From an uncultured Lachnospiraceae bacterium (GTDB taxonomy: Bacteria > Bacillota > Clostridia > Lachnospirales > Lachnospiraceae), in NCBI GenBank assembly GCA_949738465.1, contig CATJBQ010000250.1, positions 1 through 64,000 on the forward strand: a stretch of 64,000 nt of DNA, written 5' to 3'. Of the stretch, positions 1-64,000 are shown piece after piece. The first letter of the stretch is position 1. The number at the start of each line of letters is the position of its first letter. The notes under the pieces were generated by a model, which worked only from the letters and a program-made list of their open reading frames with translations, did no database searches and was not told where the DNA came from. The position numbers were made by a program, and so were the translations under genes.

Positions 1-747
1 CCTGCCATTGACCCGGGCATGGGCCGCAATGGGCGCGCTGCAGCCGCCGCCTAAAGCACTCACAAAGGCCCGCTCGCAAACCGCTTCATACCAGGATTCC
101 TTCTGAAAAAAACCTTCCAGGCAGAGAAATTTCTCCCCGGCCCTTCCCTGCACCGCAAGAATCCCCTGGCCTGCCGCCGGAATGATCTCGTCCACCGTAA
201 AATACCGTCTGATGCGGTGTTCCAGTCCAAGGCGTTTTAAGCCCGCCGCCGCTAAGATCAGCCCGCCATATTCCCCCTGCTCCAGCTTCTGAAGCCGGGT
301 CAGAACATTTCCACGGATACTCCTGACAATCGCATCGGGAAAAAGCTTCTGTAATTGCACGATACGTCTGCGGCTGGAGCACCCCAGGGGCAGATTGGGA
401 TTGGGATGCTCCACCCCTTCCGGCAGCACCAGCACATCCCTGGGATCCTCCCGCCGGGAAAATCCCAAAAGCGGCAGGTCGTATGGCACCTCCATGGGCA
501 CATCCTTCAGACTGTGGACCGAAAGGTCGCTGCGGCCCTCCCGCAGGGCCTGGTCCAGTTCCTTGACAAACAGCCCCTTTCCTCCGATCTGGTCCAGCGT
601 CCGGTCAAGGATCTTATCTCCTGTGGTCTTCATAGGGACGATCTCCACCGTAAGCTCCGGATGGGAAGACCGTATGTAATCCTGCACCATTTCCGACTGT
701 ATCATTGCAAGCCGGCTTTCCCGGCTGCCGATCCTGATTGCTTCCAT
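1..747 (-). CDS. hemC: Hydroxymethylbilane synthase (porphobilinogen deaminase), partial
   Basis: Polymerises four porphobilinogen units into hydroxymethylbilane in the cytoplasm, the precursor of siroheme, haem and corrinoids. The 249 visible codons read without a stop to the window edge, so roughly the last 60 residues of a protein usually near 310 residues lie outside. The N-terminus has the family pattern (IGSRESRLAMIQ), followed by KTTGDKILDRTL, GKGLFVKELDQAL and SVHSLKDVP. GGGCSAPIAAH near the edge carries the cysteine that binds the dipyrromethane cofactor. The ATG at 747 follows a strong GGAGGAGAT site that belongs to the 51-nt repeat at 752-853. It is last in the visible run btuR-hemA-sirC-hemC, so siroheme or B12 supply is the likely purpose. 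Confidence 0.95.
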   Translation of the reverse strand, partial: MEAIRIGSRESRLAMIQSEMVQDYIRSSHPELTVEIVPMKTTGDKILDRTLDQIGGKGLFVKELDQALREGRSDLSVHSLKDVPMEVPYDLPLLGFSRREDPRDVLVLPEGVEHPNPNLPLGCSSRRRIVQLQKLFPDAIVRSIRGNVLTRLQKLEQGEYGGLILAAAGLKRLGLEHRIRRYFTVDEIIPAAGQGILAVQGRAGEKFLCLEGFFQKESWYEAVCERAFVSALGGGCSAPIAAHARVNGR

Positions 748-751
748 ATCT

Positions 752-853
752 CCTCCTTATTGCCCTGCTTTCTGGGCATAAAGGTATACCCGCAGGGTGT
801 TTCCTCCTTATTGCCCTGCTTTTTGGGCATAAAGGTACGGCCCAGGCCGCCTT
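752..853 (-). repeat. 51-nt RBS-bearing intergenic repeat, tandem copies 1 and 2
   Basis: Between sirC and hemC two units sit head to tail. The first runs from one TAAGGAGG (read on the minus strand, 752-759) to the next (803-810), a period of 51 nt. The second is similar for about 36 nt and then diverges. Each unit holds two small inverted repeats on the minus strand: ACCC-TGC-GGGT, and TGCCC with a 6-8 nt spacer to GGGCA. The left-hand TAAGGAGG serves as the hemC ribosome binding site. A third unit with the same 51-nt period is at 34873-34931. Confidence 0.8.
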
Positions 854-869
854 CTCTTGCCACTTCGTG

Positions 870-1361
870 TCAATTCACCTTGTCCCCGCAGGATGCTTCT
901 GGGCTGTCCGCCAGATACTGCCGCAGCTTCTGCGCTACCTTACGCACCCTGCCGTGATCCTTCCCGCCGGAGCAGACGCCGATCACCAGCTCCTCCTGCT
1001 CCACCAGGGCCGGAAAAAAGAAATCGCATTTGCTCTGGTCCGAGGACAGGTTCACCGGTATGCCAAGCTCCCGGCACTCCTTATAAATGGCCTCCTGCAC
1101 CGCCGGATTGTTGGTGCAGGCCAGCACAAAATCCGCCTCCCCGATGCCCGGCCGGTAGCTTTCCTCCAGGAAGCTGCACTGCCCGGGATACTCCGTCCCA
1201 TACTGCCGGATGGCATCGCTGATTCTGGGCGCGACCACCAGAACGTCCGCCCCGAACCGCAGAAGGGCGCCGACTCTTCTGGACGCGATCTTACCGCCGC
1301 CGTACACAAGGCAGCGCTTCCCCTTCAGAGAAATAAAAAGAGGAAAATAGCGTTCTTCCAT
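870..1361 (-). CDS. Precorrin-2 dehydrogenase / sirohydrochlorin ferrochelatase-type protein (Met8/CysG-N family)
   Basis: 163 residues matching the NAD-dependent Met8/SirC family, which oxidises precorrin-2 to sirohydrochlorin. The Rossmann segment with VYGGGKIASRRV lies near residues 19-30. The conserved VNLSSDQSKCDFFFPA segment and the basic C-terminal KVAQKLRQYL helix follow. There is no fused uroporphyrinogen methyltransferase domain, unlike enterobacterial CysG. It starts next to the hemA stop and is followed by the RBS-bearing repeat and hemC. Known family members differ in whether they also insert iron, and this cannot be decided here. Position next to hemA and btuR fits siroheme or anaerobic B12 synthesis. 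Confidence 0.9.
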   Translation of the reverse strand: MEERYFPLFISLKGKRCLVYGGGKIASRRVGALLRFGADVLVVAPRISDAIRQYGTEYPGQCSFLEESYRPGIGEADFVLACTNNPAVQEAIYKECRELGIPVNLSSDQSKCDFFFPALVEQEELVIGVCSGGKDHGRVRKVAQKLRQYLADSPEASCGDKVN

Positions 1362-2600
1362 CTATCCTTCCTCCTGGCCATACACCTGTTCCAAAGCTTC
1401 TAAGCACTCCCGGAAGATCTCCGGCTCCAGATGATCCCGCAATCCGAACATCAGTTTGTTTACCACCTTTACTGCCGCCTCCCCGGCCCCCTCCTCCAGC
1501 GTCTTTACCGCCTGGGCGGGGAGCGCCAGGACTTTCGTGGTCTTCCGGGTGCGCCACACAAGATCCGCAGAAGCGCGGCTGCTTATGCCATTGACCCGGG
1601 GAAGCAGGTCGCGGCATTCATACCAGCCGTAAAACTCCTCCATTTTTTCCTTTAAAATCTCCCTGGCTCTTTGGACCTGCTCCTGCATAGCCGCCGAAAA
1701 AGCATCGATCCGGAAGGAGTCGATATCGTACAAAACCACACCGGGAAGCTCCGCAATGGTTGGATCCATGTCCCTTGGCACCGCCAGGTCGATGTAAATC
1801 TGCCGGGAGGGCCGTCTTATTTTTGCAAGCTCCTCCCTGGAAATGGTGCAGTTGGGGCTGGCCGTAGCCGAAACTACAAGATCGCACTCCGGAATCTCCC
1901 GATACCGCTCCCCATAATTCACCCGCTTACATCCTCTGGGGATTTTCACCTCCCCGCTGTGGTACTGGCGCACCGTCATCGTCACCTCCGCCCCCGCTTC
2001 CATCAGGGCCGTAGCCGTCAGCGGTCCCATCTCGCCGTTCCCGATCCCCAGACAGGTCTTTCCCGCCACTGGATCCCCCTGCTGTTTCAGAGCCGCAATG
2101 GCCTGATGGGCGGCCGAATAATTGGCTTTCTGGATGGGAACCAGCGTTTTGACCCGCTTGCCCCCGGTGACGGCCATGCGGAACAGCGTTTCCAAAACCT
2201 GGTCCGTGTAGTAGCATTCTCTGGCAAACGCCAGCGCCTCCTTCACCTGGGTCAGGATCTGGTCCTCCCCCAGGATCTGTGATTTCAGCCCGCCGGCCAC
2301 TTCGAACAAATGTTCTATCGCTTCTTTATTTTTCCGTACCACAAAAAAGGGCCGGTAAACCAGGGGGTCCGCCTGCATCCACCGGCACAGCACCTCCCCG
2401 GCATTCAGCTCCTCCCCTTCCCGTCCATTGAGCCACAGCTCCGTCCGGTTGCAGGTGGACAGCAGCACGCAGCCCGATATCCCCTTTTGCCCTTTCAGCC
2501 AACCATACGCCTCCCCCATGGATTTTCTGGTAAAAGCAAACTCCTGCCGCACATCCAGGGGCGCTTTGGTATGGTCGATCCCGATCATCTGTATATTCAT
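1362..2600 (-). CDS. hemA: Glutamyl-tRNA reductase
   Basis: Reduces glutamyl-tRNA(Glu) to glutamate-1-semialdehyde with NADPH, the first step of the C5 tetrapyrrole route. About 412 residues, the normal length. The N-terminal catalytic domain has GIDHTKAPLDVRQEFAF and LLSTCNRTELW, whose Cys forms the thioester. The Rossmann segment GIGNGEMGPLTATAL and the C-terminal dimerisation helices follow. I place the start at ATG 2600 (MNIQMIGIDHTK); the frame also opens at a TTG at 2624, but that has no good ribosome binding site. The btuR stop is 29 nt upstream, so the two are probably cotranscribed. Confidence 0.95.
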   Translation of the reverse strand: MNIQMIGIDHTKAPLDVRQEFAFTRKSMGEAYGWLKGQKGISGCVLLSTCNRTELWLNGREGEELNAGEVLCRWMQADPLVYRPFFVVRKNKEAIEHLFEVAGGLKSQILGEDQILTQVKEALAFARECYYTDQVLETLFRMAVTGGKRVKTLVPIQKANYSAAHQAIAALKQQGDPVAGKTCLGIGNGEMGPLTATALMEAGAEVTMTVRQYHSGEVKIPRGCKRVNYGERYREIPECDLVVSATASPNCTISREELAKIRRPSRQIYIDLAVPRDMDPTIAELPGVVLYDIDSFRIDAFSAAMQEQVQRAREILKEKMEEFYGWYECRDLLPRVNGISSRASADLVWRTRKTTKVLALPAQAVKTLEEGAGEAAVKVVNKLMFGLRDHLEPEIFRECLEALEQVYGQEEG

Positions 2601-2629
2601 ATCCCGCTCTTTTCCATTCTGCAAAAAAA

Positions 2630-3154
2630 CTACATCTCGATTCCCTTCCGGGCCGGAATGCCCTTGTCAAAGGGATGCTTCACCTTCACGATCCTGGAAA
2701 TATAATCGGCAAGCTCACAAAGCTCCGGCGCCGGATCCCGGCCGGTGAGCACCACCTCCAGCTCCTGGGGTTTCTTTTTCAGAAACTCCAGCACCTCCGT
2801 CCGGTCCACCATGTCCAGGTTGTAGCTGGCTATCAGCTCATCCAGCACCAGCAGACGGACATTCTCTGTGCGGGCAAGCTCCGCCACCCTTCTGAAATGC
2901 TCCGTGTAAAACTGCCGGGCCTTCTCCTTCGTATCCGCATCCATGGTAAAAACAAACCCATAGCTCTCGCTGCAGCGCACCAGATGGATATTCGTAAGCT
3001 GCTCTAACATTGCAAGCTCGCTGGAATCGTCCGTTTTTAAAAACTGTGTATACAGCACCTTCTGGCCGCTTCCGGCACAACGCACCGCAAGCCCCACGCC
3101 CGCGCTGGTCTTCCCCTTTCCGTCCCCCTCATAAATGTGAATCAATCCGTTCAT
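2630..3154 (-). CDS. btuR: Corrinoid (cob(I)alamin) adenosyltransferase, BtuR/CobO family
   Basis: Transfers the adenosyl group of ATP to Co(I) corrinoids to make adenosylcobalamin. 174 residues with the family P-loop near the N-terminus (IYEGDGKGKTSAGVGLAVR), a VLDELIASYNL Walker B-like segment and LTGRDPAPELCELADYIS. Adenosylcobalamin is the cofactor of lysine 5,6-aminomutase, which is encoded at 32.5-34.9 kb. A second, shorter paralogue is at 50477-50962. It heads the hem gene run. No cobalamin riboswitch is visible in its short leader. Confidence 0.92.
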   Translation of the reverse strand: MNGLIHIYEGDGKGKTSAGVGLAVRCAGSGQKVLYTQFLKTDDSSELAMLEQLTNIHLVRCSESYGFVFTMDADTKEKARQFYTEHFRRVAELARTENVRLLVLDELIASYNLDMVDRTEVLEFLKKKPQELEVVLTGRDPAPELCELADYISRIVKVKHPFDKGIPARKGIEM

Positions 3155-3207
3155 GTTCCTTCCTCCTGCTTTCTTCTATTTTCCCGAAATCTTCTCATAC
3201 TTTTATT

Positions 3208-3237
3208 AGTATACCATATCTTGATGGGGTTTTGCTA
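3208..3237 (-). promoter_or_regulatory. Probable promoter of btuR-hemA-sirC-hemC
   Basis: On the minus strand a TAGCAA box is followed after 18 nt by a perfect TATACT -10 element, about 55 nt upstream of the btuR ATG. The -35 is weak, so the call rests mainly on the -10 and its position. Confidence 0.4.
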
Positions 3238-3273
3238 TAGTTTTATGAAATGGATTCGAAGTGTTTATGAAAG

Positions 3274-3313
3274 AAAACCTGCTAACAAAAGTCAAAGCTT
3301 TTTAGCAGGTTTT
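3274..3313. terminator. Bidirectional-looking intrinsic terminator
   Basis: A perfect 12-bp inverted repeat, AAAACCTGCTAA and TTAGCAGGTTTT, with a 16-nt loop. On the minus strand the stem is followed by TTTTCTTTC, on the plus strand by an AT-rich tract ending in TTTTT. It separates the degenerate dinD region from the btuR promoter. Confidence 0.55.
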
Positions 3314-3381
3314 AAATAATTTTTCATATGAATCTTTCCATAACAATAAAACGGGGGAATCCGGTCAGCCATATTCTTTGC

Positions 3382-3480
3382 TTATGGTAAAACTTTCGTG
3401 TTGTATTTTCTGGCCTGTATCTCTTTATGGACTTCTAATCCGCGAATATTATAATAGTCTATACGCTCCTGCCGACTCAT
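3382..3480 (-). CDS. Possible 32-residue small protein or remnant
   Basis: Starts MSRQERIDYYNIRGLEVHK and ends KVLP. Its ATG overlaps, in ATGA fashion, a TGA that would end the frame continuing from the dinD remnant. I recognise no family. There is no clear ribosome binding site, so it may be debris of the element that brought dinD rather than a working gene. Confidence 0.25.
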   Translation of the reverse strand: MSRQERIDYYNIRGLEVHKEIQARKYNTKVLP

Positions 3481-3512
3481 ATCATTTCAATAATTTGCTG
3501 TGCAATATCCGC

Positions 3513-3866
3513 CTATTCGCCCTCCTTGAAATCTTTTGGCAGTATTCCTGCCTGTGCAACGATTTTCTTTTCCTGTGATTTTACGCGCCGCTCCAGTTTT
3601 TTGATGTCTTCAGAGGGCGGCAGATTTTCAGGCTTGATACCACGCTGCCCACCCTTGTCGATAGTCATCATTTTCGTGACCTCACGAAAATGATCCAGCG
3701 CTATGATTCCAGAAGCTTCACAGGATTCCATGGCACGACAGACTGCTTTATCGAAATTTTCCCAGCGCTCATAGCCGAGAAGTGGCATTAATTCACGGGC
3801 ATACCAAAATTCTATATCAGCGATTTCCATCGTGTGGATATCATGGTATTCCGAAAGCCTTCTCAA
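3513..3866 (-). pseudogene. dinD: Internally deleted DinD (DNA damage-inducible protein D) remnant
   Basis: The first 75 or so residues match the DinD N-terminal BRO-like domain: FWYARELMPLLGYERWENF, CRAMESCEASG and LDHFREVTKMM. After IDKGGQRGIK the frame jumps directly to a DinD-like tail, PENLPPSEDIKKLERRVKSQ. The whole conserved middle is missing: about 117 residues instead of the usual 270 or so. The reading frame also resumes in phase after the TAG at 3513 (ADIAQQIIEMI then TGA), suggesting a nonsense mutation near the original C-terminus. The frame opens with TTG only 7 nt after the panD stop and has no promoter of its own. In E. coli DinD interacts with RecA; nothing suggests this version is active. 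Confidence 0.7.
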
Positions 3867-3872
3867 AACCGT

Positions 3873-4271
3873 TCAGTCCCCCCAGCCCGGACTCAGCTCC
3901 CCATATTTCTCATACCTGGCCACCTGCCGGATCTGGTTTTCCTCATCCACAAACACCACATAGGGCTTGTGCTCCTTCGCCTCCTGGGGCGTCATCTGGG
4001 CGTAGCACATCAAAATGATATGGTCGCCCACCGCAACCTGGCGGGCCGCCGCCCCGTTTAAGCAGATCATGCCGCTGCCCGGCTCCCCGGCAATGGTGTA
4101 GGTCTCAAAGCGGTTGCCGTTCTCCACATCCACAATCTGCACATATTCGTATTCCAGAATTCCGGCAGCCTCCATCAGCACGGGATCCACGGTAATACTG
4201 CCCACATAATTCAATTCCGCCTGGCGCACCACCGCCCGGTGGATCTTGCCCTTTAACATCGTTACAAGCAT
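3873..4271 (-). CDS. panD: Aspartate 1-decarboxylase proenzyme
   Basis: Makes beta-alanine from aspartate for pantothenate synthesis using a self-generated pyruvoyl group. 132 residues from ATG 4271, chosen because AAGGAGAACGAAC lies directly before it; an earlier in-frame start at 4301 has no such site. The self-cleavage site is NYVGSITVD, between Gly24 and Ser25. The [12 protein letters not shown] segment before it and the [12 protein letters not shown] segment after it are typical. It is the last gene of panG-panB-panC-panD and ends next to the dinD remnant. Confidence 0.95.
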
Positions 4272-4307
4272 GTTCGTTCTCCTTGCTCTTTCAAATCCCA
4301 ACCGGCC

Positions 4308-5150
4308 CTACAGGATAATCCGGTTATCAATGAGGCGCGTGGTACCGATATACACCGCAATGGCGATCAGCACGGCGCCCTCCACCTTCTGGATGGGCTG
4401 GATATTATCAAAGCTGACAATCTCCACATAATCGATCCGGGCCGCCGAACAGGTGTTCAGTTTTTCTGTGATGGCCGCCTTCACCTTCCCGGCATCGGTC
4501 TCGCCGCCCTCGATCAAGGCCATAGCCACTTCCAGGGACTGGTTTAAGATCACTGCCTGGGCCCGCTCCTCCGCCGACAGATAGGTGTTGCGGGAGCTTT
4601 TCGCCAATCCGTCCGCTTCCCGTACAATGGGACAGCCCACAATCTCGATATCAAAATCCAGGTCGATCACCATCCGCCGGATAATGGCAAGCTGCTGGGC
4701 GTCCTTCTGCCCAAAATAAGCCCGCTGGGCGGGAATGATATGGAACAGCTTGCTCACCACCGTCTGCACGCCCCGGAAATGTACCGGACGGCTGGCGCCG
4801 CACAGCTTCTCCGGCAGGGTGTGCATATCCACGTAACCGCAGAAATTGGGGCCGTACATCTCCTCCACCTCCGGGTGGAAAATCCAGTCCACGCCGGCTT
4901 CCTCACACAATCCCGCATCCCTCTCCAAATCTCTCGGATAGCTGTCATAATCCTCGCCGGGCCCGAACTGCATGGGGTTTACAAAAATACTGACCACCAC
5001 TTTATCGTTCTCTTTTCTGGCCCGCTCCATCAGGCTCTTATGGCCGTCGTGGAGATATCCCATGGTGGGAACCAGCGCCACCGAAAGGCCCTGGTTCTTC
5101 CACTCCTTCACCTGGTCTCTTGTCTCTTTGATACTTCCTGAAATCTTCAT
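4308..5150 (-). CDS. panC: Pantothenate synthetase (pantoate-beta-alanine ligase)
   Basis: Joins pantoate and beta-alanine with ATP through a pantoyl-adenylate intermediate. 280 residues, the usual size. It has VPTMGYLHDGHKSL with the nucleotidyltransferase HxGH signature at residues 34-37, FVNPMQFGPGEDYDSYPR, and the C-terminal KMSKS-equivalent region DGLAKSSRNTYL. The ribosome binding site GGGGGAGGAAG precedes ATG 5150. It sits between panB and panD in the pantothenate operon. Confidence 0.96.
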   Translation of the reverse strand: MKISGSIKETRDQVKEWKNQGLSVALVPTMGYLHDGHKSLMERARKENDKVVVSIFVNPMQFGPGEDYDSYPRDLERDAGLCEEAGVDWIFHPEVEEMYGPNFCGYVDMHTLPEKLCGASRPVHFRGVQTVVSKLFHIIPAQRAYFGQKDAQQLAIIRRMVIDLDFDIEIVGCPIVREADGLAKSSRNTYLSAEERAQAVILNQSLEVAMALIEGGETDAGKVKAAITEKLNTCSAARIDYVEIVSFDNIQPIQKVEGAVLIAIAVYIGTTRLIDNRIIL

Positions 5151-5171
5151 ATCCGTCTTCCTCCCCCGACT

Positions 5172-5999
5172 TTAGTACAATTTCTCCAGCACATCATCAC
5201 TGATGGCATACTCATGCTTCTTCTCCGGGAAGGAGCCGTCCTTCACCGCCGCGTCGTAGGCGGCAAAAGCCTCCCGCATGGTCTGGCCCACCTCGGCGAA
5301 GCGCCGCACAAATTTTGGCGTAAAGTCGGAAAACAACCCCAGCATATCCTGGTAAACCAGCACCTGTCCGTCGCAGACATTGCCGGCCCCGATCCCGATG
5401 GTGGGAATGGAAACCTCCTTCGTCACCATCTCCGCCAGTCTGGCCGGCACGCACTCTAAGACCACGGCAAAGGCCCCTGCCGCCTCCACTGCCTTCGCGT
5501 CCTCTAAAAGCTTCTTAGCCGCGCTCTCGGTCTTGCCCTGCACCTTAAAGCCGCCAAAGGCATTGATGGACTGGGGCGTCAGGCCGATATGGGCGCAGAC
5601 CGGAATACCCGCCGCCGTGATGGCCGCAATCTGGGGACAGACCTCCTTGCCGCCCTCCAGCTTCACCGCCGCCGCCCGGCCCTCCTTCATCAGCCGCCCG
5701 GCATTGATTAAAGCGTCCGTCACCGACACCTGATAGCTCATAAAAGGCATATCTACAATCAAAAGGGCATTTTTCACGCCCCGGGACACGGCTGCCCCGT
5801 GATGGATCATATCCTCCATGGTGACGGAAATGGTGTCCTCATAGCCCAGAATCACATTTCCCAGGGAGTCTCCCACCAGGATGGAGTTGACCCCGGACTC
5901 GTCGATGAGCTTTGCCGTGGAATAGTCGTAGGCCGTCAGCATGGACAGCTTCTCGCCCTTTTGCTTTGCTTCCTTAAATGTAGTTACTGTGTTTTTCAT
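5172..5999 (-). CDS. panB: 3-methyl-2-oxobutanoate hydroxymethyltransferase
   Basis: Adds a hydroxymethyl group from methylenetetrahydrofolate to alpha-ketoisovalerate to give ketopantoate. 275 residues with the (beta/alpha)8 family landmarks: [61 protein letters not shown] and [21 protein letters not shown]. Only 21 nt separate its stop from the panC start. The next enzyme needed is a ketopantoate reductase; the gene upstream is the candidate. Confidence 0.96.
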
Positions 6000-6092
6000 G
6001 GTAATCCTCCTTCTCTTAGCGCCAAACCGGTCGCCCTGATTTTTCCGGTATCCGCCCAGAAATCCTTCCGCTTTTTTCCGTGTTCTCCCGTT

Positions 6093-6947
6093 TTAATCGA
6101 ACAACAGTTCTTTCATACTATCATAATTCTGATCCGGATGCTTCTTTACCGCAAGGGAAACCAGCTTCCTGCCGCAGGCCCGGTACAGCTCCTGCTGTTC
6201 TTCGCAAAGCTCCGCCAGATGCTTCCTGACCGTTCCGGTATCTCCACGCTCTATGGGGCCGGTGAGGGCAGAAACGCATCCGTCCGAAATGGCGTTTTCC
6301 ACATTTTTCTTCACCAGAATCCGGCTGAACTCTCTGGCCTCCCTGGCAGAAAATCCACATTCCTCCAGCAGCTCGTAGCCTGCGGAGAGCACGGCGAGTA
6401 CATGGTTGGACAACAGGCTTGCCGCCGCATGGTACTTCCCCTTCAACGCCTGCCGGATAGGTACCGCCCCATTCCCCAGGGCCGCAAAGGCTTCCTGCCA
6501 CAACGAAACCGCCCTGGGATGTCCCTCCAGGGTAAAGCTTGCCTCATACAGTTGTCGATACACGGATTCCCGGTTGCTGAACGCAAACAGTGGATGAATG
6601 GAGATGGGATCAGCGCCCGTTTCCTCCACTCCTGAAAATACATCGGATGATAAGGAGCCACTCAAATGACAGATCATCTTGCCGCTCAATTGCTCCTGCC
6701 GCAGGGATTCCCACACCTTTGTTACCGCTCCGTCCGGAGTCGATACGATGATGGCGTCGCTGCCCTGCACAGCTTCTCCCAATGACGTAAAACACTGGGA
6801 GGAGGTGAAGGAAGCCGCCCAGGCGGCGTCTGCTTCCTCCAGACTATAATACCCGCTGACGATAAGGCCCGCCCTGCCGCCCGCTTCTGAAAAATATTTT
6901 CCCAGGCTGCACCCTGCCTTACCGGCGCCAATAAATCCTATTCTCAT
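6093..6947 (-). CDS. panG: Rossmann/DUF2520 protein, probable PanG-type ketopantoate reductase
   Basis: 284 residues from ATG 6947, which has a GGGGTGATAAC site; the longer frame to 6992 lacks one. An N-terminal NAD(P)-binding fold begins MRIGFIGAGKAGCSLGKYF. A helical C-terminal domain contains KGKYHAAASLLSNHVLAVL and LTGPIERGDTGTVRKHL, a pattern of the DUF2520 family. Members of this family, named PanG, have been described as alternative ketopantoate reductases unrelated to PanE. The gene leads panB-panC-panD and no panE is present in the window, so the role is well supported by context. The enzymatic assignment remains inference. Confidence 0.78.
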   Translation of the reverse strand: MRIGFIGAGKAGCSLGKYFSEAGGRAGLIVSGYYSLEEADAAWAASFTSSQCFTSLGEAVQGSDAIIVSTPDGAVTKVWESLRQEQLSGKMICHLSGSLSSDVFSGVEETGADPISIHPLFAFSNRESVYRQLYEASFTLEGHPRAVSLWQEAFAALGNGAVPIRQALKGKYHAAASLLSNHVLAVLSAGYELLEECGFSAREAREFSRILVKKNVENAISDGCVSALTGPIERGDTGTVRKHLAELCEEQQELYRACGRKLVSLAVKKHPDQNYDSMKELLFD

Positions 6948-7034
6948 GTTATCACCCCGCCTTATCTTATCTACAATCGTTCGTGACAACACTTATCATG
7001 CGATGCAGTTTCATACGAATACCGCTCACTAAAG

Positions 7035-7063
7035 AATTTACCACTTATGAAAAAGAATTTCAA
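7035..7063 (-). promoter_or_regulatory. Probable sigma-A promoter of the pantothenate operon
   Basis: Minus strand TTGAAA, 17-nt spacer, TAAATT, about 88 nt upstream of the panG ATG. It is the only good promoter-like match in the gap between rnhA and panG. Confidence 0.55.
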
Positions 7064-7093
7064 GTAAAAAATGATGGGATTTCCCTAAGATTT

Positions 7094-7711
7094 CTACTCC
7101 TTCGCCCCTTCCGGCCCAATCCCCACCGCCTGCTTTGCCAGCTTATCCGCCAGGTCATTGTACTTGTCCCCGGAATGACCCTTCACCTTCACAAAACGCA
7201 CATCCAACTGCCGGATCGCCCGCTGGTAAAAATCCCGGTAGGCAATGGTCCCTTCCTTGTTGGCCTTCCAGGCCCCGGTGCACCATTTCTCAATCCCCTC
7301 ATAATCATAAAAAATCGTAAGGCTCGCGATCTGATGCTCCAGACAGTAATTCATGGCGCACATGCTGCCCTCGATCTCCCCGGCCACATTGCGCATGGCA
7401 GCCCGATTGGGATCCGAGAATTTTCTTGAAAAATACTGGGTGCTGCCCCGGTAAAACAGCACCACCCCGCAGGAATATTCCCCGGTGGCAGCATTGTAGC
7501 TGCCATCCACATAGGCCGTCGCTCCCCCTTCGCCCGCATCCTGGAATTCTTCCTTCTGCCCTCCCAGGAGATACGCCTCCGCCTTCAGGATATCGTCAAA
7601 GCCCTTATATTCCGCCCCGGAAACTCCCTGGATATTCTTCTGGCAGTCCACCCAGTTCAGATAAATCCCCACGGTCAGCCCGTTGCGCACTGCATAATAT
7701 TTTTTTGCCAT
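7094..7711 (-). CDS. rnhA: Ribonuclease H with N-terminal viroplasmin-like domain
   Basis: Cleaves the RNA strand of RNA-DNA hybrids. About 205 residues. An N-terminal hybrid-binding viroplasmin-type domain (KYYAVRNGLTVGIYLNWVDC, GAEYKGFDDILKAEAYL) precedes an RNase HI domain. The latter has the first catalytic Asp in TAYVDGSYNAATGEYSCG, Glu in AGEIEGSMCAMNYC, Asp in LTIFYDYEGIEKW and the last Asp in KVKGHSGDKYNDLADKLAK. ATG 7711 follows GGAGGAGGAAAAA. A palindrome resembling a Gram-positive LexA box lies directly upstream at 7728-7741. Confidence 0.93.
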   Translation of the reverse strand: MAKKYYAVRNGLTVGIYLNWVDCQKNIQGVSGAEYKGFDDILKAEAYLLGGQKEEFQDAGEGGATAYVDGSYNAATGEYSCGVVLFYRGSTQYFSRKFSDPNRAAMRNVAGEIEGSMCAMNYCLEHQIASLTIFYDYEGIEKWCTGAWKANKEGTIAYRDFYQRAIRQLDVRFVKVKGHSGDKYNDLADKLAKQAVGIGPEGAKE

Positions 7712-7727
7712 TTTTTCCTCCTCCAAA

Positions 7728-7741
7728 AGAACATATGTTCT
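7728..7741. promoter_or_regulatory. LexA-box-like palindrome upstream of rnhA
   Basis: AGAACATATGTTCT is a perfect 14-bp palindrome containing GAAC-N4-GTTC, the core of the Bacillus/Clostridium LexA operator. It lies between the stop of the NYN gene and the rnhA ribosome binding site. A near-identical palindrome is at 43714-43727. No obvious promoter accompanies it, so regulation is inferred. Confidence 0.45.
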
Positions 7742-8686
7742 CTATTTTCCCTGCATCCGCACCACATTGTCCCGGATCTCAAATTTTGAAAAGCTGCGGA
7801 TAAAGCTGGACAGCCTGCTGTACCCATACTGGTTCACATTGAAGCCGGAATAACGTTTTTTGAGTTCCTCATAAATCACGCTGAGATTGTCAATCTGCCC
7901 GCCGTTGGCGGCAATCAGGGCCGTCACCTGCTTTTCGATCTCTTTTCTGGGAACGGTGGTCTGCTTATCCCGCACAAAATAGGTGGACCCCTTTTTCTCC
8001 AGCTCAAACTTTTCCAGGCCCTCTAAGAAGGTAGACAGCTTGGTAAAACCATAGTTACGCACGTCAAAATCCGAAAACTTTTTGCTGAGCATACTGCCCA
8101 CCTCCGCAATCTGGGTGGGTTTGCCCTTGTTGTTGTTCTCGGTCACCACCTTCTCCACCGCGTCCTGGATCTCCTCTAAGCCGGTGATCTCCTCCTTGAC
8201 GCTTTCGCCGATTTCTTCCTTCACACTGCCGCCCATGGTCTCCTTCCCCTGGGCGATGATCTCTAAGATCTTGAAGGTATCGCAGGCTTTTACAAAGGGC
8301 TTGGGGGTCTTGCGCTCCCCCATGCCCACCACGAACATTCCCGCCTCCCTAAGACGCTGGGCCAGCTTGGTAAAATCCGAATCGCTGGACACCAGGCAAA
8401 AACCCTGGACCTTTCCGGAATAAAGGATATCCATGGCGTCAATAATCATGGCCGAATCGGTGGCGTTCTTCCCGAAGGTATAGCTGTACTGCTGGATCGG
8501 GTTCACCGACCATTCCAGGATCGTCTCCTTCCAGCCCCGCTTGGTGTTGTCGGTCCAGTCTCCGTAGATCCTCTTATAGGTGGCCACGCCCATATCCGAC
8601 ACCTCGTCTAAAATGTATTTGATGTATTTCGGCGACACATTATCCGCGTCGATCAATACTGCAAATTTTCGTTCTGTCTGTTCCAT
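7742..8686 (-). CDS. NYN (PIN-like) domain protein with two OST-HTH/LOTUS domains
   Basis: 314 residues. The N-terminal NYN nuclease-type domain has the acidic motifs FAVLIDADNVSPKYI, NATDSAMIIDAMDILYSG and FCLVSSDSDFTKLAQRLREAG. Two OST-HTH/LOTUS-like repeats follow in the C-terminal half (SDFDVRNYGFTKLSTFLEGL and SGFNVNQYGYSRLSSFIRSF). In known proteins LOTUS domains bind RNA and NYN domains cleave it, so an RNA-processing role is likely but not shown. ATG 8686 follows AAGGAGCAGAC. It sits directly upstream of rnhA. Confidence 0.88.
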   Translation of the reverse strand: MEQTERKFAVLIDADNVSPKYIKYILDEVSDMGVATYKRIYGDWTDNTKRGWKETILEWSVNPIQQYSYTFGKNATDSAMIIDAMDILYSGKVQGFCLVSSDSDFTKLAQRLREAGMFVVGMGERKTPKPFVKACDTFKILEIIAQGKETMGGSVKEEIGESVKEEITGLEEIQDAVEKVVTENNNKGKPTQIAEVGSMLSKKFSDFDVRNYGFTKLSTFLEGLEKFELEKKGSTYFVRDKQTTVPRKEIEKQVTALIAANGGQIDNLSVIYEELKKRYSGFNVNQYGYSRLSSFIRSFSKFEIRDNVVRMQGK

Positions 8687-8737
8687 TGTCTGCTCCTTTT
8701 CCATAAACCTTTGCGGCTTTATTTCCATTGTAAAGTA

Positions 8738-9748
8738 TTATGCCCCATTGTGCAAGGAATTTAAAGCAATCCTGCTAAACGTCAGCACCACGTCATTTTC
8801 TTTTAAAAGCGTGCTCCCATTGGGCGCCACCCTTCTCCCGCGGCGCTTCACCATCACAATAAAGGTCTGTCGTGAAATATCCAGCTCCTTGATCCGCCGC
8901 CCGATCCATTCATGGCCGGACTCCAGCGTAACCTCCTCAATCCGTGCCTCCAGCCTGCAGTTTGAGGTCGTGGCCAGAAGCAGGCTGTCCCCGGACCGGA
9001 GCGTCAGCCCGGAATAGGGAATCAGCACATCCTCCCCCCGCATCACCACCGCCGGGTACAGCCCCAAAGGCAGCGGCGCCTCATCCAGACGTTTTCCAAT
9101 AAAAGAGTGCTCCAGAGAAATATCCAGGGTAATAAAATCCGCGTCGTGCCGGGTATAGGATCCCACCTTCATCCTGGTATAGTGTTCTACAAAGCCGGCG
9201 GAAATAATACCGGTGGGAATCGCCACCATCCCCACTCCCAGAAAGGCAATCACGATGGCCATCAGCTTCCCGCCCACCGTGACAGGATAAATATCCCCGT
9301 ACCCCACCGTCAGCAGTGTGGACACCGACCACCAGATCCCGGAAAAGGCATTGGAAAACGCCTCCGGCTGGGCCTCATGCTCCAGGCTGTACATGCACAG
9401 CGACGAGGCCAGCATCAGCATAATCACCAGGAAAATCGAAGAAAAAAGCTGGTTTTTCTTCTCCCGCAAAACCCCCGTAATCACATGGAAGGCGTCATAG
9501 CGGGCGTTGATGCGGAACAGCCGGAAAATCCGCACCACCCGCAGCATCCGGAAAGCCACCGCCCCGATTGGAAAGAAAAACGGCAGGAAATAGGGCAGGA
9601 AGGTGAAAAGATCGATGATACCATAAAAGGAAAAAATGAATTTAATCCGCGCTTTTGCAGCCCCCAGCTCCCCGTACAGGTAATCGGCAGTAAAAATACG
9701 CAGCACATACTCCGCCAGGAAGATCAGATTCGTGGCCAGCTCCAGCAT
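8738..9748 (-). CDS. Voltage-gated-type potassium channel with two RCK-C domains, S1 apparently missing
   Basis: 336 residues. Transmembrane order: a first helix resembling S2 at residues 3-22, then S3 near 38-58. An arginine-rich S4 (FRMLRVVRIFRLFRI) spans 66-80, S5 lies near 101-121, and the pore loop has the K+ selectivity filter TVGYGD at 147-152. S6 and then two TrkA-C (RCK-C) ligand-binding domains follow, near 205-260 and 265-330. Typical six-helix channels have S1 before the first helix seen here. No in-frame extension supplies one, and ATG 9748 has a ribosome binding site, so a five-helix or truncated form is implied. Confidence 0.85.
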   Translation of the reverse strand: MLELATNLIFLAEYVLRIFTADYLYGELGAAKARIKFIFSFYGIIDLFTFLPYFLPFFFPIGAVAFRMLRVVRIFRLFRINARYDAFHVITGVLREKKNQLFSSIFLVIMLMLASSLCMYSLEHEAQPEAFSNAFSGIWWSVSTLLTVGYGDIYPVTVGGKLMAIVIAFLGVGMVAIPTGIISAGFVEHYTRMKVGSYTRHDADFITLDISLEHSFIGKRLDEAPLPLGLYPAVVMRGEDVLIPYSGLTLRSGDSLLLATTSNCRLEARIEEVTLESGHEWIGRRIKELDISRQTFIVMVKRRGRRVAPNGSTLLKENDVVLTFSRIALNSLHNGA

Positions 9749-9819
9749 ATGGTTCCCCTTCCCGTTCTCTTTTGCCGTTTCTTATCATATCATATCCAGC
9801 ACGCCAGGAAAAGCCTTTC

Positions 9820-9851
9820 TTTCAAGGGGAAATGTATTTTTTCCCTTGAAA
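9820..9851. terminator. Inverted repeat upstream of the K+ channel gene
   Basis: TTTCAAGGG and CCCTTGAAA form a 9-bp stem, extendable by A-T pairs, around a short AT-rich loop. It lies between the channel gene and the Rpn pseudogene. It could be a terminator or an operator; no long T-tract decides it. Confidence 0.35.
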
Positions 9852-9928
9852 ACAAACAAGTTTTAACAAACATCCCCCATTTTCCGGACCTGTTTTTTTG
9901 TCAATATCTTACGAAATTTGCAAAAACG

Positions 9929-10865
9929 GGCAGGCAGATAATCGATCCTGCAAAGCTTACTCCCCTTGATCCCACAGAGACCGGGATCTTGTCCGGGCAT
10001 TCTGGCAATCCCGAGATCGGAAGCCTGATCCAGAGATACAGGGATCTCTTAAAGCTTGCCCATTTTATGCTGGATGATAACGCCGTTTATCTGCTGCCGG
10101 GCCTGGAAAGCCAGAAAACCGTGAATTGCCACGCCGGTCAGAAATATGACTTACGATGCACTGCAGTACGCCGGACAGGTAGCGGCCATCGCAAAAGGGC
10201 GCCGGGATAAAAAGGATTATCCGGGACGCACCGGTTAGGAATATCTCTCCGGATTTTATAAGGAGGACCGGATACTTCCTGTGATCACTCTGGCCGTATT
10301 TTTGGGCCCCGACCGCTGGGACGGCCCACGATCCTTACACGAGATGCTGTCCGTAACAGATCCCCTGCTCCTCTCCCTGATACCGGATTACCGGATTCAT
10401 CTGATTGAGCCGGCACCCCTGAAACCGGAAGATCTCTTAAAATTTAAGACCAGTCTGCGTGAGGTCTTAAGCTTCATCAAATATTCCAGAGACAAAGACA
10501 GAATTGCGAAGCTGCTGGCAGAAAACGAACGTTTCCAGGCACTGGACCGGGACGCAGCCCTGATGATCCGTACCTGTACCAATATAGCAATCGAGATTCC
10601 GAAAGATTCGGAGGTGGTTAACGTGTGTAAAGCAATTGACGATTTAATGGCCGACAGCAGATCGGAAGGATTGGAGGAAGGCAGAGAGGAAGGCATCCAG
10701 GTGTTTATTCTCGATAACCTGGAAGAAAAGATCCCTAAGGCCCGTATTCTTGAAAAGCTCCAGCGGCGGTTTAAGCTGAGCGCAGAAGTGGCGAAAAGCT
10801 ATTTTGACAAGTATGCGGAGAAAATGGGCAGCTCCACACAGGATGGATATTGCCTGCCGCAATAG
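9929..10865 (+). pseudogene. Decayed Rpn-family (PD-(D/E)XK) recombination-promoting nuclease / putative transposase
   Basis: Three pieces of one protein lie in order on the plus strand. GRQIIDPAKLTPLDPTETG and YLLPGLESQKTVNCH are in one frame from 9929. After a frameshift near 10140 the next frame gives RNMTYDALQYAGQVAAIAKG. A TAG at about 10237 interrupts it, after which EYLSGFYKEDRILPVITLAV and the long C-terminal half follow (WDGPRSLHEMLSV, MADSRSEGLEEGREEG). The N-terminal third is missing. Rpn proteins are PD-(D/E)XK nucleases that promote recombination. Its 3' end overlaps the convergent hydrolase gene by 67 nt. Confidence 0.8.
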
Positions 10866-12481
10866 ATTTTCTGCCGCGCACACTTCGAACCGGTCTGAAC
10901 CGACCATACCCCGCTGTAATTGCTGTGAATATGATACTGTGGGAAATCCGACGAGGAAATATCCAGACGCAGACGTGAGCCGCCCTTCATCTGCCACCCA
11001 ATATCCCAAAGCGTAACCTTAAGCTCCACAACGGATCCCGGCTGATATTCCTCTGCCGCTTCCGCCGTGCGGCCACATGCCAGGGTTGTAACTCCGCTCC
11101 GGATATTATAGGCTGTTCCATCCTCCATTACCTCCATCAATTTTACGGTAAACGCCGTATCCTCCGCGTCGGAGGACACCCAGAGAGATACCCTGACGGC
11201 GCCCAGCAGCTCAAAGGCCTCCCAAAGCGGATCCGATACAAAGCTGCATACGTCTGGCCGCCAGCCAGCAGGAGGCTGCGTCAGACTTCCGATCTCGTCC
11301 CAGCTATACAGGAGTGCTTCTCCGCCATGGGATCTCACCGGATGGGAAGGATCATAGGTATATTCCCGCACTCCCGCTTCTTCCGCCGGCTCCTCCTTCA
11401 GAACGCCTTCCGCATCCAGGAAAAAACACCTGCTCTGATCCGGGAGAAAGGGGTATCCTTCCTGAAGGCGCCAGACATCCCCACCGATGGTATAGGTCAG
11501 TATCTGCATATCCGGAAGCTGCTTTTTACGCAGAATACGGTCAAACCAGTAAAACGCGCTCTCCACATCGCTATTTTGCAGATTCTCTGTTTTCCGGCCC
11601 GGTATGCATGGTTCAAAGTCATGATTCCATCCGCCAATCCGCAGCGTACTGTGACGCCGGCTCTCAGGCGAAAGCCGCATCCATGTATGCAGCGCACTGC
11701 CCAGATGGTGGTCATACCACCCTTCTCCAAGATAAACCGGCACCTTCACCCGCTCTGGAATCTGCTCCAGTTCTGCCCAGAAGCCCTCCTGCCAATAGGC
11801 ATCGCTCCTTTTGGTACTGGTAACCCAATCCCGGTACCACTTAAGACGGCAGCCCCACAATTCCTCATCCACCTCACACTGGGGCTGATACGCCGCGCTT
11901 TCATAAAAATCCGCATCTACCGGCGCCCCGGTATTCTCCATCGCCCAGGACGTCAGCACATCCTGGCGGAAGCATCCATTGGAATACGCGGAAAAATACC
12001 GGTCCGTTCCATAATGTGTCAGATACATGGTTTTCACCTTGTCCGGCAAAAGGTCTGCCACGCTCCATCCCGTCAAAGCCAGATAGGAGCAACCAAAATA
12101 TCCGATACTCTCCACCCAGGGCTGCTTTGCCAGCCATGTAAGCGTATCCAGGCCATCCTGCCGCTCATGCACATTGGGAACCCATTCCCCTCCGGATTCC
12201 CCGATCCCGCGGCAGAACTGATACACAAAGGCAAACCCGCGGATGCAATATTCATAGGCATGATAGCAGTAAACCGCTTCCTCTGGCAAATAACAGCTCC
12301 GCATCAGAATCGTAGGAAAAGGCCCCTCGCCCACCGGTTTTTGAAGGACCGTGTATAACTGCACACCATCCGACATTTTAATTCGAACACACGTTTTTTC
12401 TCCTGCCACAGCAGAAGGCGTCTCCGCCAGCCTGCCATATTCTTCCTGAAGCCGCAAAAGCTTTCTTTGTATGTAATCCAT
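10799..12481 (-). CDS. CocE/NonD-family serine hydrolase (X-Pro dipeptidyl-peptidase S15-like)
   Basis: 560 residues. An alpha/beta-hydrolase domain has the nucleophile in GYFGCSYLALTGW (Ser132). Asp and His candidates are in EGWYDHHLGSALHTW and RIGGWNHDFEPC. A C-terminal jelly-roll PepX_C domain ends ARQKIYCGRQYPSCVELPIF. Family members hydrolyse acyl or X-Pro peptide bonds. No signal peptide, so cytoplasmic. It is last in the direction SIS, GntR, GntR, hydrolase, downstream of a peptide ABC transporter, which suggests a role in processing imported conjugates or peptides. The substrate is not known. Confidence 0.85.
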   Translation of the reverse strand: MDYIQRKLLRLQEEYGRLAETPSAVAGEKTCVRIKMSDGVQLYTVLQKPVGEGPFPTILMRSCYLPEEAVYCYHAYEYCIRGFAFVYQFCRGIGESGGEWVPNVHERQDGLDTLTWLAKQPWVESIGYFGCSYLALTGWSVADLLPDKVKTMYLTHYGTDRYFSAYSNGCFRQDVLTSWAMENTGAPVDADFYESAAYQPQCEVDEELWGCRLKWYRDWVTSTKRSDAYWQEGFWAELEQIPERVKVPVYLGEGWYDHHLGSALHTWMRLSPESRRHSTLRIGGWNHDFEPCIPGRKTENLQNSDVESAFYWFDRILRKKQLPDMQILTYTIGGDVWRLQEGYPFLPDQSRCFFLDAEGVLKEEPAEEAGVREYTYDPSHPVRSHGGEALLYSWDEIGSLTQPPAGWRPDVCSFVSDPLWEAFELLGAVRVSLWVSSDAEDTAFTVKLMEVMEDGTAYNIRSGVTTLACGRTAEAAEEYQPGSVVELKVTLWDIGWQMKGGSRLRLDISSSDFPQYHIHSNYSGVWSVQTGSKCARQKIYCGRQYPSCVELPIFSAYLSK

Positions 12482-12501
12482 ATCTGTCTCCCGCTTTCCC
12501 G

Positions 12502-13227
12502 TTATTTTCTGTAATGGGCATAAAAACTGCAGGTATCCCCTCTGGTATAGGTGCGGGCAAATTCCACCGCCCGTCCCTGCTGGTCATAGCTGACGCCCTG
12601 AAATTTCATCACAGCCGCATCGGCCTCCAGTTCCAAAAGCTTCGCATCCGCCGCATCCAGCCGTGTCAGATCCAGTGTCTGCTCCGTGCGGGCCAGGTGG
12701 ATTCCGGAAAATTCATACACGTCATAAATGGAAAATACGCCCAGATCAATGTCGCAAAGATTCGGAACCATCTCATAGGGAATATAAACCTCCTCCAGGG
12801 ACATGGGCAGGCCATCGCTGGAGCATACCCGGCGGATATAATACAGCGGATCCTCCGGTTCCATCCCCAGAAGATCTGCATAATACTTCCCGGCCTCTCT
12901 TAAGGCCTTCATCAGAATCCGCGTTGAAGGCGTCTTATTCCGTTCCAGCATCGTCTGCTTAAACCCTCCCAGAGTATCCAGGTCCCGTTCCACCTTCTCT
13001 GCCAGAACAAAAACGCCCTTCCCCTGAACGCTTTTTAAAAGCCCTTCATAGATCAGCGCCGATATTGCCGACCGCACGGACAGCCTGTGAATGCCATACG
13101 TCTCCGCCAGCGTATGCTCGGATGGAATACAGGTTCCCGGCGGATACTCGCCGCTCTCAATCTTGCCCCGTATGACTTCCCGAAGCTGGAGATAAAGCGG
13201 CGAACGTGCATCAAGCTCCTTACGCAT
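12502..13227 (-). CDS. GntR-family regulator with UTRA domain (pair member B)
   Basis: 241 residues from ATG 13227, which overlaps the stop of the preceding GntR gene by a few bases and has a GAAGGATC site. An N-terminal winged helix-turn-helix (SPLYLQLREVIRGKIESGEY, ETYGIHRLSVRSAISALIYE) is followed by a HutC-type UTRA effector domain (YYIRRVCSSDGLPMSLEEVY, VSYDQQGRAVEFARTYTRGD). It is clearly a paralogue of 24774-25571. Proteins of this type usually sense a phosphorylated sugar or a sugar-amine derivative. The effector here is inferred to be a metabolite of the neighbouring frl genes. Confidence 0.88.
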   Translation of the reverse strand: MRKELDARSPLYLQLREVIRGKIESGEYPPGTCIPSEHTLAETYGIHRLSVRSAISALIYEGLLKSVQGKGVFVLAEKVERDLDTLGGFKQTMLERNKTPSTRILMKALREAGKYYADLLGMEPEDPLYYIRRVCSSDGLPMSLEEVYIPYEMVPNLCDIDLGVFSIYDVYEFSGIHLARTEQTLDLTRLDAADAKLLELEADAAVMKFQGVSYDQQGRAVEFARTYTRGDTCSFYAHYRK

Positions 13228-13963
13228 GATCCTTCGCCCCCTCTCTCCACTCCAGCACCGTTGTAAGCTGCAGTTCATTTGGGCGGGCCACCGTACGGCA
13301 ATATTCGATCAAATTCGTTTTATCGTCGTAGGATCTGCTGACCAGCCAGAAAACAGGAGTTTCCACCGGAAGCTTGAGGATTTCGCTTTCTTCCCCGGTT
13401 GTGTAGGTGATACTGATCTTTTCTTCGCCCTGCTTAAGCCTGACACCATAAAAATGCTCCAGAATATGAAACAGCGACTCTTCTTCCAGGTTATACGCCT
13501 CAAGCCCCGGACAGTAAGCCTCGGGCACATACGCCGTCTCGATCAGCAGGGGGATCCCGTCCACAATCCGAAGCCGCACAATCTCATACAGCAAGGCTCC
13601 CGGTACGATCTGGAATTGTTCCGACAAATGCCTGCTGCTTTCCACAAGCTTCATGGAAAGCAGGCGGTTTTTCAGCATCCGCTCCTGCGCCTTCACGCTT
13701 TCCGAGAAAGAATACAGGTCATGAAGATTTCTCCGAAGCTTTGGCATCGCAAGAAAGGTGCCTGCCCCATGTCTGGAATACAGCAGGCCGTCCTTTTCCA
13801 TCCGTGCGATGGCGCTCCGGAGCGTTCCCCGGTTCATATTCCATAGCTCGCTTAATTCCCGTTCAGAGGGAAGCCTGTCATGAGGCTGCAATTTTTCTTC
13901 ACGAATATAGGACAGAATATATTCCTGCGCTAAGTCCCTTGGTTTCACACGATATTCCTTCAT
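13220..13963 (-). CDS. GntR-family regulator with UTRA domain (pair member A)
   Basis: 247 residues from ATG 13963, preceded by GGAGGTATATAC. The winged HTH has DRLPSERELSELWNMNRGTL and AIARMEKDGLLYSRHGAGTF. The UTRA part has LLYEIVRLRIVDGIPLLIET and a C-terminal YCRTVARPNELQLTTVLEW. It is related to 25575-26303 rather than to its own neighbour. Each pair therefore contains one A-type and one B-type protein in the same order, overlapping or nearly so, which raises the possibility that A and B act together. Confidence 0.88.
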   Translation of the reverse strand: MKEYRVKPRDLAQEYILSYIREEKLQPHDRLPSERELSELWNMNRGTLRSAIARMEKDGLLYSRHGAGTFLAMPKLRRNLHDLYSFSESVKAQERMLKNRLLSMKLVESSRHLSEQFQIVPGALLYEIVRLRIVDGIPLLIETAYVPEAYCPGLEAYNLEEESLFHILEHFYGVRLKQGEEKISITYTTGEESEILKLPVETPVFWLVSRSYDDKTNLIEYCRTVARPNELQLTTVLEWREGAKDHA

Positions 13964-13987
13964 GTATATACCTCCGTTACTGCTATT

Positions 13988-14017
13988 AGTATACCATAAT
14001 GAGACGTGAAAGCACAA
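13988..14017 (-). promoter_or_regulatory. Possible promoter for the GntR pair
   Basis: Minus strand TTGTGC, 18-nt spacer, TATACT, ending 25 nt before the start of the A-type GntR gene. The -10 is perfect, the -35 moderate. It would let the regulators be transcribed apart from the upstream transporter operon. Confidence 0.4.
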
Positions 14018-14050
14018 GGAACGGATGCGAAACGTTCTTATTTTTCTCAC

Positions 14051-15046
14051 TTAATATTTTAAGGTGCGGTAATAACGGCGTATCGTCATCGGATGCCGGT
14101 TCAGCCTCTCGATATGGGCGTCGATCCGTTCCGTCACCGCATGCATCACCAGATGCGAAAGATTGCCGCGATATTTTTCACTGATTCCCTTCAATGCATA
14201 ATCCTTCGTATCGATCAACGTATAATTGCCGCACACCTGGGGCAGAAATCCCGCTACCCGCTCCGCCAGCGGGCGCTGGGCATCCTCTCCCAGAAACAGG
14301 GTTATGGGCGTATCGCATTCTACAATTTCCAGCATACCATGGAAAAACTCGGCCGCATGGATGGACTTGGTACGCAGCCAGTGCTGCTCCTCCCAATAGC
14401 ACATGGCATAGGAATATGCGGCGCCATACTGATTTCCCGCCGCCACAAAATAATGCATCGCATCCCTGTGATGCTTTTGGGCAAACGCTTCGCCAAAGGC
14501 GTCCGCCTCCTTCTCCACCTCCACCAGCACCCGGGGCAGATGCGCGTCCAGCTCCTGATAATACTCCCGGTAATCGGGAAAATCCCCTGCCAGATACATC
14601 AGCCGGTCAGCCACCATAAAGAGCTTTAGCTGCTCGTTCATATCGTATGTAACCAGAAAATCGCTCATCCCGGCCAGCGGACTGTCCGGCGTATCTACAA
14701 ATCCCAGAACATTTGCCCCGGCCGCCTTTAATTTTTCCACGGCGGCAACGACCTCCTCCGTTGTCCCGGAAACAGACGAAAATACTGCCAGCGTATCCCT
14801 TCCCAGATTCCTGTTTCCCGTATAATTGTAAAATGCCGCATTCTCCACACAGACATGAATTGCGCTTTTTTCCTTCACATGGCTTTCCACCTGCAGCGCG
14901 GAGGCATACGTCCCGCCAATTCCCAGGAAGCAGAAATTCCGGATTCCCGCCTCCCACACCTGATCCACATACGCTTCGATCATTGGACGCAGCTTCAGCG
15001 CGCCGCTCACACTTTCCCACTTTTTCTTCTCATCAAATTTAATCAT
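14051..15046 (-). CDS. SIS-domain sugar-amine deglycase-like protein (FrlB family), copy 1
   Basis: 331 residues from ATG 15046 (site AAGGATCGG). Two SIS domains: the first begins near NFCFLGIGGTYASALQVESH and has VFSSVSGTTEEVVAAVEKL; the second contains FVAAGNQYGAAYSYAMCYWE and SIHAAEFFHGMLEIVE. The C-terminus RRYYRTLKY resembles that of E. coli FrlB, which splits fructoselysine-6-phosphate into glucose-6-phosphate and lysine. A close paralogue is at 23810-24805. Lies between the Opp ATPase gene and the GntR pair. Substrate specificity cannot be read from the sequence. Confidence 0.85.
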   Translation of the reverse strand: MIKFDEKKKWESVSGALKLRPMIEAYVDQVWEAGIRNFCFLGIGGTYASALQVESHVKEKSAIHVCVENAAFYNYTGNRNLGRDTLAVFSSVSGTTEEVVAAVEKLKAAGANVLGFVDTPDSPLAGMSDFLVTYDMNEQLKLFMVADRLMYLAGDFPDYREYYQELDAHLPRVLVEVEKEADAFGEAFAQKHHRDAMHYFVAAGNQYGAAYSYAMCYWEEQHWLRTKSIHAAEFFHGMLEIVECDTPITLFLGEDAQRPLAERVAGFLPQVCGNYTLIDTKDYALKGISEKYRGNLSHLVMHAVTERIDAHIERLNRHPMTIRRYYRTLKY

Positions 15047-15076
15047 AATTCCGATCCTTTCCCATTTCATCGATCT

Positions 15077-17107
15077 CTATAAAAAGAAGCATGCCGCCTG
15101 GTGGTTCTCTCCCACCTGCTCCATGGCAGGCATCTTAATCCTGCACTTCTCTGATGCCTTCGGACATCTGGTACAAAACGCGCACCCGTCCGGACGGTTC
15201 ATGGGACTTGGCACCTCTCCGCTGATTTTGTGCGCGCTGCGGTTCCGCTCATATTCCGGATTGGGCGTGGGCACAGAATCCAGCAGGGCCTGCGTGTAGG
15301 GATGCCTGGGATTCCCATAAAGCTCCTTCCACCCGCCTGTCTCCACAATCTGTCCCAGATACATCACCGCAATCCGGTCGCTGATATGGCGCACCACCGA
15401 CAAGTCGTGGGCAATAAACAGATATGCCATTCCCAGCCGTTCTTTTAGCTCCTCCAGCAGATTGATGACCTGCGCCTGGATCGATACATCCAGCGCGGAA
15501 ATTGCCTCGTCACAGATAATCATGGACGGATTGGCCGCCAACGCCCGCGCAATCACAATCCGCTGCCTCTGGCCTCCCGAAAACTCATGGGGCAGACGGT
15601 ACCGGCAGGTTCCGTCTAAGCCCACCAGGTCAAACAGCTCGTCCACCCGGTGATCCAGTTCCTTTTTGGAATACCCCAGCTTAAAGTTTACAAGGGGTTC
15701 CATCACCGCATCCCCCACCCGCTGGCGCGGATCCAGGGATCCGTAAGGATCCTGGAAAATCATAGCCATATTCCGCCGGACCGGGTAAAGCTCCTTTTCC
15801 TTCCTATGGGTAATATCCGTACCGTCAAATAAAATCTTTCCGGAAGCAGTCTCCTCCAGGCGCATAATCGCCCGGGCCACCGTGCTTTTTCCGCATCCGC
15901 TCTCCCCCACCAGGCCAAAGGTTTCTCCCCGGTGCAATTGGAAGCTCACATGGTTCACAGCGCTGACTTCTCCGATTTTCTTGCGGAAAACGCCGCTGTA
16001 GATGGGAAATGTCACGCTCAGATCCTCCACCTGCAGTAACACCTGATTTTCCTGCGCATCCCCCTGCTTCTTTGTCCGCAAAAGGGCCTGCGGAGCCGGC
16101 TGCTCCTTTTCCAATACCTCCCGGGTCAGCGTCCTGTGACACGCACGGATGTGTGTATCCGAATCTCCCACCGGAGCAGGCTGCGGCGTCCCTTTGCTTT
16201 CGCATTCCTTTGACGCATAAGGACATCTGGGCAAAAACATGCAGTTCTGTCCACGGTCTGCAAGATTTCCTACATTTCCGCTGATGGGAACCAGCTTCTG
16301 TTCACGGGGAGCGCTTAAGCTCGGAATCGCTTTCAAAAGACCGATGGTATAGGGATGGCTGGCATGATAGAAGATCTCATCCGTCGTTCCCGCCTCCACA
16401 ATTTCTCCGGCATACATAACGTACACCCGGTCCGCGTAACGGGCCACAAGGCTTAAGTTATGGGTTACAATCACCAGGGTGGTCCCTGTCTCCTTTACGA
16501 TATTCTTCATCAGCTCCAGAATCTGCGCCTGGGTAGTTACATCCAGAGCAGTAGTGGCCTCGTCCGCAATCAGGACCTTGGGATTACAGGACAATGCCAT
16601 GGCGATCATCACCCGCTGCCGCATGCCGCCGGACAATTGATGGGGATAGGCTTTCAGGCGTTCCTTTGCATCCGGAATCCCCACCTTTTCCAGCAATTCC
16701 TCCGCTCTTTGGCGCGCTTCTTTTTTGCTCATTTTCAGATGCAGGCATATAGATTCCGCCATCTGTTTTCCGATGGTCATCACCGGATTTAAGGACGTCA
16801 TGGGCTCCTGAAAAATAACCCCGATCTGCCCGCCGCGGATCTGGCGCAGCTTCTCACTGCCGGGCCCGTAGCTTAAAATATTTTCCCCCTGAAACCAGAT
16901 CTCTCCGCCCGCCACATGGCCCGGAGGGCAGGGTACCAATTGAAGGCCGCTATACTGGGTCACAGACTTCCCGCTTCCGCTTTCCCCCACAAAGGCCACA
17001 ATCTCTCCTTCCTCCAGATAGTAGGAAATATGGTTTGCCGCAATCAGGGTCTTAGACCTCTGCCTGAATTCCATGGTTAAATCTTTTACTTCCAACAGTC
17101 GTTTCAT
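15077..17107 (-). CDS. Fused OppD-OppF type peptide ABC transporter ATPase
   Basis: 676 residues from ATG 17107 (site GGGAGGTGAAG). Two complete nucleotide-binding domains are fused in one chain. The first has Walker A GESGSGKS, signature LSGGMRQR and Walker B VLIADEATTALD; the second has GESGCGKS, FSGGQRQR and MIICDEAISALD. Each is followed by the oligopeptide/dipeptide family C-terminal cysteine-rich extension (FLPRCPYASKEC and FCTRCPKASEKC). It energises the adjacent permeases. Most Opp systems use separate D and F proteins, so the fusion is worth noting, though it is seen elsewhere. Confidence 0.92.
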   Translation of the reverse strand: MKRLLEVKDLTMEFRQRSKTLIAANHISYYLEEGEIVAFVGESGSGKSVTQYSGLQLVPCPPGHVAGGEIWFQGENILSYGPGSEKLRQIRGGQIGVIFQEPMTSLNPVMTIGKQMAESICLHLKMSKKEARQRAEELLEKVGIPDAKERLKAYPHQLSGGMRQRVMIAMALSCNPKVLIADEATTALDVTTQAQILELMKNIVKETGTTLVIVTHNLSLVARYADRVYVMYAGEIVEAGTTDEIFYHASHPYTIGLLKAIPSLSAPREQKLVPISGNVGNLADRGQNCMFLPRCPYASKECESKGTPQPAPVGDSDTHIRACHRTLTREVLEKEQPAPQALLRTKKQGDAQENQVLLQVEDLSVTFPIYSGVFRKKIGEVSAVNHVSFQLHRGETFGLVGESGCGKSTVARAIMRLEETASGKILFDGTDITHRKEKELYPVRRNMAMIFQDPYGSLDPRQRVGDAVMEPLVNFKLGYSKKELDHRVDELFDLVGLDGTCRYRLPHEFSGGQRQRIVIARALAANPSMIICDEAISALDVSIQAQVINLLEELKERLGMAYLFIAHDLSVVRHISDRIAVMYLGQIVETGGWKELYGNPRHPYTQALLDSVPTPNPEYERNRSAHKISGEVPSPMNRPDGCAFCTRCPKASEKCRIKMPAMEQVGENHQAACFFL

Positions 17108-17122
17108 TGCTTCACCTCCCAT

Positions 17123-18001
17123 CTATAAGGTTCCTTTAAGCTTCGGATCCAGCACGTCCCGCAGAGCGTCCCCACATACGTTGAACGCCCAGACCGTCAG
17201 TACAATAAAAATACCAGGCGCAATTGCCACACAGGGGTTCATACTCAGCCACTCGTATCCATTGCTGACCATTCCTCCCCAGGACGCCGTGGGCGGGTTG
17301 ATTCCCATCGCCAGGTAGCTGAGACTGGCCTCTGTCAGGATCGCATCCCCCAGGTTCATGGTCATCATGACCAGGTTGGAGGACAGGCAGTTTTTCAAAA
17401 TGTGCTTTACCGCAATCTGAAACCGCGATGCGCCATAGATCCTCCCGGCCGTAATATAGTCCAGCTTTTTTACGCTCAGCACGCTGCCCCGGGTGACTCT
17501 GGCATAGCGGGGGATCATGGAAATGCCGATGCAGAAAATGATATTTCCAAGCCCCTTCCCCAGGGCACTGCCCAGAAACAGCGCCAGGATAACGATTGGA
17601 ACGGCCAGCATAGCATCCATAATACGCATAATCACGCTGTCCACAATTCCTTCCATATATCCGGCGATCAGCCCCAAGGCCATCCCCAGCACACCGGCTA
17701 CCAGGGTGGAAGCCAGCCCCACCAGCAGGGATACGCGCGTACCGTACAGGATCCGTGTCAGCACGTCGCGCCCCAGGTCATCCGTCCCAAGCCAGTGGGA
17801 GATGTCAGGATGCCTTAATACCTCCTTCAGGGAGGACAGGTTGGGATCATAGGGACTTAAAACAGGAACCAGCAGGGCCAGAAGGATCATCGCCACAATA
17901 ATGATAAATCCAAAAATGACCAGCTTTCTTGAAAAAAATACCCCTGCAAATTCCTGCATCCTTTTTGCTGTTGTATGTTGTTTTCCTTTCTGTACTTCCA
18001 T
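17123..18001 (-). CDS. Oligopeptide/dipeptide-type ABC permease, OppC/DppC family
   Basis: 292 residues from ATG 18001 (GGGAGGTGTGGGT before it). An N-terminal membrane helix (LVIFGFIIIVAMILLALLVP) and the HPDISHWLGTDDLGRDVLTR segment typical of OppC are followed by about five further helices. The ATPase-coupling loop has YITAGRIYGASRFQIAVKHI. It sits 15 nt upstream of the ATPase gene and 12 nt after the OppB stop, so it is cotranscribed. Forms the membrane channel with OppB. Confidence 0.92.
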   Translation of the reverse strand: MEVQKGKQHTTAKRMQEFAGVFFSRKLVIFGFIIIVAMILLALLVPVLSPYDPNLSSLKEVLRHPDISHWLGTDDLGRDVLTRILYGTRVSLLVGLASTLVAGVLGMALGLIAGYMEGIVDSVIMRIMDAMLAVPIVILALFLGSALGKGLGNIIFCIGISMIPRYARVTRGSVLSVKKLDYITAGRIYGASRFQIAVKHILKNCLSSNLVMMTMNLGDAILTEASLSYLAMGINPPTASWGGMVSNGYEWLSMNPCVAIAPGIFIVLTVWAFNVCGDALRDVLDPKLKGTL

Positions 18002-18013
18002 ACCCACACCTCC

Positions 18014-18958
18014 CTACTTCACACGAATTCTCGGGTCAATGTAGCCATACAAAATGTCCACAATCAAATTACTGCCCAGTGCAAACAATGACATAATCAA
18101 AATGATATCCTGTACCAGGATATAATCCACGTTCAGAATTGCCGTCAGAAGCAGGGAACCGATTCCCGGTATACAGAACACCTGTTCTACCAACACCGTG
18201 CCGCCCAGCAGGTTTCCAATGGACATGCCAAGAACCGTCACCAGCGGGATCAGCGCGTTATGCAGCGCATGCACCAGCATAATGGTCCGCTCCTTCAGAC
18301 CCTTCGAGCGCGCCGTGCGGATAAAATCCTGGTTGATTACCTCCAGCATGGCAGACCTCGTCTGCCTGGCATAATAGGCAATGGATCCCAGGGACAAGAC
18401 CAGAACCGGCATCACCAGCTTCCTGACGCCCAGGGTGAAATCCTCCGTCAGCGGCGTATAGCCCTGCACCGGCAGCAGCTTACATTTCAAAGCCAGGATG
18501 TATACAAATAAAATGGCAAGCCAGAAGGCCGGTGTCGCCATCCCGATATTGGCGCATCCGGAAACCAGGGAATCGATCCACCCGTTCCGCTTCACGGCCG
18601 CGATAATGCCCAGAAGCACTCCCAGGATCACGGAAATAACCAGCGACGGAATCGTCACGGAAAGCGTCGCCACAATCCGGTCTGGAAGCAGGGTAGTAAT
18701 ATCTGTGGCAAAACAGATGGATCTCCCCCATTCGCCTGTCACAATCCCCCGCAGCCATTTTACATATTGAACCAGCACCGGCTGGTCAAAGCCAAACACT
18801 TCCGTATAATATTCGATCTGCTCCGTCGTGGCGCCGTCTCCCAGATACAGTCTGATGGGATTTCCCGGTATCGAATGCATAACGAGAAAAATCAGCAGTG
18901 TAACAATCAGCAGGACAATCACGCTTTGCGCCACTCGTTTTACAATATAACGTCCCAT
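18014..18958 (-). CDS. Oligopeptide/dipeptide-type ABC permease, OppB/DppB family
   Basis: 314 residues from ATG 18958, preceded by GGAGGAAACCTT; the frame extends further upstream but without a site and with non-family sequence. Six membrane helices. Family segments include MHSIPGNPIRLYLGDGATTE near the N-terminus, WGRSICFATDITTLLPDRI, the coupling loop with DFIRTARSKGLKERTIMLVH and the C-terminal YGYIDPRIRVK. Partner of the OppC-type permease immediately downstream. Confidence 0.92.
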   Translation of the reverse strand: MGRYIVKRVAQSVIVLLIVTLLIFLVMHSIPGNPIRLYLGDGATTEQIEYYTEVFGFDQPVLVQYVKWLRGIVTGEWGRSICFATDITTLLPDRIVATLSVTIPSLVISVILGVLLGIIAAVKRNGWIDSLVSGCANIGMATPAFWLAILFVYILALKCKLLPVQGYTPLTEDFTLGVRKLVMPVLVLSLGSIAYYARQTRSAMLEVINQDFIRTARSKGLKERTIMLVHALHNALIPLVTVLGMSIGNLLGGTVLVEQVFCIPGIGSLLLTAILNVDYILVQDIILIMSLFALGSNLIVDILYGYIDPRIRVK

Positions 18959-19089
18959 AAGGTTTCCTCCAAATTCCAGCTTCCGCAGGTCTCTTTTGTA
19001 AAAAGGGGCCGTACACCAGACTGGTGCGCGGCTCCCTTTTTCATCCAAGAATGCCATCCGTATCTTTGTTGCGAATTGTTCGTCTTTCT

Positions 19090-20733
19090 CTACTTTGCGT
19101 CCATCCAGGTGTCGGCGGGCTCCCATGCAGACGCATGATAGAATCCCCACTGGCAATCATGCACATTTTCGTATACAAAGGTTGCCAGCGGCTCCGTATA
19201 GAGCGGCAGTCCGAAAAGCGCATACTCGTCATATACTTTTTCCTGCAGGGACCAGGAAAGCTGCTGCTTCGTCTCCTCATCCTTCGCCGTCTTGATCTGT
19301 TCCAGGATGTCCAGGCAATCCTGGGGATGGAGAATCGCCGGTGCATAATAGGCTCCGTCTGCCAGCAGATGACGGCTCATATACAGGCTTAAGTCCGGCG
19401 TAATGGTAAAGTAATGGAACATTAAGCCATCCCAGCCATTGACCATCATATCGGAAAGCTTGTTGTCGTCGATCTGCTCCACCGCCGCACGGATGCCAAC
19501 TGCATCCAGATATTCGGAAATGGATACGGCATAGCCGTCGCTGCGTTCTGTGTACAGGACGGTATCGAAACCGTCCCCATAGCCAGCCTCTGCCAGAAGC
19601 GCTTTTGCCTTTTCCGGGTCATAAGCGTAACCCTTCACATTGGGCGACCAGGTGGAAGCGCCCTCCACGGCCCACTGATTGATCTTCTGCTGGTATCCGA
19701 AGCCGATGCCTTCGACCAGAGTGTCTACATCCACCGCATAGCACATTGCCTGGCGCACCTTCGCATCCGCCCAGGGAGAATTCTCTGCCGCGCTGCTGCA
19801 GATAAGGCCCGTTCCCTCACAGCCAATTCCGGTAAGATTTGAAAGCTTTGTAAAGCCCATGGAATCCAATTCCATATTGACACGGGTGTAATCACAGTGT
19901 GCCAGAATATCAATCTCCCGATTCTTAAACGCGTTTAAGAGCGTTGTGGAATCCTCAATAATCTGCATATCGATTCCGTCCAGATAAGGCCTGCCCTCCT
20001 CAAAGTAATTCTCATTCTTCTCGTAGGAAATGCATACCCCTTTCTCCCACTCCTTTAATACGAAGGGGCCGGTACCCACCGGATTCTCCCGGGCCCATTC
20101 CACACCGTTTTCCTGCACTGCCGTGGGAGACATGTAGTAAACCATGTAGCCAATGCTGTTCAGGGCGGAAGAATTCCAACTGCTCAGATGAATAACTACC
20201 GTGCTTTCATCCGGCGTCTCAATGGATTCTACCTCGGCCGTCTCGCTCCGCTTTGCCTCCACGTACTGCTCGATGTTCCATTTTACCGCTTCGGCGTTAA
20301 AGGGTGTCCCGTCGCTGAAGGTAACGCCCTCCCGCAGCTTGAAGGTCAGTGTCTTCGATTCATAATCCGACGACCACTCCGTGGCAAGATCCTCGCACAG
20401 CGCGCCTGTTTCATCGTAATTGCACAAGGAATTGAAATTCAGCCTCAGATATTGAATGTTGGTATTGGAGCCACATTCCGGCGTATACCCCAGCACGGAG
20501 GGCGATAAGTAGCTGCCCACCTTCAGCACACCGCCATACACCGGCTCCCCGGACGCGGGTTCCTTCTCGTCCGTATCTGCCTGTCCCTGATCCTCCGTCT
20601 CCGCGGGCGGCTGCTGTTCTTCCTTCGGATTCCCTTCCTGGTTTCCTTCCGCGGGCTTCTGGGGCTGTTCGCCTCCACATGCGCTCAATGCCATCGCCGC
20701 AGCCAATACAAGTACTAAAAACCTTTTTTTCAT
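19090..20733 (-). CDS. Peptide/opine-type solute-binding lipoprotein (SBP_bac_5 family)
   Basis: 547 residues from ATG 20733 (AAGGAGGACAAC before it). A lipoprotein signal peptide ends in the lipobox LSAC, followed by a long Gln/Glu/Pro-rich linker and a family 5 binding domain (VTFSDGTPFNAEAVKWNIEQ, VGTGPFVLKEWEKG, QAMCYAVDVDTLVEGIGF, YAYDPEKAKALLAEAGYGDG). It delivers ligand to the OppB-OppC-OppDF transporter encoded just downstream. Family 5 proteins bind peptides, nickel or sugar-amino-acid conjugates such as opines. In this context a glycated amino acid or peptide is plausible. Confidence 0.92.
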   Translation of the reverse strand: MKKRFLVLVLAAAMALSACGGEQPQKPAEGNQEGNPKEEQQPPAETEDQGQADTDEKEPASGEPVYGGVLKVGSYLSPSVLGYTPECGSNTNIQYLRLNFNSLCNYDETGALCEDLATEWSSDYESKTLTFKLREGVTFSDGTPFNAEAVKWNIEQYVEAKRSETAEVESIETPDESTVVIHLSSWNSSALNSIGYMVYYMSPTAVQENGVEWARENPVGTGPFVLKEWEKGVCISYEKNENYFEEGRPYLDGIDMQIIEDSTTLLNAFKNREIDILAHCDYTRVNMELDSMGFTKLSNLTGIGCEGTGLICSSAAENSPWADAKVRQAMCYAVDVDTLVEGIGFGYQQKINQWAVEGASTWSPNVKGYAYDPEKAKALLAEAGYGDGFDTVLYTERSDGYAVSISEYLDAVGIRAAVEQIDDNKLSDMMVNGWDGLMFHYFTITPDLSLYMSRHLLADGAYYAPAILHPQDCLDILEQIKTAKDEETKQQLSWSLQEKVYDEYALFGLPLYTEPLATFVYENVHDCQWGFYHASAWEPADTWMDAK

Positions 20734-20790
20734 GTTGTCCTCCTTCTCTTTCGGGCGTATGCCGTATGTAATCTGACCGCTCTGTCTCAT

Positions 20791-20846
20791 TTGGTCTAAA
20801 ATTATTTTAATATCATCTATATAATATGTCAACAATTTTGAACCAA
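20791..20846 (-). promoter_or_regulatory. Promoter of the Opp operon flanked by inverted operator half-sites
   Basis: Minus strand TTGACA (20827-20832), exactly 17 nt, TAAAAT (20804-20809): a near-ideal sigma-A promoter about 70 nt before the lipoprotein gene. It is bracketed by an inverted pair, TTGGTCTAAAATT (20791-20803, plus strand) and AATTTTGAACCAA (20834-20846). The arms match except at two positions. GGTCTA-type palindromes are typical of HutC-subfamily GntR regulators, four of which are encoded nearby. Repression by one of them is a reasonable inference. The rest of the 310-nt gap up to 21043 shows nothing else. Confidence 0.7.
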
Positions 20847-21043
20847 TTTGCTCCTCTGGACAAAACAGGCGACTATACAAAATAGACAATCGCGTTTTCC
20901 TTGTGATTGCAGGCTTTTCGCCGTTTTGTTCTTTTATTTCCGGAAAAATTGTGAATAATTTTGTTAATTTTCACTATGAGTGGTTTAAGAATTATATTGA
21001 CTTGTATGGTGTTCATCTTGCGACGGCTTCGTGGTTATCGATT

Positions 21044-21868
21044 TTACCAGGCCCCCAGACACTCCCGCACCCGCTCCAGCGCCCGCCCGGCATACAGAGA
21101 CGGCTCGTTCAGATACGCCGTAACCAGTTCTATGGTTGCCCTTTTGTCGTACCCATACCGCCTCATTTCAGCCAGAAGCTCCGGCAGCGGCATCCGTCCT
21201 TCCCCCGGCAGCAAATGGGTCTCATCGGTTCCATTACTGTCCACCAGGTGGAGATGCTGCATATCAGATCCCAGTTTTGTCAGATAATCCACCACCGGCT
21301 CCCCCTCCACAAAGGGAACTGCCACGTCGCACATCCCCGAAAGATACGGGGAATGGATCCGTTCCAGAATTCCGGCCAGGCAATTGGCGCTGGTACATAC
21401 GTTCGTCTCAAAATGTGTCAATGGCTCCAGCAGGATCTTATGATCCAGCTTTTCGGCCTTTTTGCATAAGCGAAGCAGCGACCGGTCCAGCCGGGTCCGG
21501 ATCTCTGTCTCCGTAGCCGTATTCCCCGCATGCCCCGCGGAGATCAGCGTATACTCCGCTCCCAGGGCTTTTCCCATCTCCAGGGCCGTCTCCAGGTACA
21601 GCATCGCATCCTCCCACTGACAGGCGCTTCCCATCATATAATTATAAGGATAGCCGTTATGCTCCGGCGTATACACCGCCACCGGCATTTCGTATCGGTC
21701 CACAAAAGTTAAAACTTCCTTTAATTCTCCCTTTTGCAAGTCAAAAGCAAAAGCGTGGGGCCTTCCGCCCAACAGTTCAATATAGTCATATCCAAATCTC
21801 TTTGCATCCGCAAAAGCTTTCTCCAGAGGATACCGCTGATATCCGCTGGTAAACATTCCGATCTCCAT
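21044..21868 (-). CDS. frlC: Fructoselysine 3-epimerase-like TIM-barrel protein
   Basis: 274 residues from ATG 21868 (GAAGGAAATTC before it). Strong similarity along its length to E. coli FrlC: IGMFTSGYQRYPLEKAF at the N-terminus, LLGGRPHAFAFDL, YTPEHNGYPYNYMMG, EYTLISAGHAGNTAT, ILLEPLTHFETNVC and HLHLVDSNGTDETHLLPGEG. FrlC interconverts psicoselysine and fructoselysine. The metal-binding Glu, Asp and His residues of the xylose-isomerase-like fold lie in the LLEPLT and LHLVDS segments. It follows frlD with a 29-nt gap and ends the frl run before the Opp promoter. Confidence 0.92.
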   Translation of the reverse strand: MEIGMFTSGYQRYPLEKAFADAKRFGYDYIELLGGRPHAFAFDLQKGELKEVLTFVDRYEMPVAVYTPEHNGYPYNYMMGSACQWEDAMLYLETALEMGKALGAEYTLISAGHAGNTATETEIRTRLDRSLLRLCKKAEKLDHKILLEPLTHFETNVCTSANCLAGILERIHSPYLSGMCDVAVPFVEGEPVVDYLTKLGSDMQHLHLVDSNGTDETHLLPGEGRMPLPELLAEMRRYGYDKRATIELVTAYLNEPSLYAGRALERVRECLGAW

Positions 21869-21897
21869 TGAATTTCCTTCTTCCTTTCCGCGATATT

Positions 21898-22695
21898 CTA
21901 CCAGGCCCCAACGTACTGCAATGTGACGCTGCTGCTTTTTGCCCCCTGCTTCATGCAGTCCTCTAATTCCTTCCCTTCCAGAATTCCCACCAGGAAGCCG
22001 GCAATATAGCTGTCCCCGGCTCCCATGGTATCCGCCACGGGACAGGGAACGATCCCGCACCGGAGAAATTCCTTTCCGTCAAAGGCAACGCTGCCCTTTT
22101 CCCCCAGCGTCACAACCACCACCCGAGGCCCCCGGGCCTGCATTTTTTTCATGAATTCCTGCAGTTCCTTCTCCTCCCCCTCATCATAAGAGAAAAACGC
22201 GTAATCCACAAAGGGCAGCGCCTCCTCCACCCGTTCATCCGTCAGCTTCGTTGCAAAATCAAAGGCCACCGGAACACCTCTTGCCTTTATTTTGGGAAGC
22301 TCCCCCTCGATCTTTCCCCAGATTCCGGTCACCACCAGATCATGGCTGCACAGGAAATCAAGATCATTCTGCCGCAGGGCAAACTCCGCAAGGACGCCCT
22401 CCTCATACTCTCCTAAAATCCGTTCCCCGTCCTTGATTTCCACATGCGTGACGGCCGTGTGCCCAAAGGCCACCCGGATATGGGAGGTGTCAACGCCCTT
22501 CTCCGCAAGCGCCGCAATCATCTGCTGCCCGTAAGGGTCGCTTCCCACCACGCCGGTATAAGACGCCGTACATCCCAGCCGTGCGGCATACACAGCCACA
22601 TTCACCGGATTTCCTCCCGGGAACGCCTCCTTCTGTGCGTCATAAACGTCCATGCAGTTATCGCCTGCACATGCAATTCTGATATTACTTCTCAT
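21898..22695 (-). CDS. frlD: Fructoselysine 6-kinase-like PfkB-family kinase
   Basis: 265 residues from ATG 22695 (GGAGGAGCAGC before it). Ribokinase/PfkB fold closely resembling FrlD: ACAGDNCMDVYDAQKEAFPG, GGNPVNVAVYAARLGC, TAVTHVEIKDGERILGEYEE, and the catalytic Asp region VADTMGAGDSYIAGFLVG. It ends QYVGAW where E. coli FrlD ends YHGAW. The enzyme would phosphorylate the C6 hydroxyl of a fructosamine so that an SIS deglycase can cleave it. It overlaps the upstream SIS gene by 11 nt, so the two are translationally coupled. Confidence 0.93.
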   Translation of the reverse strand: MRSNIRIACAGDNCMDVYDAQKEAFPGGNPVNVAVYAARLGCTASYTGVVGSDPYGQQMIAALAEKGVDTSHIRVAFGHTAVTHVEIKDGERILGEYEEGVLAEFALRQNDLDFLCSHDLVVTGIWGKIEGELPKIKARGVPVAFDFATKLTDERVEEALPFVDYAFFSYDEGEEKELQEFMKKMQARGPRVVVVTLGEKGSVAFDGKEFLRCGIVPCPVADTMGAGDSYIAGFLVGILEGKELEDCMKQGAKSSSVTLQYVGAW

Positions 22696-23776
22696 GCTGC
22701 TCCTCCGTTTTGTCATTTATTTTATAAGTAATCTGCCGTTCCATTTCCAGGAAAAGGGGATGCTCCCTCCAGCGGTCCAGATCCGTGGGAATCCAATAGG
22801 AAAGGCACTGAAAGCAAACCACATCACAAAGAGGACGCACCTGTGCCAGAATTCCATCATCCGCTTCCTCCCGGTCCTCTCCCTTTGCCAGAATGCCCGA
22901 AGGCCCCAGAAGATATACCTTGTCCGTAATAACCTGCAGGGCATGGAAAATCTCTCTGACCCGCTCGCCGGCCTCATCGCCATTATCCAGCAAAAACACC
23001 GTATACTCCGGCGTCAATTGTATATTGGGACCATGAAGAAATTCCTCTATCTCACAGGCCATCACCGGAATTCTGACCGTTTCCCCAAGCTTCAGCGCCC
23101 CTTCCAATGCCGTGCCATAATTCGCCCCGGCTCCACAAATAAACGCCTTGGAAAGGGACAGCATTTCCTTTTGATGGCTTTTGTAAAAATTCTCCGCCCT
23201 CTGGTACATCGCCCGGTTCTGGTATGCGGCGCCCTTAAGCTCATTAATTTTCTCCCGATAGGCCGCATCATCGATCTGCCCGGATGCCAGGCCCGTTTCT
23301 AAGGCAAAAAGCATCAGGAATAACGCCAGGGTCACATACCCGATGGTCACATATCCCACCGTCTCCTGTCCCACGCCATAATCCACACAGCAGTCTGCCG
23401 CCTCTCCTGCCGCTCCGGGGTTTCCCGTCACCAAAATGGTTTCCCGCCCCTCCTGCCGGAATTTCTGCATCGCATTGCGGATGTTCGAGCTCCTCCCGCT
23501 CTGGGAAATAAAGAAATAGAAGTAATCCCATCGGATTTCTTCGTAATACCGAAAAGAATAAGGCATATAAATCCGGACCTGTACGCCTAAGCATTTCTCC
23601 ATATAGGGTCTGGCCGATACCGCCCCATGATAGGAAGAACCGGAGGCGATCAATCCGATCCTCCGATTCCCATTCTCCCTGTATTTTTCCACCAGAGGCT
23701 TTACAAGCTCCCTGGCATTTGCAATATTCTCCAAAAGCTGTTCCGGCTCCTTCTTGATATAATCGATCATTTTCAT
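22685..23776 (-). CDS. SIS-domain sugar isomerase/deglycase, GlmS/AgaS/GfrF-like
   Basis: 363 residues from ATG 23776 (CGGAGGCGACGG upstream). Two SIS domains: RRIGLIASGSSYHGAVSARP with FISQSGRSSNIRNAMQKFR, then AFICGAGANYGTALEGALKL with IEEFLHGPNIQLTPEYTVF. The HGP motif before the second domain's end resembles the glucosamine-6-phosphate synthase isomerase fold. It differs in type from the two FrlB-like copies. Bacterial glucoselysine systems use two different SIS deglycases, so a second substrate isomer is one explanation. Coupled to frlD. Confidence 0.82.
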   Translation of the reverse strand: MKMIDYIKKEPEQLLENIANARELVKPLVEKYRENGNRRIGLIASGSSYHGAVSARPYMEKCLGVQVRIYMPYSFRYYEEIRWDYFYFFISQSGRSSNIRNAMQKFRQEGRETILVTGNPGAAGEAADCCVDYGVGQETVGYVTIGYVTLALFLMLFALETGLASGQIDDAAYREKINELKGAAYQNRAMYQRAENFYKSHQKEMLSLSKAFICGAGANYGTALEGALKLGETVRIPVMACEIEEFLHGPNIQLTPEYTVFLLDNGDEAGERVREIFHALQVITDKVYLLGPSGILAKGEDREEADDGILAQVRPLCDVVCFQCLSYWIPTDLDRWREHPLFLEMERQITYKINDKTEEQHEK

Positions 23777-23809
23777 CTGTCCGTCGCCTCCGATTCCATG
23801 CCCCATACG

Positions 23810-24805
23810 CTAATAATCCAGTCTCCGGTAATAACGGCGGATCTCCATGGGATGGCAGTTCAGCCGTTCCAGATGGGCATCGATCCGCTGGGTGACGGCA
23901 TGCATCACAAGATGGGACAAGGCTCCCCGGAACTGCGGGCTGATCCCCGGCAATTCATAATCCTTCGTATCAATAATCGTGTAATTCGCGCAGACGCGGG
24001 GTAAAAAGGCGGCCACACGCTCACTTAAGCACCGCTGGGAATCCTCGCCCACAAACACCGTCACCGCCGTATCCCGGTCAATGATCTCCAGCATTCCGTG
24101 GAAAAATTCCGCACTGTGGATGGACCTGGTCCGGATCCAGTGCTGTTCCTCCCAATAACACATGGCATAAGAATAGGTCGCCCCATACTGGTTGCCGGCT
24201 CCCACAAAATAATGGATCGCATCATCCTTATGCTTCCTGGCAAATTCCTCCCCCAGCGCATCGGCCCTCTTCTCCACTTCCGCCAGATCAACGGCCAGAT
24301 GCTCCTCCAGCTCCCGGTAAAACCGGTCGTATTCCGGAAATTCGCCTGCCTGGTACATAAACCGGTCCGCCACCATGAAAAATTTCAACTGCTCGTTTCC
24401 GGGATACGCCACTTCATAATCCACCAGAGCCGCCAGCTCCGCCGTCTCCTCGTCGATAAAGCCTAAAACCTTTGCGCCCGCCTCCCGGGCTTTTTGGACC
24501 CCTTCCACCATTTCCACAGTATTGCCGGTTACGGAAGAGATCACCACAAGGCTCCCCGCCCCAATCCGCCGGTTTCCCGTGGCCAGATATTCGGCGGCAT
24601 TTTCCACAAAAAACGGCAGTTCTGATCTTTCCTTCATATGTACTTCCACCTGCAGACAGGAAGCATAGGTACCCCCGATTCCCAGCCAGCAGAGATTCCG
24701 GTATCCTTCCCGGCAGATTCCGTCTACGATCCCGTTAATTTTTTCACGAAGTTTCAGTGCTCCGTTTACACTGTCAATCTGTTTTTGTTCCTCGAATTTC
24801 AACAC
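23810..24805 (-). CDS. SIS-domain sugar-amine deglycase-like protein (FrlB family), copy 2
   Basis: 331 residues. It starts at GTG 24805, 8 nt after an AGGAGG box and inside the 3' end of the preceding GntR gene (32-nt overlap). Sequence is very like 14051-15046: NLCWLGIGGTYASCLQVEVH, VVISSVTGNTVEMVEGVQ, FVGAGNQYGATYSYAMCYWE, SIHSAEFFHGMLEIID and RRYYRRLDY at the end. Expected to cleave a phosphorylated Amadori compound into a sugar phosphate and a free amine. It is first of the block SIS, SIS, frlD, frlC. Confidence 0.86.
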   Translation of the reverse strand: MLKFEEQKQIDSVNGALKLREKINGIVDGICREGYRNLCWLGIGGTYASCLQVEVHMKERSELPFFVENAAEYLATGNRRIGAGSLVVISSVTGNTVEMVEGVQKAREAGAKVLGFIDEETAELAALVDYEVAYPGNEQLKFFMVADRFMYQAGEFPEYDRFYRELEEHLAVDLAEVEKRADALGEEFARKHKDDAIHYFVGAGNQYGATYSYAMCYWEEQHWIRTRSIHSAEFFHGMLEIIDRDTAVTVFVGEDSQRCLSERVAAFLPRVCANYTIIDTKDYELPGISPQFRGALSHLVMHAVTQRIDAHLERLNCHPMEIRRYYRRLDY

Positions 24806-25571
24806 TGTCAGTTCCTCCTAATTTCTCCGGGAGCTGCCAATCTGCCTGATTTTTATAAAAATTAACCGTATAGCCACACAGATCCTCTCTGGTATAGGTC
24901 CTTGTATATTCAATCGCCCGGTCATGGTTGTCATAACTGGTGCACTCAAACATAAAAACCGGCAGAGAAGCGTCAATCCCCAGCGCTCTCGCTCCTTTTT
25001 TATTCAAATGGGTAATATTTAACGTTTGAAACGCCTGCTTCAGTTCCACCCCGAAAAACTCATACGTCTCATAGATGGAAAACACAGCCAGATCCACATT
25101 GATCAATTCCGGAAGGATATACTCCGGGATATAAATATCCTCCAGGGAAAAAGGCGTATCCTCCACATAGCAGATCCGCTTGATATAGAAAACCGGTTCT
25201 TCCTCCCCAATTCCAAAAATTTTCGCAAAACGCCCCCCTGCCGGACGAAGGCTCTTGACCAGCACCTTGACCTTGGGGGTCTTATTTTTCCCGCGTATGG
25301 TTTTGGAAAAACCGTCCAGGGTATACAGATTCTGCTCCAGCTTCTCCCCCACCACAAATACGCCTTTGCCCTGTACCCGCCTAAGCAGCCCTTCCTTCAC
25401 CAGCGTGTCGATAGCGCTGCGCACTGTCAGGCGGTTGATGCCGTAGGTCTCAGCCAGGGCATTCTCCGACGGAATGGCCGTTCCCGGCAGAAACTCCTCC
25501 TCTTCGATTTTCGTCCGTATCACTTCCCGAAGCTGTAAATAAATCGGTGCGTTCTGGTTTCTTTTTTCCAT
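24774..25571 (-). CDS. GntR-family regulator with UTRA domain (second pair, member B)
   Basis: 265 residues from ATG 25571. Winged HTH with APIYLQLREVIRTKIEEEEF and ETYGINRLTVRSAIDTLVKE, then UTRA with FYIKRICYVEDTPFSLEDIY and SYDNHDRAIEYTRTYTRED. Closely related to 12502-13227. The C-terminus is about 25 residues longer and overlaps the start of the downstream SIS gene. It directly follows its A-type partner with a 3-nt gap. Probably senses an Amadori-derived metabolite. Confidence 0.88.
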   Translation of the reverse strand: MEKRNQNAPIYLQLREVIRTKIEEEEFLPGTAIPSENALAETYGINRLTVRSAIDTLVKEGLLRRVQGKGVFVVGEKLEQNLYTLDGFSKTIRGKNKTPKVKVLVKSLRPAGGRFAKIFGIGEEEPVFYIKRICYVEDTPFSLEDIYIPEYILPELINVDLAVFSIYETYEFFGVELKQAFQTLNITHLNKKGARALGIDASLPVFMFECTSYDNHDRAIEYTRTYTREDLCGYTVNFYKNQADWQLPEKLGGTDSVEIRGTKTD

Positions 25572-25574
25572 GTC

Positions 25575-26303
25575 TTATTTCCTCGCTAACCTGCTTGTAA
25601 ACTGAAGCTTATCGGACCGCGCAACGGTCTTAAACCGCTCGATGAGCCGTCCCGCTTCATCCCGCACTTCGCCGGACAGATAGAACAGGGCCGTCCCCGG
25701 CGCAATCTCCAGAATCTCCGCCTCCTCCGGGGTGGCAAAGGTAATCCGGATCTTCTCACTGCCCGAATGCCCTGTGACACCGTAGGTTTCCAGCACATCA
25801 TAGAGGGATTCCCTGGAAAAATCATGCTGGAGAATACCGTCATAGCCGTCGATCTTCACCTCGGTTGTCTCAATCATCACCGGCGTTGCATCCAGCTTCC
25901 GCAGACGGACCAGATGCAGCACCTTATGGCCAAGGGGAACCGCAAAGGCCGCCGCCTGCTTTTTATTGCACTCGGTCATGCGCTGCTCGATCACCACAGA
26001 CTCCAGGCTTCTCCCCAGTTCCCTGGCCCGCTCCGAGATCGATTCCAGATCCTGCAGATTCCACTTAAGCTTCGGTTCCTTCACAAAGGTTCCGGCCCCC
26101 GTTTTATTATATAAGACGCCCCGCTCCATCAATTCCCAGATGGCGCTGCGCAGGGTAGAGCGGTTGAGATCCCACATCCCGCACATCACCCGTTCCCCCG
26201 GCAGCCTGTCGTCCGGTTTCAGATTCTGTTCCTCCAGATAGAGCAGTATTTTCTCCACGGCCTCCTCATGTGGCGTAAGCTTATATTCCTGTATGATTGC
26301 CAA
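25575..26303 (-). CDS. GntR-family regulator with UTRA domain (second pair, member A)
   Basis: 242 residues from TTG 26303, which has GGGAGAGAGGAAA before it. HTH with DDRLPGERVMCGMWDLNRST and IWELMERGVLYNKTGAGTFV; UTRA with KVLHLVRLRKLDATPVMIET and a C-terminal RFKTVARSDKLQFTSRL. Related to 13220-13963. It is the first gene after a 109-nt gap that contains an AT-rich TATGATAAAAT segment and two direct TTTGGCAA copies (26373-26380, 26385-26392, plus strand). These could be a promoter and operator, but no -35 stands out. Confidence 0.86.
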   Translation of the reverse strand: MAIIQEYKLTPHEEAVEKILLYLEEQNLKPDDRLPGERVMCGMWDLNRSTLRSAIWELMERGVLYNKTGAGTFVKEPKLKWNLQDLESISERARELGRSLESVVIEQRMTECNKKQAAAFAVPLGHKVLHLVRLRKLDATPVMIETTEVKIDGYDGILQHDFSRESLYDVLETYGVTGHSGSEKIRITFATPEEAEILEIAPGTALFYLSGEVRDEAGRLIERFKTVARSDKLQFTSRLARK

Positions 26304-26412
26304 TTTCCTCTCTCCCTCTGCAAAAAATTTACTGCTTTTATTTTATCATATTTTTTTCGAAAATGGTAAAATTTTGGCAAGGCATTTGGCAAAACCGGAA
26401 TCCGCGCGAACG

Positions 26413-27342
26413 TCAGTTCTTTTTTCCAAACTGTATGGCAAGCTTGGCATAGAAATCCTCCATGGTAAACCTTGCGTCCACACGCCGGTAAACGCGGATG
26501 GGGCGATTGTTCTGATGATGGATATAATGCATATCCTCATCCACCACAGGGGCTGGGATCCAGTCATAATTCACCGCCTCCAGTTCCTCCAGAAGCACGG
26601 TGATCCCCGCCTGGTCTCCTAAGCCCCAGCACTCTCCATGGGGCCAGATCTTCTCCCCTCCCATTCTGGTATTGTACTCCGCCATACGGGTGAAGAGATA
26701 ATTTCCGATTTCAGAGCAGGGCGCTACGCGGTATTGAAGCTCGGCCAGGGTTACGGAAATCTGCTTGTATACATCCATGGGAATCTGCCACAAGGGCATG
26801 GACGATTGGAACACCACATTGGCCGCCGCAATATCATTCCACAGATTGAATTCTTCCCCGCCGCAAGGGTAGGGGCCTCCGCCGATCCACACGGCCGTCA
26901 TGCGGGAACAGATTTCTGGCTTCATCAGTATGGCGCTGGCCAGATCTGTCACCGCCCCCTGGCACACAATAAAAAGCGGGTGGGGATCCTCCCTCATGGC
27001 TTCCCGGATGATATATTCCGCCCCTTCCGAAGCGACAGGCTCCCTTTCTCCCGGCAGACTGCCGCAGGCTCCCCGAAAGACACGGCCCCCGTATTCCTCC
27101 CGGACTCCCATAAGGCTAAGGATATGCAGAATCTCCTGGTAACTGGCCTCCATGGTATTTGCCTTTCCATAGATCTGGGGATAGCTGTCAAAATGACCTG
27201 CCACAATTCCCGTGACAAGAAACTTCGGCGTCAGCAGATGGTGGGCCAGCGCAAACTGGTCATCCGCCTCGTTCATACAGTCCGTATGCACGATCACCCT
27301 GTATTTTTTCTCATCCGGTACCTCAAATAAATACTGAAACAT
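26413..27342 (-). CDS. Nucleoside-hydrolase-like (IUNH superfamily) protein
   Basis: 309 residues. The N-terminal metal site reads VHTDCMNEADDQFALAHHLL, where classical inosine-uridine hydrolases have DxDPGxDDxxA. The later family segments PLFIVCQGAVTDLASAIL and MTAVWIGGGPYPCGGEEFNLWNDI are kept, as is a C-terminal HYIHHQNNRPIRVYRRVDAR. Family enzymes hydrolyse N-ribosidic bonds with Ca2+. The altered first motif and the location between a sugar ABC transporter and sugar-amine genes suggest a different N-glycoside as substrate; this is inference. It starts 15 nt after the permease stop, so it is cotranscribed with the transporter. Confidence 0.8.
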   Translation of the reverse strand: MFQYLFEVPDEKKYRVIVHTDCMNEADDQFALAHHLLTPKFLVTGIVAGHFDSYPQIYGKANTMEASYQEILHILSLMGVREEYGGRVFRGACGSLPGEREPVASEGAEYIIREAMREDPHPLFIVCQGAVTDLASAILMKPEICSRMTAVWIGGGPYPCGGEEFNLWNDIAAANVVFQSSMPLWQIPMDVYKQISVTLAELQYRVAPCSEIGNYLFTRMAEYNTRMGGEKIWPHGECWGLGDQAGITVLLEELEAVNYDWIPAPVVDEDMHYIHHQNNRPIRVYRRVDARFTMEDFYAKLAIQFGKKN

Positions 27343-27357
27343 TTCTTTTCCCCTTTC

Positions 27358-28197
27358 CTATGATTTTACTGCCCCGGAAATTCCTTCCACGAAGTAGCGC
27401 TGGAAAACCAGATATACGATCAGCACCGGTATCACGCAGATCAGAACGCCCGCGCACAGGTAGCCGTAATCCGTCCCATGCTCTCCCACGAAGGTCATAA
27501 GCCCCACCGGAACCGTTTTTTTGTAGGTATCGTTGATGATCACGCTGGCCAGAAGATATTCGTTCCAGGTAGATAAAAAATCGGTGATAATCAGCGTGGC
27601 AACGGCCGGCTTCGTGATGGGCATAATAATCTTATAGTAAAGCTGCCATTTGGTACACCCGTCGATGCGCGCCGCCTCGTCAAGCTCCCTGGGGATTCCC
27701 CGCATGAACCCCCGAAGGATCAGGATTCCGATGGAAATACCAAACCCGATGTATACAAAAATCAGTCCATGAAAGGTATTGATCCAGTTGATTTTGTTAA
27801 AAATCACATTGATGGGCACCAGGGCCACCTGCATGGGAAGCATCATACCGATCAGGAAGAAGATGAAAATCCCCGTTTTATGCCGGATGTTTGTCCGTGT
27901 CAGCGCAAAGGCGGCCAGGGATTCCACAAAAATGCCAAGGGGCACCTTGATCACCGATACCAGCAGATCATTTTTCATATACATGAAAAGCCGGCCCTTT
28001 GTCATGGCATTCACAAAATTGCTCCAGGCAATCTGATCCGGCAGCTCAAACAGACTCAAACCGCTGAAAAAATCCTGTTTTGATTTCAGGGAGGTGGCCA
28101 CCACGGCCAGGACCGGTACGATCCAGATGATTCCAATCAGGATCAGAATCAGATACAGAACCGCTTTTTTCCCATATTTTTTTGTTTTCCCAGACAT
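27358..28197 (-). CDS. CUT1-family carbohydrate ABC permease (MalG-like)
   Basis: 279 residues from ATG 28197 (GGAGGAGGATTGC before it). Six predicted helices. The EAA coupling loop is ELDEAARIDGCTKWQLYYKI, and the C-terminus VFQRYFVEGISGAVKS is typical of MalG-type permeases. Works with the adjacent permease and the lipoprotein at 29159-30502. No ATPase gene is encoded beside them; CUT1 systems often share a single MsiK/UgpC-type ATPase encoded elsewhere. Confidence 0.92.
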   Translation of the reverse strand: MSGKTKKYGKKAVLYLILILIGIIWIVPVLAVVATSLKSKQDFFSGLSLFELPDQIAWSNFVNAMTKGRLFMYMKNDLLVSVIKVPLGIFVESLAAFALTRTNIRHKTGIFIFFLIGMMLPMQVALVPINVIFNKINWINTFHGLIFVYIGFGISIGILILRGFMRGIPRELDEAARIDGCTKWQLYYKIIMPITKPAVATLIITDFLSTWNEYLLASVIINDTYKKTVPVGLMTFVGEHGTDYGYLCAGVLICVIPVLIVYLVFQRYFVEGISGAVKS

Positions 28198-28210
28198 CGC
28201 AATCCTCCTC

Positions 28211-29083
28211 CTATTCGTCCCTGGCGGAAAATGACACGTAGGGCACAATCACGACCAGAGAGATCAGCAGCATCACACAGGCCACCGCCGTACCCGTCCC
28301 CACATGGTTGTACTGGAAGGTCTGGGTATACATATAGGTGGACAGCACCTGCGTGGCATTGTTGGGGCCGCCGTTGGTCAGACCACAGATGATATCGTAT
28401 ACGTTGATGGCGTTTACAATCAAGGTGGCAAGGACCATAACAAAGGTTTCCTTTAACATGGGAATCGTAATCCGGAAAAATTGTTGTATGGAATTCGCCC
28501 CGTCGATAAATGCGGCCTCCTGGATTTCGCCAGGTATGGTCTGAAGTCCCGCCAGAAACAGGATCATGGGCTGGCCAATCATCTGCCAAATCGCCGCCAC
28601 AAAAAGCGCATACAGGCTGACCTTGGGATCCGAGATCCAGGTCTGGCGGTAACTAAGGCCGATCGCATCAAAAAACCAGTTGAAAAATCCGATATTGGGA
28701 TCATACATCCACCGCCAGATAATGGAGACGGCAATGGGAGCAATGACACAGGGAAAATACAAAAGTCCCCGGAACAGAGTTCTTCCTGCAAATTTTTTGT
28801 TCAGCATCACCGCAAACAAAAGCGAGATACTGGTTGTCACTACAATCGTCAATAGTACCCAGATAATGGTATTCACCAGGGATTTCTGGAAAACCTCATC
28901 TGCCGTAAACAACTGGATATAATTCCCAAGCCCCAGGAACTTCATCTCTCCAACGCCGTTCCAGTCATGCATACTGATAAACAGCGAATATAGTATGGGA
29001 ATCACGATGACAGCCACATAAATGACAAAGGCCGGAACCAAAAACATGTAAGCTCCCGGATCTGCTTTTCTTTTTCCTTTCAT
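28211..29083 (-). CDS. CUT1-family carbohydrate ABC permease (MalF/UgpA-like)
   Basis: 290 residues. The N-terminal helix AYMFLVPAFVIYVAVIVIPI is followed by about five more. The coupling loop is EIQEAAFIDGANSIQQFFRI and LTNGGPNNATQVLSTYMYTQ is a conserved CUT1 periplasmic/C-terminal segment. Site GAGGAAGGAGC precedes ATG 29083. Cotranscribed with its MalG-like partner (13-nt gap). Confidence 0.92.
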   Translation of the reverse strand: MKGKRKADPGAYMFLVPAFVIYVAVIVIPILYSLFISMHDWNGVGEMKFLGLGNYIQLFTADEVFQKSLVNTIIWVLLTIVVTTSISLLFAVMLNKKFAGRTLFRGLLYFPCVIAPIAVSIIWRWMYDPNIGFFNWFFDAIGLSYRQTWISDPKVSLYALFVAAIWQMIGQPMILFLAGLQTIPGEIQEAAFIDGANSIQQFFRITIPMLKETFVMVLATLIVNAINVYDIICGLTNGGPNNATQVLSTYMYTQTFQYNHVGTGTAVACVMLLISLVVIVPYVSFSARDE

Positions 29084-29110
29084 ACTGCTCCTTCCTCTGC
29101 GGATGGGATT

Positions 29111-29140
29111 CCAGGAAACATACGTTCGTATGTTTCCTGG
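29111..29140. other. Perfect 14-bp hairpin between binding-protein and permease genes
   Basis: CCAGGAAACATACG and CGTATGTTTCCTGG form a perfect stem with a 2-nt centre. No T-tract follows on the minus strand, so full termination is unlikely. Hairpins in this position often protect the binding-protein mRNA end or reduce permease expression. Confidence 0.6.
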
Positions 29141-29158
29141 CCGTCCTTAAAAGCCTGA

Positions 29159-30502
29159 TTACTCCTCCGTATGTGCCTCGATACCGGCCTGAATGGCCTT
29201 TGCCGCTTCTTCCGGCGTCATCTCGTCGTTTGCAATGGCTGCCTGGGCATTGAACAGGACGTCCGCCACCTCTGCCGGCAAAACCTGGTCGGCAATGGCA
29301 AAGGTTCCGTTTTCATTGCTCATATTGAACACTTCCTCTACATGGGGCTGTCCCTCGGGAACAGAGGCCCCGTACTTTGGCAGCGGAAGGTTGTAGCCGT
29401 CCGGATATTTTTCTACATTCTCATCGCTGAGATAATAATCCAGGAACGCGATGGTGGCATCCAGCTTCTCCGGCGTGATATCCTTGGAAAACTGGAACAT
29501 TTCCGCAAAAGCCGATACACGGTTGGTTCCTCCTGTGGGCAGTGAAAATGCGCCGAAAAGACTTGTATCCTGCTCATTGGTCACACAGTTGGAATCAAAC
29601 CACTGGCCGTCAATGTCCATGGCGGCGGTACCGGCAAATACTGCCATGTTGGTATTATCCGGATCTGCCGTTACAAATCCGTCCGGAAAATAGCCCTTGT
29701 CGCAGAATTCCTTATATTTTGCCAGGGCCTGTACCACTGCGTCGCAGTCCCAGCTTGCTTCAAAGTTATTCAGGGAATCATGCAGCTCTGCTCCGGCATA
29801 GTGCTCGATCAAAAGCTCCACCAGACGCATCACATGCCATCCGTTTAATCCCGCCGTGGAAATCGGCGTGATTCCTTTTTCCTTTAACGTGGCGCATACC
29901 TGCTCAAATTCTTCAAAGGTGGTGGGAACCTCCAGGTTATTCTGCTCAAAAATATCCTTCCGGTACCACATGGTGATCACGTTATAGCTGCAGGGGTATC
30001 CGTATAATTTTCCGTCATAGGTACATAATTCCGTAGGCCCGGGGGTGAAAATCTGATCCCAGCCATGCTCCGCGGCATAATCGGTCATATCCTTGCACAG
30101 CCCGTTGTCCACAAAATACCCGCCCAGGCTTCCGCCGTAAGTTCTCCAGGTATCCGGAAGCGTATTGGAGGAAGCGGCTACCTTCAGGGCATCCTTCAGC
30201 CCGTCCGTATCATAATAGGAAGCAATCACTTCGATCCCGTCCTGCTCCTGGTTGAAGGCCTCCACAATCGCCTCCTTGGACGACATGGCGTCGCTGCCAA
30301 ACCATACGTTCACCTGCACCTTCTCCCCGCTGCCGCCCTTTTCCTCCTGGGAATCCCCAGATCCTTCCGATCCTTCCGATCCTTCCGTAGATGCCGGGGT
30401 GTCCGGCGTCCTGGGCGCGTCTTCGCCCCCGCATCCTGCCAATACAGAACCGGCCAATGTAGTCACGGCCAGTAACAACGCTGCTAATTTCTTTCCTTTC
30501 AT
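29159..30502 (-). CDS. Carbohydrate ABC transporter solute-binding lipoprotein (family 1)
   Basis: 447 residues from ATG 30502 (GAAGGAGGATACCT before it). Lipobox LAGC is followed by a Ser/Gly/Glu-rich linker with three GSEGSEGS-like steps. The family 1 binding fold has VNVWFGSDAMSSKEAIVEAF, YGYPCSYNVITMWYRKDIFE and WHVMRLVELLIEHYAGAEL. Expected to deliver a sugar or sugar conjugate to the two downstream permeases. First gene of the operon that also contains the nucleoside-hydrolase-like gene. Confidence 0.92.
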   Translation of the reverse strand: MKGKKLAALLLAVTTLAGSVLAGCGGEDAPRTPDTPASTEGSEGSEGSGDSQEEKGGSGEKVQVNVWFGSDAMSSKEAIVEAFNQEQDGIEVIASYYDTDGLKDALKVAASSNTLPDTWRTYGGSLGGYFVDNGLCKDMTDYAAEHGWDQIFTPGPTELCTYDGKLYGYPCSYNVITMWYRKDIFEQNNLEVPTTFEEFEQVCATLKEKGITPISTAGLNGWHVMRLVELLIEHYAGAELHDSLNNFEASWDCDAVVQALAKYKEFCDKGYFPDGFVTADPDNTNMAVFAGTAAMDIDGQWFDSNCVTNEQDTSLFGAFSLPTGGTNRVSAFAEMFQFSKDITPEKLDATIAFLDYYLSDENVEKYPDGYNLPLPKYGASVPEGQPHVEEVFNMSNENGTFAIADQVLPAEVADVLFNAQAAIANDEMTPEEAAKAIQAGIEAHTEE

Positions 30503-30517
30503 AGGTATCCTCCTTCT

Positions 30518-30606
30518 ATTGGTATATTTTTCTTATGTACATATGTATGTATATTTTCCATACCAATTTGTGTTTATACTATAACACACCTCCTTTTCAT
30601 TTTCAA
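30518..30606 (-). promoter_or_regulatory. Promoter with downstream operator for the CUT1 operon
   Basis: Minus strand TTGAAA (30601-30606), exactly 17 nt, TATAGT (30578-30583). Just downstream, over the expected start site and leader, is the inverted repeat ATTGGTAT (30518-30525) and ATACCAAT (30560-30567). Bound protein here would block transcription, as for a GntR/LacI-type repressor. The remaining AT-rich gap to 30850 shows only a short TATACT/AGTATA palindrome at 30779-30797. Confidence 0.6.
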
Positions 30607-30852
30607 TATATCGGAATCATTCTTTTTCATTTCGGGATATTTCACAGTTTTATCTGTTATTTTTTGGGAATGTTCCACAACCGGTATGCTTTTTCTCTAT
30701 CTTATATAGTTTTTCCGGTGCAGAATAGAAAAAAGATTTTTATCGCCTATTTTAAATGATTTTTTAGTGAATTACGAGTATACTACTTTTAAGTATATTT
30801 TAGAAGGCGTCATCCTCCGTTCCCTGAAAGACCTGTTTCAATAAACGCAAAA

Positions 30853-30873
30853 CGTGCGCCCCACGGGCGCACG
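30853..30873 (-). terminator. Terminator after the hemerythrin/response-regulator gene
   Basis: CGTGCGCCC-CAC-GGGCGCACG, a 9-bp GC-rich stem with a 3-nt loop. On the minus strand it is followed by TTTTGCGTTTATT, 13 nt past the stop at 30886. Confidence 0.75.
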
Positions 30874-30885
30874 CTCCAATCAGAA

Positions 30886-32322
30886 TCATCCAGGATTCTT
30901 CGCAAAATACACATCAATTTTTTTCTTAATCTCCGCGGGCCTCATGCTCTTTAAGAGATACCCCTCCGGCTTTAAGGGCACCACCCGCTTCACGCTCTCC
31001 TTGTCAATGGTAGCTGTCAGAAAGATTACCGGAATATTCCTGAAATCATCCTCCGTACGGATCATCTCCAGAAGCTGGGCGCCGTCGCACACCGGCATGT
31101 TATAATCCAGAAGGATCATATCCGGACGCTCTCTGTCCATCGCGCGGATTGCGGATATCCCGGACCGGGCCAGGGTAACCTGATACTCCTCCTCTAACAG
31201 ATCCTTCATCACCCGGCGCACCATCCCGGAATCGTCCACCACAAGCACCTTTTTTCGTTCCCTGGGGCGTTCCTCCTTCTTCGGCGGCGCCTCCTTCTTT
31301 ACCGGAGCTTCTTTCTTCCTGCCCCCTTCGAAGCCCTTTCCAGCCGGCGCCTCCTTCTTTCCGGCCGCCTTGGCGCCCTCTTCCGCCCGGGGCTCCCCGG
31401 CTTCCCTGCCTTCCTTCTCCGTCTCCTGGCCATCGTTTTTATTAAAATGCGCCGTGATGGCACAATATCCGAAATATCCCATGCCCGTATTGAAAAGCAG
31501 GCTGAATCTTGGGTGCTGCCGCAGCAGAATACGCCGGAACTGATCCCTGGTGAGCTGGTTTTCCCCCAGAAGCTCATATTTTCCATCCGCAAAGAAATAA
31601 TCCTGGATCTCCTCTAACTGCTCCGCTACCCCCCGGATATTTTCCAGCATCAAGGAGCCCGACCGTTCCTGCTCCTCCGCCTGCTGCTCGATCATATGAA
31701 TCAACAGCTTTTTTTCAAAAACCAGGACAATATCCTGCTTGCCCTTTTCCTTCGTCCCGTAGGAAAACCGGAAAAACACTCCTTCTCCAAAGTGCTCCCC
31801 GTTATAGCATTCCGTAAGTAGCTGCGGTTCCTGTCCAAACATCTCCGCAAGTTTCTCCCCCACCGCGCGCCTTATGGGCTCAAGCTCCCCCTTTGACATC
31901 AGATTCGCCCATCTGCCGATTCCGCTGCCCGCAATGGCCTGATCCTCCACCTGGATATGTTCAATCAGCCATGCCGTACAGATTGCCCGCAGATGGTCGA
32001 TGGCCTCTTTGGCATATTCTGTCTCCATGAGCTCCTTCTCCAGGGCCGGAAGCCTTCTGAGGCGGAAATCCTCATGAAGCCGCTTATGAATCGCCAGATC
32101 CTGATAAGAAACAGACGCCATGTATTCTTCCTCATCTGCAAAATGCCTTGTCGCATAGTTCTTAAAATATTTGATCCCCTCCTGGCATACCCAGGGGCCC
32201 TTATCCTCATCCTCGCTGACGGAACGTAGCTTATTTATAATCCGAAACAACCTCTGGTGCTGCCCATCAACCTGATCGATGCCAATATTATACCGTTCCT
32301 TCCACTCCAGTTGACCTTCCAT
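30886..32322 (-). CDS. Bacteriohemerythrin domain / unknown middle domain / CheY-like receiver fusion
   Basis: 478 residues from ATG 32322 (AAGGAGGAATGAT before it). Residues about 5-135 are a hemerythrin: NIGIDQVDGQHQRLF, ATRHFADEEEYMASV, HKRLHEDF and IEHIQVED hold the His/Glu/Asp ligands of the di-iron O2 site. The middle region (about 150-310) I do not recognise. A Lys/Ala/Pro/Glu-rich linker of about 55 residues follows. The C-terminal receiver has KVLVVDDSGMVRRVMKDLLE, the phosphoacceptor in MILLDYNMPVCDG and the Lys in EGYLLKSMRP. An oxygen- or redox-linked signalling role is likely. Transcribed alone between its own promoter and terminator. Confidence 0.85.
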   Translation of the reverse strand: MEGQLEWKERYNIGIDQVDGQHQRLFRIINKLRSVSEDEDKGPWVCQEGIKYFKNYATRHFADEEEYMASVSYQDLAIHKRLHEDFRLRRLPALEKELMETEYAKEAIDHLRAICTAWLIEHIQVEDQAIAGSGIGRWANLMSKGELEPIRRAVGEKLAEMFGQEPQLLTECYNGEHFGEGVFFRFSYGTKEKGKQDIVLVFEKKLLIHMIEQQAEEQERSGSLMLENIRGVAEQLEEIQDYFFADGKYELLGENQLTRDQFRRILLRQHPRFSLLFNTGMGYFGYCAITAHFNKNDGQETEKEGREAGEPRAEEGAKAAGKKEAPAGKGFEGGRKKEAPVKKEAPPKKEERPRERKKVLVVDDSGMVRRVMKDLLEEEYQVTLARSGISAIRAMDRERPDMILLDYNMPVCDGAQLLEMIRTEDDFRNIPVIFLTATIDKESVKRVVPLKPEGYLLKSMRPAEIKKKIDVYFAKNPG

Positions 32323-32406
32323 ATCATTCCTCCTTGTCCCAGCATTCTGATGCATTACCCCAAGATCAAATTTAGCAGAAACTCCCCTTTCTTCCTTTAT
32401 ACTCCT

Positions 32407-32435
32407 ATTTTATCATAAGATTTCTGTCTGGGCAA
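32407..32435 (-). promoter_or_regulatory. Probable promoter of the hemerythrin/receiver gene
   Basis: Minus strand TTGCCC, 17 nt, TAAAAT, about 85 nt upstream of ATG 32322 and just downstream of the kam operon terminator. Confidence 0.5.
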
Positions 32436-32449
32436 TATGCGAAAAGAAA

Positions 32450-32471
32450 GAAGCCACCAACCGGTGACTTC
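32450..32471 (-). terminator. Terminator of the lysine fermentation operon
   Basis: Minus strand GAAGTCACC-GGTT-GGTGGCTTC (9 bp with one G-U pair) followed by TTTCTTTTC, 37 nt after the kamE stop. Confidence 0.75.
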
Positions 32472-32507
32472 TTCCGTTCCAATGGCATCTCCTTCTCCCA
32501 AAAAAGA

Positions 32508-33296
32508 CTATTTTACGCCACGTTTTACCATCTCTGTCACTGCAAAGGACGCCACGTCCTCCGCAAACTTCCCGGCTCCAAAGCCGGCGTCATACCCAAG
32601 CTCCTTGGCCAGCTCGTGGGTAATACGGGCTCCGCCGCAGCATACCACAAACCGGTCCCGGAGATTCTCCGCCTCCAGAAGTTCGATGAGTTCCGTCAGG
32701 TTCTGGATATGGATATCCTTCTGTGTTACCGTCTGGGATACCAGCAGCACGTCCGCATTCAGCTCCAACGCCTTCTCCACAAAAGCCTCGTTGGGCACCT
32801 GGCTTCCCATGTTCAGCGCCTCGATCATCTCATAGCGCTCCAGCCCGTAATGGCCCGCAAACCCCTTGCGGTTCATCACGGCGTCGATACCTACCGTATG
32901 GGCATCGGTTCCCGTGGAGGCCCCCACCACCACGATCTTGCGCCCGATGTTTTCCTTAATATAGGCGTCTACCTCCTCCATGCTCATGGTGTCGGATTCC
33001 ACCGTCTGCACCCGAATGGAGGTATAATCCACCGTATGGCTGCAGCTTCCGTATACCACATACATGGTGTATTCCTTATCCAGCGGATTGTGGAAGGCAA
33101 TATTCACATCCTCCAGCCCCATGGCCCGCGCGATCTGCCTGGCCGCTTCCTCCCCCCGCTCATCATCCTTCACGGGCAGCGTAAAGCTCAACTGCACCTT
33201 GCCGTCGTTCATGGTATCGCCGTAGGGACGCAGCTTCTTCAGGTCCAGGGTTTTATCAAAATCCTTTTTATGTAAATCATACAGTCCAGAACTCAT
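32508..33296 (-). CDS. kamE: Lysine 5,6-aminomutase beta subunit (B12-binding)
   Basis: 262 residues. With KamD and adenosylcobalamin/PLP it moves the terminal amino group of beta-lysine, giving 3,5-diaminohexanoate. The base-off B12 motif is DAHTVG at 131-136, so the cobalt ligand is His133. NRKGFAGHYG places a lysine at 144, matching the PLP-binding lysine of the characterised clostridial enzyme at the same number. The C-terminal half is a cobalamin-binding Rossmann domain (ADVLLVSQTVTQKD, VVCCGGARITHELAKELGYD). Its ATG directly follows the kamD stop. Last gene of the operon. Confidence 0.97.
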   Translation of the reverse strand: MSSGLYDLHKKDFDKTLDLKKLRPYGDTMNDGKVQLSFTLPVKDDERGEEAARQIARAMGLEDVNIAFHNPLDKEYTMYVVYGSCSHTVDYTSIRVQTVESDTMSMEEVDAYIKENIGRKIVVVGASTGTDAHTVGIDAVMNRKGFAGHYGLERYEMIEALNMGSQVPNEAFVEKALELNADVLLVSQTVTQKDIHIQNLTELIELLEAENLRDRFVVCCGGARITHELAKELGYDAGFGAGKFAEDVASFAVTEMVKRGVK

Positions 33297-34868
33297 TTAC
33301 ACTGCCTCCTTTCCACGGTTTTCCGGCGCCATCAGCGCAATAAAGGGATTGAAGTACACATTCTCCTTGGCCACCACGCCGGCAAGCCCCTTCCCGCCGT
33401 CCTTGGGCCGCTTGATATCCGCAAAGGTTCCCGCCTCTAAGGTGGCAAACATGCCCTTCTGCTCAATCTCCTTAAGCAAAGCCGCCGCCTTTTCCAAAAC
33501 CTCGTTGGCCCGGTTCTGCATAATGCCGCCATCCTTGTATACAAGCTCATCCCCCAGATCCTTCATGGTCCGGGCGATATACTGTGCATTCTCAATGGCC
33601 AGGGCACGGTCCGACATGAACGGCGTATGGATCGCCTCCGTCATCATCCCCAGCAGATGGATTCTCTGGTTGGTCAGCACCGTCACCATGTTAAACAGTG
33701 CATCCTGCACATGGCCCCGGAAAATATTCCCCGTCATAAACTTGGTGGGCGGCATATATTTCAGCGGCGCATTGGGGAAAATCTCCCGCGCCATCTGTGC
33801 CTGGGCCAGTTCATAGAGGAAGCCGTTCTCCACATCGGGAGAAATCTCAAAGGCATGGCCTAAGCCCTGCTGCTCCTCGGGAAGCCCCGCTTTCAAGGCG
33901 AACTGCTCATTTAAAAACTGGGAAGCCAGCACCGTATGTGCCTCCTCCACCGCGTCGGCCGTGGTCAGGTAATTGTCCTCGCCGGTGTTGATAATCACCC
34001 CGGCAAATCCGTTGATCACTCTGGAAAAATACTGGTCGATCAAGGTACGCTGCATATTGATATCGCGGAATAAAATACCATAAAGCGCGTCGTTGAGCAT
34101 CACATCCAGCCGCTCCAAAGCGCCCATGGCCGCGATCTCCGGCATACACAGACCGGAACAGTAATTGCACAGGCGAATGTAACGCTTCTCCTCACGTCCC
34201 ACCTCATCCAATGCCTCGCGCATCAGGCGGAAATTCTCCTGGGTAGCGTAGGTCCCGCCAAACCCTTCTGTGGTAGCGCCGTAGGGCACATAATCCAGAA
34301 GGCTCTGCCCGGTGGTACGGATCACGGCGATAACGTCTGCTCCCTGCTTGGCCCCGGCCTTGGCCTGAATGATATCCTCGTAAATATTTCCGGTAGCCAC
34401 AATGATATACAGCAGAGGCCCGCTCTTGTCCCCGTACTCCTCCAGATACTGATTCCTCTGGTTCACATTCTCCCGGATCCGCTCCGTGGTCTTCCCTGCC
34501 ACTTCATCCATAACCTTCTGGATCTCGGCTGTCTCATGCACCGGCAAAGCGGTCAGATCAAGTTCGCCACGGCTAACTCTCTCAGCAATCTCCTGGGGAT
34601 CAATGCCAAGCTCCAGCATGGCATTTCCAATATAGAAGGATGCGCCTGCCCCCAGCACGCCCTTATCCATCAGGTGGTCCACCAGCACGTTGGGCAGCGG
34701 CACCTCCACCTCATTGACACCGTCGATTCCCAGCAGACGGCACACGGCACGTTCCACCGTAACGGTGGTGTGCAGGTCAATAAAGTCCTGCACATCCGCC
34801 GCTACCTTGGCCGCGCTGGCCCTGGCCTGGTCCACAAGTGTCTGGTTCAAATTCAGCTTACTTGTCAT
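33297..34868 (-). CDS. kamD: Lysine 5,6-aminomutase alpha subunit
   Basis: 523 residues, normal family size. A TIM-barrel catalytic subunit binding PLP and substrate. Recognisable family segments are DLHTTVTVERAVCRLLGIDG, YIIVATGNIYEDIIQAKAGA, ADVIAVIRTTGQSLLDYVPY, CNYCSGLCMPEIAAMGALER and GLGHAFEISPDVENGFLYEL. Its ribosome binding site is provided by the 51-nt repeat inserted between kamA and kamD. It forms the B12-dependent enzyme with kamE, whose gene abuts it. Confidence 0.97.
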   Translation of the reverse strand: MTSKLNLNQTLVDQARASAAKVAADVQDFIDLHTTVTVERAVCRLLGIDGVNEVEVPLPNVLVDHLMDKGVLGAGASFYIGNAMLELGIDPQEIAERVSRGELDLTALPVHETAEIQKVMDEVAGKTTERIRENVNQRNQYLEEYGDKSGPLLYIIVATGNIYEDIIQAKAGAKQGADVIAVIRTTGQSLLDYVPYGATTEGFGGTYATQENFRLMREALDEVGREEKRYIRLCNYCSGLCMPEIAAMGALERLDVMLNDALYGILFRDINMQRTLIDQYFSRVINGFAGVIINTGEDNYLTTADAVEEAHTVLASQFLNEQFALKAGLPEEQQGLGHAFEISPDVENGFLYELAQAQMAREIFPNAPLKYMPPTKFMTGNIFRGHVQDALFNMVTVLTNQRIHLLGMMTEAIHTPFMSDRALAIENAQYIARTMKDLGDELVYKDGGIMQNRANEVLEKAAALLKEIEQKGMFATLEAGTFADIKRPKDGGKGLAGVVAKENVYFNPFIALMAPENRGKEAV

Positions 34869-34872
34869 ATTA

Positions 34873-34931
34873 CCTCCTTATTGCCCCGTTCTTTGGGCAT
34901 ACAGGTACACCCGAAGGGTGCTTCCTCCTTA
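34873..34931 (-). repeat. 51-nt RBS-bearing intergenic repeat, copy 3
   Basis: On the minus strand it begins and ends with TAAGGAGG (34924-34931 and 34873-34880), 51 nt apart. The first TAA is the stop codon of kamA; the second AAGGAGG is the ribosome binding site of kamD. Inside are the hairpins CACCC-TTC-GGGTG and TGCCC-AAAGAAC-GGGGCA. Same period and layout as the tandem copies at 752-853. The duplicated TAAGGAGG looks like a target-site duplication. Confidence 0.8.
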
Positions 34932-36188
34932 CTCGTGATGGCCACGCTCCAAACGCTTCAATCCCTTGGGCTCTAAGTTCAACGCCTCGCCCTGCTCTAA
35001 GGATGCGATTCCCACAATATCCTTGGCCATGTGATTCTCGCAGTCCTTGCAGTGACAATGGTTGTCGTAATGCTCCGGCTCCGTGTAGGTGGTGATTACG
35101 CCCTCGAAATTCCGAAGGATCACCTTACCCGGCGTCTGGGAAATCACATAGTTGGGCATTACCGGCGTCTTGCCGCCGCCGCCGGGCGCATCCACCACAA
35201 AGGTAGGAACCGCAAACCCGGAGGTATGGCCTCTGAGAGCCTCAATGATCTCAATTCCCTTGGAAACCGGCGTACGGAAGTGCTCCAGGCCAAAGGACAG
35301 ATCACACTGGTAAATATAGTAAGGACGTACACGCATCTGCACCAGTCCGTGCATCAGACGGCGCATGATGTGGATACAGTCATTCACCCCTGCCAGAAGC
35401 ACCGACTGGTTGCCCAGCGGAATACCGGCATCTGCCAGCCTTGCACAGGCCGCCGCGCTCTCCTCGGTAATCTCATTGGGATGGTTGAAGTGGGTATTCA
35501 GCCAGATGGGATGATACTTCTTCAACATATCGCACAGCTCCTGGGTAATACGCTGGGGCATAACCACCGGCGTACGGGAACCGATCCGGACAATCTCCAC
35601 ATGCTCGATCTTGCGCAGCTCGGAAATGATATACTCCAGCCGCTCGTCGCTGACTAAGAGCGCATCCCCGCCGGAGAGAAGCACATCGCGCACCTCCGGG
35701 TGATTCCGTACATAGTCGATGCAGGCGTCGATCTGATCCTTGGGTACGCTGCAGTCGTCATGTCCTGCAAAACGTCTTCTGGTACAGTGGCGGCAGTACA
35801 TGGAGCACATGTCAGTAATTAGGAACAGCACACGGTCCGGATACCGGTGGGTCAGACCCTTCACCGGAGAATCCGTATCCTCGTGAAGCGGATCCAGAAG
35901 ATCTGCCGGCGACTGGTGAAGCTCCGCAGCAGTGGGTACCGCCTGCTTCCGGACCGGATCGTTCGGATCATTGAGATCGATCAAGGACAGATAGTAGGGC
36001 GTAATCGCCATGCGCAGCGTCTTTAAGCAGGCCTCTACTCCTTCCTCCTCCTCTGGAGTCAGAGTCATATATTTCTTCAGATCGTCTACGGTCTCAATGC
36101 GGCTCTTCACCTGCCATTTCCAATCATTCCACTGCTCATCCGGCACATCCAGAAACAGCCCATTGCTTCTGCTTTTATTAAATTTCAT
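34929..36188 (-). CDS. kamA: L-lysine 2,3-aminomutase (radical SAM)
   Basis: Converts L-lysine to L-beta-lysine with a 4Fe-4S cluster, S-adenosylmethionine and PLP, the first step of lysine fermentation. About 419 residues from ATG 36188 (CGAGGAGGTTTAC before it). The radical SAM cluster motif CSMYCRHC has cysteines at 128, 132 and 135. The PLP lysine lies in DAPGGGGKTPVMPNYV, and the C-terminal zinc-type cysteines in YDNHCHCKDCENH. LLSGGDALLVSDERLEYII is also typical. Followed by kamD through the 51-nt repeat. Confidence 0.97.
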   Translation of the reverse strand: MKFNKSRSNGLFLDVPDEQWNDWKWQVKSRIETVDDLKKYMTLTPEEEEGVEACLKTLRMAITPYYLSLIDLNDPNDPVRKQAVPTAAELHQSPADLLDPLHEDTDSPVKGLTHRYPDRVLFLITDMCSMYCRHCTRRRFAGHDDCSVPKDQIDACIDYVRNHPEVRDVLLSGGDALLVSDERLEYIISELRKIEHVEIVRIGSRTPVVMPQRITQELCDMLKKYHPIWLNTHFNHPNEITEESAAACARLADAGIPLGNQSVLLAGVNDCIHIMRRLMHGLVQMRVRPYYIYQCDLSFGLEHFRTPVSKGIEIIEALRGHTSGFAVPTFVVDAPGGGGKTPVMPNYVISQTPGKVILRNFEGVITTYTEPEHYDNHCHCKDCENHMAKDIVGIASLEQGEALNLEPKGLKRLERGHHE

Positions 36189-36238
36189 AGTAAACCTCCT
36201 CGTTTTATGGGATTCAATCGTTCCAGCCAATCTGCAGC

Positions 36239-37276
36239 CTACACATATTTTTTATCAAAAATATCCCTGATATCGGCATTCTCGCGAAGCTCCTGCAGGG
36301 TAATCTCCGCATGGCCCTTGGTGTAGCCGTTGCCGATAATCATATCGATGTCCTTGCCTACGCCCTCTGCGCCCAGCGCCGCCTTGGTAAAGCTGGTGGC
36401 CATGGAGAAGAAATATACCACGCCGCCGTCATGAACCGGCAGGATTGCGGACATCTCGCAGTTGTTTACATTGACGCAGCAGATGGACACATCGTACTCC
36501 TTGCCATCATTACAAGCCAACGCCTTCTCCAGCACATCCACCGGCAAAGCCGCGCTGGCCTGGAATGCCTTGTGGCAGACGCCGATCTTAAGAAGCTCGT
36601 CGATTCCCTCCTGGCTGTAGTCCATCGCCACCACACGCCCGGTGGGGCCTACCCGCTTCATGGCCTCATAGCAGCACAGCGTACCGGATTTACCGGCGCC
36701 GCCCAGAATCAATACGCTCTGGCCAGGCTTCACCAGCTTGGCAGTCTGGGCCGGCGCTCCGGCCACATCCAGCGCCGCCAGAGCCAGCGGCTCGCTGATA
36801 TCATCCGGAAGCTTGGCATACAGGGCCGTCTCAAACAATACCGCCTGCCCCTTGATGTCCACCCGGTCGATATCGGGATGGATCTCTAAGATCTCGTCGA
36901 TCCGGAGGGGTGTCATCGAGAGGGATACCAGGGATGCGATCTTATCTCCCACCTGGATATCCAGATCCAGATCCTCACCGATGTAAGCCACCTTACCGAT
37001 GAACATACCGCCGGAGCCGGTGACCGGATTCTGCATCTTGCCCCGCTCGTTCACAATATCCAGGATCATCTGCTTGATGCGCTCCACATCATGGTCGCAG
37101 ACTTCCTCAATCTGGGTAAAGGATGCGGAGTCGATATTCAGGGAGATCACGTCGCAAATGATCTCATTGGAATACTTCTCCGTCATATCATTGTCGATCT
37201 TCTGCGCCGCCTGGGTCAATACTCCCTGGGGCTCGATCACTCTGTGGATTCCATACTTATTACCTTTCTTGGCCAT
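36239..37276 (-). CDS. kdd: L-erythro-3,5-diaminohexanoate dehydrogenase
   Basis: 345 residues from ATG 37276 (GGAGGAGAAGGC before it). NAD(P)-dependent oxidative deamination of 3,5-diaminohexanoate to 3-keto-5-aminohexanoate. N-terminus KYGIHRVIEPQGVLTQAAQ is diagnostic. The nucleotide-binding fold reads VLILGGAGKSGTLCCYEAMK, with an acidic residue in VVAMDYSQEG. Falls between kce and kamA in transcription order. Confidence 0.96.
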   Translation of the reverse strand: MAKKGNKYGIHRVIEPQGVLTQAAQKIDNDMTEKYSNEIICDVISLNIDSASFTQIEEVCDHDVERIKQMILDIVNERGKMQNPVTGSGGMFIGKVAYIGEDLDLDIQVGDKIASLVSLSMTPLRIDEILEIHPDIDRVDIKGQAVLFETALYAKLPDDISEPLALAALDVAGAPAQTAKLVKPGQSVLILGGAGKSGTLCCYEAMKRVGPTGRVVAMDYSQEGIDELLKIGVCHKAFQASAALPVDVLEKALACNDGKEYDVSICCVNVNNCEMSAILPVHDGGVVYFFSMATSFTKAALGAEGVGKDIDMIIGNGYTKGHAEITLQELRENADIRDIFDKKYV

Positions 37277-37334
37277 TGCCTTCTCCTCCATTTTTAATAA
37301 TTAAACATAGACTTAATGTTGTTCCCGGGCTGTC

Positions 37335-38165
37335 CTATTCCCTCCGCAGGCCCAGAATTCTTCTGGCCTCGTCCGGCGTAGCGATCGCACGTCCCAGCTC
37401 CCTGGCCAGACGTGCCACCTTGGCCACCAGCTCCCCGTTGGAAGCGGCCGGCACGCCCTTCTCCAGATAGACATTGTCCTCAAATCCAACCCGCACATGG
37501 CCGCCCATGATGATCCCCATCACAGCCATGGGGAACTGGTTCCTTCCCACACCGGCCACCGTCCAGGTGGAGCCTTCCGGAATGCTGCCCACCATGAACT
37601 CCAGGTCCCTGGGCTCTCCGCTGATGCCGCCGTTGACGCCCATCACAAAGTCAAAATGCATGGGGGACTTGATGTATCCCTTCCGGCCCAGGCGCTTCGC
37701 CATGTCGATCATGCCCTTGTCAAACACCTCGATCTCCGGCTTGATATTCCGCTCATTCATCCGCTCCACAAAGTCAATAATCATATTCTCTGTGTTGACG
37801 AAGATCTCATCGCCGCCGAAATTACAGGTGCCGCAGTCTAAGGTAGCCATCTCCGGGTTCAAGAGCAGCGGCTGCAGACGTTCGTCGTTGGTCATGCCCA
37901 CCGCTCCGCCAGTGGACACCTGGACGATCACGTCGGGACATACTGCCTTGATGGCATTGATGCACGCCTCAAACCGGTCCCTGCTCTGGGTGGGCGTCCC
38001 GTCGTCCTCCCGCACATGCAGGTGGATCAGGGCGGCTCCCGCATCGTACGCCGCCTTGGCCTCCCGGGCAATCTCCTCCACCGTATATGGTACTGCCGGA
38101 TTCTGCTCCTTGGTCACCTCCGCGCCGCAGATGCAGGCTGTAATAATTAATTTTTCCATCGCCAT
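37335..38165 (-). CDS. kce: 3-keto-5-aminohexanoate cleavage enzyme
   Basis: 276 residues of the BKACE family. Converts 3-keto-5-aminohexanoate and acetyl-CoA into acetoacetate and 3-aminobutyryl-CoA. The zinc-binding HLHVRE motif is present at residues 49-54 (ALIHLHVREDDGTPT). TGGAVGMTNDERLQPLLLNP, DCGTCNFGGDEIFVNT and FDFVMGVNGGISGEPRDL follow. Starts 12 nt after the kal stop, so the two are cotranscribed. Confidence 0.96.
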   Translation of the reverse strand: MAMEKLIITACICGAEVTKEQNPAVPYTVEEIAREAKAAYDAGAALIHLHVREDDGTPTQSRDRFEACINAIKAVCPDVIVQVSTGGAVGMTNDERLQPLLLNPEMATLDCGTCNFGGDEIFVNTENMIIDFVERMNERNIKPEIEVFDKGMIDMAKRLGRKGYIKSPMHFDFVMGVNGGISGEPRDLEFMVGSIPEGSTWTVAGVGRNQFPMAVMGIIMGGHVRVGFEDNVYLEKGVPAASNGELVAKVARLARELGRAIATPDEARRILGLRRE

Positions 38166-38177
38166 CCCCGCCCCTTT

Positions 38178-38567
38178 CTATCTGCGCTGTTTGTCCTTAG
38201 GCACCACGCAGGTACCGCTGGCCCGGCATACCACAATGGGCTCCTTAAGCACATCGCAGGCGGAATCATTCAGATCCGGCCTGGGCGCAATCACCTTGCG
38301 GGCCTCGAACTTCATCTTGCGGGAAGTATTGCCCACGCTGACAATCTCTCCCACCGCTTCGATGTAATCGCCTGCAAAAACCGGCGCCAGAAACTCCACC
38401 TCGTCATATGCCTTGAACAATCCTTCATCTCCATCCTGAAGAATCAAAAGCTCCGTCGCCACATCGCCGAACAACTGCAGCATTCTGGCTCCATCCACCA
38501 GATTCCCGCCGTAGTGCGCGTCGTGGGCGCTCATCCGCAAGCGGATGATTGATTTTTTTGTCTCCAT
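38178..38567 (-). CDS. kal: 3-aminobutyryl-CoA ammonia-lyase
   Basis: 129 residues with a hotdog fold. Removes ammonia from 3-aminobutyryl-CoA to give crotonyl-CoA, which then enters the butyrate pathway. Family pattern [59 protein letters not shown] and [12 protein letters not shown]. It is first in kal-kce-kdd-kamA-kamD-kamE, directly behind a leader of about 450 nt that holds a lysine riboswitch. An AAGGAGG box is 12 nt before the ATG, a little far. Confidence 0.95.
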
Positions 38568-38665
38568 TAACGTTATAAACCTCCTTCTCGGAAAACTTGT
38601 TCAGAGTTTTTCCTGTTTATATAACCCCGTCTCCGGGTGGTTACCATGTGGTTACTGTATAAGGT

Positions 38666-38718
38666 AAAAAAAGACGCCATTCCACCGCATGCCAAAAATT
38701 CCAAACGGTACAATAGCG
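38666..38718 (-). terminator. Second terminator-like hairpin (T2) in the kal leader
   Basis: Minus strand CGCTATTGTACCG (38718 to 38706) pairs with CGGTGGAATGGCG (38687 to 38675): 13 positions with one mismatch and two G-U pairs. The loop is 18 nt and TCTTTTTTT follows (38666-38672). Its 5' arm lies in the second exact copy of the aptamer P1 strand (38711-38725). Weaker than T1 because of the loop and mismatch. Confidence 0.5.
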
Positions 38719-38766
38719 CTCCATGTTCCATGTAGAACAATAATCCCGCATAGATAAGTCTCGTAT

Positions 38767-38817
38767 AAAAAACAAATGCTATCGACACTCACAAGCCCTC
38801 CTGTGAATATCAATAGC
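38767..38817 (-). terminator. Terminator (T1) overlapping riboswitch helix P1
   Basis: Minus strand GCTATTGATATTCACA (38817 to 38802) pairs with TGTGAGTGTCGATAGC (38793 to 38778): 16 pairs including several G-U. The loop is 8 nt and ATTTGTTTTTT follows. The first part of its 5' arm, GCTATTG, is also the 3' strand of aptamer helix P1, so the two helices cannot coexist. Confidence 0.75.
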
Positions 38818-38979
38818 GCTCCATGCGAACATGACAGGACAGTGGTGCTGAACCACTCACCCCAAGAATACATCCCCATCACCAGATCTATTCTTTCGGC
38901 AGGATATGCATTCTGCACCGGCATCCGACATGACAATCGTTCCCATCCGGCGTGTACCTCATAACCTGCACCTCTATTG
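38811..38979 (-). ncRNA. Lysine riboswitch (L box) upstream of the lysine fermentation operon
   Basis: On the minus strand P1 forms between CAATAG (38979 to 38974), followed by AGGTGCAG, and CTATTG (38816 to 38811), preceded by GGAGCG. Lysine-aptamer landmarks occur in order: AGAGGTGCAG, GGATGGGAA, CTGCCGAA, CTTGGGGTGAG and CACTGTC, then GGAGCGCTATTG. The 169-nt length agrees with the family and with the second copy in this window (50150-50316). It lies between a good promoter and kal. Lysine riboswitches normally repress; here the overlap of P1 with terminator T1 predicts activation by lysine. Confidence 0.88.
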
Positions 38980-39021
38980 TCTCTCTATGTAGTTGTCAAT
39001 GTCATCGCTCCATCTACGTTC

Positions 39022-39050
39022 ATCATACTACCCATTGAATCTTTCGTCAA
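39022..39050 (-). promoter_or_regulatory. Promoter of the kal-kce-kdd-kamADE operon
   Basis: Minus strand TTGACG, exactly 17 nt, TATGAT. Transcription would start near 39015, about 35 nt before the lysine aptamer, giving a leader of about 450 nt. Confidence 0.75.
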
Positions 39051-39067
39051 CCCCTTCATTTCAAAAT

Positions 39068-39103
39068 TTTTTACCAAAAATACAAAGATTTTTTTGGTAA
39101 AAA
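39068..39103. promoter_or_regulatory. AT-rich inverted repeat just upstream of the kal promoter
   Basis: TTTTTACCAAAAA (39068-39080) and TTTTTGGTAAAAA (39091-39103) are perfect inverted arms 10 nt apart. They end 18 nt upstream of the -35 box, the usual place for an activator site or UP-like element. A terminator role is also possible, but the nhaC transcript already has a strong terminator at 39169-39203. Confidence 0.45.
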
Positions 39104-39168
39104 GTATAAAATTTCAGAAATTTGAAATAATTTTAGAATCATACAAAGAACAGCGATATCAGAAAAGT

Positions 39169-39203
39169 CCCCGGAAACCCTGGCCAAGCCAGGATTCCCG
39201 GGG
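39169..39203 (-). terminator. Terminator of the nhaC/lysW-like gene
   Basis: Minus strand CCCCGGGAATCCTGGC-TTG-GCCAGGGTTTCCGGGG, a 16-position stem with one mismatch and a G-U pair, followed by ACTTTTCT, about 60 nt after the stop at 39262. Confidence 0.8.
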
Positions 39204-39261
39204 AAGCCGTGTCACAAACGACACAATTTTTCAAAGATTCTGGCGCATCACACGAAACAGA

Positions 39262-40860
39262 CTATCTGTCTGCCGTAATCCGCTTGATCACAAACAAGGT
39301 TCCAAGGGTAAGGATAATTCCTGCACCCAGGGAGATAATAACATTCTGCGCAAATCCCGCTATGATAAAGCTGACGAAGGAAATTACCGCAACCGTCACC
39401 GCATACGGAATCTGGGTGGAAACATGGTTCAAATGATTGCACTGTGCTCCGGCCGAGGACATAATCGTCGTATCGGAAATCGGTGAGCAGTGGTCGCCGC
39501 AAACCGCGCCGGCCAGACAGGCTGACATACCGATGGCGCCCAGGGGGCTTCCGATCGGGAATACATTGAGGACGATCGGGATCAGGATTCCGAAGGTTCC
39601 CCAAGAGGTACCCGTTGAAAATGCAATCAGGCAGGCAACAATGAAGATGATGGCCGGCAGGAAGTTATTCAACGATCCCGCATTATCCAGCGCCGCCTTT
39701 ACAAAAGCGGAAGAATCCAGCAGATTGGTCACGTTCTTTAAGGAGGTTGCCAGGGTAAGGATCAGGATCGCAGGCACCATGGCGATAAAGCCCTTGGGAA
39801 TGCATTCCATAGCTTCCTTGAAGGTAACCAGTCTTCTTGCCACAAAATAAATGATTACAATTACCAATGCGATAATACCGCCCCAGGGAAGGCCCATGGT
39901 GGCGTCTGTGTTAGCAAATGCGTCTACCAGGCCGATGGAACCGTCATAATCAGCGCCCATGCCTCTTCCGACATAAACCAGCGCAACAATACAAAGTACA
40001 ATCAGCACTATAATGGGAATAACAAGGTCGAACACCCGGCTTCTGCCCTTGGAGGACGCGCTTTCTTCCTCATCGTCTCCCACGCGTTCGCCAGTGGTGA
40101 ACAGGTCTCCCTTTTCCGCGTTCTTCTCATGCAGCTTCATGGGGCCATAGTCAAACTTCATAAGGACAAGACCGATAATGAACACGAAGGTCAGCAGAGA
40201 ATAAAAGTTGTAGGGGATCGCCTGGATAAACAGAGTAATCCCGTTGGTTCCCTCCGGTGTAAAGGAAGAAACTGCCGCCGCCCAGGAGGAAACAGGCGCG
40301 ATCATACAGATCGGAGCCGCCGTGGCATCGATTAAGTACGCAAGCTTTGACCGGGAAATTCTGGGCTTTTCCGTCACCGGACCCACAACCGCCCCACCCG
40401 GCAGGCGGTTGAAGTAATCGTCAACGAAAATAAGGACACCCAGGGCAAAGGTCGCAAGGGAAGCTCCCACCTTCGTCTTCACATGCTTAGATGCCCATTC
40501 GCCGAAAGCCCTCGAACCGCCGGCCTTGTTCAGCAAAGCCACAATAATGCCCAGAAATACCAAAAATGCAAAAATACCCGCGCTGCCGGATACGGCCGGC
40601 ACAATACCTTCTCCCACAACCGCGTCTACCGTGTGGATCGGATTGAAGTTGCTGGACAAAAGACCGCCCACCAGGACACCGATAAACAGGGAGGAATAGG
40701 CTTCCTTTGTTATCAGCGCCAGTCCGATCGCCACAACTGGCGGGAACAGCGACCATAAGGTCCCCACAGGGCTCGTAATGGAACCCGTGAATGCGCAGAT
40801 AATAGCGAAAATAACAATAAACGCTATTATCGCAATCTTAGAGATGATTTTTTTGCTCAT
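39262..40860 (-). CDS. NhaC-superfamily Na+/H+ antiporter, candidate LysW-type lysine transporter
   Basis: 532 residues with about 11-12 membrane helices. Characteristic NhaC segments: EAYSSLFIGVLVGGLLSSNF, FVDDYFNRLPGGAVVGPVTE, KLAYLIDATAAPICMIAPVS, FSTGTSWGTFGILIPIVLNV and CSPISDTTIMSSAGAQCNHL. The NhaC superfamily includes LysW, a predicted lysine transporter. Lying directly upstream of the lysine fermentation operon, with its own promoter and terminator, makes lysine import a reasonable role. Simple Na+/H+ exchange cannot be excluded. Start at ATG 40860 behind GAGAAAGGGGA. Confidence 0.85.
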   Translation of the reverse strand: MSKKIISKIAIIAFIVIFAIICAFTGSITSPVGTLWSLFPPVVAIGLALITKEAYSSLFIGVLVGGLLSSNFNPIHTVDAVVGEGIVPAVSGSAGIFAFLVFLGIIVALLNKAGGSRAFGEWASKHVKTKVGASLATFALGVLIFVDDYFNRLPGGAVVGPVTEKPRISRSKLAYLIDATAAPICMIAPVSSWAAAVSSFTPEGTNGITLFIQAIPYNFYSLLTFVFIIGLVLMKFDYGPMKLHEKNAEKGDLFTTGERVGDDEEESASSKGRSRVFDLVIPIIVLIVLCIVALVYVGRGMGADYDGSIGLVDAFANTDATMGLPWGGIIALVIVIIYFVARRLVTFKEAMECIPKGFIAMVPAILILTLATSLKNVTNLLDSSAFVKAALDNAGSLNNFLPAIIFIVACLIAFSTGTSWGTFGILIPIVLNVFPIGSPLGAIGMSACLAGAVCGDHCSPISDTTIMSSAGAQCNHLNHVSTQIPYAVTVAVISFVSFIIAGFAQNVIISLGAGIILTLGTLFVIKRITADR

Positions 40861-40925
40861 AAAAATCCCCTTTCTCCAAACACATTTGTTTTATAAAATT
40901 TTTAGAAAAAACTCTGAACAATTTT

Positions 40926-40954
40926 ATTATAATCCATAAATTGCATAAAGTAAA
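40926..40954 (-). promoter_or_regulatory. Promoter of the nhaC/lysW-like gene
   Basis: Minus strand TTTACT, 17 nt, TATAAT. Transcription would begin near 40919, giving a leader of about 60 nt that opens with GTTCAGAGTTTTTTC, a sequence shared with the paralogous pseudogene leader. The leader is too short for a lysine riboswitch. Confidence 0.6.
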
Positions 40955-41016
40955 TGGTAAATTGAAACTTTTATTGGGTAACATCCACAAACCCGCCAAA
41001 AATGGGCAAATATTGT

Positions 41017-41045
41017 TTTACAAATTCTTAAATCCATATTATAGT
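41017..41045 (+). promoter_or_regulatory. Promoter-like sequence before the nhaC pseudogene
   Basis: TTTACA, 17 nt, TATAGT on the plus strand, followed 8 nt later by GTTCAGAGTTTTTC (41053-41066) and a TTTTGGAGG ribosome binding site. It diverges from the intact nhaC promoter. Confidence 0.5.
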
Positions 41046-41092
41046 CTATAGCGTTCAGAGTTTTTCCATCCAAAAAAATTTTGGAGGTTTTT

Positions 41093-41932
41093 ATGGATTG
41101 GAATGCAGGTATATGGTCAATTATACCACCGATTATTGCCATTATTTTGGCGCTTCTCACCAAGGAGGTTGTATTCTCCCTGATTCTTGTATCCTGTCGG
41201 GTACTGTGATTTATTCCGTGATGACCGGTTTTGGCTTCATGGGAATCTTTGACGCTTTTGTAACCCTGATGAGCGTCAAGCTTTCCCGGAAGGCTGGCCT
41301 ACAGCATCGACGCTACCGCTGCGCCGGTCTGCATTATCGCCCCCATTTCTTCCTAGGCGGCCTCTGTGATTTCCTATTATCCGGAAAATGCCGAAAGCGG
41401 CATGGCGGCTTTCTTAAGCTCCATTCCCATGAACCTGTACGCAGTGCTGACCCTGTTTATGGTGTTCTGGATGGCCCTTAAGAAGAATTCCGAGTACGGC
41501 CCCATGGCAAAAGCAGAGCTGCAGGCTGCCACCACCGGCGAGCTGGGCGCCATCGACAGCAGCGAGGCCGAGGATGAATTCAACAAGGTAACCAAGAAGA
41601 ATTCCAACGGGCGCGTGTCCGACCTGGTGATCCCCATTGTAGTGCTGATTGTGCTGTCCATTCTTTCCATGCTTTTTGTGGGCGGCTCCTGGGACGGAAC
41701 CGGAAAATCCCTCTTTGATGCCTTCGGCGACACCGATACCGGCTACGCCCTGGCGCTCAGCGCATTCATGACGTTGAGCGTTACGTTTATTTACTATCTG
41801 CTGCGCCGTGTGCTCAACTTCAAGGAATACTTCGGGTGCATCAACCAGGGGGTAAAATCCATGGTTCCCGCCTGCGTGATCCTGCCCAGGGTATGGGGCG
41901 TAGACAAGATTCTGGATAAAACTGCGGCTTAA
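41093..41932 (+). pseudogene. Broken NhaC-superfamily antiporter, divergent paralogue
   Basis: Starts with a good site and MDWNAGIWSIIPPIIAIILA, LLTKEVVFSLILVS, then a TGA after about 38 codons. A large section is missing: the next homologous piece, AYSIDATAAPVCIIAPIS, is in another frame near 41300 and ends at a TAG. It continues in the open stretch from about 41366 (NLYAVLTLFMVFWMALKKNS, VSDLVIPIVVLIVLSILSML). The C-terminal third, with the conserved TGTSWG and SDTT motifs, is absent and the frame ends at 41932. Two stops, a frame change and internal and terminal deletions make function very unlikely. Confidence 0.85.
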
Positions 41933-41970
41933 AGGGATTGTCTCGAACTGATGTTCTGTTTGTGTTCATA

Positions 41971-42002
41971 GAAAAAGATGGCTGCCTGCAGCCATCTTTT
42001 TC
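41971..42002. terminator. Bidirectional terminator
   Basis: GAAAAAGATGGCTG-CCTG-CAGCCATCTTTTTC, a perfect 14-bp stem with A and T tracts on both sides, between the nhaC pseudogene and the convergent VWA gene. Confidence 0.8.
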
Positions 42003-42021
42003 TGTGATGTTTTCCCACCGT

Positions 42022-43695
42022 TCAAAAATATGGAATCTCCTCCGGCCCGTCTTCCGGCACGGGCATTTCTCCCGCCCCAGAAACGCTCTGCCTTGCAGCC
42101 AGCTTCACCAGCTCCAGAAAGTGGGCCACCTCCTGGTTGGCTTCATAATCGATGCCCTCCCACAGAGACATCAGATGATCATAAGAGCTGTTCCCCTTAT
42201 TTTCACTGTCCTTAAGCACCATGGCAAATTCCGCCACGGAGGAGGACAAAAGCATCCCCGCCTCCCGCAGATCCTTCCGGTAGATTTCCTTTCCAAAGGC
42301 ATACTCCAGCTCCCGGGCTGTCTCTGCCCCCGGATCCTTATAGCGGATCCGGAAGGTTCCCCATTCCTTCCCCGTCTCCCCCTCTGCGGGAGTCACGGTC
42401 TGATATTTCAATCCGTCTTCCTCCGCATCCGCGGATCCGGCCCAGACCACCTCATATAGGGCCGTCACCCGGTGGCCTGCTCCCAGCTCGCCGGCATCCT
42501 TCGCATCGTCCCGGAATTCCTCGGCAGACATCAGGCGGTTTTCATAGCCCAGAAGCCGGTAGGAAGAAATCCATGCCGAGTTAAATTCCATCTGCAGCTT
42601 CACATCCTCCGCCACCGTCACCAGGGTGCTTCCCATCTGCTCCACCAGCATGCGCCTGGCCTCCATCAGGGAATCTATGTAACCGTAATTCCCGTTGCCG
42701 TAATCCGCCAGCGCCTCCATCTTATTGTCCTTCAGATTCCCCTGGCCGAAGCCCAGCACCGACAGATATACGCCGCCCCTTTTTTTCTCCTCGATCAGAG
42801 TCTTAAGGCCGCTCTCACTGGTGGTCCCGATATTGAGGTCCCCGTCTGTGGCAAGGATCACCCGGTTGATGCCACCCTCCACAAAATACCGTTCCGCAAT
42901 GGCATACGCCGTCTCAATCCCGTCGCTTCCGTTGGTGCCGCCGCCCGCTTCTAAGCACTGGATTGCCTCCATAATCTCATCCTTCTGATCCCCCCGGGCT
43001 CCCTCCAGCACCACCTCATCCCCGCTGGCATAAGTCACCACAGAGATCCGGTCCTTCTCCCCCAAGCTGTCTGTCAGCATCCCGAAGGCCTGCTTTACCA
43101 GGGGCAGCTTATCCGGATCCTCCATGGAGCCCGACACGTCCAGCAAAAATACAAGATTGGTTCCCGGCGTCTCCCCAAAATCAATTTCCCCGGTACGGAT
43201 CCCCACCCGGATCAGCCCGTGCTCCGGCTGCCAGGGGCAGTCCGTCCCGTCGATGGTAACGCCAAACACCTCATCCTGCCCTGGAAGACGGTAGTCATAG
43301 CGGAAATAATTGACCATCTCCTCCAGCCGCACCGCTCCCTGGGGAATCTCCTCCGGCGTCCTCCCCTGCTGGAGCATCCGGCGCACATTGCTGTAGGAGG
43401 CGGTGTCCACATCCGCCGCGAAGGTGGAAAGAGGCTGATTCGTGACCCGGACAAATCCGTTTTCCCGGACAGCGCTGTACTCCTCGGTCTCCCACTCCTG
43501 GGGGCTCTCCATATCAAAAACCACAAAGTTTTCTTCTGCCTTGGGGCTTTCTGCCCCATCCGCAGCATACTCTGTGCCGGACTCCCCGGCGCCGTTCCTG
43601 CCACTGGCATCCTTGCGTCCCATCCCGCAGCCCGCCAGGGCCGATACCACCATACATCCTGCCATCAAACCCGAAACCATACGCATCTTTTTCAT
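42022..43695 (-). CDS. VWA-domain lipoprotein (YfbK-like)
   Basis: 557 residues. Lipobox LAGC near residue 23. A von Willebrand N-terminal domain follows (NQPLSTFAADVDTASYSNVR, VRLEEMVNYFRYDY). A VWA domain has the MIDAS motif VFLLDVSGSMEDPDK and the metal-binding Thr/Asp regions GGTNGSDGIETAYAIAE and VILATDGDLNIGT. A conserved C-terminal domain ends with SVAEFAMVLKDSENKGN and HFLELVKLAARQSV. Surface anchored. It is the third gene after an ECF sigma factor and its membrane partner, so it may be a target or a sensor of that system. Start at ATG 43695; a LexA-like palindrome lies just upstream. Confidence 0.9.
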   Translation of the reverse strand: MKKMRMVSGLMAGCMVVSALAGCGMGRKDASGRNGAGESGTEYAADGAESPKAEENFVVFDMESPQEWETEEYSAVRENGFVRVTNQPLSTFAADVDTASYSNVRRMLQQGRTPEEIPQGAVRLEEMVNYFRYDYRLPGQDEVFGVTIDGTDCPWQPEHGLIRVGIRTGEIDFGETPGTNLVFLLDVSGSMEDPDKLPLVKQAFGMLTDSLGEKDRISVVTYASGDEVVLEGARGDQKDEIMEAIQCLEAGGGTNGSDGIETAYAIAERYFVEGGINRVILATDGDLNIGTTSESGLKTLIEEKKRGGVYLSVLGFGQGNLKDNKMEALADYGNGNYGYIDSLMEARRMLVEQMGSTLVTVAEDVKLQMEFNSAWISSYRLLGYENRLMSAEEFRDDAKDAGELGAGHRVTALYEVVWAGSADAEEDGLKYQTVTPAEGETGKEWGTFRIRYKDPGAETARELEYAFGKEIYRKDLREAGMLLSSSVAEFAMVLKDSENKGNSSYDHLMSLWEGIDYEANQEVAHFLELVKLAARQSVSGAGEMPVPEDGPEEIPYF

Positions 43696-43713
43696 AAGAA
43701 TCCCTCCTTGATC

Positions 43714-43727
43714 AGAACATTTGTTCT
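43714..43727. promoter_or_regulatory. LexA-box-like palindrome upstream of the VWA gene
   Basis: AGAACATTTGTTCT carries GAAC-N4-GTTC and is palindromic apart from the central two bases. It lies 19 nt upstream of the VWA ATG, just before the AAGGAGG site. It resembles 7728-7741, which has the same spacing to its gene. Confidence 0.42.
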
Positions 43728-43783
43728 CTTGAAACCGTTCCTTTTCTATCCTTTGTGATAGATACGCACAGCACCTGGCAAAT

Positions 43784-44488
43784 TTATGGTAAAATCTCCA
43801 GAATTTTTAAATTTTCTTCCTCCACGTCCAGCAATACACGTAAGCTTCCGGAAAAATCCTCCTCCCCGTAAGCGTCTCCCTCGTAAAACAAGGTGACCCG
43901 TTCTCCTTCCTCAAACCAGTTTTCCTCAGACCAGAGGATCTGGCCGGTCACCAGATAGCCCTCCAGCGTGGTCTGCACCTGCTCTGCCAAAAGCTCCACC
44001 TCCAGATGAAATTCCTCCTCTGCCGCTCCGTCCGCCCATGGGGCCAAAGGATCCGATCCCCCATTCGCAGCCTCCGCCTTGTCGGCGGCCGCCCCGCTTT
44101 CCCCGGCCGCCTGGTTCTTGTCAGCCGCCCCGCTTTCTCCGGACGCCTGGTATCCCGCATCCATAGGCGCCTCGCTGTCCGCCTCCATAGGCGCCTCCAT
44201 GGATGCATTGCCTCCGTCATAGGATTTGACGCCGCCCGACAGAAACTGCCAGGCCGGAAATACCAGAAGCGCCACAGCCAGCATGGCCGCCATTGCGCCA
44301 ATGTAACGCAGCCAGCGTACCTTTTTCTTCCCCGGACCTACGGCCCCTTCTCCCTGGAACAGGTCCGCATCCCGGACCGGCGTCCTCGGTGCAAGATTTC
44401 CTTCTATTTTTTTCCAGAGGTCAGGAATTTCCTTCATTTTTTCCTCTTTATACAAAGCTTCAATCTCTTTGTCTGATAATTCCTTCAT
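43784..44488 (-). CDS. Single-pass membrane protein, probable anti-sigma factor
   Basis: 234 residues. The cytoplasmic N-terminus of about 75 residues contains KEIPDLWKKIEGNL; one membrane helix follows (YIGAMAAMLAVALLVFPAWQ). The outer part is rich in Ala, Glu, Met and Gly with short repeats (AGESGAAD twice, MEAPMEAD) before a compact C-terminal domain (VQTTLEGYLVTGQILWSEEN). The ATG overlaps the sigma factor stop (ATGA), the standard arrangement for a sigma/anti-sigma pair. I see no zinc-binding ZAS motif, so the assignment rests mainly on context. Confidence 0.65.
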   Translation of the reverse strand: MKELSDKEIEALYKEEKMKEIPDLWKKIEGNLAPRTPVRDADLFQGEGAVGPGKKKVRWLRYIGAMAAMLAVALLVFPAWQFLSGGVKSYDGGNASMEAPMEADSEAPMDAGYQASGESGAADKNQAAGESGAAADKAEAANGGSDPLAPWADGAAEEEFHLEVELLAEQVQTTLEGYLVTGQILWSEENWFEEGERVTLFYEGDAYGEEDFSGSLRVLLDVEEENLKILEILP

Positions 44489-45045
44489 CCCCGCACCTCC
44501 TTTTTGACATTATAAAATGCTCTCAACTGGGCAATCCCCTGCCGGTACAGCCAGGAAACCGTGCCCAGGGGCTTTCCCAGCACATTTGCAATCTCCTGGA
44601 AGGTCATGTCCCCTAGGATTTTTAAGTCCAGCACCTCACGCTGGGCCGATTTCAAGCCCGCCATAACCTCCTGCACGGTGAGGTCCCCCACCAGCTCCTC
44701 CGCAAAGCTTCCCGTTTCCCCATAGCCTTTGCCATTCTCTGCCGTTATGGCTTCCTCCTCTGCCGGAAGCTCCCGTCCCCGTCTCCGCAGATGGTCGACG
44801 GCCATATGCCGGGCAATGGAGGCCATCCAGCCCTTGTGCCTGCCGCCAGGCCGGTAGCTGTCCGCCTTCTCCCACAGCCGGATGAAAAAATCCGACGTCA
44901 GGTCCTGGGCGTCCTCCCGCTGCCGGGTCAGCTCATAAACCACCGAATAGATCAACCCCACGTATGCCTCGTAAATCCTCCTGAGGCCCTCCTTATCTCC
45001 CTGCCGGATCCTTTGGATGCAGGCTTCAAATTCTTCTTCCCTCAC
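44485..45045 (-). CDS. ECF-family RNA polymerase sigma factor
   Basis: 186 residues from GTG 45045 (TTTTGGAGGAAGC before it). Region 2: YEAYVGLIYSVVYELTRQRE, AQDLTSDFFIRLWEKADSYR and GWMASIARHMAVDHLRRRG. Region 4: LKSAQREVLDLKILGDMTFQ and NVLGKPLGTVSWLYRQGIAQ. Directs transcription of a small regulon, most likely including this sigma/anti-sigma/VWA operon, though I could not identify a convincing ECF-type promoter. Confidence 0.93.
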   Translation of the reverse strand: MREEEFEACIQRIRQGDKEGLRRIYEAYVGLIYSVVYELTRQREDAQDLTSDFFIRLWEKADSYRPGGRHKGWMASIARHMAVDHLRRRGRELPAEEEAITAENGKGYGETGSFAEELVGDLTVQEVMAGLKSAQREVLDLKILGDMTFQEIANVLGKPLGTVSWLYRQGIAQLRAFYNVKKEVRG

Positions 45046-45135
45046 TGCGCTTCCTCCAAAATCGTGCTCCTGTAAACGATACGTTTTTTCCTGTCCGGAT
45101 TTATGCGTATTCTTAAAGAAACTTTATCACACTTC

Positions 45136-45164
45136 TTGAAAAAGTACAATCAGAAGCGTATAAT
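45136..45164 (+). promoter_or_regulatory. Promoter of asnA
   Basis: TTGAAA, exactly 17 nt, TATAAT on the plus strand, 36 nt before the asnA ATG. Confidence 0.75.
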
Positions 45165-45200
45165 CAATGTTAATTCAACAGCATGAAAGGACATTACATT

Positions 45201-46211
45201 ATGGAATCAATGATTATACCCAAAGCTTATGAACCTCATCTGGATCTGCATGATACCCAGATTGCCATCAAGACCGTCAAGGATTTCTTTCAGAACCTGC
45301 TGTCACAGCGTCTGAACCTTGCCCGGGTCTCCGCGCCGCTTTTTGTGGATCCCGCTTCCGGCCTGAACGATAACCTGAACGGCGTGGAGCGTCCCGTCAC
45401 CTTCGGCATCCGGGAGCAAGGGGAAAAGCAGGCGGAGATCGTCCACTCCCTTGCCAAGTGGAAACGTTACGCCCTTAAGAAATACGGTTTTTCCGTGGGG
45501 GAGGGTCTTTATACCGATATGAACGCCATCCGGCGGGATGAGGATACCGACAACATCCACTCCATTTTTGTAGATCAGTGGGATTGGGAGAAAATTATCA
45601 CCAGAGAGCAGCGCACCTTCGACACCTTGAAGGATACGGTCCGCACCGTCTACAAGGTCCTTCGGAAAACAGAAAAATATATGGCGATCCAGTACGATTA
45701 CATCGAGGAGCTCCTGCCTCACGATATCTTTTTCATTACGTCCCAGGAGCTGGAGGATCTGTTCCCGGAATATACGCCCAGGGAACGGGAATACTACATT
45801 GCCAAAGCCAAGGGCGCTGTCTGCATCATGCAGATCGGCGACGTGCTGGAATCCGGTCAGAGCCATGACGGCCGCGCGCCGGACTATGACGACTGGGCGC
45901 TGAACGCGGATATTATCGTCTACTACCCGGTATTGGACATTGCCCTGGAGCTGTCCTCCATGGGAATTCGGGTGGACCGGGAGGCGCTTCTTTCCCAGCT
46001 TGAGAAGGCCGGCTGCCCCGAACGGGCACAGCTCCCCTTCCAGAAGGCGGTTCTCGACGAGACGCTGCCCTTCACCATCGGCGGCGGAATCGGTCAGTCC
46101 CGGATCTGCATGTTTTTCCTGCGCAAGGCCCACATCGGAGAGGTCCAGTCCTCCCTCTGGCCCCAGAAGATGGTGGAGACGGCCCAGGCCCATGGGATCC
46201 CGCTTTTGTAG
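45201..46211 (+). CDS. asnA: Aspartate-ammonia ligase (asparagine synthetase A)
   Basis: 336 residues. Makes asparagine from aspartate, ammonia and ATP; fold related to class II aminoacyl-tRNA synthetases. Motifs: LNLARVSAPLFVDPASGLND, VTFGIREQGEKQAEIVHSLA, MNAIRRDEDTDNIHSIFVDQ, YVTSQ-like FFITSQELEDLFPEYTPRER and TIGGGIGQSRICMFFLRKAH. I use ATG 45201 (MESMIIPKAYEPH), with AAAGGA before it; an earlier ATG at 45183 has no site. Transcribed alone; ammonia would be plentiful in a lysine-fermenting cell. Confidence 0.95.
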   Translation: MESMIIPKAYEPHLDLHDTQIAIKTVKDFFQNLLSQRLNLARVSAPLFVDPASGLNDNLNGVERPVTFGIREQGEKQAEIVHSLAKWKRYALKKYGFSVGEGLYTDMNAIRRDEDTDNIHSIFVDQWDWEKIITREQRTFDTLKDTVRTVYKVLRKTEKYMAIQYDYIEELLPHDIFFITSQELEDLFPEYTPREREYYIAKAKGAVCIMQIGDVLESGQSHDGRAPDYDDWALNADIIVYYPVLDIALELSSMGIRVDREALLSQLEKAGCPERAQLPFQKAVLDETLPFTIGGGIGQSRICMFFLRKAHIGEVQSSLWPQKMVETAQAHGIPLL

Positions 46212-46263
46212 GGGCAGTTCCATTTTCAGAAGCATTTCCCCAGGCCAACGCCCGGAGAATGTC

Positions 46264-46290
46264 AAAAGGGGCTTTTCAGCCCCTTTTTCT
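46264..46290. terminator. Bidirectional terminator between asnA and fbp
   Basis: AAAAGGGGCT-TTTC-AGCCCCTTTT followed by TCTTTTT on the plus strand. The symmetric A and T tracts allow it to serve the convergent fbp gene as well. Confidence 0.8.
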
Positions 46291-46300
46291 TTTTACTATT

Positions 46301-48259
46301 TTACAGAGAAGACTCCACAATCAATCCCTCCCGGTAAGCCGCAAGCAGTTGTTCCAGATCGGATATTACCTCCCGGATCTCCTTGCCGCCGTCGGTATCT
46401 GCCACCGTGATCCTCCTGGCGGTATGCTGCACCACCACCATATGGGAATGGATATCGCTTTCGTTCTGCACCGCCTTTTCAACGGATTCAAAGGGCTCAT
46501 GGGCAGCCAGCAGCAGCCCGTAGGAATTGTAGATTAAGGTATAGCCCGCAATTCCCGTCTTGGGCTGATAAGCCTTGGAAAAACCGCCGTCGATGATCAG
46601 AAGCTTTCCGTTGCATTTGACCGGAGATTCCCCCTTTTTTGATTCCACCGGAATATGCCCGTTAATGATATGGGAATCCTCCACCGGGAGGCCGAACTCC
46701 ACCAGGATCCTGTTGACGGTCTCCTCCTGCTCGATCAGCCGGTAGTAAGGATTCTTCGGCTCCTGATGGGTACTCTTGTCCGCCACAAAGTACCGCTCAA
46801 AGGTAGTCATTTTCGATTTGCCAAACACCGGGGAATCCGGGTGCTTCCAGATAAACCACAGGATATCCAGCCCCTTCTGCTTCTCCTCCGGCTCCAGGGA
46901 AAAATATCCCTTTCTGGCGTAGTGCTCCAGCACGTCGTACAGCTCCTTGCCGCTGTATTTTGTCCCGAAAATATCCACCTCCTTAAAGGTGCCGTTCTCG
47001 TTAAAGGGAACGCAGCCATGATACAGAAGGTTTCCGTTATAAACCTTATAGAGGCTCCCCTTGGCGTAAAGGAACCGGATATGGCGCTGCAGACGCTCAC
47101 AGTTGATAAAAGCATGGGTCAGCCGCTCCACCACATCCGCCTCCTCCGGCGTCAACTCATAAGGATGCGAAAGGTCCAGGGTGGGGAAGGTCTTCTCCCG
47201 CAGGGGATAGGCCACCCCTTCCACCGTAGCCGTACCCTTTTCCAGATCGATCTTATCCAGCAAAAGCCGGTGCTCCATCTGAAACTGAGGTCTGCGCAGA
47301 ATCAACTGCCCCTCCAGCTTAAACTGGATGATGGAAATGGCCTTGTGCATCCGCTCGTCCAGCATGACCTCCTTCAGGTCATATTCATCCTCCCGGTAAT
47401 CCAGCTTGAAGGCCTCGCAGCTATCATTGGCATACACATTCATGGCCAGGCGGGCCAGCGGGATCAGATTGATGCCGTAGCCCTCCTCCAGAATATTCAG
47501 ATTCCCATATTTGGCGGAAATGCGGATCACATTGGCAATGCAGCAGGGATTCCCGGCCGCCGCTCCCATCCACAGCACATCGTGGTTGCCCCACTGGATA
47601 TCCACCGAATGATGCGCCATCAGCGTATCCATAATCAGATGGGGATAAGGTCCCCGGTCAAAAATATCCCCCACCACATGGAGATGGTCCACCACAAAAC
47701 GCCGGATCAGATTGCACAGGGCAACAATCAGCTCCGGCGCACGTTTGGTTCTTATCACAGTGCGGATTATCTCATTGTAATACGCCTCCTGGTCCGACAT
47801 ATCCGCCCGTCCCGTAATCAATTCCTCAATCACATAGGCAAAATCCCTGGGCATGGCTTTTCGTACCTTGGAACGGGTATATTTGGAGGAGGCCACCTTG
47901 CAGATCCGCACCAGCCGGTAGATCGTCACCTTATACCAATCCTCGATATTTTCCTCCTTCTTCTGTACCTGCTCCAGCTTCAATTCCGGATAATAGATCA
48001 GCGTGGCCATGGCCTTTTTCTCCGAAACGGAAAAATTATTGCCAAACTCTTCCTCGATCTTGCGCTTGATGGCCCCGGAACCGTTTTTCAGAACATGCTG
48101 GAACTGCTCATACTCCCCGTGAATGTCCGTGATAAAATGCTCCGTGCCCTTGGGCAGGCTTAAAATTGCCTGAAGGTTGATAATCTCCGTGGCCGCCGCC
48201 GCGATACTGGGGTACTGCTTTGCCAGCCCCTTCAGATACCTCAATTCCGTTTCCTGCAT
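46301..48259 (-). CDS. fbp: Class III fructose-1,6-bisphosphatase
   Basis: 652 residues, the size of the Firmicutes class III enzyme, which is unrelated to class I and II enzymes. Metallophosphatase motifs: FITDIHGEYEQF (DxH), VVGDIFDRGPYPHLIMDTLM and WGNHDVLWMGAA. Other family segments include YGINLIPLARLAMNVYANDS and NGHIPVESKKGESPVKCNGK. Hydrolyses fructose-1,6-bisphosphate for gluconeogenesis. It starts 38 nt downstream of the dapB stop and may be cotranscribed with dapA-dapB. Confidence 0.96.
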   Translation of the reverse strand: MQETELRYLKGLAKQYPSIAAAATEIINLQAILSLPKGTEHFITDIHGEYEQFQHVLKNGSGAIKRKIEEEFGNNFSVSEKKAMATLIYYPELKLEQVQKKEENIEDWYKVTIYRLVRICKVASSKYTRSKVRKAMPRDFAYVIEELITGRADMSDQEAYYNEIIRTVIRTKRAPELIVALCNLIRRFVVDHLHVVGDIFDRGPYPHLIMDTLMAHHSVDIQWGNHDVLWMGAAAGNPCCIANVIRISAKYGNLNILEEGYGINLIPLARLAMNVYANDSCEAFKLDYREDEYDLKEVMLDERMHKAISIIQFKLEGQLILRRPQFQMEHRLLLDKIDLEKGTATVEGVAYPLREKTFPTLDLSHPYELTPEEADVVERLTHAFINCERLQRHIRFLYAKGSLYKVYNGNLLYHGCVPFNENGTFKEVDIFGTKYSGKELYDVLEHYARKGYFSLEPEEKQKGLDILWFIWKHPDSPVFGKSKMTTFERYFVADKSTHQEPKNPYYRLIEQEETVNRILVEFGLPVEDSHIINGHIPVESKKGESPVKCNGKLLIIDGGFSKAYQPKTGIAGYTLIYNSYGLLLAAHEPFESVEKAVQNESDIHSHMVVVQHTARRITVADTDGGKEIREVISDLEQLLAAYREGLIVESSL

Positions 48260-48297
48260 CCCCTGATCCCCCTTATTTTTCTGTATTCGTAAAATCC

Positions 48298-49059
48298 TTA
48301 TCTGGCCGCGATCACGTCCTGCATATTGTAATAGCCCGCCGGCTTCCCCGCCAGGAACTTGGCCGCTTCGATCGCTCCCTTGGCAAACACGCCCTTGGAA
48401 TATGACGTATGGGTAAAGCTGATCACTTCATCCGGCCCGGCGAAAATCACTTCATGCTCCCCGACAATGCTGCCTCCCCGCACGGGATGAATCCCGATCT
48501 CATGCTTGTCCCTCTTTTTCCGCTCACCGGTTCTGTCGTACTGATAGCAGTAGTCTTCCTCCAGGGCTTCGTTCAACGCCTCTGCCAGGACCAGCGCTGT
48601 CCCGCTGGGCGCGTCCACCTTCTGGTTATGGTGCTTCTCCACGATCTCCATATCAAAGCCGGCAGGCGCCAGGATCCGGGCTGCCTTTTTCAGAAGCTCC
48701 AGCAGCATATTGATTCCCAGGGACATGTTGGCGGATTTTAAGACCGCCACCTTGCCGGACGCCTCCGTCACCGCTTCCTCCTGCTGGCGGCTTAAGCCGG
48801 TGGTGCACAAAACCACCGGAACCTTCCGCTCCACGCTGTAGGCCAGCAGCTCCTCCACTGCCCCGGCCGTGGCAAAGTCTATGATCACATCCGCCTCCAC
48901 ATCGCATTCTCCGATGGATGAAAACCGGGGATATTCATTCCGGATATGATCGGAAATATCCACCCCGGCTACAATCTCAATCTCCGCATCCTCCCGGCAC
49001 AGTCCCGTCACCACCTGCCCCATCTTTCCGTTGCATCCGTGCATAATCGCTCGTATCAT
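48298..49059 (-). CDS. dapB: 4-hydroxy-tetrahydrodipicolinate reductase
   Basis: 253 residues. NAD(P)H-dependent reduction in the lysine/diaminopimelate pathway. Nucleotide-binding GCNGKMGQVVTGLC at the N-terminus, VIIDFATAGAVEELL, VVLCTTGLSRQQEEAV, the catalytic His/Lys region EIVEKHHNQKVDAPSGTAL and IGIHPVRGGSIVGEHEVIF. Cotranscribed behind dapA (gap 21 nt), so under control of the lysine riboswitch at 50150-50316. Confidence 0.96.
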   Translation of the reverse strand: MIRAIMHGCNGKMGQVVTGLCREDAEIEIVAGVDISDHIRNEYPRFSSIGECDVEADVIIDFATAGAVEELLAYSVERKVPVVLCTTGLSRQQEEAVTEASGKVAVLKSANMSLGINMLLELLKKAARILAPAGFDMEIVEKHHNQKVDAPSGTALVLAEALNEALEEDYCYQYDRTGERKKRDKHEIGIHPVRGGSIVGEHEVIFAGPDEVISFTHTSYSKGVFAKGAIEAAKFLAGKPAGYYNMQDVIAAR

Positions 49060-49080
49060 CCTTTGTTTTCCTTCTTTCTT

Positions 49081-49971
49081 CTATGCCAGACTGATTCCAA
49101 AATCGATCATTGCCTTCTTCAGACGCTCTCTGTTCTGAGGCTCGATCTCATACAGCGGCTCCCGCAGAGGCCCGGCCTCCCAGCCCATCAGATTCATGGC
49201 CGCCTTCACAGGAATGGGATTCACCTCACAGAACAGCGCATCGCACAGATCCAGAGCCTTAAGCTGCAGATCCAGAGCTTTCCCGGTATCGCCCTCAAGA
49301 TACGCCATCACCATATCATGGGTATAACGGGGCGCAACATTGGCAAGGACGGAAATCACACCGATCCCGCCTGCGGACAGAAGGGGAATCACCAGACCAT
49401 CCTCCCCGGAATACAGATCGATCTCCCCGTGGGTCAGCTCCATCAGGCTCAGAGCGCCGGCCACGTCCCCGGTGGCATCCTTGATCCCCACAATATTATC
49501 CACCTTGTTCACAAGCTCCGCCACTGTGGCCGGCTGTAAATTACATCCCGTCCGCCCCGGCACATTGTACAAAAGGATGGGGACATCCACCTGGGACGCC
49601 ACCTTGGTATAATGGGAGATCAATCCCTTCTGCGTCGCCTTATTGTAATAGGGGGTCACGATCAGAAGTCCGTCTGCTCCGGCCTTCACGGCCTCCGTAG
49701 ACAGATAAACCGCCGTGGCCGTACAATTGGAGCCGGTTCCCGCTACCACCGGAATACGCCCATGTACCATGCCCACCGCGGCCCGGATCACCTCAAGATG
49801 CTCCTCCTCGGTCATGGTAGAAGCCTCCCCTGTGGTTCCGGCAATGACAATACAGTCCGTACCATTGGTAATCTGATCGTTGATGATCTCCTCCAGCTTA
49901 TCGAAATTCACCTCATAATTTTCCTTCATTGGTGTGATGATCGCAACACCTGATCCTTGAAACACTGCCAT
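49081..49971 (-). CDS. dapA: 4-hydroxy-tetrahydrodipicolinate synthase
   Basis: 296 residues from ATG 49971 (AGGAGGAAGAAAA before it). Condenses pyruvate with aspartate semialdehyde, the first committed step to lysine. GTTGEASTMTEEEHLEVIRA, VVAGTGSNCTATAVYLSTEA, the catalytic Tyr in PILLYNVPGRTGCNL and the Schiff-base Lys in NIVGIKDATGDVA are all present. The leader contains a lysine riboswitch and terminator. Confidence 0.96.
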   Translation of the reverse strand: MAVFQGSGVAIITPMKENYEVNFDKLEEIINDQITNGTDCIVIAGTTGEASTMTEEEHLEVIRAAVGMVHGRIPVVAGTGSNCTATAVYLSTEAVKAGADGLLIVTPYYNKATQKGLISHYTKVASQVDVPILLYNVPGRTGCNLQPATVAELVNKVDNIVGIKDATGDVAGALSLMELTHGEIDLYSGEDGLVIPLLSAGGIGVISVLANVAPRYTHDMVMAYLEGDTGKALDLQLKALDLCDALFCEVNPIPVKAAMNLMGWEAGPLREPLYEIEPQNRERLKKAMIDFGISLA

Positions 49972-50061
49972 TTTTCTTCCTCCTAGAATGATCGTCCTTC
50001 CGTTTGCGGCCCCAGACGGCGGGCTCTTTATCTGACCGGGTAATCCGGTGGAATTTCCCTT

Positions 50062-50097
50062 AAGATAAGAAAAGAGCCGTTCCGATGAGCGACTCCT
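50062..50097 (-). terminator. Riboswitch terminator before dapA
   Basis: Minus strand AGGAGTCG and CGGCTCTT (8 pairs, two G-U) with a 10-nt loop, followed by TTCTTATC. It lies 52 nt after the lysine aptamer and 90 nt before the dapA ATG, where the expression platform is expected. I could not define the antiterminator with confidence. Confidence 0.6.
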
Positions 50098-50149
50098 GGA
50101 AATCCACACGAGAAACAGGGCATACCCTGCCTCCTGCTGATTCATCCCC

Positions 50150-50316
50150 GATAGCGCCCCACCCGAAAAACAGGTGACAGTCACAGAATTGTTCACTCTG
50201 TGCCCAAGCAGCCTCATCACAGGAAAATCAGCCCTTTCGGCGCTCTCCCCTTTTGCCTGTTCTCTCCTGCTCCTGCCGCATCAAATAAGCTACTCATGAA
50301 TCGCGCAACCTCTACC
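50150..50316 (-). ncRNA. Lysine riboswitch (L box) upstream of dapA-dapB
   Basis: P1 forms on the minus strand between GGTAG (50316 to 50312) and CTATC (50154 to 50150). Aptamer landmarks are very clear: GGTAGAGGTTGCGCG, CATGAGTAGC, GGGGAGAGCGCCGAAAGGG, TGCTTGGGCACAGAG, TGTGACTGTCACC and GGGGCGCTATC. Length 167 nt. In front of biosynthetic dapA the known behaviour of the class is repression when lysine is high. Confidence 0.93.
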
Positions 50317-50347
50317 CGATTATTCTCTTTTCAAACGAACTAAAAAT

Positions 50348-50376
50348 AATATAGCATTTCTTCCCGGCCCTGTCAA
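50348..50376 (-). promoter_or_regulatory. Promoter of the dapA-dapB operon
   Basis: Minus strand TTGACA, exactly 17 nt, TATATT, about 31 nt before the aptamer. Together with the riboswitch and its terminator it accounts for most of the 505-nt gap between dapA and the next gene. Confidence 0.78.
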
Positions 50377-50476
50377 CATCCAATTCGCCCCGGTCCTGCG
50401 CCTGTAAAAGCTATGGACCCTCGCTGTATCAGCCAGTCTGCCCAGGCCGCAGCTTCCACAGGAAGCCACAGGCCTG

Positions 50477-50962
50477 CTACTTTTCAACCTGGATGCAGTA
50501 CACCTCATCCGCGTATTCCCGGATGCTCTCGTCCATCATACGTCCGGTAAAAATGATCTCCGTATCCTCCGCCTTTGCTTCCAGAAGCGACTTCAGTTCC
50601 TCCGCCGCTATCACATGATTATCCAGAAGTCCCAGGAATTCATCCAGGATCAACACCCCGCACTCCCCGGTGACCAGAACCTTCCTGGCAAAATTAAAAC
50701 CGTTGCGGATGTTCATATATTCTTCCCGTTTCTCCTCCTCCGAAAGCTCCTCATAATTGCCTCCGGCCTTCTCAAAACGGAAAAAACGGATCTCCGGCTC
50801 CAGCCTGCGGATAAAAGAAATCTCATCCTCATTCTTCTCCTTCATGAACTGAATCATAATCACAGGCCTTCCCTGGCTCGCACAGCGGATGGCATGCCCA
50901 AGCGCAGACGAAGTCTTTCCTTTTCCCTGTCCGTAATAAACGACGATGTTTCCATGTTCCAT
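50477..50962 (-). CDS. Second corrinoid adenosyltransferase-like protein (BtuR/CobO family)
   Basis: 161 residues. P-loop IVVYYGQGKGKTSSALGHAI, then VIMIQFMKEKNEDEISFI, a Walker B-like GVLILDEFLGLLDN and IIFTGRMMDESIREYADEVY. About 10-15 residues shorter than btuR at 2630-3154 and clearly diverged, yet with the same core. It could provide adenosylcobalamin under other conditions or act on another corrinoid. Monocistronic by appearance. A GC-rich imperfect hairpin lies just after its stop but lacks a T-tract. Confidence 0.86.
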   Translation of the reverse strand: MEHGNIVVYYGQGKGKTSSALGHAIRCASQGRPVIMIQFMKEKNEDEISFIRRLEPEIRFFRFEKAGGNYEELSEEEKREEYMNIRNGFNFARKVLVTGECGVLILDEFLGLLDNHVIAAEELKSLLEAKAEDTEIIFTGRMMDESIREYADEVYCIQVEK

Positions 50963-51077
50963 TCCAGTACCTCTGCTTTCTCAGTAGGATTTCCATTATT
51001 TTCTATTAAAAATAACATAAATCAATGGAAATTGCAAATTTTTTTACTAAAGCAGACCCGTAAGGCAGGAGAAAATA

Positions 51078-51704
51078 CTATTCCAGATAGTCGATCTTGC
51101 TGACGGAAACCTCATAGGCAATCCTCTTCTGTGTCTCATTTTCGCTGACCTTTTTCAGATATTCACGGCTCTGGATCCTGCCGTAAATCTGCACATGGCC
51201 TCCAACCTCAAACCCGGATGCAAAGCGCGCATTCCGTCCCCAGCAGATGCAGGGAATGTAATCCGACTTTCCATAAGACCGGTTCACCGCCACCAGAAGA
51301 TCCGCAATCTCTCTCCCCAGCGGGGTCTTACGGTAAATCGGTTCTTTGCATATGTACCCGTCCAAAAAGATCTGGTTGCTCTTCTCGCCATCGGGCATCT
51401 CATCCACGAACTCCAGTTCTCTTGCGAATACCGACAGCACCAGCCGGTTCTTCTTTTCTTCATGCCGGTTGTAGGAACGGAACTGCCCGTTCACCCGGAT
51501 GATCTGTCCGATGTAGCTCTGCTCCGTATCGATGAGACGCTCCGACACCATCAGCGGAATGCAGTCCGCGTAATTGCTGAGCCGGTTCACTGCCACATCC
51601 ACCATGTAAAACCCCTCCCCAAATACCTCATGGCTGTAGCAAAAATCCGAGATGATCTCTCCTGTTACGGTTACCTGGTTGTTTTCAAAAATTTTATCTG
51701 CCAT
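51078..51704 (-). CDS. Tandem OB-fold single-stranded DNA-binding protein
   Basis: 208 residues from ATG 51704 (GGAAGGAGAAACAG before it). Two OB-fold halves: the first around QVTVTGEIISDFCYSHEVFG to residue 110, the second with QIFLDGYICKEPIYRKTPLG, IADLLVAVNRSYGKSDYIPC and VGGHVQIYGRIQSREYLKK, the latter very SSB-like. There is no acidic DDDIPF-type tail as in standard SSB. It may be an accessory SSB. The chromosomal housekeeping ssb usually lies between rpsF and rpsR, which are not here. Confidence 0.82.
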   Translation of the reverse strand: MADKIFENNQVTVTGEIISDFCYSHEVFGEGFYMVDVAVNRLSNYADCIPLMVSERLIDTEQSYIGQIIRVNGQFRSYNRHEEKKNRLVLSVFARELEFVDEMPDGEKSNQIFLDGYICKEPIYRKTPLGREIADLLVAVNRSYGKSDYIPCICWGRNARFASGFEVGGHVQIYGRIQSREYLKKVSENETQKRIAYEVSVSKIDYLE

Positions 51705-51959
51705 AATCTGTTTCTCCTTCCTCTTGCCCGCTATGCACGGGTCTCCTGGTATATCGACGGCATATCGATCCACTGTGTACTAATATTTTTATTCCGGAAT
51801 AAGTTTTTTAGAACTTAAATTGTTTGGCGCTCTGTAAGAATAACAAAGCAAAAAAAAGAAATATCGCAGTTCGTGTCGATAGTGGAAAAATTTATGCTTT
51901 ACGAATGTATATTTTTCCGTTACAATGGAATTCATGAAAAAAGAAAGAAGGACAATCTT

Positions 51960-52481
51960 ATGACAGCAAACCCAATCGTTACTATTGAGATGCAAAACGG
52001 CGATGTGATGAAAGCAGAGCTTTATCCCGAAATCGCCCCCAACACCGTCCGTAATTTTATCCATCTGATTCAGGATCATTTTTACGACGGCCTGATCTTT
52101 CACCGTGTCATCCGCGGCTTTATGATCCAGGGCGGATGTCCCGAAGGCTCCGGCATGGGCGGCCCCGGCTACAGCATTCCCGGCGAATTCGCCCAGAATG
52201 GCTTTGCCAACGACTTAGCCCACACGGAAGGCGTCCTGTCCATGGCACGCTCCATGGCGCCGGATTCCGCAGGCTCCCAGTTCTTCATCATGCACAAGAA
52301 TGCCCCCCATCTGGACGGTGCATACGCAGCCTTCGGCAGGATCGTCGAAGGAATGGAGGTTGTCAACCAGATTGCGGAGACAGCCACCGACTACTCTGAC
52401 CGCCCCATGGAGCCCCAGGTCATCGCGAAAATGACCGTGGACACCCAAGGCGTTACTTATCCTGAACCGGATAAGATGTAG
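51960..52481 (+). CDS. Cyclophilin-type peptidyl-prolyl cis-trans isomerase
   Basis: 173 residues from ATG 51960 (AGAAGGACAATCTT before it). Small cytoplasmic cyclophilin: YDGLIFHRVIRGFMIQGGCP includes the catalytic Arg and Phe, then ANDLAHTEGVLSMARSM, SAGSQFFIMHKNAPHLDG and AAFGRIVEGMEVVNQIAE. Catalyses Xaa-Pro isomerisation in protein folding. Its last 29 nt overlap the 3' end of the convergent large gene. Confidence 0.95.
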   Translation: MTANPIVTIEMQNGDVMKAELYPEIAPNTVRNFIHLIQDHFYDGLIFHRVIRGFMIQGGCPEGSGMGGPGYSIPGEFAQNGFANDLAHTEGVLSMARSMAPDSAGSQFFIMHKNAPHLDGAYAAFGRIVEGMEVVNQIAETATDYSDRPMEPQVIAKMTVDTQGVTYPEPDKM

Positions 52482-55400
52482 GCCGGCCCTCCCCCCGGCT
52501 AAGCTGGCGGTCCCTCAGGGTCCAGACCGAGACCTGGTGCTGCCAGCTTCCGGAACCCGGCTTTTTTATTTCGTAGATTTTTCCCATAAATTCCTGCTGT
52601 ACCGTTTCTTCCTGCTGCTTCTCATTGGACAGGGCATGCTCCAGGCTGCTGCGATAGCTCTCCTCCTCCCGCCAGAGGGAGGTATCCTCCAAGCCCCCAT
52701 CTTCCCGGGCCAGCGAAAATCCATCGCCCCGATAGAAGGGTTCTCCCAGAAACCGTACATAGCTCTTATACGGATTCTCCTTTAGCGATGCGTCTACGAC
52801 ATGGGCGGTCACCTGTTTTCTGGTAACGTTGCCAAAGCTGTCCACCGCCTGGTAGGTTACCGTCACGCTGCCGTCCGAGGCAAAGTCCGTAAAATCCTCC
52901 GGCAGATAGGATACCACCGTCACCTGCCGCCCCTTTTCCAGTTCTCCGTCCTCCCAGTCTCTGCCTGTGACCGTTTCTAAGAGCACCTCGGGCGTAACCG
53001 CTCCCCCCTGGGCCTCCTCCAGCGTAAAATACCGGTCATAGGCCTCAATCTCCGGATAGCGGTCCCACGCGGCACAAAATTCCGTATCCTTCTCCAGCAC
53101 GGTCTGACTGCCGGCGTCAAAGGAATTTCCGGAAGGATCCCTCCAGCAGACAAAGGAATGCCCTGAAAGTCCCGGCGCCTCCTTCAGCACAAACTCCGGA
53201 TTCCCATAACTGTCCGAGGCATTGTAAAAGCGGCTCTTTGTCTCTCCTGGAAGCTCCTCCGGGGATCCGTTGGCATCATAGCTTACCGTAATCTCCTGCT
53301 GATAGATCCCGTAAAAAACCGTATCCTCCCGAAGCTTCACCGTCGACCGGGCCGAAGCCTCAATGACTCCCCAGGGATCCGGCTTCCTGGAATAACCCTT
53401 CCCGTTCCATCCGTTCCAGACATGCATATCCGGTACTGTAATCCCCGCATACTCCGCCCGGTTATAGATCGAACAGGTATCGGTTCTGGTCTTTTGCCCT
53501 TCCTCATCCCTGTCGATAAATGTGGCCGTGATCTCTCTTCTGTACACGGCGTACAAGATGAGATCCGTATCCTCCATCGTCAGGTGCTCAAGAGCGCAAA
53601 CCGCCTCCGGGTCGGTATTCCAGCCGATATGCTCCCAGCCCTCCTTCACCGCGGCCACATCCAGCCGTACCGCCTGGCCAAAGGCCGCCGTCTCCATGGC
53701 GGTCTCACAGGAGCTTCCGCCGTTTATGGCATAATCATACCGTACCTGATGGACATTTGCTTCCCATTGGGCATAGATGGTACTGTCACCTGCCGTCTCG
53801 TAGAGATCCTTACTGCGGATTCTTGTTCCGTCCTCCCTCTGTGTGTACCAGCCGGTAAAGGTATAGCCATACCGCCGGGCCGTGGGAAGAACGCCGTAGA
53901 GGCTCCCAAAGGAAATCTCCCTTTGCTCCACCTCGCAGACTCCTCCATTGGCATCGTAGTACAGGTGGTAAGTGACCGGACGGTAGTACGCGTAAGAATC
54001 CCGGTCCCCCTCCACCTGGTAAGGCGGATCGATGGTATCTGCCCGATACCCCTCCGGCGGCCCGATATGCTCCGGTGTATAGCTGCTTCCCTCTAAAGCC
54101 ATGGCCCCTGTAACCGCAAACTCCCGCCAGCCCTTCTTGGCATCGCTGTAATACAGGTGGTGTACCGTCTGCTGGAACCAGCGGATGGCCGGCGCGTTAA
54201 CCCCATAAATGCTGACATTGGCAGCATGGTCCCAGGCATACTCGAACACATCCACCGCTTCCCCGCCAAAATCCTCTGAAATCCGGGTGCTGCCGATGGA
54301 GTCGTAATATCCCCGGCTGGTGGTCCGGTCTGTATGGAGCGAATATATTTTCCCGTTTTCCACCGTCCGCTGCTCCTGGGGAAGGGATCTGGGCCAGGCG
54401 CCCAGATACACCTCCTTCACATCGGACACCGGAATTGACCACACCGCATACAGGGTGACATCCCCGGCCGGCATCCGGTAGGACTCAAGCCCCGATACCG
54501 CATATGGATCCGTACTCCAGCCGGTAAACACAAAATCCATATCCTCCGGACTTCCCTCCCGCCAGGAGGCCGTATGGTCCAGATTTACCGGAGCATTGTA
54601 GGTCACGGTTTCCGCGGTCTTTGATACCGCGCTTCCCCCGTTGGCGTCGTAGGTTACGGTATAGGTATTGATTTTCCATTGGGCGTACAGGGTAACGTTT
54701 CCGGCCCGTTTCCACCTGGCGCTGCCGCCGGAGCCCTGCCAGTACCCGCTGCTGTCCACCGCATTCCCATTGGAATCGTAGACCTGGAGACCACCGGAAG
54801 CCGCCGTATAGTATCCCAGAAAGGTATAGCCTGTCCGCTCTGCCCGGCTGGCTCCCTGGTTCCAGTTTCCGGTATCATAGATCACCGTCCGGCTGGCGGC
54901 CGTGACGGAGCCGCCGTTGCCGTGAAAAGAAACCGTATAGCTGTTGGCTGTCCAGTGGGCGTACAGCGTATGGTTCTCCTCCCGCTGCATCCGGGTGGCG
55001 GATCCGATCTGGGCGCCGCCAGAGGACAGCGTCCACCAGCCTGCCAGGGAATAACCCTCCCGGACGGCCGAAGGCAGCGGGCCATAGGTGTTCCCATAGG
55101 TAATCACCTTGGTGGGCATACTGACACTGTTTCCCCCGTTTCCATGAAAAGAAACGGTATACTGGGCAGAGCCTTCGTCCCGGGTGGCCCCACAGCCGCC
55201 GCGGGTACAGGAGCGGATCCAGCGTGTGCCGGACACATACTTGTTCCCCCAGCTATGGCCCAAGGCCGGGCTCAGGGCGGTCCCGCAGTAGCGGCAGGCT
55301 GCGGCCGCGGTGCAGGTGGCGCTTCCGGAGGCTTCATGATCGCCGGTCACCGCCTCACAGCCGCCGCAGGTATAGCATCTGCCGCCGATGGATCCGCCAT

Positions 55401-55821
55401 TATGCCACCCGTAACTGGAATAGCTGCAGCCACCGTTTTTGCACCTGGTATTCCTCCCATGTCCCGAGCAGCGGTCACAGATGGTTGTTACTTCCTTCGT
55501 CCCCGGCTTGTACCAGGGCGTTGTTCCCACTCCCACATTGGAGCAGACGGGACAGGCACGCCCCGTGGGTCTCGTCGAAGAAAAATTCCCGCAATCCCTG
55601 CACCTGAAGCCGTTCACCGTCTCCGTTACCGTCCCTGCCCCCGCGCATTTGGAACAGGTGGACAGCCCCTCGAAATTATGGCCGTGCCCCCGACAGGTAT
55701 ATCCCGTAATATGGCTGGCGCAGTTCCCCGCTTCTGCCACAAGCGCCCCGGCCGGCAGCAAAAGCACTGCCGCAAGCAGGCCCCCCAGGAGCAGGAATAT
55801 CCGTATTGTAGCTGTTTTCAT
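52453..55821 (-). CDS. Large secreted protein with Cys-rich zinc-finger-like N-terminus and InlB/Flg_new-type repeats
   Basis: 1122 residues. Signal peptide (LLLGGLLAAVLLLPAGALVAEAG). Residues about 33-220 are cysteine-rich with repeated CxxC knuckles: CSKCAGAG, CRDCG, CPVCSNVG, CDRCSGHG, CYTCGGC, CRYCG; two have the DnaJ-type CxxCxGxG form. From about 225 to 890 are Listeria-Bacteroides type beta repeats (YTVSFHGNGGNSVSMPTKVI, YTVTYDANGGSAVSKTAETV and AREGYSLAGWW-like segments). A further region near 1000 resembles a small bacterial Ig-like fold. No LPXTG or membrane anchor is seen, so it is secreted or held by partners. It is the last gene of the Tad-like operon. Confidence 0.82.
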   Translation of the reverse strand: MKTATIRIFLLLGGLLAAVLLLPAGALVAEAGNCASHITGYTCRGHGHNFEGLSTCSKCAGAGTVTETVNGFRCRDCGNFSSTRPTGRACPVCSNVGVGTTPWYKPGTKEVTTICDRCSGHGRNTRCKNGGCSYSSYGWHNGGSIGGRCYTCGGCEAVTGDHEASGSATCTAAAACRYCGTALSPALGHSWGNKYVSGTRWIRSCTRGGCGATRDEGSAQYTVSFHGNGGNSVSMPTKVITYGNTYGPLPSAVREGYSLAGWWTLSSGGAQIGSATRMQREENHTLYAHWTANSYTVSFHGNGGSVTAASRTVIYDTGNWNQGASRAERTGYTFLGYYTAASGGLQVYDSNGNAVDSSGYWQGSGGSARWKRAGNVTLYAQWKINTYTVTYDANGGSAVSKTAETVTYNAPVNLDHTASWREGSPEDMDFVFTGWSTDPYAVSGLESYRMPAGDVTLYAVWSIPVSDVKEVYLGAWPRSLPQEQRTVENGKIYSLHTDRTTSRGYYDSIGSTRISEDFGGEAVDVFEYAWDHAANVSIYGVNAPAIRWFQQTVHHLYYSDAKKGWREFAVTGAMALEGSSYTPEHIGPPEGYRADTIDPPYQVEGDRDSYAYYRPVTYHLYYDANGGVCEVEQREISFGSLYGVLPTARRYGYTFTGWYTQREDGTRIRSKDLYETAGDSTIYAQWEANVHQVRYDYAINGGSSCETAMETAAFGQAVRLDVAAVKEGWEHIGWNTDPEAVCALEHLTMEDTDLILYAVYRREITATFIDRDEEGQKTRTDTCSIYNRAEYAGITVPDMHVWNGWNGKGYSRKPDPWGVIEASARSTVKLREDTVFYGIYQQEITVSYDANGSPEELPGETKSRFYNASDSYGNPEFVLKEAPGLSGHSFVCWRDPSGNSFDAGSQTVLEKDTEFCAAWDRYPEIEAYDRYFTLEEAQGGAVTPEVLLETVTGRDWEDGELEKGRQVTVVSYLPEDFTDFASDGSVTVTYQAVDSFGNVTRKQVTAHVVDASLKENPYKSYVRFLGEPFYRGDGFSLAREDGGLEDTSLWREEESYRSSLEHALSNEKQQEETVQQEFMGKIYEIKKPGSGSWQHQVSVWTLRDRQLSRGEGRPTSYPVQDK

Positions 55822-55832
55822 GTAACCCCTCC

Positions 55833-58055
55833 TTACCGTTCCCGTATGGAGACATAATCTGTCACAAACAGGCTGTCACTGGCGCTAAAGCCGTCAAACA
55901 GCAGCCTCCGGTCGCTGACCTTCGGCGCTGTAATATCGTAATATACGGTGCACCAGGCTTCCCCAGAGAGCCCGTTCAGGTCATAGGCCACCGCCTTATA
56001 GCGGATGGCCCCCTCTTTTGGGTTCTCATAGGCCAGGGTACTTTCCGCGATCCCCGAAAGCCCGGTCTTAACCGCCACCTGGGTGCTTCCCTGGTAAATC
56101 TCCACCCGGTCCAGCCCCACGCCAAAGTCCCATGCATCGGCGGTCAGGCAGATCCTGCGGTTGGTCCAGATTCCGGCGCTGGCCGTCAAGGTTACCGTGG
56201 GCGCCGTTGTATCCTTCCAGAAGGCGTAGAGCACCGTATCCTCCTCCTGGTCCCAGGGCCGGTTCCCGGCCATATGCTCATTGTAATAGCAGGTTCCGTT
56301 TCCTCCGGGCTGGGTATAATAGCCCTGAAACTCCCAGCCGTCCCGCACCGGACCGTCCGCAAAGGGCATAGCCTCCCCATAGACCGCCGTCACACCGTCG
56401 CTGCCGCCATAGCCCCCCTCCTTCTGGAAGGTAATCCGGCACTGCCTGGCCCGCCAGTGGGCATACACCAGGCTGTCGCAGCGGAAAATATTCTTGTCCG
56501 CCACCTGGCGGTCCAGAAGGGAACCCTCCCGGTTCTCCATAAAGCTTCCCTCCGGATCTGTAACCATGGCCCCCATGCCGGAAATTCCGGTATAGTAGCC
56601 TAAAAACTCGTACCCGAAAAGTGCGGGAACCTCAATCTTCGAAATCTCCTGCTTCCCTGCCCGGTCGCCGCACCAGGCCTGCTCGTATTTTTCGTAAAAA
56701 ATATCCGCTCCGCCCTGGATCTGCTTATCCCCCTGATAGATGCCGGTTCCGCCGTCCTTCACCGTGCGTATCTGATACACCTGCGGTTCCCAGAGCGCAT
56801 AGAGGGTCACCACCCCCTGATCCACATCGGTGAGATTCCGAAGCAGCTTCTCATGTCCGTTTTCATACTCCCTGCCATAGCTGTCCCCGCTGCCGTCCGC
56901 CCTTGTGTTCCATGCCAGGAAGGTATACCCCTCCCGGGTATATGCCATCGCCAGCAGAGCCGTATCCACATCGTAGGTACATTGCTGGTCTCCCATCAGC
57001 CCCTGGCCCCCATTGGCATCGTAGCAGATGGTATAGGTATTGGGCTGCCAGGCGGCAGACATGGTCAACTGAAGGTTCTTTATGCCGGCCTCCGGATGGA
57101 TCTCCCTGGGAAGATAGGCCGTATGCGCATCAAAATACCGGTTATTATATGTCCACTGCCTGCCGGAAACCAGATGATACCCTGTCTTTTTCAAATTCGG
57201 TGAGCTGCTTAAGGACACATGGTCCGGCACGACCATGGTTTCCTGCTGCAGCAAGCGGATCCGTGTCTCCAGGGGATACTCCCCCCGGCAAAGGATATCC
57301 GCCCCCTGGCTGTCCTTCACCGTACGATACCCTTCCGCCGGAATGCCGCCGGCAGCGTTATAGCGGATCTGCATGGCATAGTTGTGGATATCCTTTCTGA
57401 TATCGATGTAGTTCAGGAAATCATGCCCCGCAAACACCCGCCTGAGCGTCTTGAGATCCCCGCTGTCCCGCAGATGATAAACCGCCCCCCACTCGTCCAG
57501 ACTTCCGTCCCCGCGCTCCGAAACACCACCGTTCAAAGTGCTTCCCGATCTGGTGGTCATGATACTGTCAACCGTTACCTCCACCAGCTCCGCCTGAAAA
57601 ATACTGTCGGCCACCGCGCTGTTTTTTGCCCGTGCCAGCCGGATCAGATCCTGGCAGGAAATCCGGTACAGGACATATTCAAATCCGCCTGCACGCACAT
57701 CGGAAATCTCCTGCATGGTCTGATCCCGCTTGACGGCCAGTTGCAGGCTGACACCGTTTCCGGTAATCTCAATGTCCTGTCCCACCTCGCGGTACTTAAG
57801 GCTGGAGCCGGAAGACGCCACCCTTCCCGCCGTGGCATAATAGATATCTCCGTTGTAAATCTCCATATGCTTCCGGTTGTCCACCGTCTCAAAAAATTCT
57901 CTGGCATTGGTATAGCTTCCCGCCGCCCGCACCCTGCCTGCCGGGACATGGGCCGCCCCCAGCACAGCCGCCCCTGCTGCGCCCAGAAGGGTTCCCATAA
58001 GCAGCAGCAAAAATCCCGGTCCCCTTCTCCTGTCCCCGCTACTTCGTTCTTTCAT
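55833..58055 (-). CDS. Secreted InlB/Flg_new repeat protein
   Basis: 740 residues. N-terminal signal or anchor (GFLLLLMGTLLGAAGAAVLG). A unique N-terminal region of about 280 residues is followed by repeats with YTICYDANGGQGLMGDQQC, YEFLGYYTGISG, RITFQKEGGYGGSDGVTAVY and WEFQGYYTQPGG. An Ig-like C-terminal domain has DTTAPTVTLTASAGIWTNRR and ends SDSLFVTDYVSIRER. Adjacent (11-nt gap) to the larger repeat protein and probably exported by the same pathway or attached to the same structure. Function unknown. Confidence 0.8.
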   Translation of the reverse strand: MKERSSGDRRRGPGFLLLLMGTLLGAAGAAVLGAAHVPAGRVRAAGSYTNAREFFETVDNRKHMEIYNGDIYYATAGRVASSGSSLKYREVGQDIEITGNGVSLQLAVKRDQTMQEISDVRAGGFEYVLYRISCQDLIRLARAKNSAVADSIFQAELVEVTVDSIMTTRSGSTLNGGVSERGDGSLDEWGAVYHLRDSGDLKTLRRVFAGHDFLNYIDIRKDIHNYAMQIRYNAAGGIPAEGYRTVKDSQGADILCRGEYPLETRIRLLQQETMVVPDHVSLSSSPNLKKTGYHLVSGRQWTYNNRYFDAHTAYLPREIHPEAGIKNLQLTMSAAWQPNTYTICYDANGGQGLMGDQQCTYDVDTALLAMAYTREGYTFLAWNTRADGSGDSYGREYENGHEKLLRNLTDVDQGVVTLYALWEPQVYQIRTVKDGGTGIYQGDKQIQGGADIFYEKYEQAWCGDRAGKQEISKIEVPALFGYEFLGYYTGISGMGAMVTDPEGSFMENREGSLLDRQVADKNIFRCDSLVYAHWRARQCRITFQKEGGYGGSDGVTAVYGEAMPFADGPVRDGWEFQGYYTQPGGNGTCYYNEHMAGNRPWDQEEDTVLYAFWKDTTAPTVTLTASAGIWTNRRICLTADAWDFGVGLDRVEIYQGSTQVAVKTGLSGIAESTLAYENPKEGAIRYKAVAYDLNGLSGEAWCTVYYDITAPKVSDRRLLFDGFSASDSLFVTDYVSIRER

Positions 58056-58103
58056 TGCCCCACCCTTTCATGGCTCCATTTTTTGCTCCACCCATTTCTT
58101 CCT

Positions 58104-59240
58104 TCATCCTTCCCGGGACGCCTGCTGCTTCCAGAGCAGCTCGCCCCAGTCGCTCTCCATCCCTTCTTCCACCGGCCGTATCTCTTTTGCCGTCACATAG
58201 ACGGCATATTGGTCCGCATCCATACTGATCCAGTCTCCGCTTCCCCCCACTGCCTCGCAGCCGATGGAGGCCAGATACGCCTGGATCAGTTGTGTCCCAT
58301 AGGATCCCTCCCCGCCGTGGACCATCACGATATAGCCTCCGTACCTGGGATCTTCAACTACCTGGTAATATCCGGCGTTGACAGCGGCAAGCTGCCCTTC
58401 CTCCAGGTGGGTATCATAGTAGTCGGGATCTGCCGCCGAGGGGCTCACCGGACCAGAGCCGCCATTTCCGGCCGCTTCTGCTGCGGGAGACTCTGTCCGG
58501 GAAGCCGTTTCCCCCACCGGGGAACTTTCCGGCTGTAAGGATGCCGTGTTTGCCGCAACAGAGCCAACGGCCAAAGTCCCGGCCGCTTCTCCCGCAGCCG
58601 TGCCCGCCGCCAGGGCAGCCTCCATTTCCCCGGGCTCCAGAACGATCCAGAGCTGCTCTAACCAGACGTTGTCATATATATCTGCCACCGCCAGCACCCC
58701 CCGGTAAATTCCCGGCTTTCCCGGAACCTTCTCCGTCCCCAGGCTTCTTAACTGTTCCTGGCTTAGGGGCGCAAGCATCAGGGCCTCCAGGCTCTCCCAG
58801 CCAGGATCCCCGTATTCCTCCAGCTCTGCCTCCCAGGCAAAACGGGTGAAAGATACCGTATAATCGCTGACGTCATAGACGGCTTCAATGAGCTCCTTAG
58901 GATCATATTCCGCCAGATTATCGGTAAAGACCACGCGCCCGGCCAGCTCCACCATGGGCGGCGTCCGGTCCGCCACATACACGGTAATGCCATAGCGCTT
59001 CCGGCCCACCAGGGCCTCCGCCGGATAAATCCCCGGCCGGTCTGCATCCACCCGGGAAATATCAAATACAATCTTCTCAAGCTCCCTTCCGGATGCCTCA
59101 AAAAAATCCTCTCCCATAAATTCCAGCTCCTGTCCTGCCTCCACCGTCACCTCATCCCGGATCTGACGGACGCCGCATCCGGCGCTAAACGCCAGAATCC
59201 CTAAAAGAACCGCCCCCAGGGCGCACTTCTGCTTCCACAT
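58104..59240 (-). CDS. Putative lipoprotein of the Tad-like locus
   Basis: 378 residues if started at ATG 59240 (GAAGGAGAAGAAG before it), which gives a clean lipoprotein signal ending FSAGC. In-frame ATGs at 59273 and 59306 would add a Lys/Arg/Gln-rich extension built from a tandem repeat. The mature part has two Ig-like or cadherin-like segments (FDISRVDADRPGIYPAEALV, TFSPVL-type sheets), an Ala/Gly/Ser/Pro-rich linker and a C-terminal domain with YYQVVEDPRYGGYIVMVHGG. I do not recognise a named family. Probably a cell-surface component of the Tad-like apparatus. Confidence 0.7.
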   Translation of the reverse strand: MWKQKCALGAVLLGILAFSAGCGVRQIRDEVTVEAGQELEFMGEDFFEASGRELEKIVFDISRVDADRPGIYPAEALVGRKRYGITVYVADRTPPMVELAGRVVFTDNLAEYDPKELIEAVYDVSDYTVSFTRFAWEAELEEYGDPGWESLEALMLAPLSQEQLRSLGTEKVPGKPGIYRGVLAVADIYDNVWLEQLWIVLEPGEMEAALAAGTAAGEAAGTLAVGSVAANTASLQPESSPVGETASRTESPAAEAAGNGGSGPVSPSAADPDYYDTHLEEGQLAAVNAGYYQVVEDPRYGGYIVMVHGGEGSYGTQLIQAYLASIGCEAVGGSGDWISMDADQYAVYVTAKEIRPVEEGMESDWGELLWKQQASREG

Positions 59241-59389
59241 CTTCTTCTCCTTCCATGCCTGCTGCTTGCGCATCTTCTTCTCCTCCCGTGCCTGCTGCTT
59301 CCGCATCTTCTTCTTGCTTGCGCATCTTCTTCTCCTCCCGTGCCTGCTGCTTCCGCATCTTCTTCTCCTTCCGTGCCCGCTGCTACCGG
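59238..59389 (-). repeat. Tandem 33-nt repeat carrying RBS-ATG units
   Basis: Five units begin with minus-strand ATG at 59240, 59273, 59306, 59325 and 59358. Four spacings are 33, 33, 19 and 33 nt. Each ATG is preceded by GGAGAAGAAG or a variant, so each unit contains a potential translation start. The 19-nt unit has lost 14 nt and changes the reading frame, so the two upstream ATGs are out of frame with the lipoprotein. The repeat lies between the stop of the 59383-59979 gene and the lipoprotein signal peptide. Confidence 0.8.
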
Positions 59390-59979
59390 AATCTGGCCAC
59401 ATAGGTACAGTCCTCCGTCACTATTGTTCCTGCCAGCGACAGAAGTTCCTCTCCTCCCGCCTCCCGCCAGCCTGCAAATTCCTTTCCCTCTATCCCCGGT
59501 TTCCCGGGAATCCGTATGATGCTGCCCTTGCGCACATAATAGGATTTATAGCACTCGCCCTCCACCAGGTAGGTAATGCGGCAGTACTCCGGCTGCTCCT
59601 GGCTCCGGTACTGCTCTAAGATGGCCGTCCTGCGCCTGGAAACCGTCCCCATCCGGCCGATGGGGTGGCGGAATGCGCTCACCGCCTCCACCGACAAAAG
59701 CCCCCGCTCCACATCCACGTCCAGAATATGTACCGTCACCTGGGACCTGCTGGCGATCTGCACCGAAAACCGCTGCAGAAATTCCTCCACGAATTCCTCC
59801 GTGTCCTTCGTCTGCCCTGCCTCCAGCTCTTTCAGCCCCTGCAAGGCTTCCTCCATGGCAGTGGACAATGCCAGATCCAGCTCCGTCTGCCGGACGGACC
59901 TGCCGTGGAGCGTATAGGCGATCAGCACCAGCAGTCCCAGAAATACCGCCGCACTGATCCCGATTACCATATTTTTCAT
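59383..59979 (-). CDS. Membrane-anchored pilin-like/accessory protein of the Tad-like locus
   Basis: 198 residues. One N-terminal membrane helix (MVIGISAAVFLGLLVLIAYT). A coiled region TELDLALSTAMEEALQGLKE follows, then a beta-rich domain (VTVHILDVDVERGLLSVEAV) and a C-terminal half-repeat resembling the InlB/Flg_new unit (IPGKPGIEGKEFAGWREAGG, VTEDCTYVARFR). The ending suggests a structural link with the large repeat proteins downstream. No family name recognised. Confidence 0.72.
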   Translation of the reverse strand: MKNMVIGISAAVFLGLLVLIAYTLHGRSVRQTELDLALSTAMEEALQGLKELEAGQTKDTEEFVEEFLQRFSVQIASRSQVTVHILDVDVERGLLSVEAVSAFRHPIGRMGTVSRRRTAILEQYRSQEQPEYCRITYLVEGECYKSYYVRKGSIIRIPGKPGIEGKEFAGWREAGGEELLSLAGTIVTEDCTYVARFR

Positions 59980-59987
59980 AGAACCTC

Positions 59988-60545
59988 CTACTGCACCTCT
60001 GCTAAAAATGTCACCAACGCTTCTGTTTTCCTTCCATACGGGCCTTCCAGCCTCACTGACACCCGGTAGCTGCCCCCGGTAAAAAAGACAAGGCGTCCCT
60101 GTCCGGGATCATATCCCACCGGGGAGGCGATCTCCTCCGGCAGCTCCTCCTGCCAGGGGACCGGCGTAAGCGCCTGGCCCTCCCCGTCGTAAAGGGCCGT
60201 CATGCGCCCTGTAATCCCACTCTGCTGTGCCAGTGGAACCCACTGGTCCCCCTGGCGTACCAGAAGCTTCTCCCACAGGGATACCGGCTCCCCCACCCGG
60301 GCTTTGTATCCCTCTGCCCGAAGCTCCGGCGCCGGATGGCTCATAAGCTCCTCCAGCCTCCTTACGCAGCTTCCGGCCTCCCCGGCCGCTCCCGCGCCCT
60401 CCAGAAGCTTCCGGCTTCCTTCTTTTAAAAGGCTCTCTCCATGCTCTCCCCATAAAAACAGCAGGCAGAAGCACAGGATCAGCCCTCCTGTCATCATTTC
60501 CACCAGCCGGATCACCATCTGCTTCCCATGATCCATCTCCTTCAC
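59988..60545 (-). CDS. Single-pass membrane protein of the Tad-like locus, unknown function
   Basis: 185 residues. One N-terminal membrane helix (MMTGGLILCFCLLFLWGEHG) and a mostly extracytoplasmic remainder ending SVRLEGPYGRKTEALVTFLA. It overlaps neither neighbour and has an 8-nt gap to the next gene downstream. Position and topology suggest a minor pilin or assembly factor. No recognised motif. Confidence 0.68.
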   Translation of the reverse strand: MKEMDHGKQMVIRLVEMMTGGLILCFCLLFLWGEHGESLLKEGSRKLLEGAGAAGEAGSCVRRLEELMSHPAPELRAEGYKARVGEPVSLWEKLLVRQGDQWVPLAQQSGITGRMTALYDGEGQALTPVPWQEELPEEIASPVGYDPGQGRLVFFTGGSYRVSVRLEGPYGRKTEALVTFLAEVQ

Positions 60546-60589
60546 CTCCTGCTTTCATTCCGTTCTCCGCGTATCCCTGGCCCTTTCTC

Positions 60590-60739
60590 TCAGCCGCACA
60601 GTGATTCCGCCATCAACTGAAGCGGCAATGCCAGCGGACTCCCCAGGGCCGTCCCAAACAGCCTCTGTAAAAGCCAGATGGCCGCCAGGGCATCGATCAG
60701 CAGCCAGACGAGCATTTCCACCATTCCCTTGATATCCAT
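60590..60739 (-). CDS. Small membrane protein of the Tad-like locus (49 residues)
   Basis: Starts at ATG 60739 directly behind GGAGGAATTGG. The peptide begins MDIKGMVEMLVWLLIDALAA and continues as one hydrophobic helix with an amphipathic C-terminal tail ending MAESLCG. Conserved spacing in the operon, a strong ribosome binding site and a membrane helix support a real gene. No family recognised. Confidence 0.6.
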   Translation of the reverse strand: MDIKGMVEMLVWLLIDALAAIWLLQRLFGTALGSPLALPLQLMAESLCG

Positions 60740-60750
60740 CCAATTCCTCC

Positions 60751-60858
60751 TTAAAAACAGGAGATTACCTGCAGATACTCATAGCCCTTCCCGAACAGGA
60801 AGCCGCAGAGCAGCGCCGCAAGAATCGCCCCGATCATATTTTCCACCAGCCGGTCCAT
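60751..60858 (-). CDS. Very small membrane protein of the Tad-like locus (35 residues)
   Basis: ATG 60858 behind AAAAGGGGGAAGAAC. The peptide begins MDRLVENMIGAILAALLCGF: an amphipathic start followed by a hydrophobic helix, ending VISCF. Stop is 11 nt before the next small gene. Its length and shape are like a Flp-type pilin or a membrane adaptor. Confidence 0.55.
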   Translation of the reverse strand: MDRLVENMIGAILAALLCGFLFGKGYEYLQVISCF

Positions 60859-60877
60859 GTTCTTCCCCCTTTTTCTG

Positions 60878-61210
60878 TTACAAAATCATTTCCCGTATTT
60901 TCCAGACCGAAATGCCAAACACCGGCATCTGGTAGGGATACTCCAGTTGTACAAAGGCGTAGGACGGCGGCATACCTGCCTCCCCGTAGAAGGGCTGTAC
61001 CCTGAGGCGGTATCCCAGTCCCTCCGCCTCCTGCCGGCAGTCCGCAATCACATCCGCATGGTAATTGCTCTCCTGAATTACCATGGCCGTCTCCACCAGA
61101 TAATGCTCCGCCGCCGTCACATCCGCATTGGCGGAGATTACCGAAATCCCGGTTACGGTAATGAGAACCACCACCGCGAAGGTCAGTATGGTTTTCCAGA
61201 TTGCTCCCAT
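60878..61210 (-). CDS. DUF4320-like pilin-type protein
   Basis: 110 residues. The N-terminal membrane helix FAVVVLITVTGISVISANAD is followed by a small domain with YLVETAMVIQESNYHADVIA and GLGYRLRVQPFYGEAG, the pattern I associate with DUF4320 proteins found in clostridial Tad-like loci. Lies directly downstream of the TadB/C-like gene and upstream of several other small membrane proteins. Likely a pseudopilin. Confidence 0.68.
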   Translation of the reverse strand: MGAIWKTILTFAVVVLITVTGISVISANADVTAAEHYLVETAMVIQESNYHADVIADCRQEAEGLGYRLRVQPFYGEAGMPPSYAFVQLEYPYQMPVFGISVWKIREMIL

Positions 61211-61220
61211 AAGCTTCCTC

Positions 61221-62573
61221 CTAAATAAATGTCATGATATTTCGAAAAATCATGTAAATTAACGCAATTCCATACCCCACCATACACAGCATCACCGGAA
61301 CGGTGGGCAGCATATAGCTGATGGACAAAATATCGCCCCGTAGCTTCAGTCTCCGCTGCTCTGCCTCCGACAGCAGATTCATGTTGGTCTCGATCATCAG
61401 CTCCATCACCTCCCGGCGGATTCCACTGCCCATGCTGAGAGCGTAGAGCTTGCGCATGATCCCCTCCATCTCCGGTATTCGGTACTGGGCCAGGAAGGAA
61501 AAATACGCCTCCGCAGACCCGGGATCCTCCTTCAGGCGCTCCACAAGCTGCGCCACCGGCTCTCTTAGCACCTGGGGGATATTGTTCATGGAGCGTGCCA
61601 GCGCCACCGGCACCGTATCCTTCTGCAGAAGCAGCAGCAGGTCAAACAGCCAGCCCGGGAATTCCCGGATGATCTCCGCCCTGGTTCTGCGGTGAATAAT
61701 GGCCCGGTAAAAGGGGGCCGGCAAAAGCCTTGCGTTTCTTTTCTTTGGTAATTGCTTCGACATCCGCTTCCTTCCCGTATCCCTTGTTTCCACCAGCATA
61801 CTGCCGCACAGACGCTTGTCCATCTGGAAAAATACGAGAAAGAAGCAGACGATCAGAAATGTATTGAGACACTGCACAAGGGGCAGCTCAAGAATCTGCA
61901 GTTCCTCCGGGAACTGATGCAGAATATAGATACAGATCCAGATCAGGAAAAGGTATTCCAGGCTCACCAGATTCCGGATCGTCGTAAGGTTGCGCCGGTA
62001 ATCCAGCCTGGTCTTCTCCCACAGCCGTCGGATACTCTCCAGCAGGCGGAATTCCTCCTGGAAGCTTCCGCCCCTCTGCTCTGCCTTGAGCATAAAATCA
62101 TGCAATACACGGATTCTTTCACACTCGTACTGCCGGTAAATCCCGTCTAACATCTCCCGCTGTGTCAGCGACACGTCGCAGGACTTCTCAATCTGCGCCA
62201 GAGCCGTGTTCAAAAGCTGGCGCATCTTCCCCTGGGGAAAGGTATCCCTGGTTTCCCGCAGAGCCAGAAGCACCTTCCCGCTGGCGCCAAATGCCTGGGT
62301 CATCTGTGTCAGATAGGCATTGGCGGTTGCAAACCGCTTCTGTTCATAGAGCGCCTTCCGGTGCCGGTAATAAATCCCGGGCACCTGCAGCAGACACAGC
62401 ACCGTGCCGGTCATCCAGAAAGGCGCCCGAAGCTCCATGCCCCTCCCCAGCAGCAGGCACAATACCGCCACCGCCCCATAGAGGAGCAGTACCTCTTTTT
62501 TGGAAAATTCCTCCCCCTGGCTGATCAGCTCCTTCCAGCGGCTTCCCGGCCTTCTTTTTATTTTTCGTGCCAT
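61221..62573 (-). CDS. TadB/TadC-like type II secretion F-domain membrane protein
   Basis: About 450 residues from ATG 62573 (GGGGAGGAATT before it). Membrane helices near the N-terminus, in the middle (LEYLFLIWICIYILHQF, FLIVCFFLVFFQMD) and at the C-terminus. Two cytoplasmic helical stretches carry the F-domain-like pattern (LTQMTQAFGASGKVLLALRE and FPGWLFDLLLLLQKDTVPVA). The inner-membrane platform that couples to the CpaF ATPase. The start overlaps the cpaF stop region by translational coupling distance (15-nt gap). Confidence 0.8.
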   Translation of the reverse strand: MARKIKRRPGSRWKELISQGEEFSKKEVLLLYGAVAVLCLLLGRGMELRAPFWMTGTVLCLLQVPGIYYRHRKALYEQKRFATANAYLTQMTQAFGASGKVLLALRETRDTFPQGKMRQLLNTALAQIEKSCDVSLTQREMLDGIYRQYECERIRVLHDFMLKAEQRGGSFQEEFRLLESIRRLWEKTRLDYRRNLTTIRNLVSLEYLFLIWICIYILHQFPEELQILELPLVQCLNTFLIVCFFLVFFQMDKRLCGSMLVETRDTGRKRMSKQLPKKRNARLLPAPFYRAIIHRRTRAEIIREFPGWLFDLLLLLQKDTVPVALARSMNNIPQVLREPVAQLVERLKEDPGSAEAYFSFLAQYRIPEMEGIMRKLYALSMGSGIRREVMELMIETNMNLLSEAEQRRLKLRGDILSISYMLPTVPVMLCMVGYGIALIYMIFRNIMTFI

Positions 62574-62587
62574 AATTCCTCCCCTTC

Positions 62588-63652
62588 TCAAATCCCGGCC
62601 GTGGGATTGCAGAAAATATCCTGCTGCCCGCTTTCCCGGCGGATTTTTTCCCGGATGAACTCCGGAATCCGTTCCTCATGGAGCACGCCGTCCTCCAGAA
62701 ACAGGATGCAGCCGTTCTCCTCCTCCCGGCGGAAATAAAAGCATCCCTGCCAGATCCGGTGCACCGTCGTCCCGTCCGGCTTCTCCAGCTCCCTGAGAAG
62801 AATCCCGATCCCCACGTCCGCATAGATCTGGTTGACCAGCCGTCCCGCGTCCTGGCGGGATTCCAGCATATTCAGGATCCGGTCCGGAATCCGGCGTACA
62901 TCGTCCACATGCAGCGTGGTCATACAGCTTACCCCGTTGGACCAGCTCTCCAGAAGATAGCGCACCTCCCGGGAGCGGGTCTCTGCGATCATCAGCCACC
63001 CCGGGTTCATCCGAAGGGCCACGGAAACCGCCTTCTCGTACTCCCGTTCTCCCTGCACCTTGAATTCGATGCAGTCCTTGTGGGGATTGATGGTATGGTA
63101 GTGCCATTCCCGCAGATCCTCCACGGTAATTACCTTTTCGTGAGGCCGGATATAGCTGCTGAAGAACTTGGCCGCCTCCGTCTTCCCCTGTCCCGGTTCC
63201 CCGCAGAACACAAAGTTGAACCCGCTCCAGACACAGTTTACCAGAAGCTGCAGGGTACGCGCCTGGCAGTACCCTTCCCGGACCGCCTCTTTGGGCGTGA
63301 AACGCAGCCGGGGCAGGGACTTGCGGATACTCATGCTTCTCCCCGATACCGCAAAGGCTTCGTGGACAAAGGTCAGACGAAGCTGCTCCGTCTCTGCGCT
63401 TAAGATATCGTCCATGCGGTTAAAGGGACTGCTGGCATGATTCGATACCAGAAGTGAAAACCGCTCGATAAATTCCTCCGTGATCTCCGGGTCCTCCACC
63501 CGCTGGCGGATATGGTTGGCGCACTTGATCCATAGCTGGCCGCTGTCCCAGTCCACATTGGTGACCTCGTCGCGGCTGACGTACTTCCACAAGGGGCCGA
63601 ACTGCTGGCTGGTCAGGTCGTAGCCATATTTTTTCTCCTCTTTGTCTCCCAT
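62588..63652 (-). CDS. CpaF/TadA-type secretion ATPase
   Basis: 354 residues. Hexameric ATPase that drives pilus or secretion assembly. Walker A FCGEPGQGKTEAAKFF, acidic region VITVEDLREWHYH, a Walker B-like region WLMIAETRSREVRYLLESW, and the His box MTTLHVDDVRRIPDRI. Shorter than many CpaF proteins, lacking a long N-terminal extension. It heads the secretion part of the operon, after one small membrane protein gene whose stop overlaps its start by one base. Confidence 0.9.
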   Translation of the reverse strand: MGDKEEKKYGYDLTSQQFGPLWKYVSRDEVTNVDWDSGQLWIKCANHIRQRVEDPEITEEFIERFSLLVSNHASSPFNRMDDILSAETEQLRLTFVHEAFAVSGRSMSIRKSLPRLRFTPKEAVREGYCQARTLQLLVNCVWSGFNFVFCGEPGQGKTEAAKFFSSYIRPHEKVITVEDLREWHYHTINPHKDCIEFKVQGEREYEKAVSVALRMNPGWLMIAETRSREVRYLLESWSNGVSCMTTLHVDDVRRIPDRILNMLESRQDAGRLVNQIYADVGIGILLRELEKPDGTTVHRIWQGCFYFRREEENGCILFLEDGVLHEERIPEFIREKIRRESGQQDIFCNPTAGI

Positions 63653-63825
63653 CAGTTCATCATCCCCAATGCTTTCTCATAAATCGCGGTAAAAATATTT
63701 TCGATAAAGCCTTCAAAGATCCCGCCGCTGTCCATAAAGCTCTGCATCATCCGGATCATCAGAAATCCAATCACTGCTGCCAGCGCCACTGCCACCACGA
63801 TCGTTACAACGTCTTTTGCTTCCAT
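63652..63825 (-). CDS. Small Flp-like membrane protein of the Tad-like locus (57 residues)
   Basis: Starts at ATG 63825 (AAGGAAAGGAAACAG before it). One membrane helix TIVVAVALAAVIGFLMIRMM followed by an amphipathic tail ending EKALGMMN. Flp pilins and related small subunits have this size and shape but usually a short leader with a Gly-Glu cleavage site, which I do not see. Apparent first gene of the Tad-like operon. The AT-rich stretch from 63904 to the window end may hold its promoter, but no clear match is visible. Confidence 0.62.
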   Translation of the reverse strand: MEAKDVVTIVVAVALAAVIGFLMIRMMQSFMDSGGIFEGFIENIFTAIYEKALGMMN

Positions 63826-64000
63826 ATTCTGTTTCCTTTCCTTCTGAAATTTTACTTGGTAATCATGGTTGGGAAATTCACAAAACTGTGTTCTTATAAA
63901 CATTTAGATTCTCGAGATAGCGATATCATATCTGATTTTTTAGAACTTGTAAAGACCTTTTTTGCATTTTTTTGTTTTTTGTGAAATATGTTCAAATTTT

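What the first reader, a model, noticed from the sequence alone, without database searches (positions are those of the whole stretch)
38666..39050. Lysine riboswitch wired as a probable ON switch for lysine fermentation genes
Seen: a lysine aptamer (38811-38979) behind a TTGACG-17-TATGAT promoter. Its P1 3' strand GCTATTG is also the 5' arm of a 16-bp terminator with a U-tract (38767-38817). Known: in studied lysine riboswitches, forming P1 frees the terminator, so lysine represses. Inferred: here forming P1 dismantles the terminator, so lysine should permit transcription. That is the sensible logic for a catabolic operon, and lysine-activated examples appear rare.
Basis: partly seen in the sequence, partly recalled or inferred. 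Interest (0 to 1): 0.92.

Follow-up and report, generated by a model that had tools for sequence, protein, structure and literature searches.

The report
Lysine ON-switch with repeated closing strand
A lysine-sensing RNA in front of lysine-eating genes is built to switch them on when lysine is present, as was already predicted for such genes, but here and in relatives two or even three stop signals in a row each begin with a copy of the sensor's own closing strand, so one sensor could be asked about lysine more than once.

Summary
A lysine aptamer (RF00168, 61.7 bits, P1 to P1 at 38979-38811, minus strand) sits behind a conserved promoter and ahead of kal-kce-kdd-kamA-kamD-kamE. Its P1 3' strand is also the 5' arm of a strong terminator, T1. 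ON logic is strongly supported: 66 of 75 kal leaders carry this mutually exclusive P1/terminator layout, against 7 of 32 control lysine aptamers. It is not new, because positive control of kal genes by lysine riboswitches is already in the literature. The finding missed a second terminator, T2 (38719-38674), whose 5' arm starts with an exact copy of the aptamer's 3' strand (38725-38711). Such copies recur in 20 leaders from several families, one of them with three terminators. In all 17 second terminators found without using the motif whose 5' arm contains CTRT, P5 3'-strand and J5/1-like bases precede it at fixed positions. The copy covaries with the P1 5' strand. Energies favour re-closing the aptamer on the copy over a relay. 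My reading is a lysine ON switch whose single aptamer is re-closable and can be consulted at each terminator. The anatomy is shown; lysine response and strand exchange are inferred.

The parts
39022..39050 (-). sigma-70-type promoter TTGACG-17-TATGAT
   Evidence: same spacing in L089, L090, L091 and L092
38806..38984 (-). lysine riboswitch aptamer (P1 to P1 = 38979-38811)
   Evidence: RF00168, 61.7 bits
38974..38980 (-). P1 5' strand ACAATAG (a)
   Evidence: pairs with CTATTG 38816-38811 (6 bp) or with CTATTGT 38716-38710 (7 bp)
38811..38825 (-). first closing strand CATGGAGCGCTATTG: P5 3' strand, J5/1, P1 3' strand (b); CTATTG is shared with the T1 5' arm
38778..38817 (-). terminator T1 hairpin; U-tract follows to 38767
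38711..38725 (-). second closing strand CATGGAGCGCTATTG (b'), exact copy 100 nt downstream
   Evidence: conserved in congeners
38674..38719 (-). terminator T2 hairpin; U-tract 38672-38666
38178..38567 (-). kal, 3-aminobutyryl-CoA ammonia-lyase
   Evidence: NF052388
37335..38165 (-). kce, 3-keto-5-aminohexanoate cleavage enzyme
   Evidence: NF052387
36239..37291 (-). kdd, 3,5-diaminohexanoate dehydrogenase
   Evidence: NF052381
34929..36230 (-). kamA, lysine 2,3-aminomutase
   Evidence: TIGR03820
33297..34868 (-). kamD, lysine 5,6-aminomutase alpha
   Evidence: NF052384
32508..33296 (-). kamE, lysine 5,6-aminomutase beta
   Evidence: NF052385

Best explanation
This is a transcriptional ON lysine riboswitch for lysine fermentation with two terminators in series and one re-closable aptamer. 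Without lysine, T1 forms and stops transcription, and polymerases that escape meet T2. With lysine, the aptamer closes on its first 3' strand (P1) and takes away the lower half of the T1 5' arm. Once polymerase has passed T1, the copy of the closing strand (b') is transcribed. The lysine-bound aptamer can re-close on b' (P1', 7 bp), with T1 left behind as a harmless hairpin, and this blocks T2. A polymerase that leaks through T1 gets a second lysine test by the same route. Shown: the parts, their mutual exclusivity, their conservation and their recurrence. Inferred: the lysine response, the strand exchange and the second test.
For: P1 and T1 share CTATTG and T1 is a strong terminator. The layout is found in 66 of 75 kal leaders against 7 of 32 control aptamers, mostly weak ones. 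Extra copies of the closing strand: 13 of 42 kal leaders against 0.04 expected from shuffles and 0 of 36 controls; 20 leaders with copy plus second terminator after wider sampling, one with three copies and three terminators (L132). Found without the motif, all 17 second terminators whose 5' arm contains CTRT have RTG at -8 to -6 and G at -3, the aptamer's P5 3' strand and J5/1. Within the genus ATGRAGCGCTATTGTRCC is conserved in an unalignable spacer. P1 5' strand and b' covary (14 unique pairs, 83 base pairs against 77.1 shuffled, p 0.002; P1 itself as control p 0.006), for example C-G in the window's genus and G-C in L168-L171. With the aptamer held closed, T1 + P1' beats P1 + T2 in 9 of 11 leaders (-2.4 kcal/mol in the window).
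Against: No lysine-binding or termination data exist for this RNA. Without a ligand term the energy model prefers T1+T2 by 9.0 kcal/mol over re-closure in the window, so ligand, tertiary contacts or kinetics must pay. In L092 and L008 the P1 + T2 state is slightly better. P1' is only 4-5 bp in several leaders (L014, L191, L008, L020, L046, L193, L213). Covariation rests on few independent events and the shuffles ignore relatedness. L006 and L124 keep a copy without a recognisable T2.
Confidence: 0.58

Rival explanations
1. Relay: with lysine, P1 forms on the first strand, the freed T1 3' arm (CGATAGC) pairs with b' and so prevents T2; without lysine T1 and T2 both form. Also ON, but the aptamer never re-closes.
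For: The T1 3' arm is complementary to b' in most leaders, e.g. 7 bp in the window and 8 or more in L089-L091 and L016.
Against: P1 + relay is less stable than P1 + T2 in 10 of 11 leaders (+7.8 kcal/mol in the window). It does not explain conserved P5 3'-strand and J5/1-like bases in the copy. In the window's genus and in L168-L171, bases of b' that differ from b improve pairing with the P1 5' strand and break pairing with the T1 3' arm (read by eye).
Confidence: 0.15
2. Plain backup: T2 arose by duplication of the T1 module, adds constitutive termination to cut leak, and is not lysine-controlled; only T1 is the ON switch.
For: Simplest origin; 16 of 33 leaders with a strong second hairpin did not show a copy in it.
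Against: A strong unregulated T2 (-22.4 kcal/mol) would also block expression in lysine. The copy's RTG and J5/1 bases are kept although they mostly lie outside the T2 stem. P1 5' strand and copy covary.
Confidence: 0.17
3. OFF switch as in biosynthetic lysine riboswitches: lysine promotes termination through an antiterminator not recognised here.
For: All experimentally studied lysine riboswitches known to me repress.
Against: P1 and T1 share the same strand, so P1 cannot free T1; the layout is general in kal leaders and not in controls; the genes are catabolic.
Confidence: 0.04
4. The aptamer senses another ligand of the pathway (e.g. beta-lysine) rather than lysine; the switch logic is the same.
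For: P2 deviates from the consensus sarcin-ricin motif.
Against: The junction strings AGAGG, GCCGAA, UGGG, CUGUCA and GGAG.GCUA are intact.
Confidence: 0.06

Closest known systems
Lysine riboswitches upstream of kal/kce (Clostridium sticklandii, Fusobacterium nucleatum, Thermoanaerobacter), PMC5584792; ON logic noted in PMC2258182
   Same: Same aptamer class, same genes, positive control predicted.
   Different: No serial terminators with copied closing strands are described in the passages read; the original 2003 paper was not in the library.
Bc1 c-di-GMP-I riboswitch of Bacillus thuringiensis with dual terminator (PMC11218506)
   Same: One aptamer followed by two terminators 28 bp apart; ligand unfolds both.
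   Different: Different ligand and fold; the passages read do not describe copies of the aptamer's own strand in the terminators.
Pseudo-cooperative tandem riboswitches (PMC9481103), including 14 double lysine riboswitches
   Same: Two terminators in series answering to one ligand.
   Different: They have two complete aptamers; here only the 3' closing strand is repeated (100 nt apart, one aptamer hit).
pbuE-type adenine ON riboswitch (own knowledge)
   Same: Terminator 5' arm overlaps the P1 3' strand; ligand closes P1 and prevents termination.
   Different: One terminator; purine aptamer.
dapA-dapB lysine riboswitch of the same window (50144-50322, -)
   Same: Same aptamer class, 100.1 bits.
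   Different: Biosynthetic genes, downstream terminator, no copy of the closing strand.

Membership tests
Lysine riboswitch (RF00168) | Covariance-model score above the gathering score | tested here: met
   61.7 bits against 30 over the full model 1-182
Lysine riboswitch (RF00168) | Conserved junction strings (AGAGG, GCCGAA, UGGG, CUGUCA, GGAG.GCUA) | tested here: met
   alignment
Lysine riboswitch (RF00168) | Sarcin-ricin motif AGUA/GAA in P2 | tested here: inconclusive
   window reads AGGUA / GAAUG with a 2-nt deletion against the consensus; congeners share the form
Lysine riboswitch (RF00168) | Binds lysine | not testable with these tools
   needs in-line probing or similar
ON transcriptional riboswitch (P1/terminator exclusive) | Terminator 5' arm includes the P1 3' strand, with a U-tract | tested here: met
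   conserved in relatives
ON transcriptional riboswitch (P1/terminator exclusive) | Ligand raises read-through | not testable with these tools
   needs a transcription assay
Tandem (pseudo-cooperative) lysine riboswitch | Two complete aptamers | tested here: not met
   one RF00168 hit in the leader; copies lie 52-113 nt apart, too close for a 170-nt aptamer

The most novel reading that the evidence does not exclude
One aptamer with two or three interchangeable 3' closing strands, each built into its own terminator, so the same ligand-binding core is re-formed and re-read at successive checkpoints during transcription: a serially interrogated riboswitch that sharpens ON control without a second aptamer.
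Probability: 0.5. Interest if true: 0.78.

Novelty: new variant of a known kind. Interest (0 to 1): 0.6.

Why it matters
ON lysine riboswitches were predicted long ago; this gives a large comparative case (66 of 75 kal leaders with mutually exclusive P1 and terminator) and ready templates to test. If the repeated closing strand works as proposed, it is a cheap way to get serial ligand checks from one aptamer, natural in gut clostridia, and a simple design rule for low-leak ON switches. The window also holds an opposite-sense pair: an OFF-type dapA aptamer and an ON-type kal aptamer about 11 kb apart.

Tried and rejected
A fast Rfam scan of the whole window missed the aptamer; a local scan recovered it. 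A motif regex first missed aptamers with variant J5/1 (L124, L132); looser patterns and Rfam scans fixed this. The first energy run handled the no-T2 state wrongly, because forbidding pairs blocked the bases, and its no-T2 figures were replaced (superseded). The first hairpin finder printed nothing (replaced). The relay model was my first favourite and was demoted by energies, by conservation of J5/1-like bases in the copy, and by covariation. A second complete aptamer was rejected by spacing and scan. Simple tandem duplication in this genome alone was rejected, because congeners keep the copy with a sequence differing from their own first strand. Literature searches for one aptamer with two terminators found only Bc1.

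Full report
Observation. The minus strand carries a lysine aptamer at 38979-38811. A fast whole-window Rfam scan reported only a second lysine aptamer at 50322-50144, but a local scan gives RF00168 at 38984-38806 with 61.7 bits, E 1.1e-15, and the genome search agrees. The junction strings are intact; the P2 sarcin-ricin region deviates. The promoter TTGACG-17-TATGAT is conserved with the same spacing in the four congeners that have this leader. The genes downstream are kal, kce, kdd, kamA, kamD and kamE, each above an NCBIfam cut-off.

First terminator. T1 (38817-38778) is an 18-pair hairpin of -26.1 kcal/mol, z -7.1 against shuffles, followed by a U-tract. The P1 3' strand CTATTG is inside its 5' arm. 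P1 and complete T1 therefore cannot coexist. With P1 formed, only the inner part of the hairpin remains, separated from the U-tract by about 12 nt. This is the direct ON layout.

How general it is. I collected kal leaders from named genomes and from family, order and other-family searches, identified aptamers by pattern and by Rfam, and looked for U-tract hairpins. Of 75 unique leaders, 66 have a terminator whose 5' arm starts at the P1 3' strand; of 32 usable control aptamers (lysine aptamers of the same genus or family, taken by highest score and not selected for kal), 7 do, mostly weak hairpins. This supports ON logic for kal leaders broadly.

Prior art. PMC5584792 states that kal-type genes are positively regulated by lysine riboswitches, and PMC2258182 that certain lysine riboswitches with ON logic bury pieces of terminator stems. 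The 2003 paper behind these statements was not held.

Second terminator. At 38725-38711 the sequence CATGGAGCGCTATTG repeats the aptamer's 3' end (38825-38811) exactly, 100 nt downstream, and is the start of a second terminator, T2 (38719-38674, -22.4 kcal/mol, z -5.4, U-tract to 38666). The repeated piece is P5 3' strand, J5/1 and P1 3' strand.

Recurrence. In the first sample 13 of 42 unique kal leaders have a downstream match to RTGRWGNNCTAT; shuffles expect 0.04 and 0 of 36 control aptamers have one. Wider sampling gives 20 leaders with copy and second terminator, including the window's genus, other members of its family, the family of an Oscillospiraceae genome (L046) and the family of a Christensenella genome (L014). 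L132 has three closing strands and three terminators in a row. To avoid choosing by the motif, I took the strongest second terminator in every leader; of 33, 17 have CTRT in the 5' arm, and all 17 have RTG at -8 to -6 and G at -3. The remaining 16 are mostly clostridial leaders with an independent second hairpin, plus leaders where the strongest hairpin was a different one (L016, L046, L132). Within the genus the block ATGRAGCGCTATTGTRCC stands in an otherwise unalignable spacer.

Mechanism. Three readings of the copy were compared: (a) re-closure, where the P1 5' strand pairs with the copy; (b) relay, where the T1 3' arm pairs with the copy; (c) plain backup. Energies with the aptamer held closed put T1 + P1' below P1 + T2 in 9 of 11 leaders (window: -2.4 kcal/mol), and P1 + relay above P1 + T2 in 10 of 11 (window: +7.8). 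The P1 5' strand and the copy covary across 14 unique pairs (83 base pairs against 77.1 in shuffles, p 0.002; P1 itself p 0.006). In L168-L171 the sixth pair is G-C where the window's genus has C-G, and in the window's genus b' gains a seventh pair with the P1 5' strand; in both cases the change costs a pair with the T1 3' arm. Plain backup does not explain the conserved RTG and J5/1 bases. I therefore favour re-closure, with the caveat that shuffles ignore relatedness and the number of independent changes is small.

What is not shown. Lysine binding, read-through and strand exchange are all inferred. Without a ligand term, T1 + T2 is preferred by 9.0 kcal/mol over re-closure in the window; the comparable gap at T1 is 14.7 kcal/mol, so the ligand, tertiary contacts and timing must matter at both points. 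Two leaders (L006, L124) keep a copy without a terminator.

Known relatives. One aptamer with two terminators is described for Bc1, a c-di-GMP riboswitch, whose authors call a dual terminator in a single platform rarely seen (PMC11218506). Pseudo-cooperative tandem riboswitches have full second aptamers (PMC9481103). I found no description of terminators that each carry a copy of the aptamer's closing strand, but the library lacks most subscription papers.

Verdict. Observation confirmed, ON logic supported and already predicted, platform more elaborate than described. New variant of a known kind.

Noticed in passing
window 50144-50322 (-): Second lysine aptamer (100.1 bits) upstream of dapA (49081-) and dapB (48298-49059), a normal biosynthetic arrangement about 11 kb from the kal switch.
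   Followed up: partly
window 38598-38612 (-), 40906-40920 (+), 41052-41066 (-): Motif GAAAAACTCTGAACA three times (expected 0.07): in the kal leader and twice in the intergenic region above the NhaC-like antiporter; also in L089-L091 kal leaders. Possible operator.
   Followed up: partly
window 41098-41932 (+): Frame-broken NhaC/Tet35-like antiporter reading frames; L089 and L091 have an apparently open version diverging from kal. Looks like a decayed gene next to a complete antiporter at 39262-40860 (-).
   Followed up: partly
L006 and L124, between kal and kce: Another genus has one lysine aptamer before kal and another before kce; the pre-kce one of L006 also has a direct ON terminator.
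   Followed up: no
L022, L164, L165 (Fusobacterium-type kal leaders): A CTATTTT-type second closing strand pairs 8-10 bp with the P1 5' strand and lies in the 3' arm of a terminator or near the ribosome-binding site.
   Followed up: no
L007, L009, L011, L015, L031 (clostridial kal leaders): The P1 3' strand pairs in a hairpin often lacking a strong U-tract, followed by an independent terminator; possibly a different ON platform.
   Followed up: no
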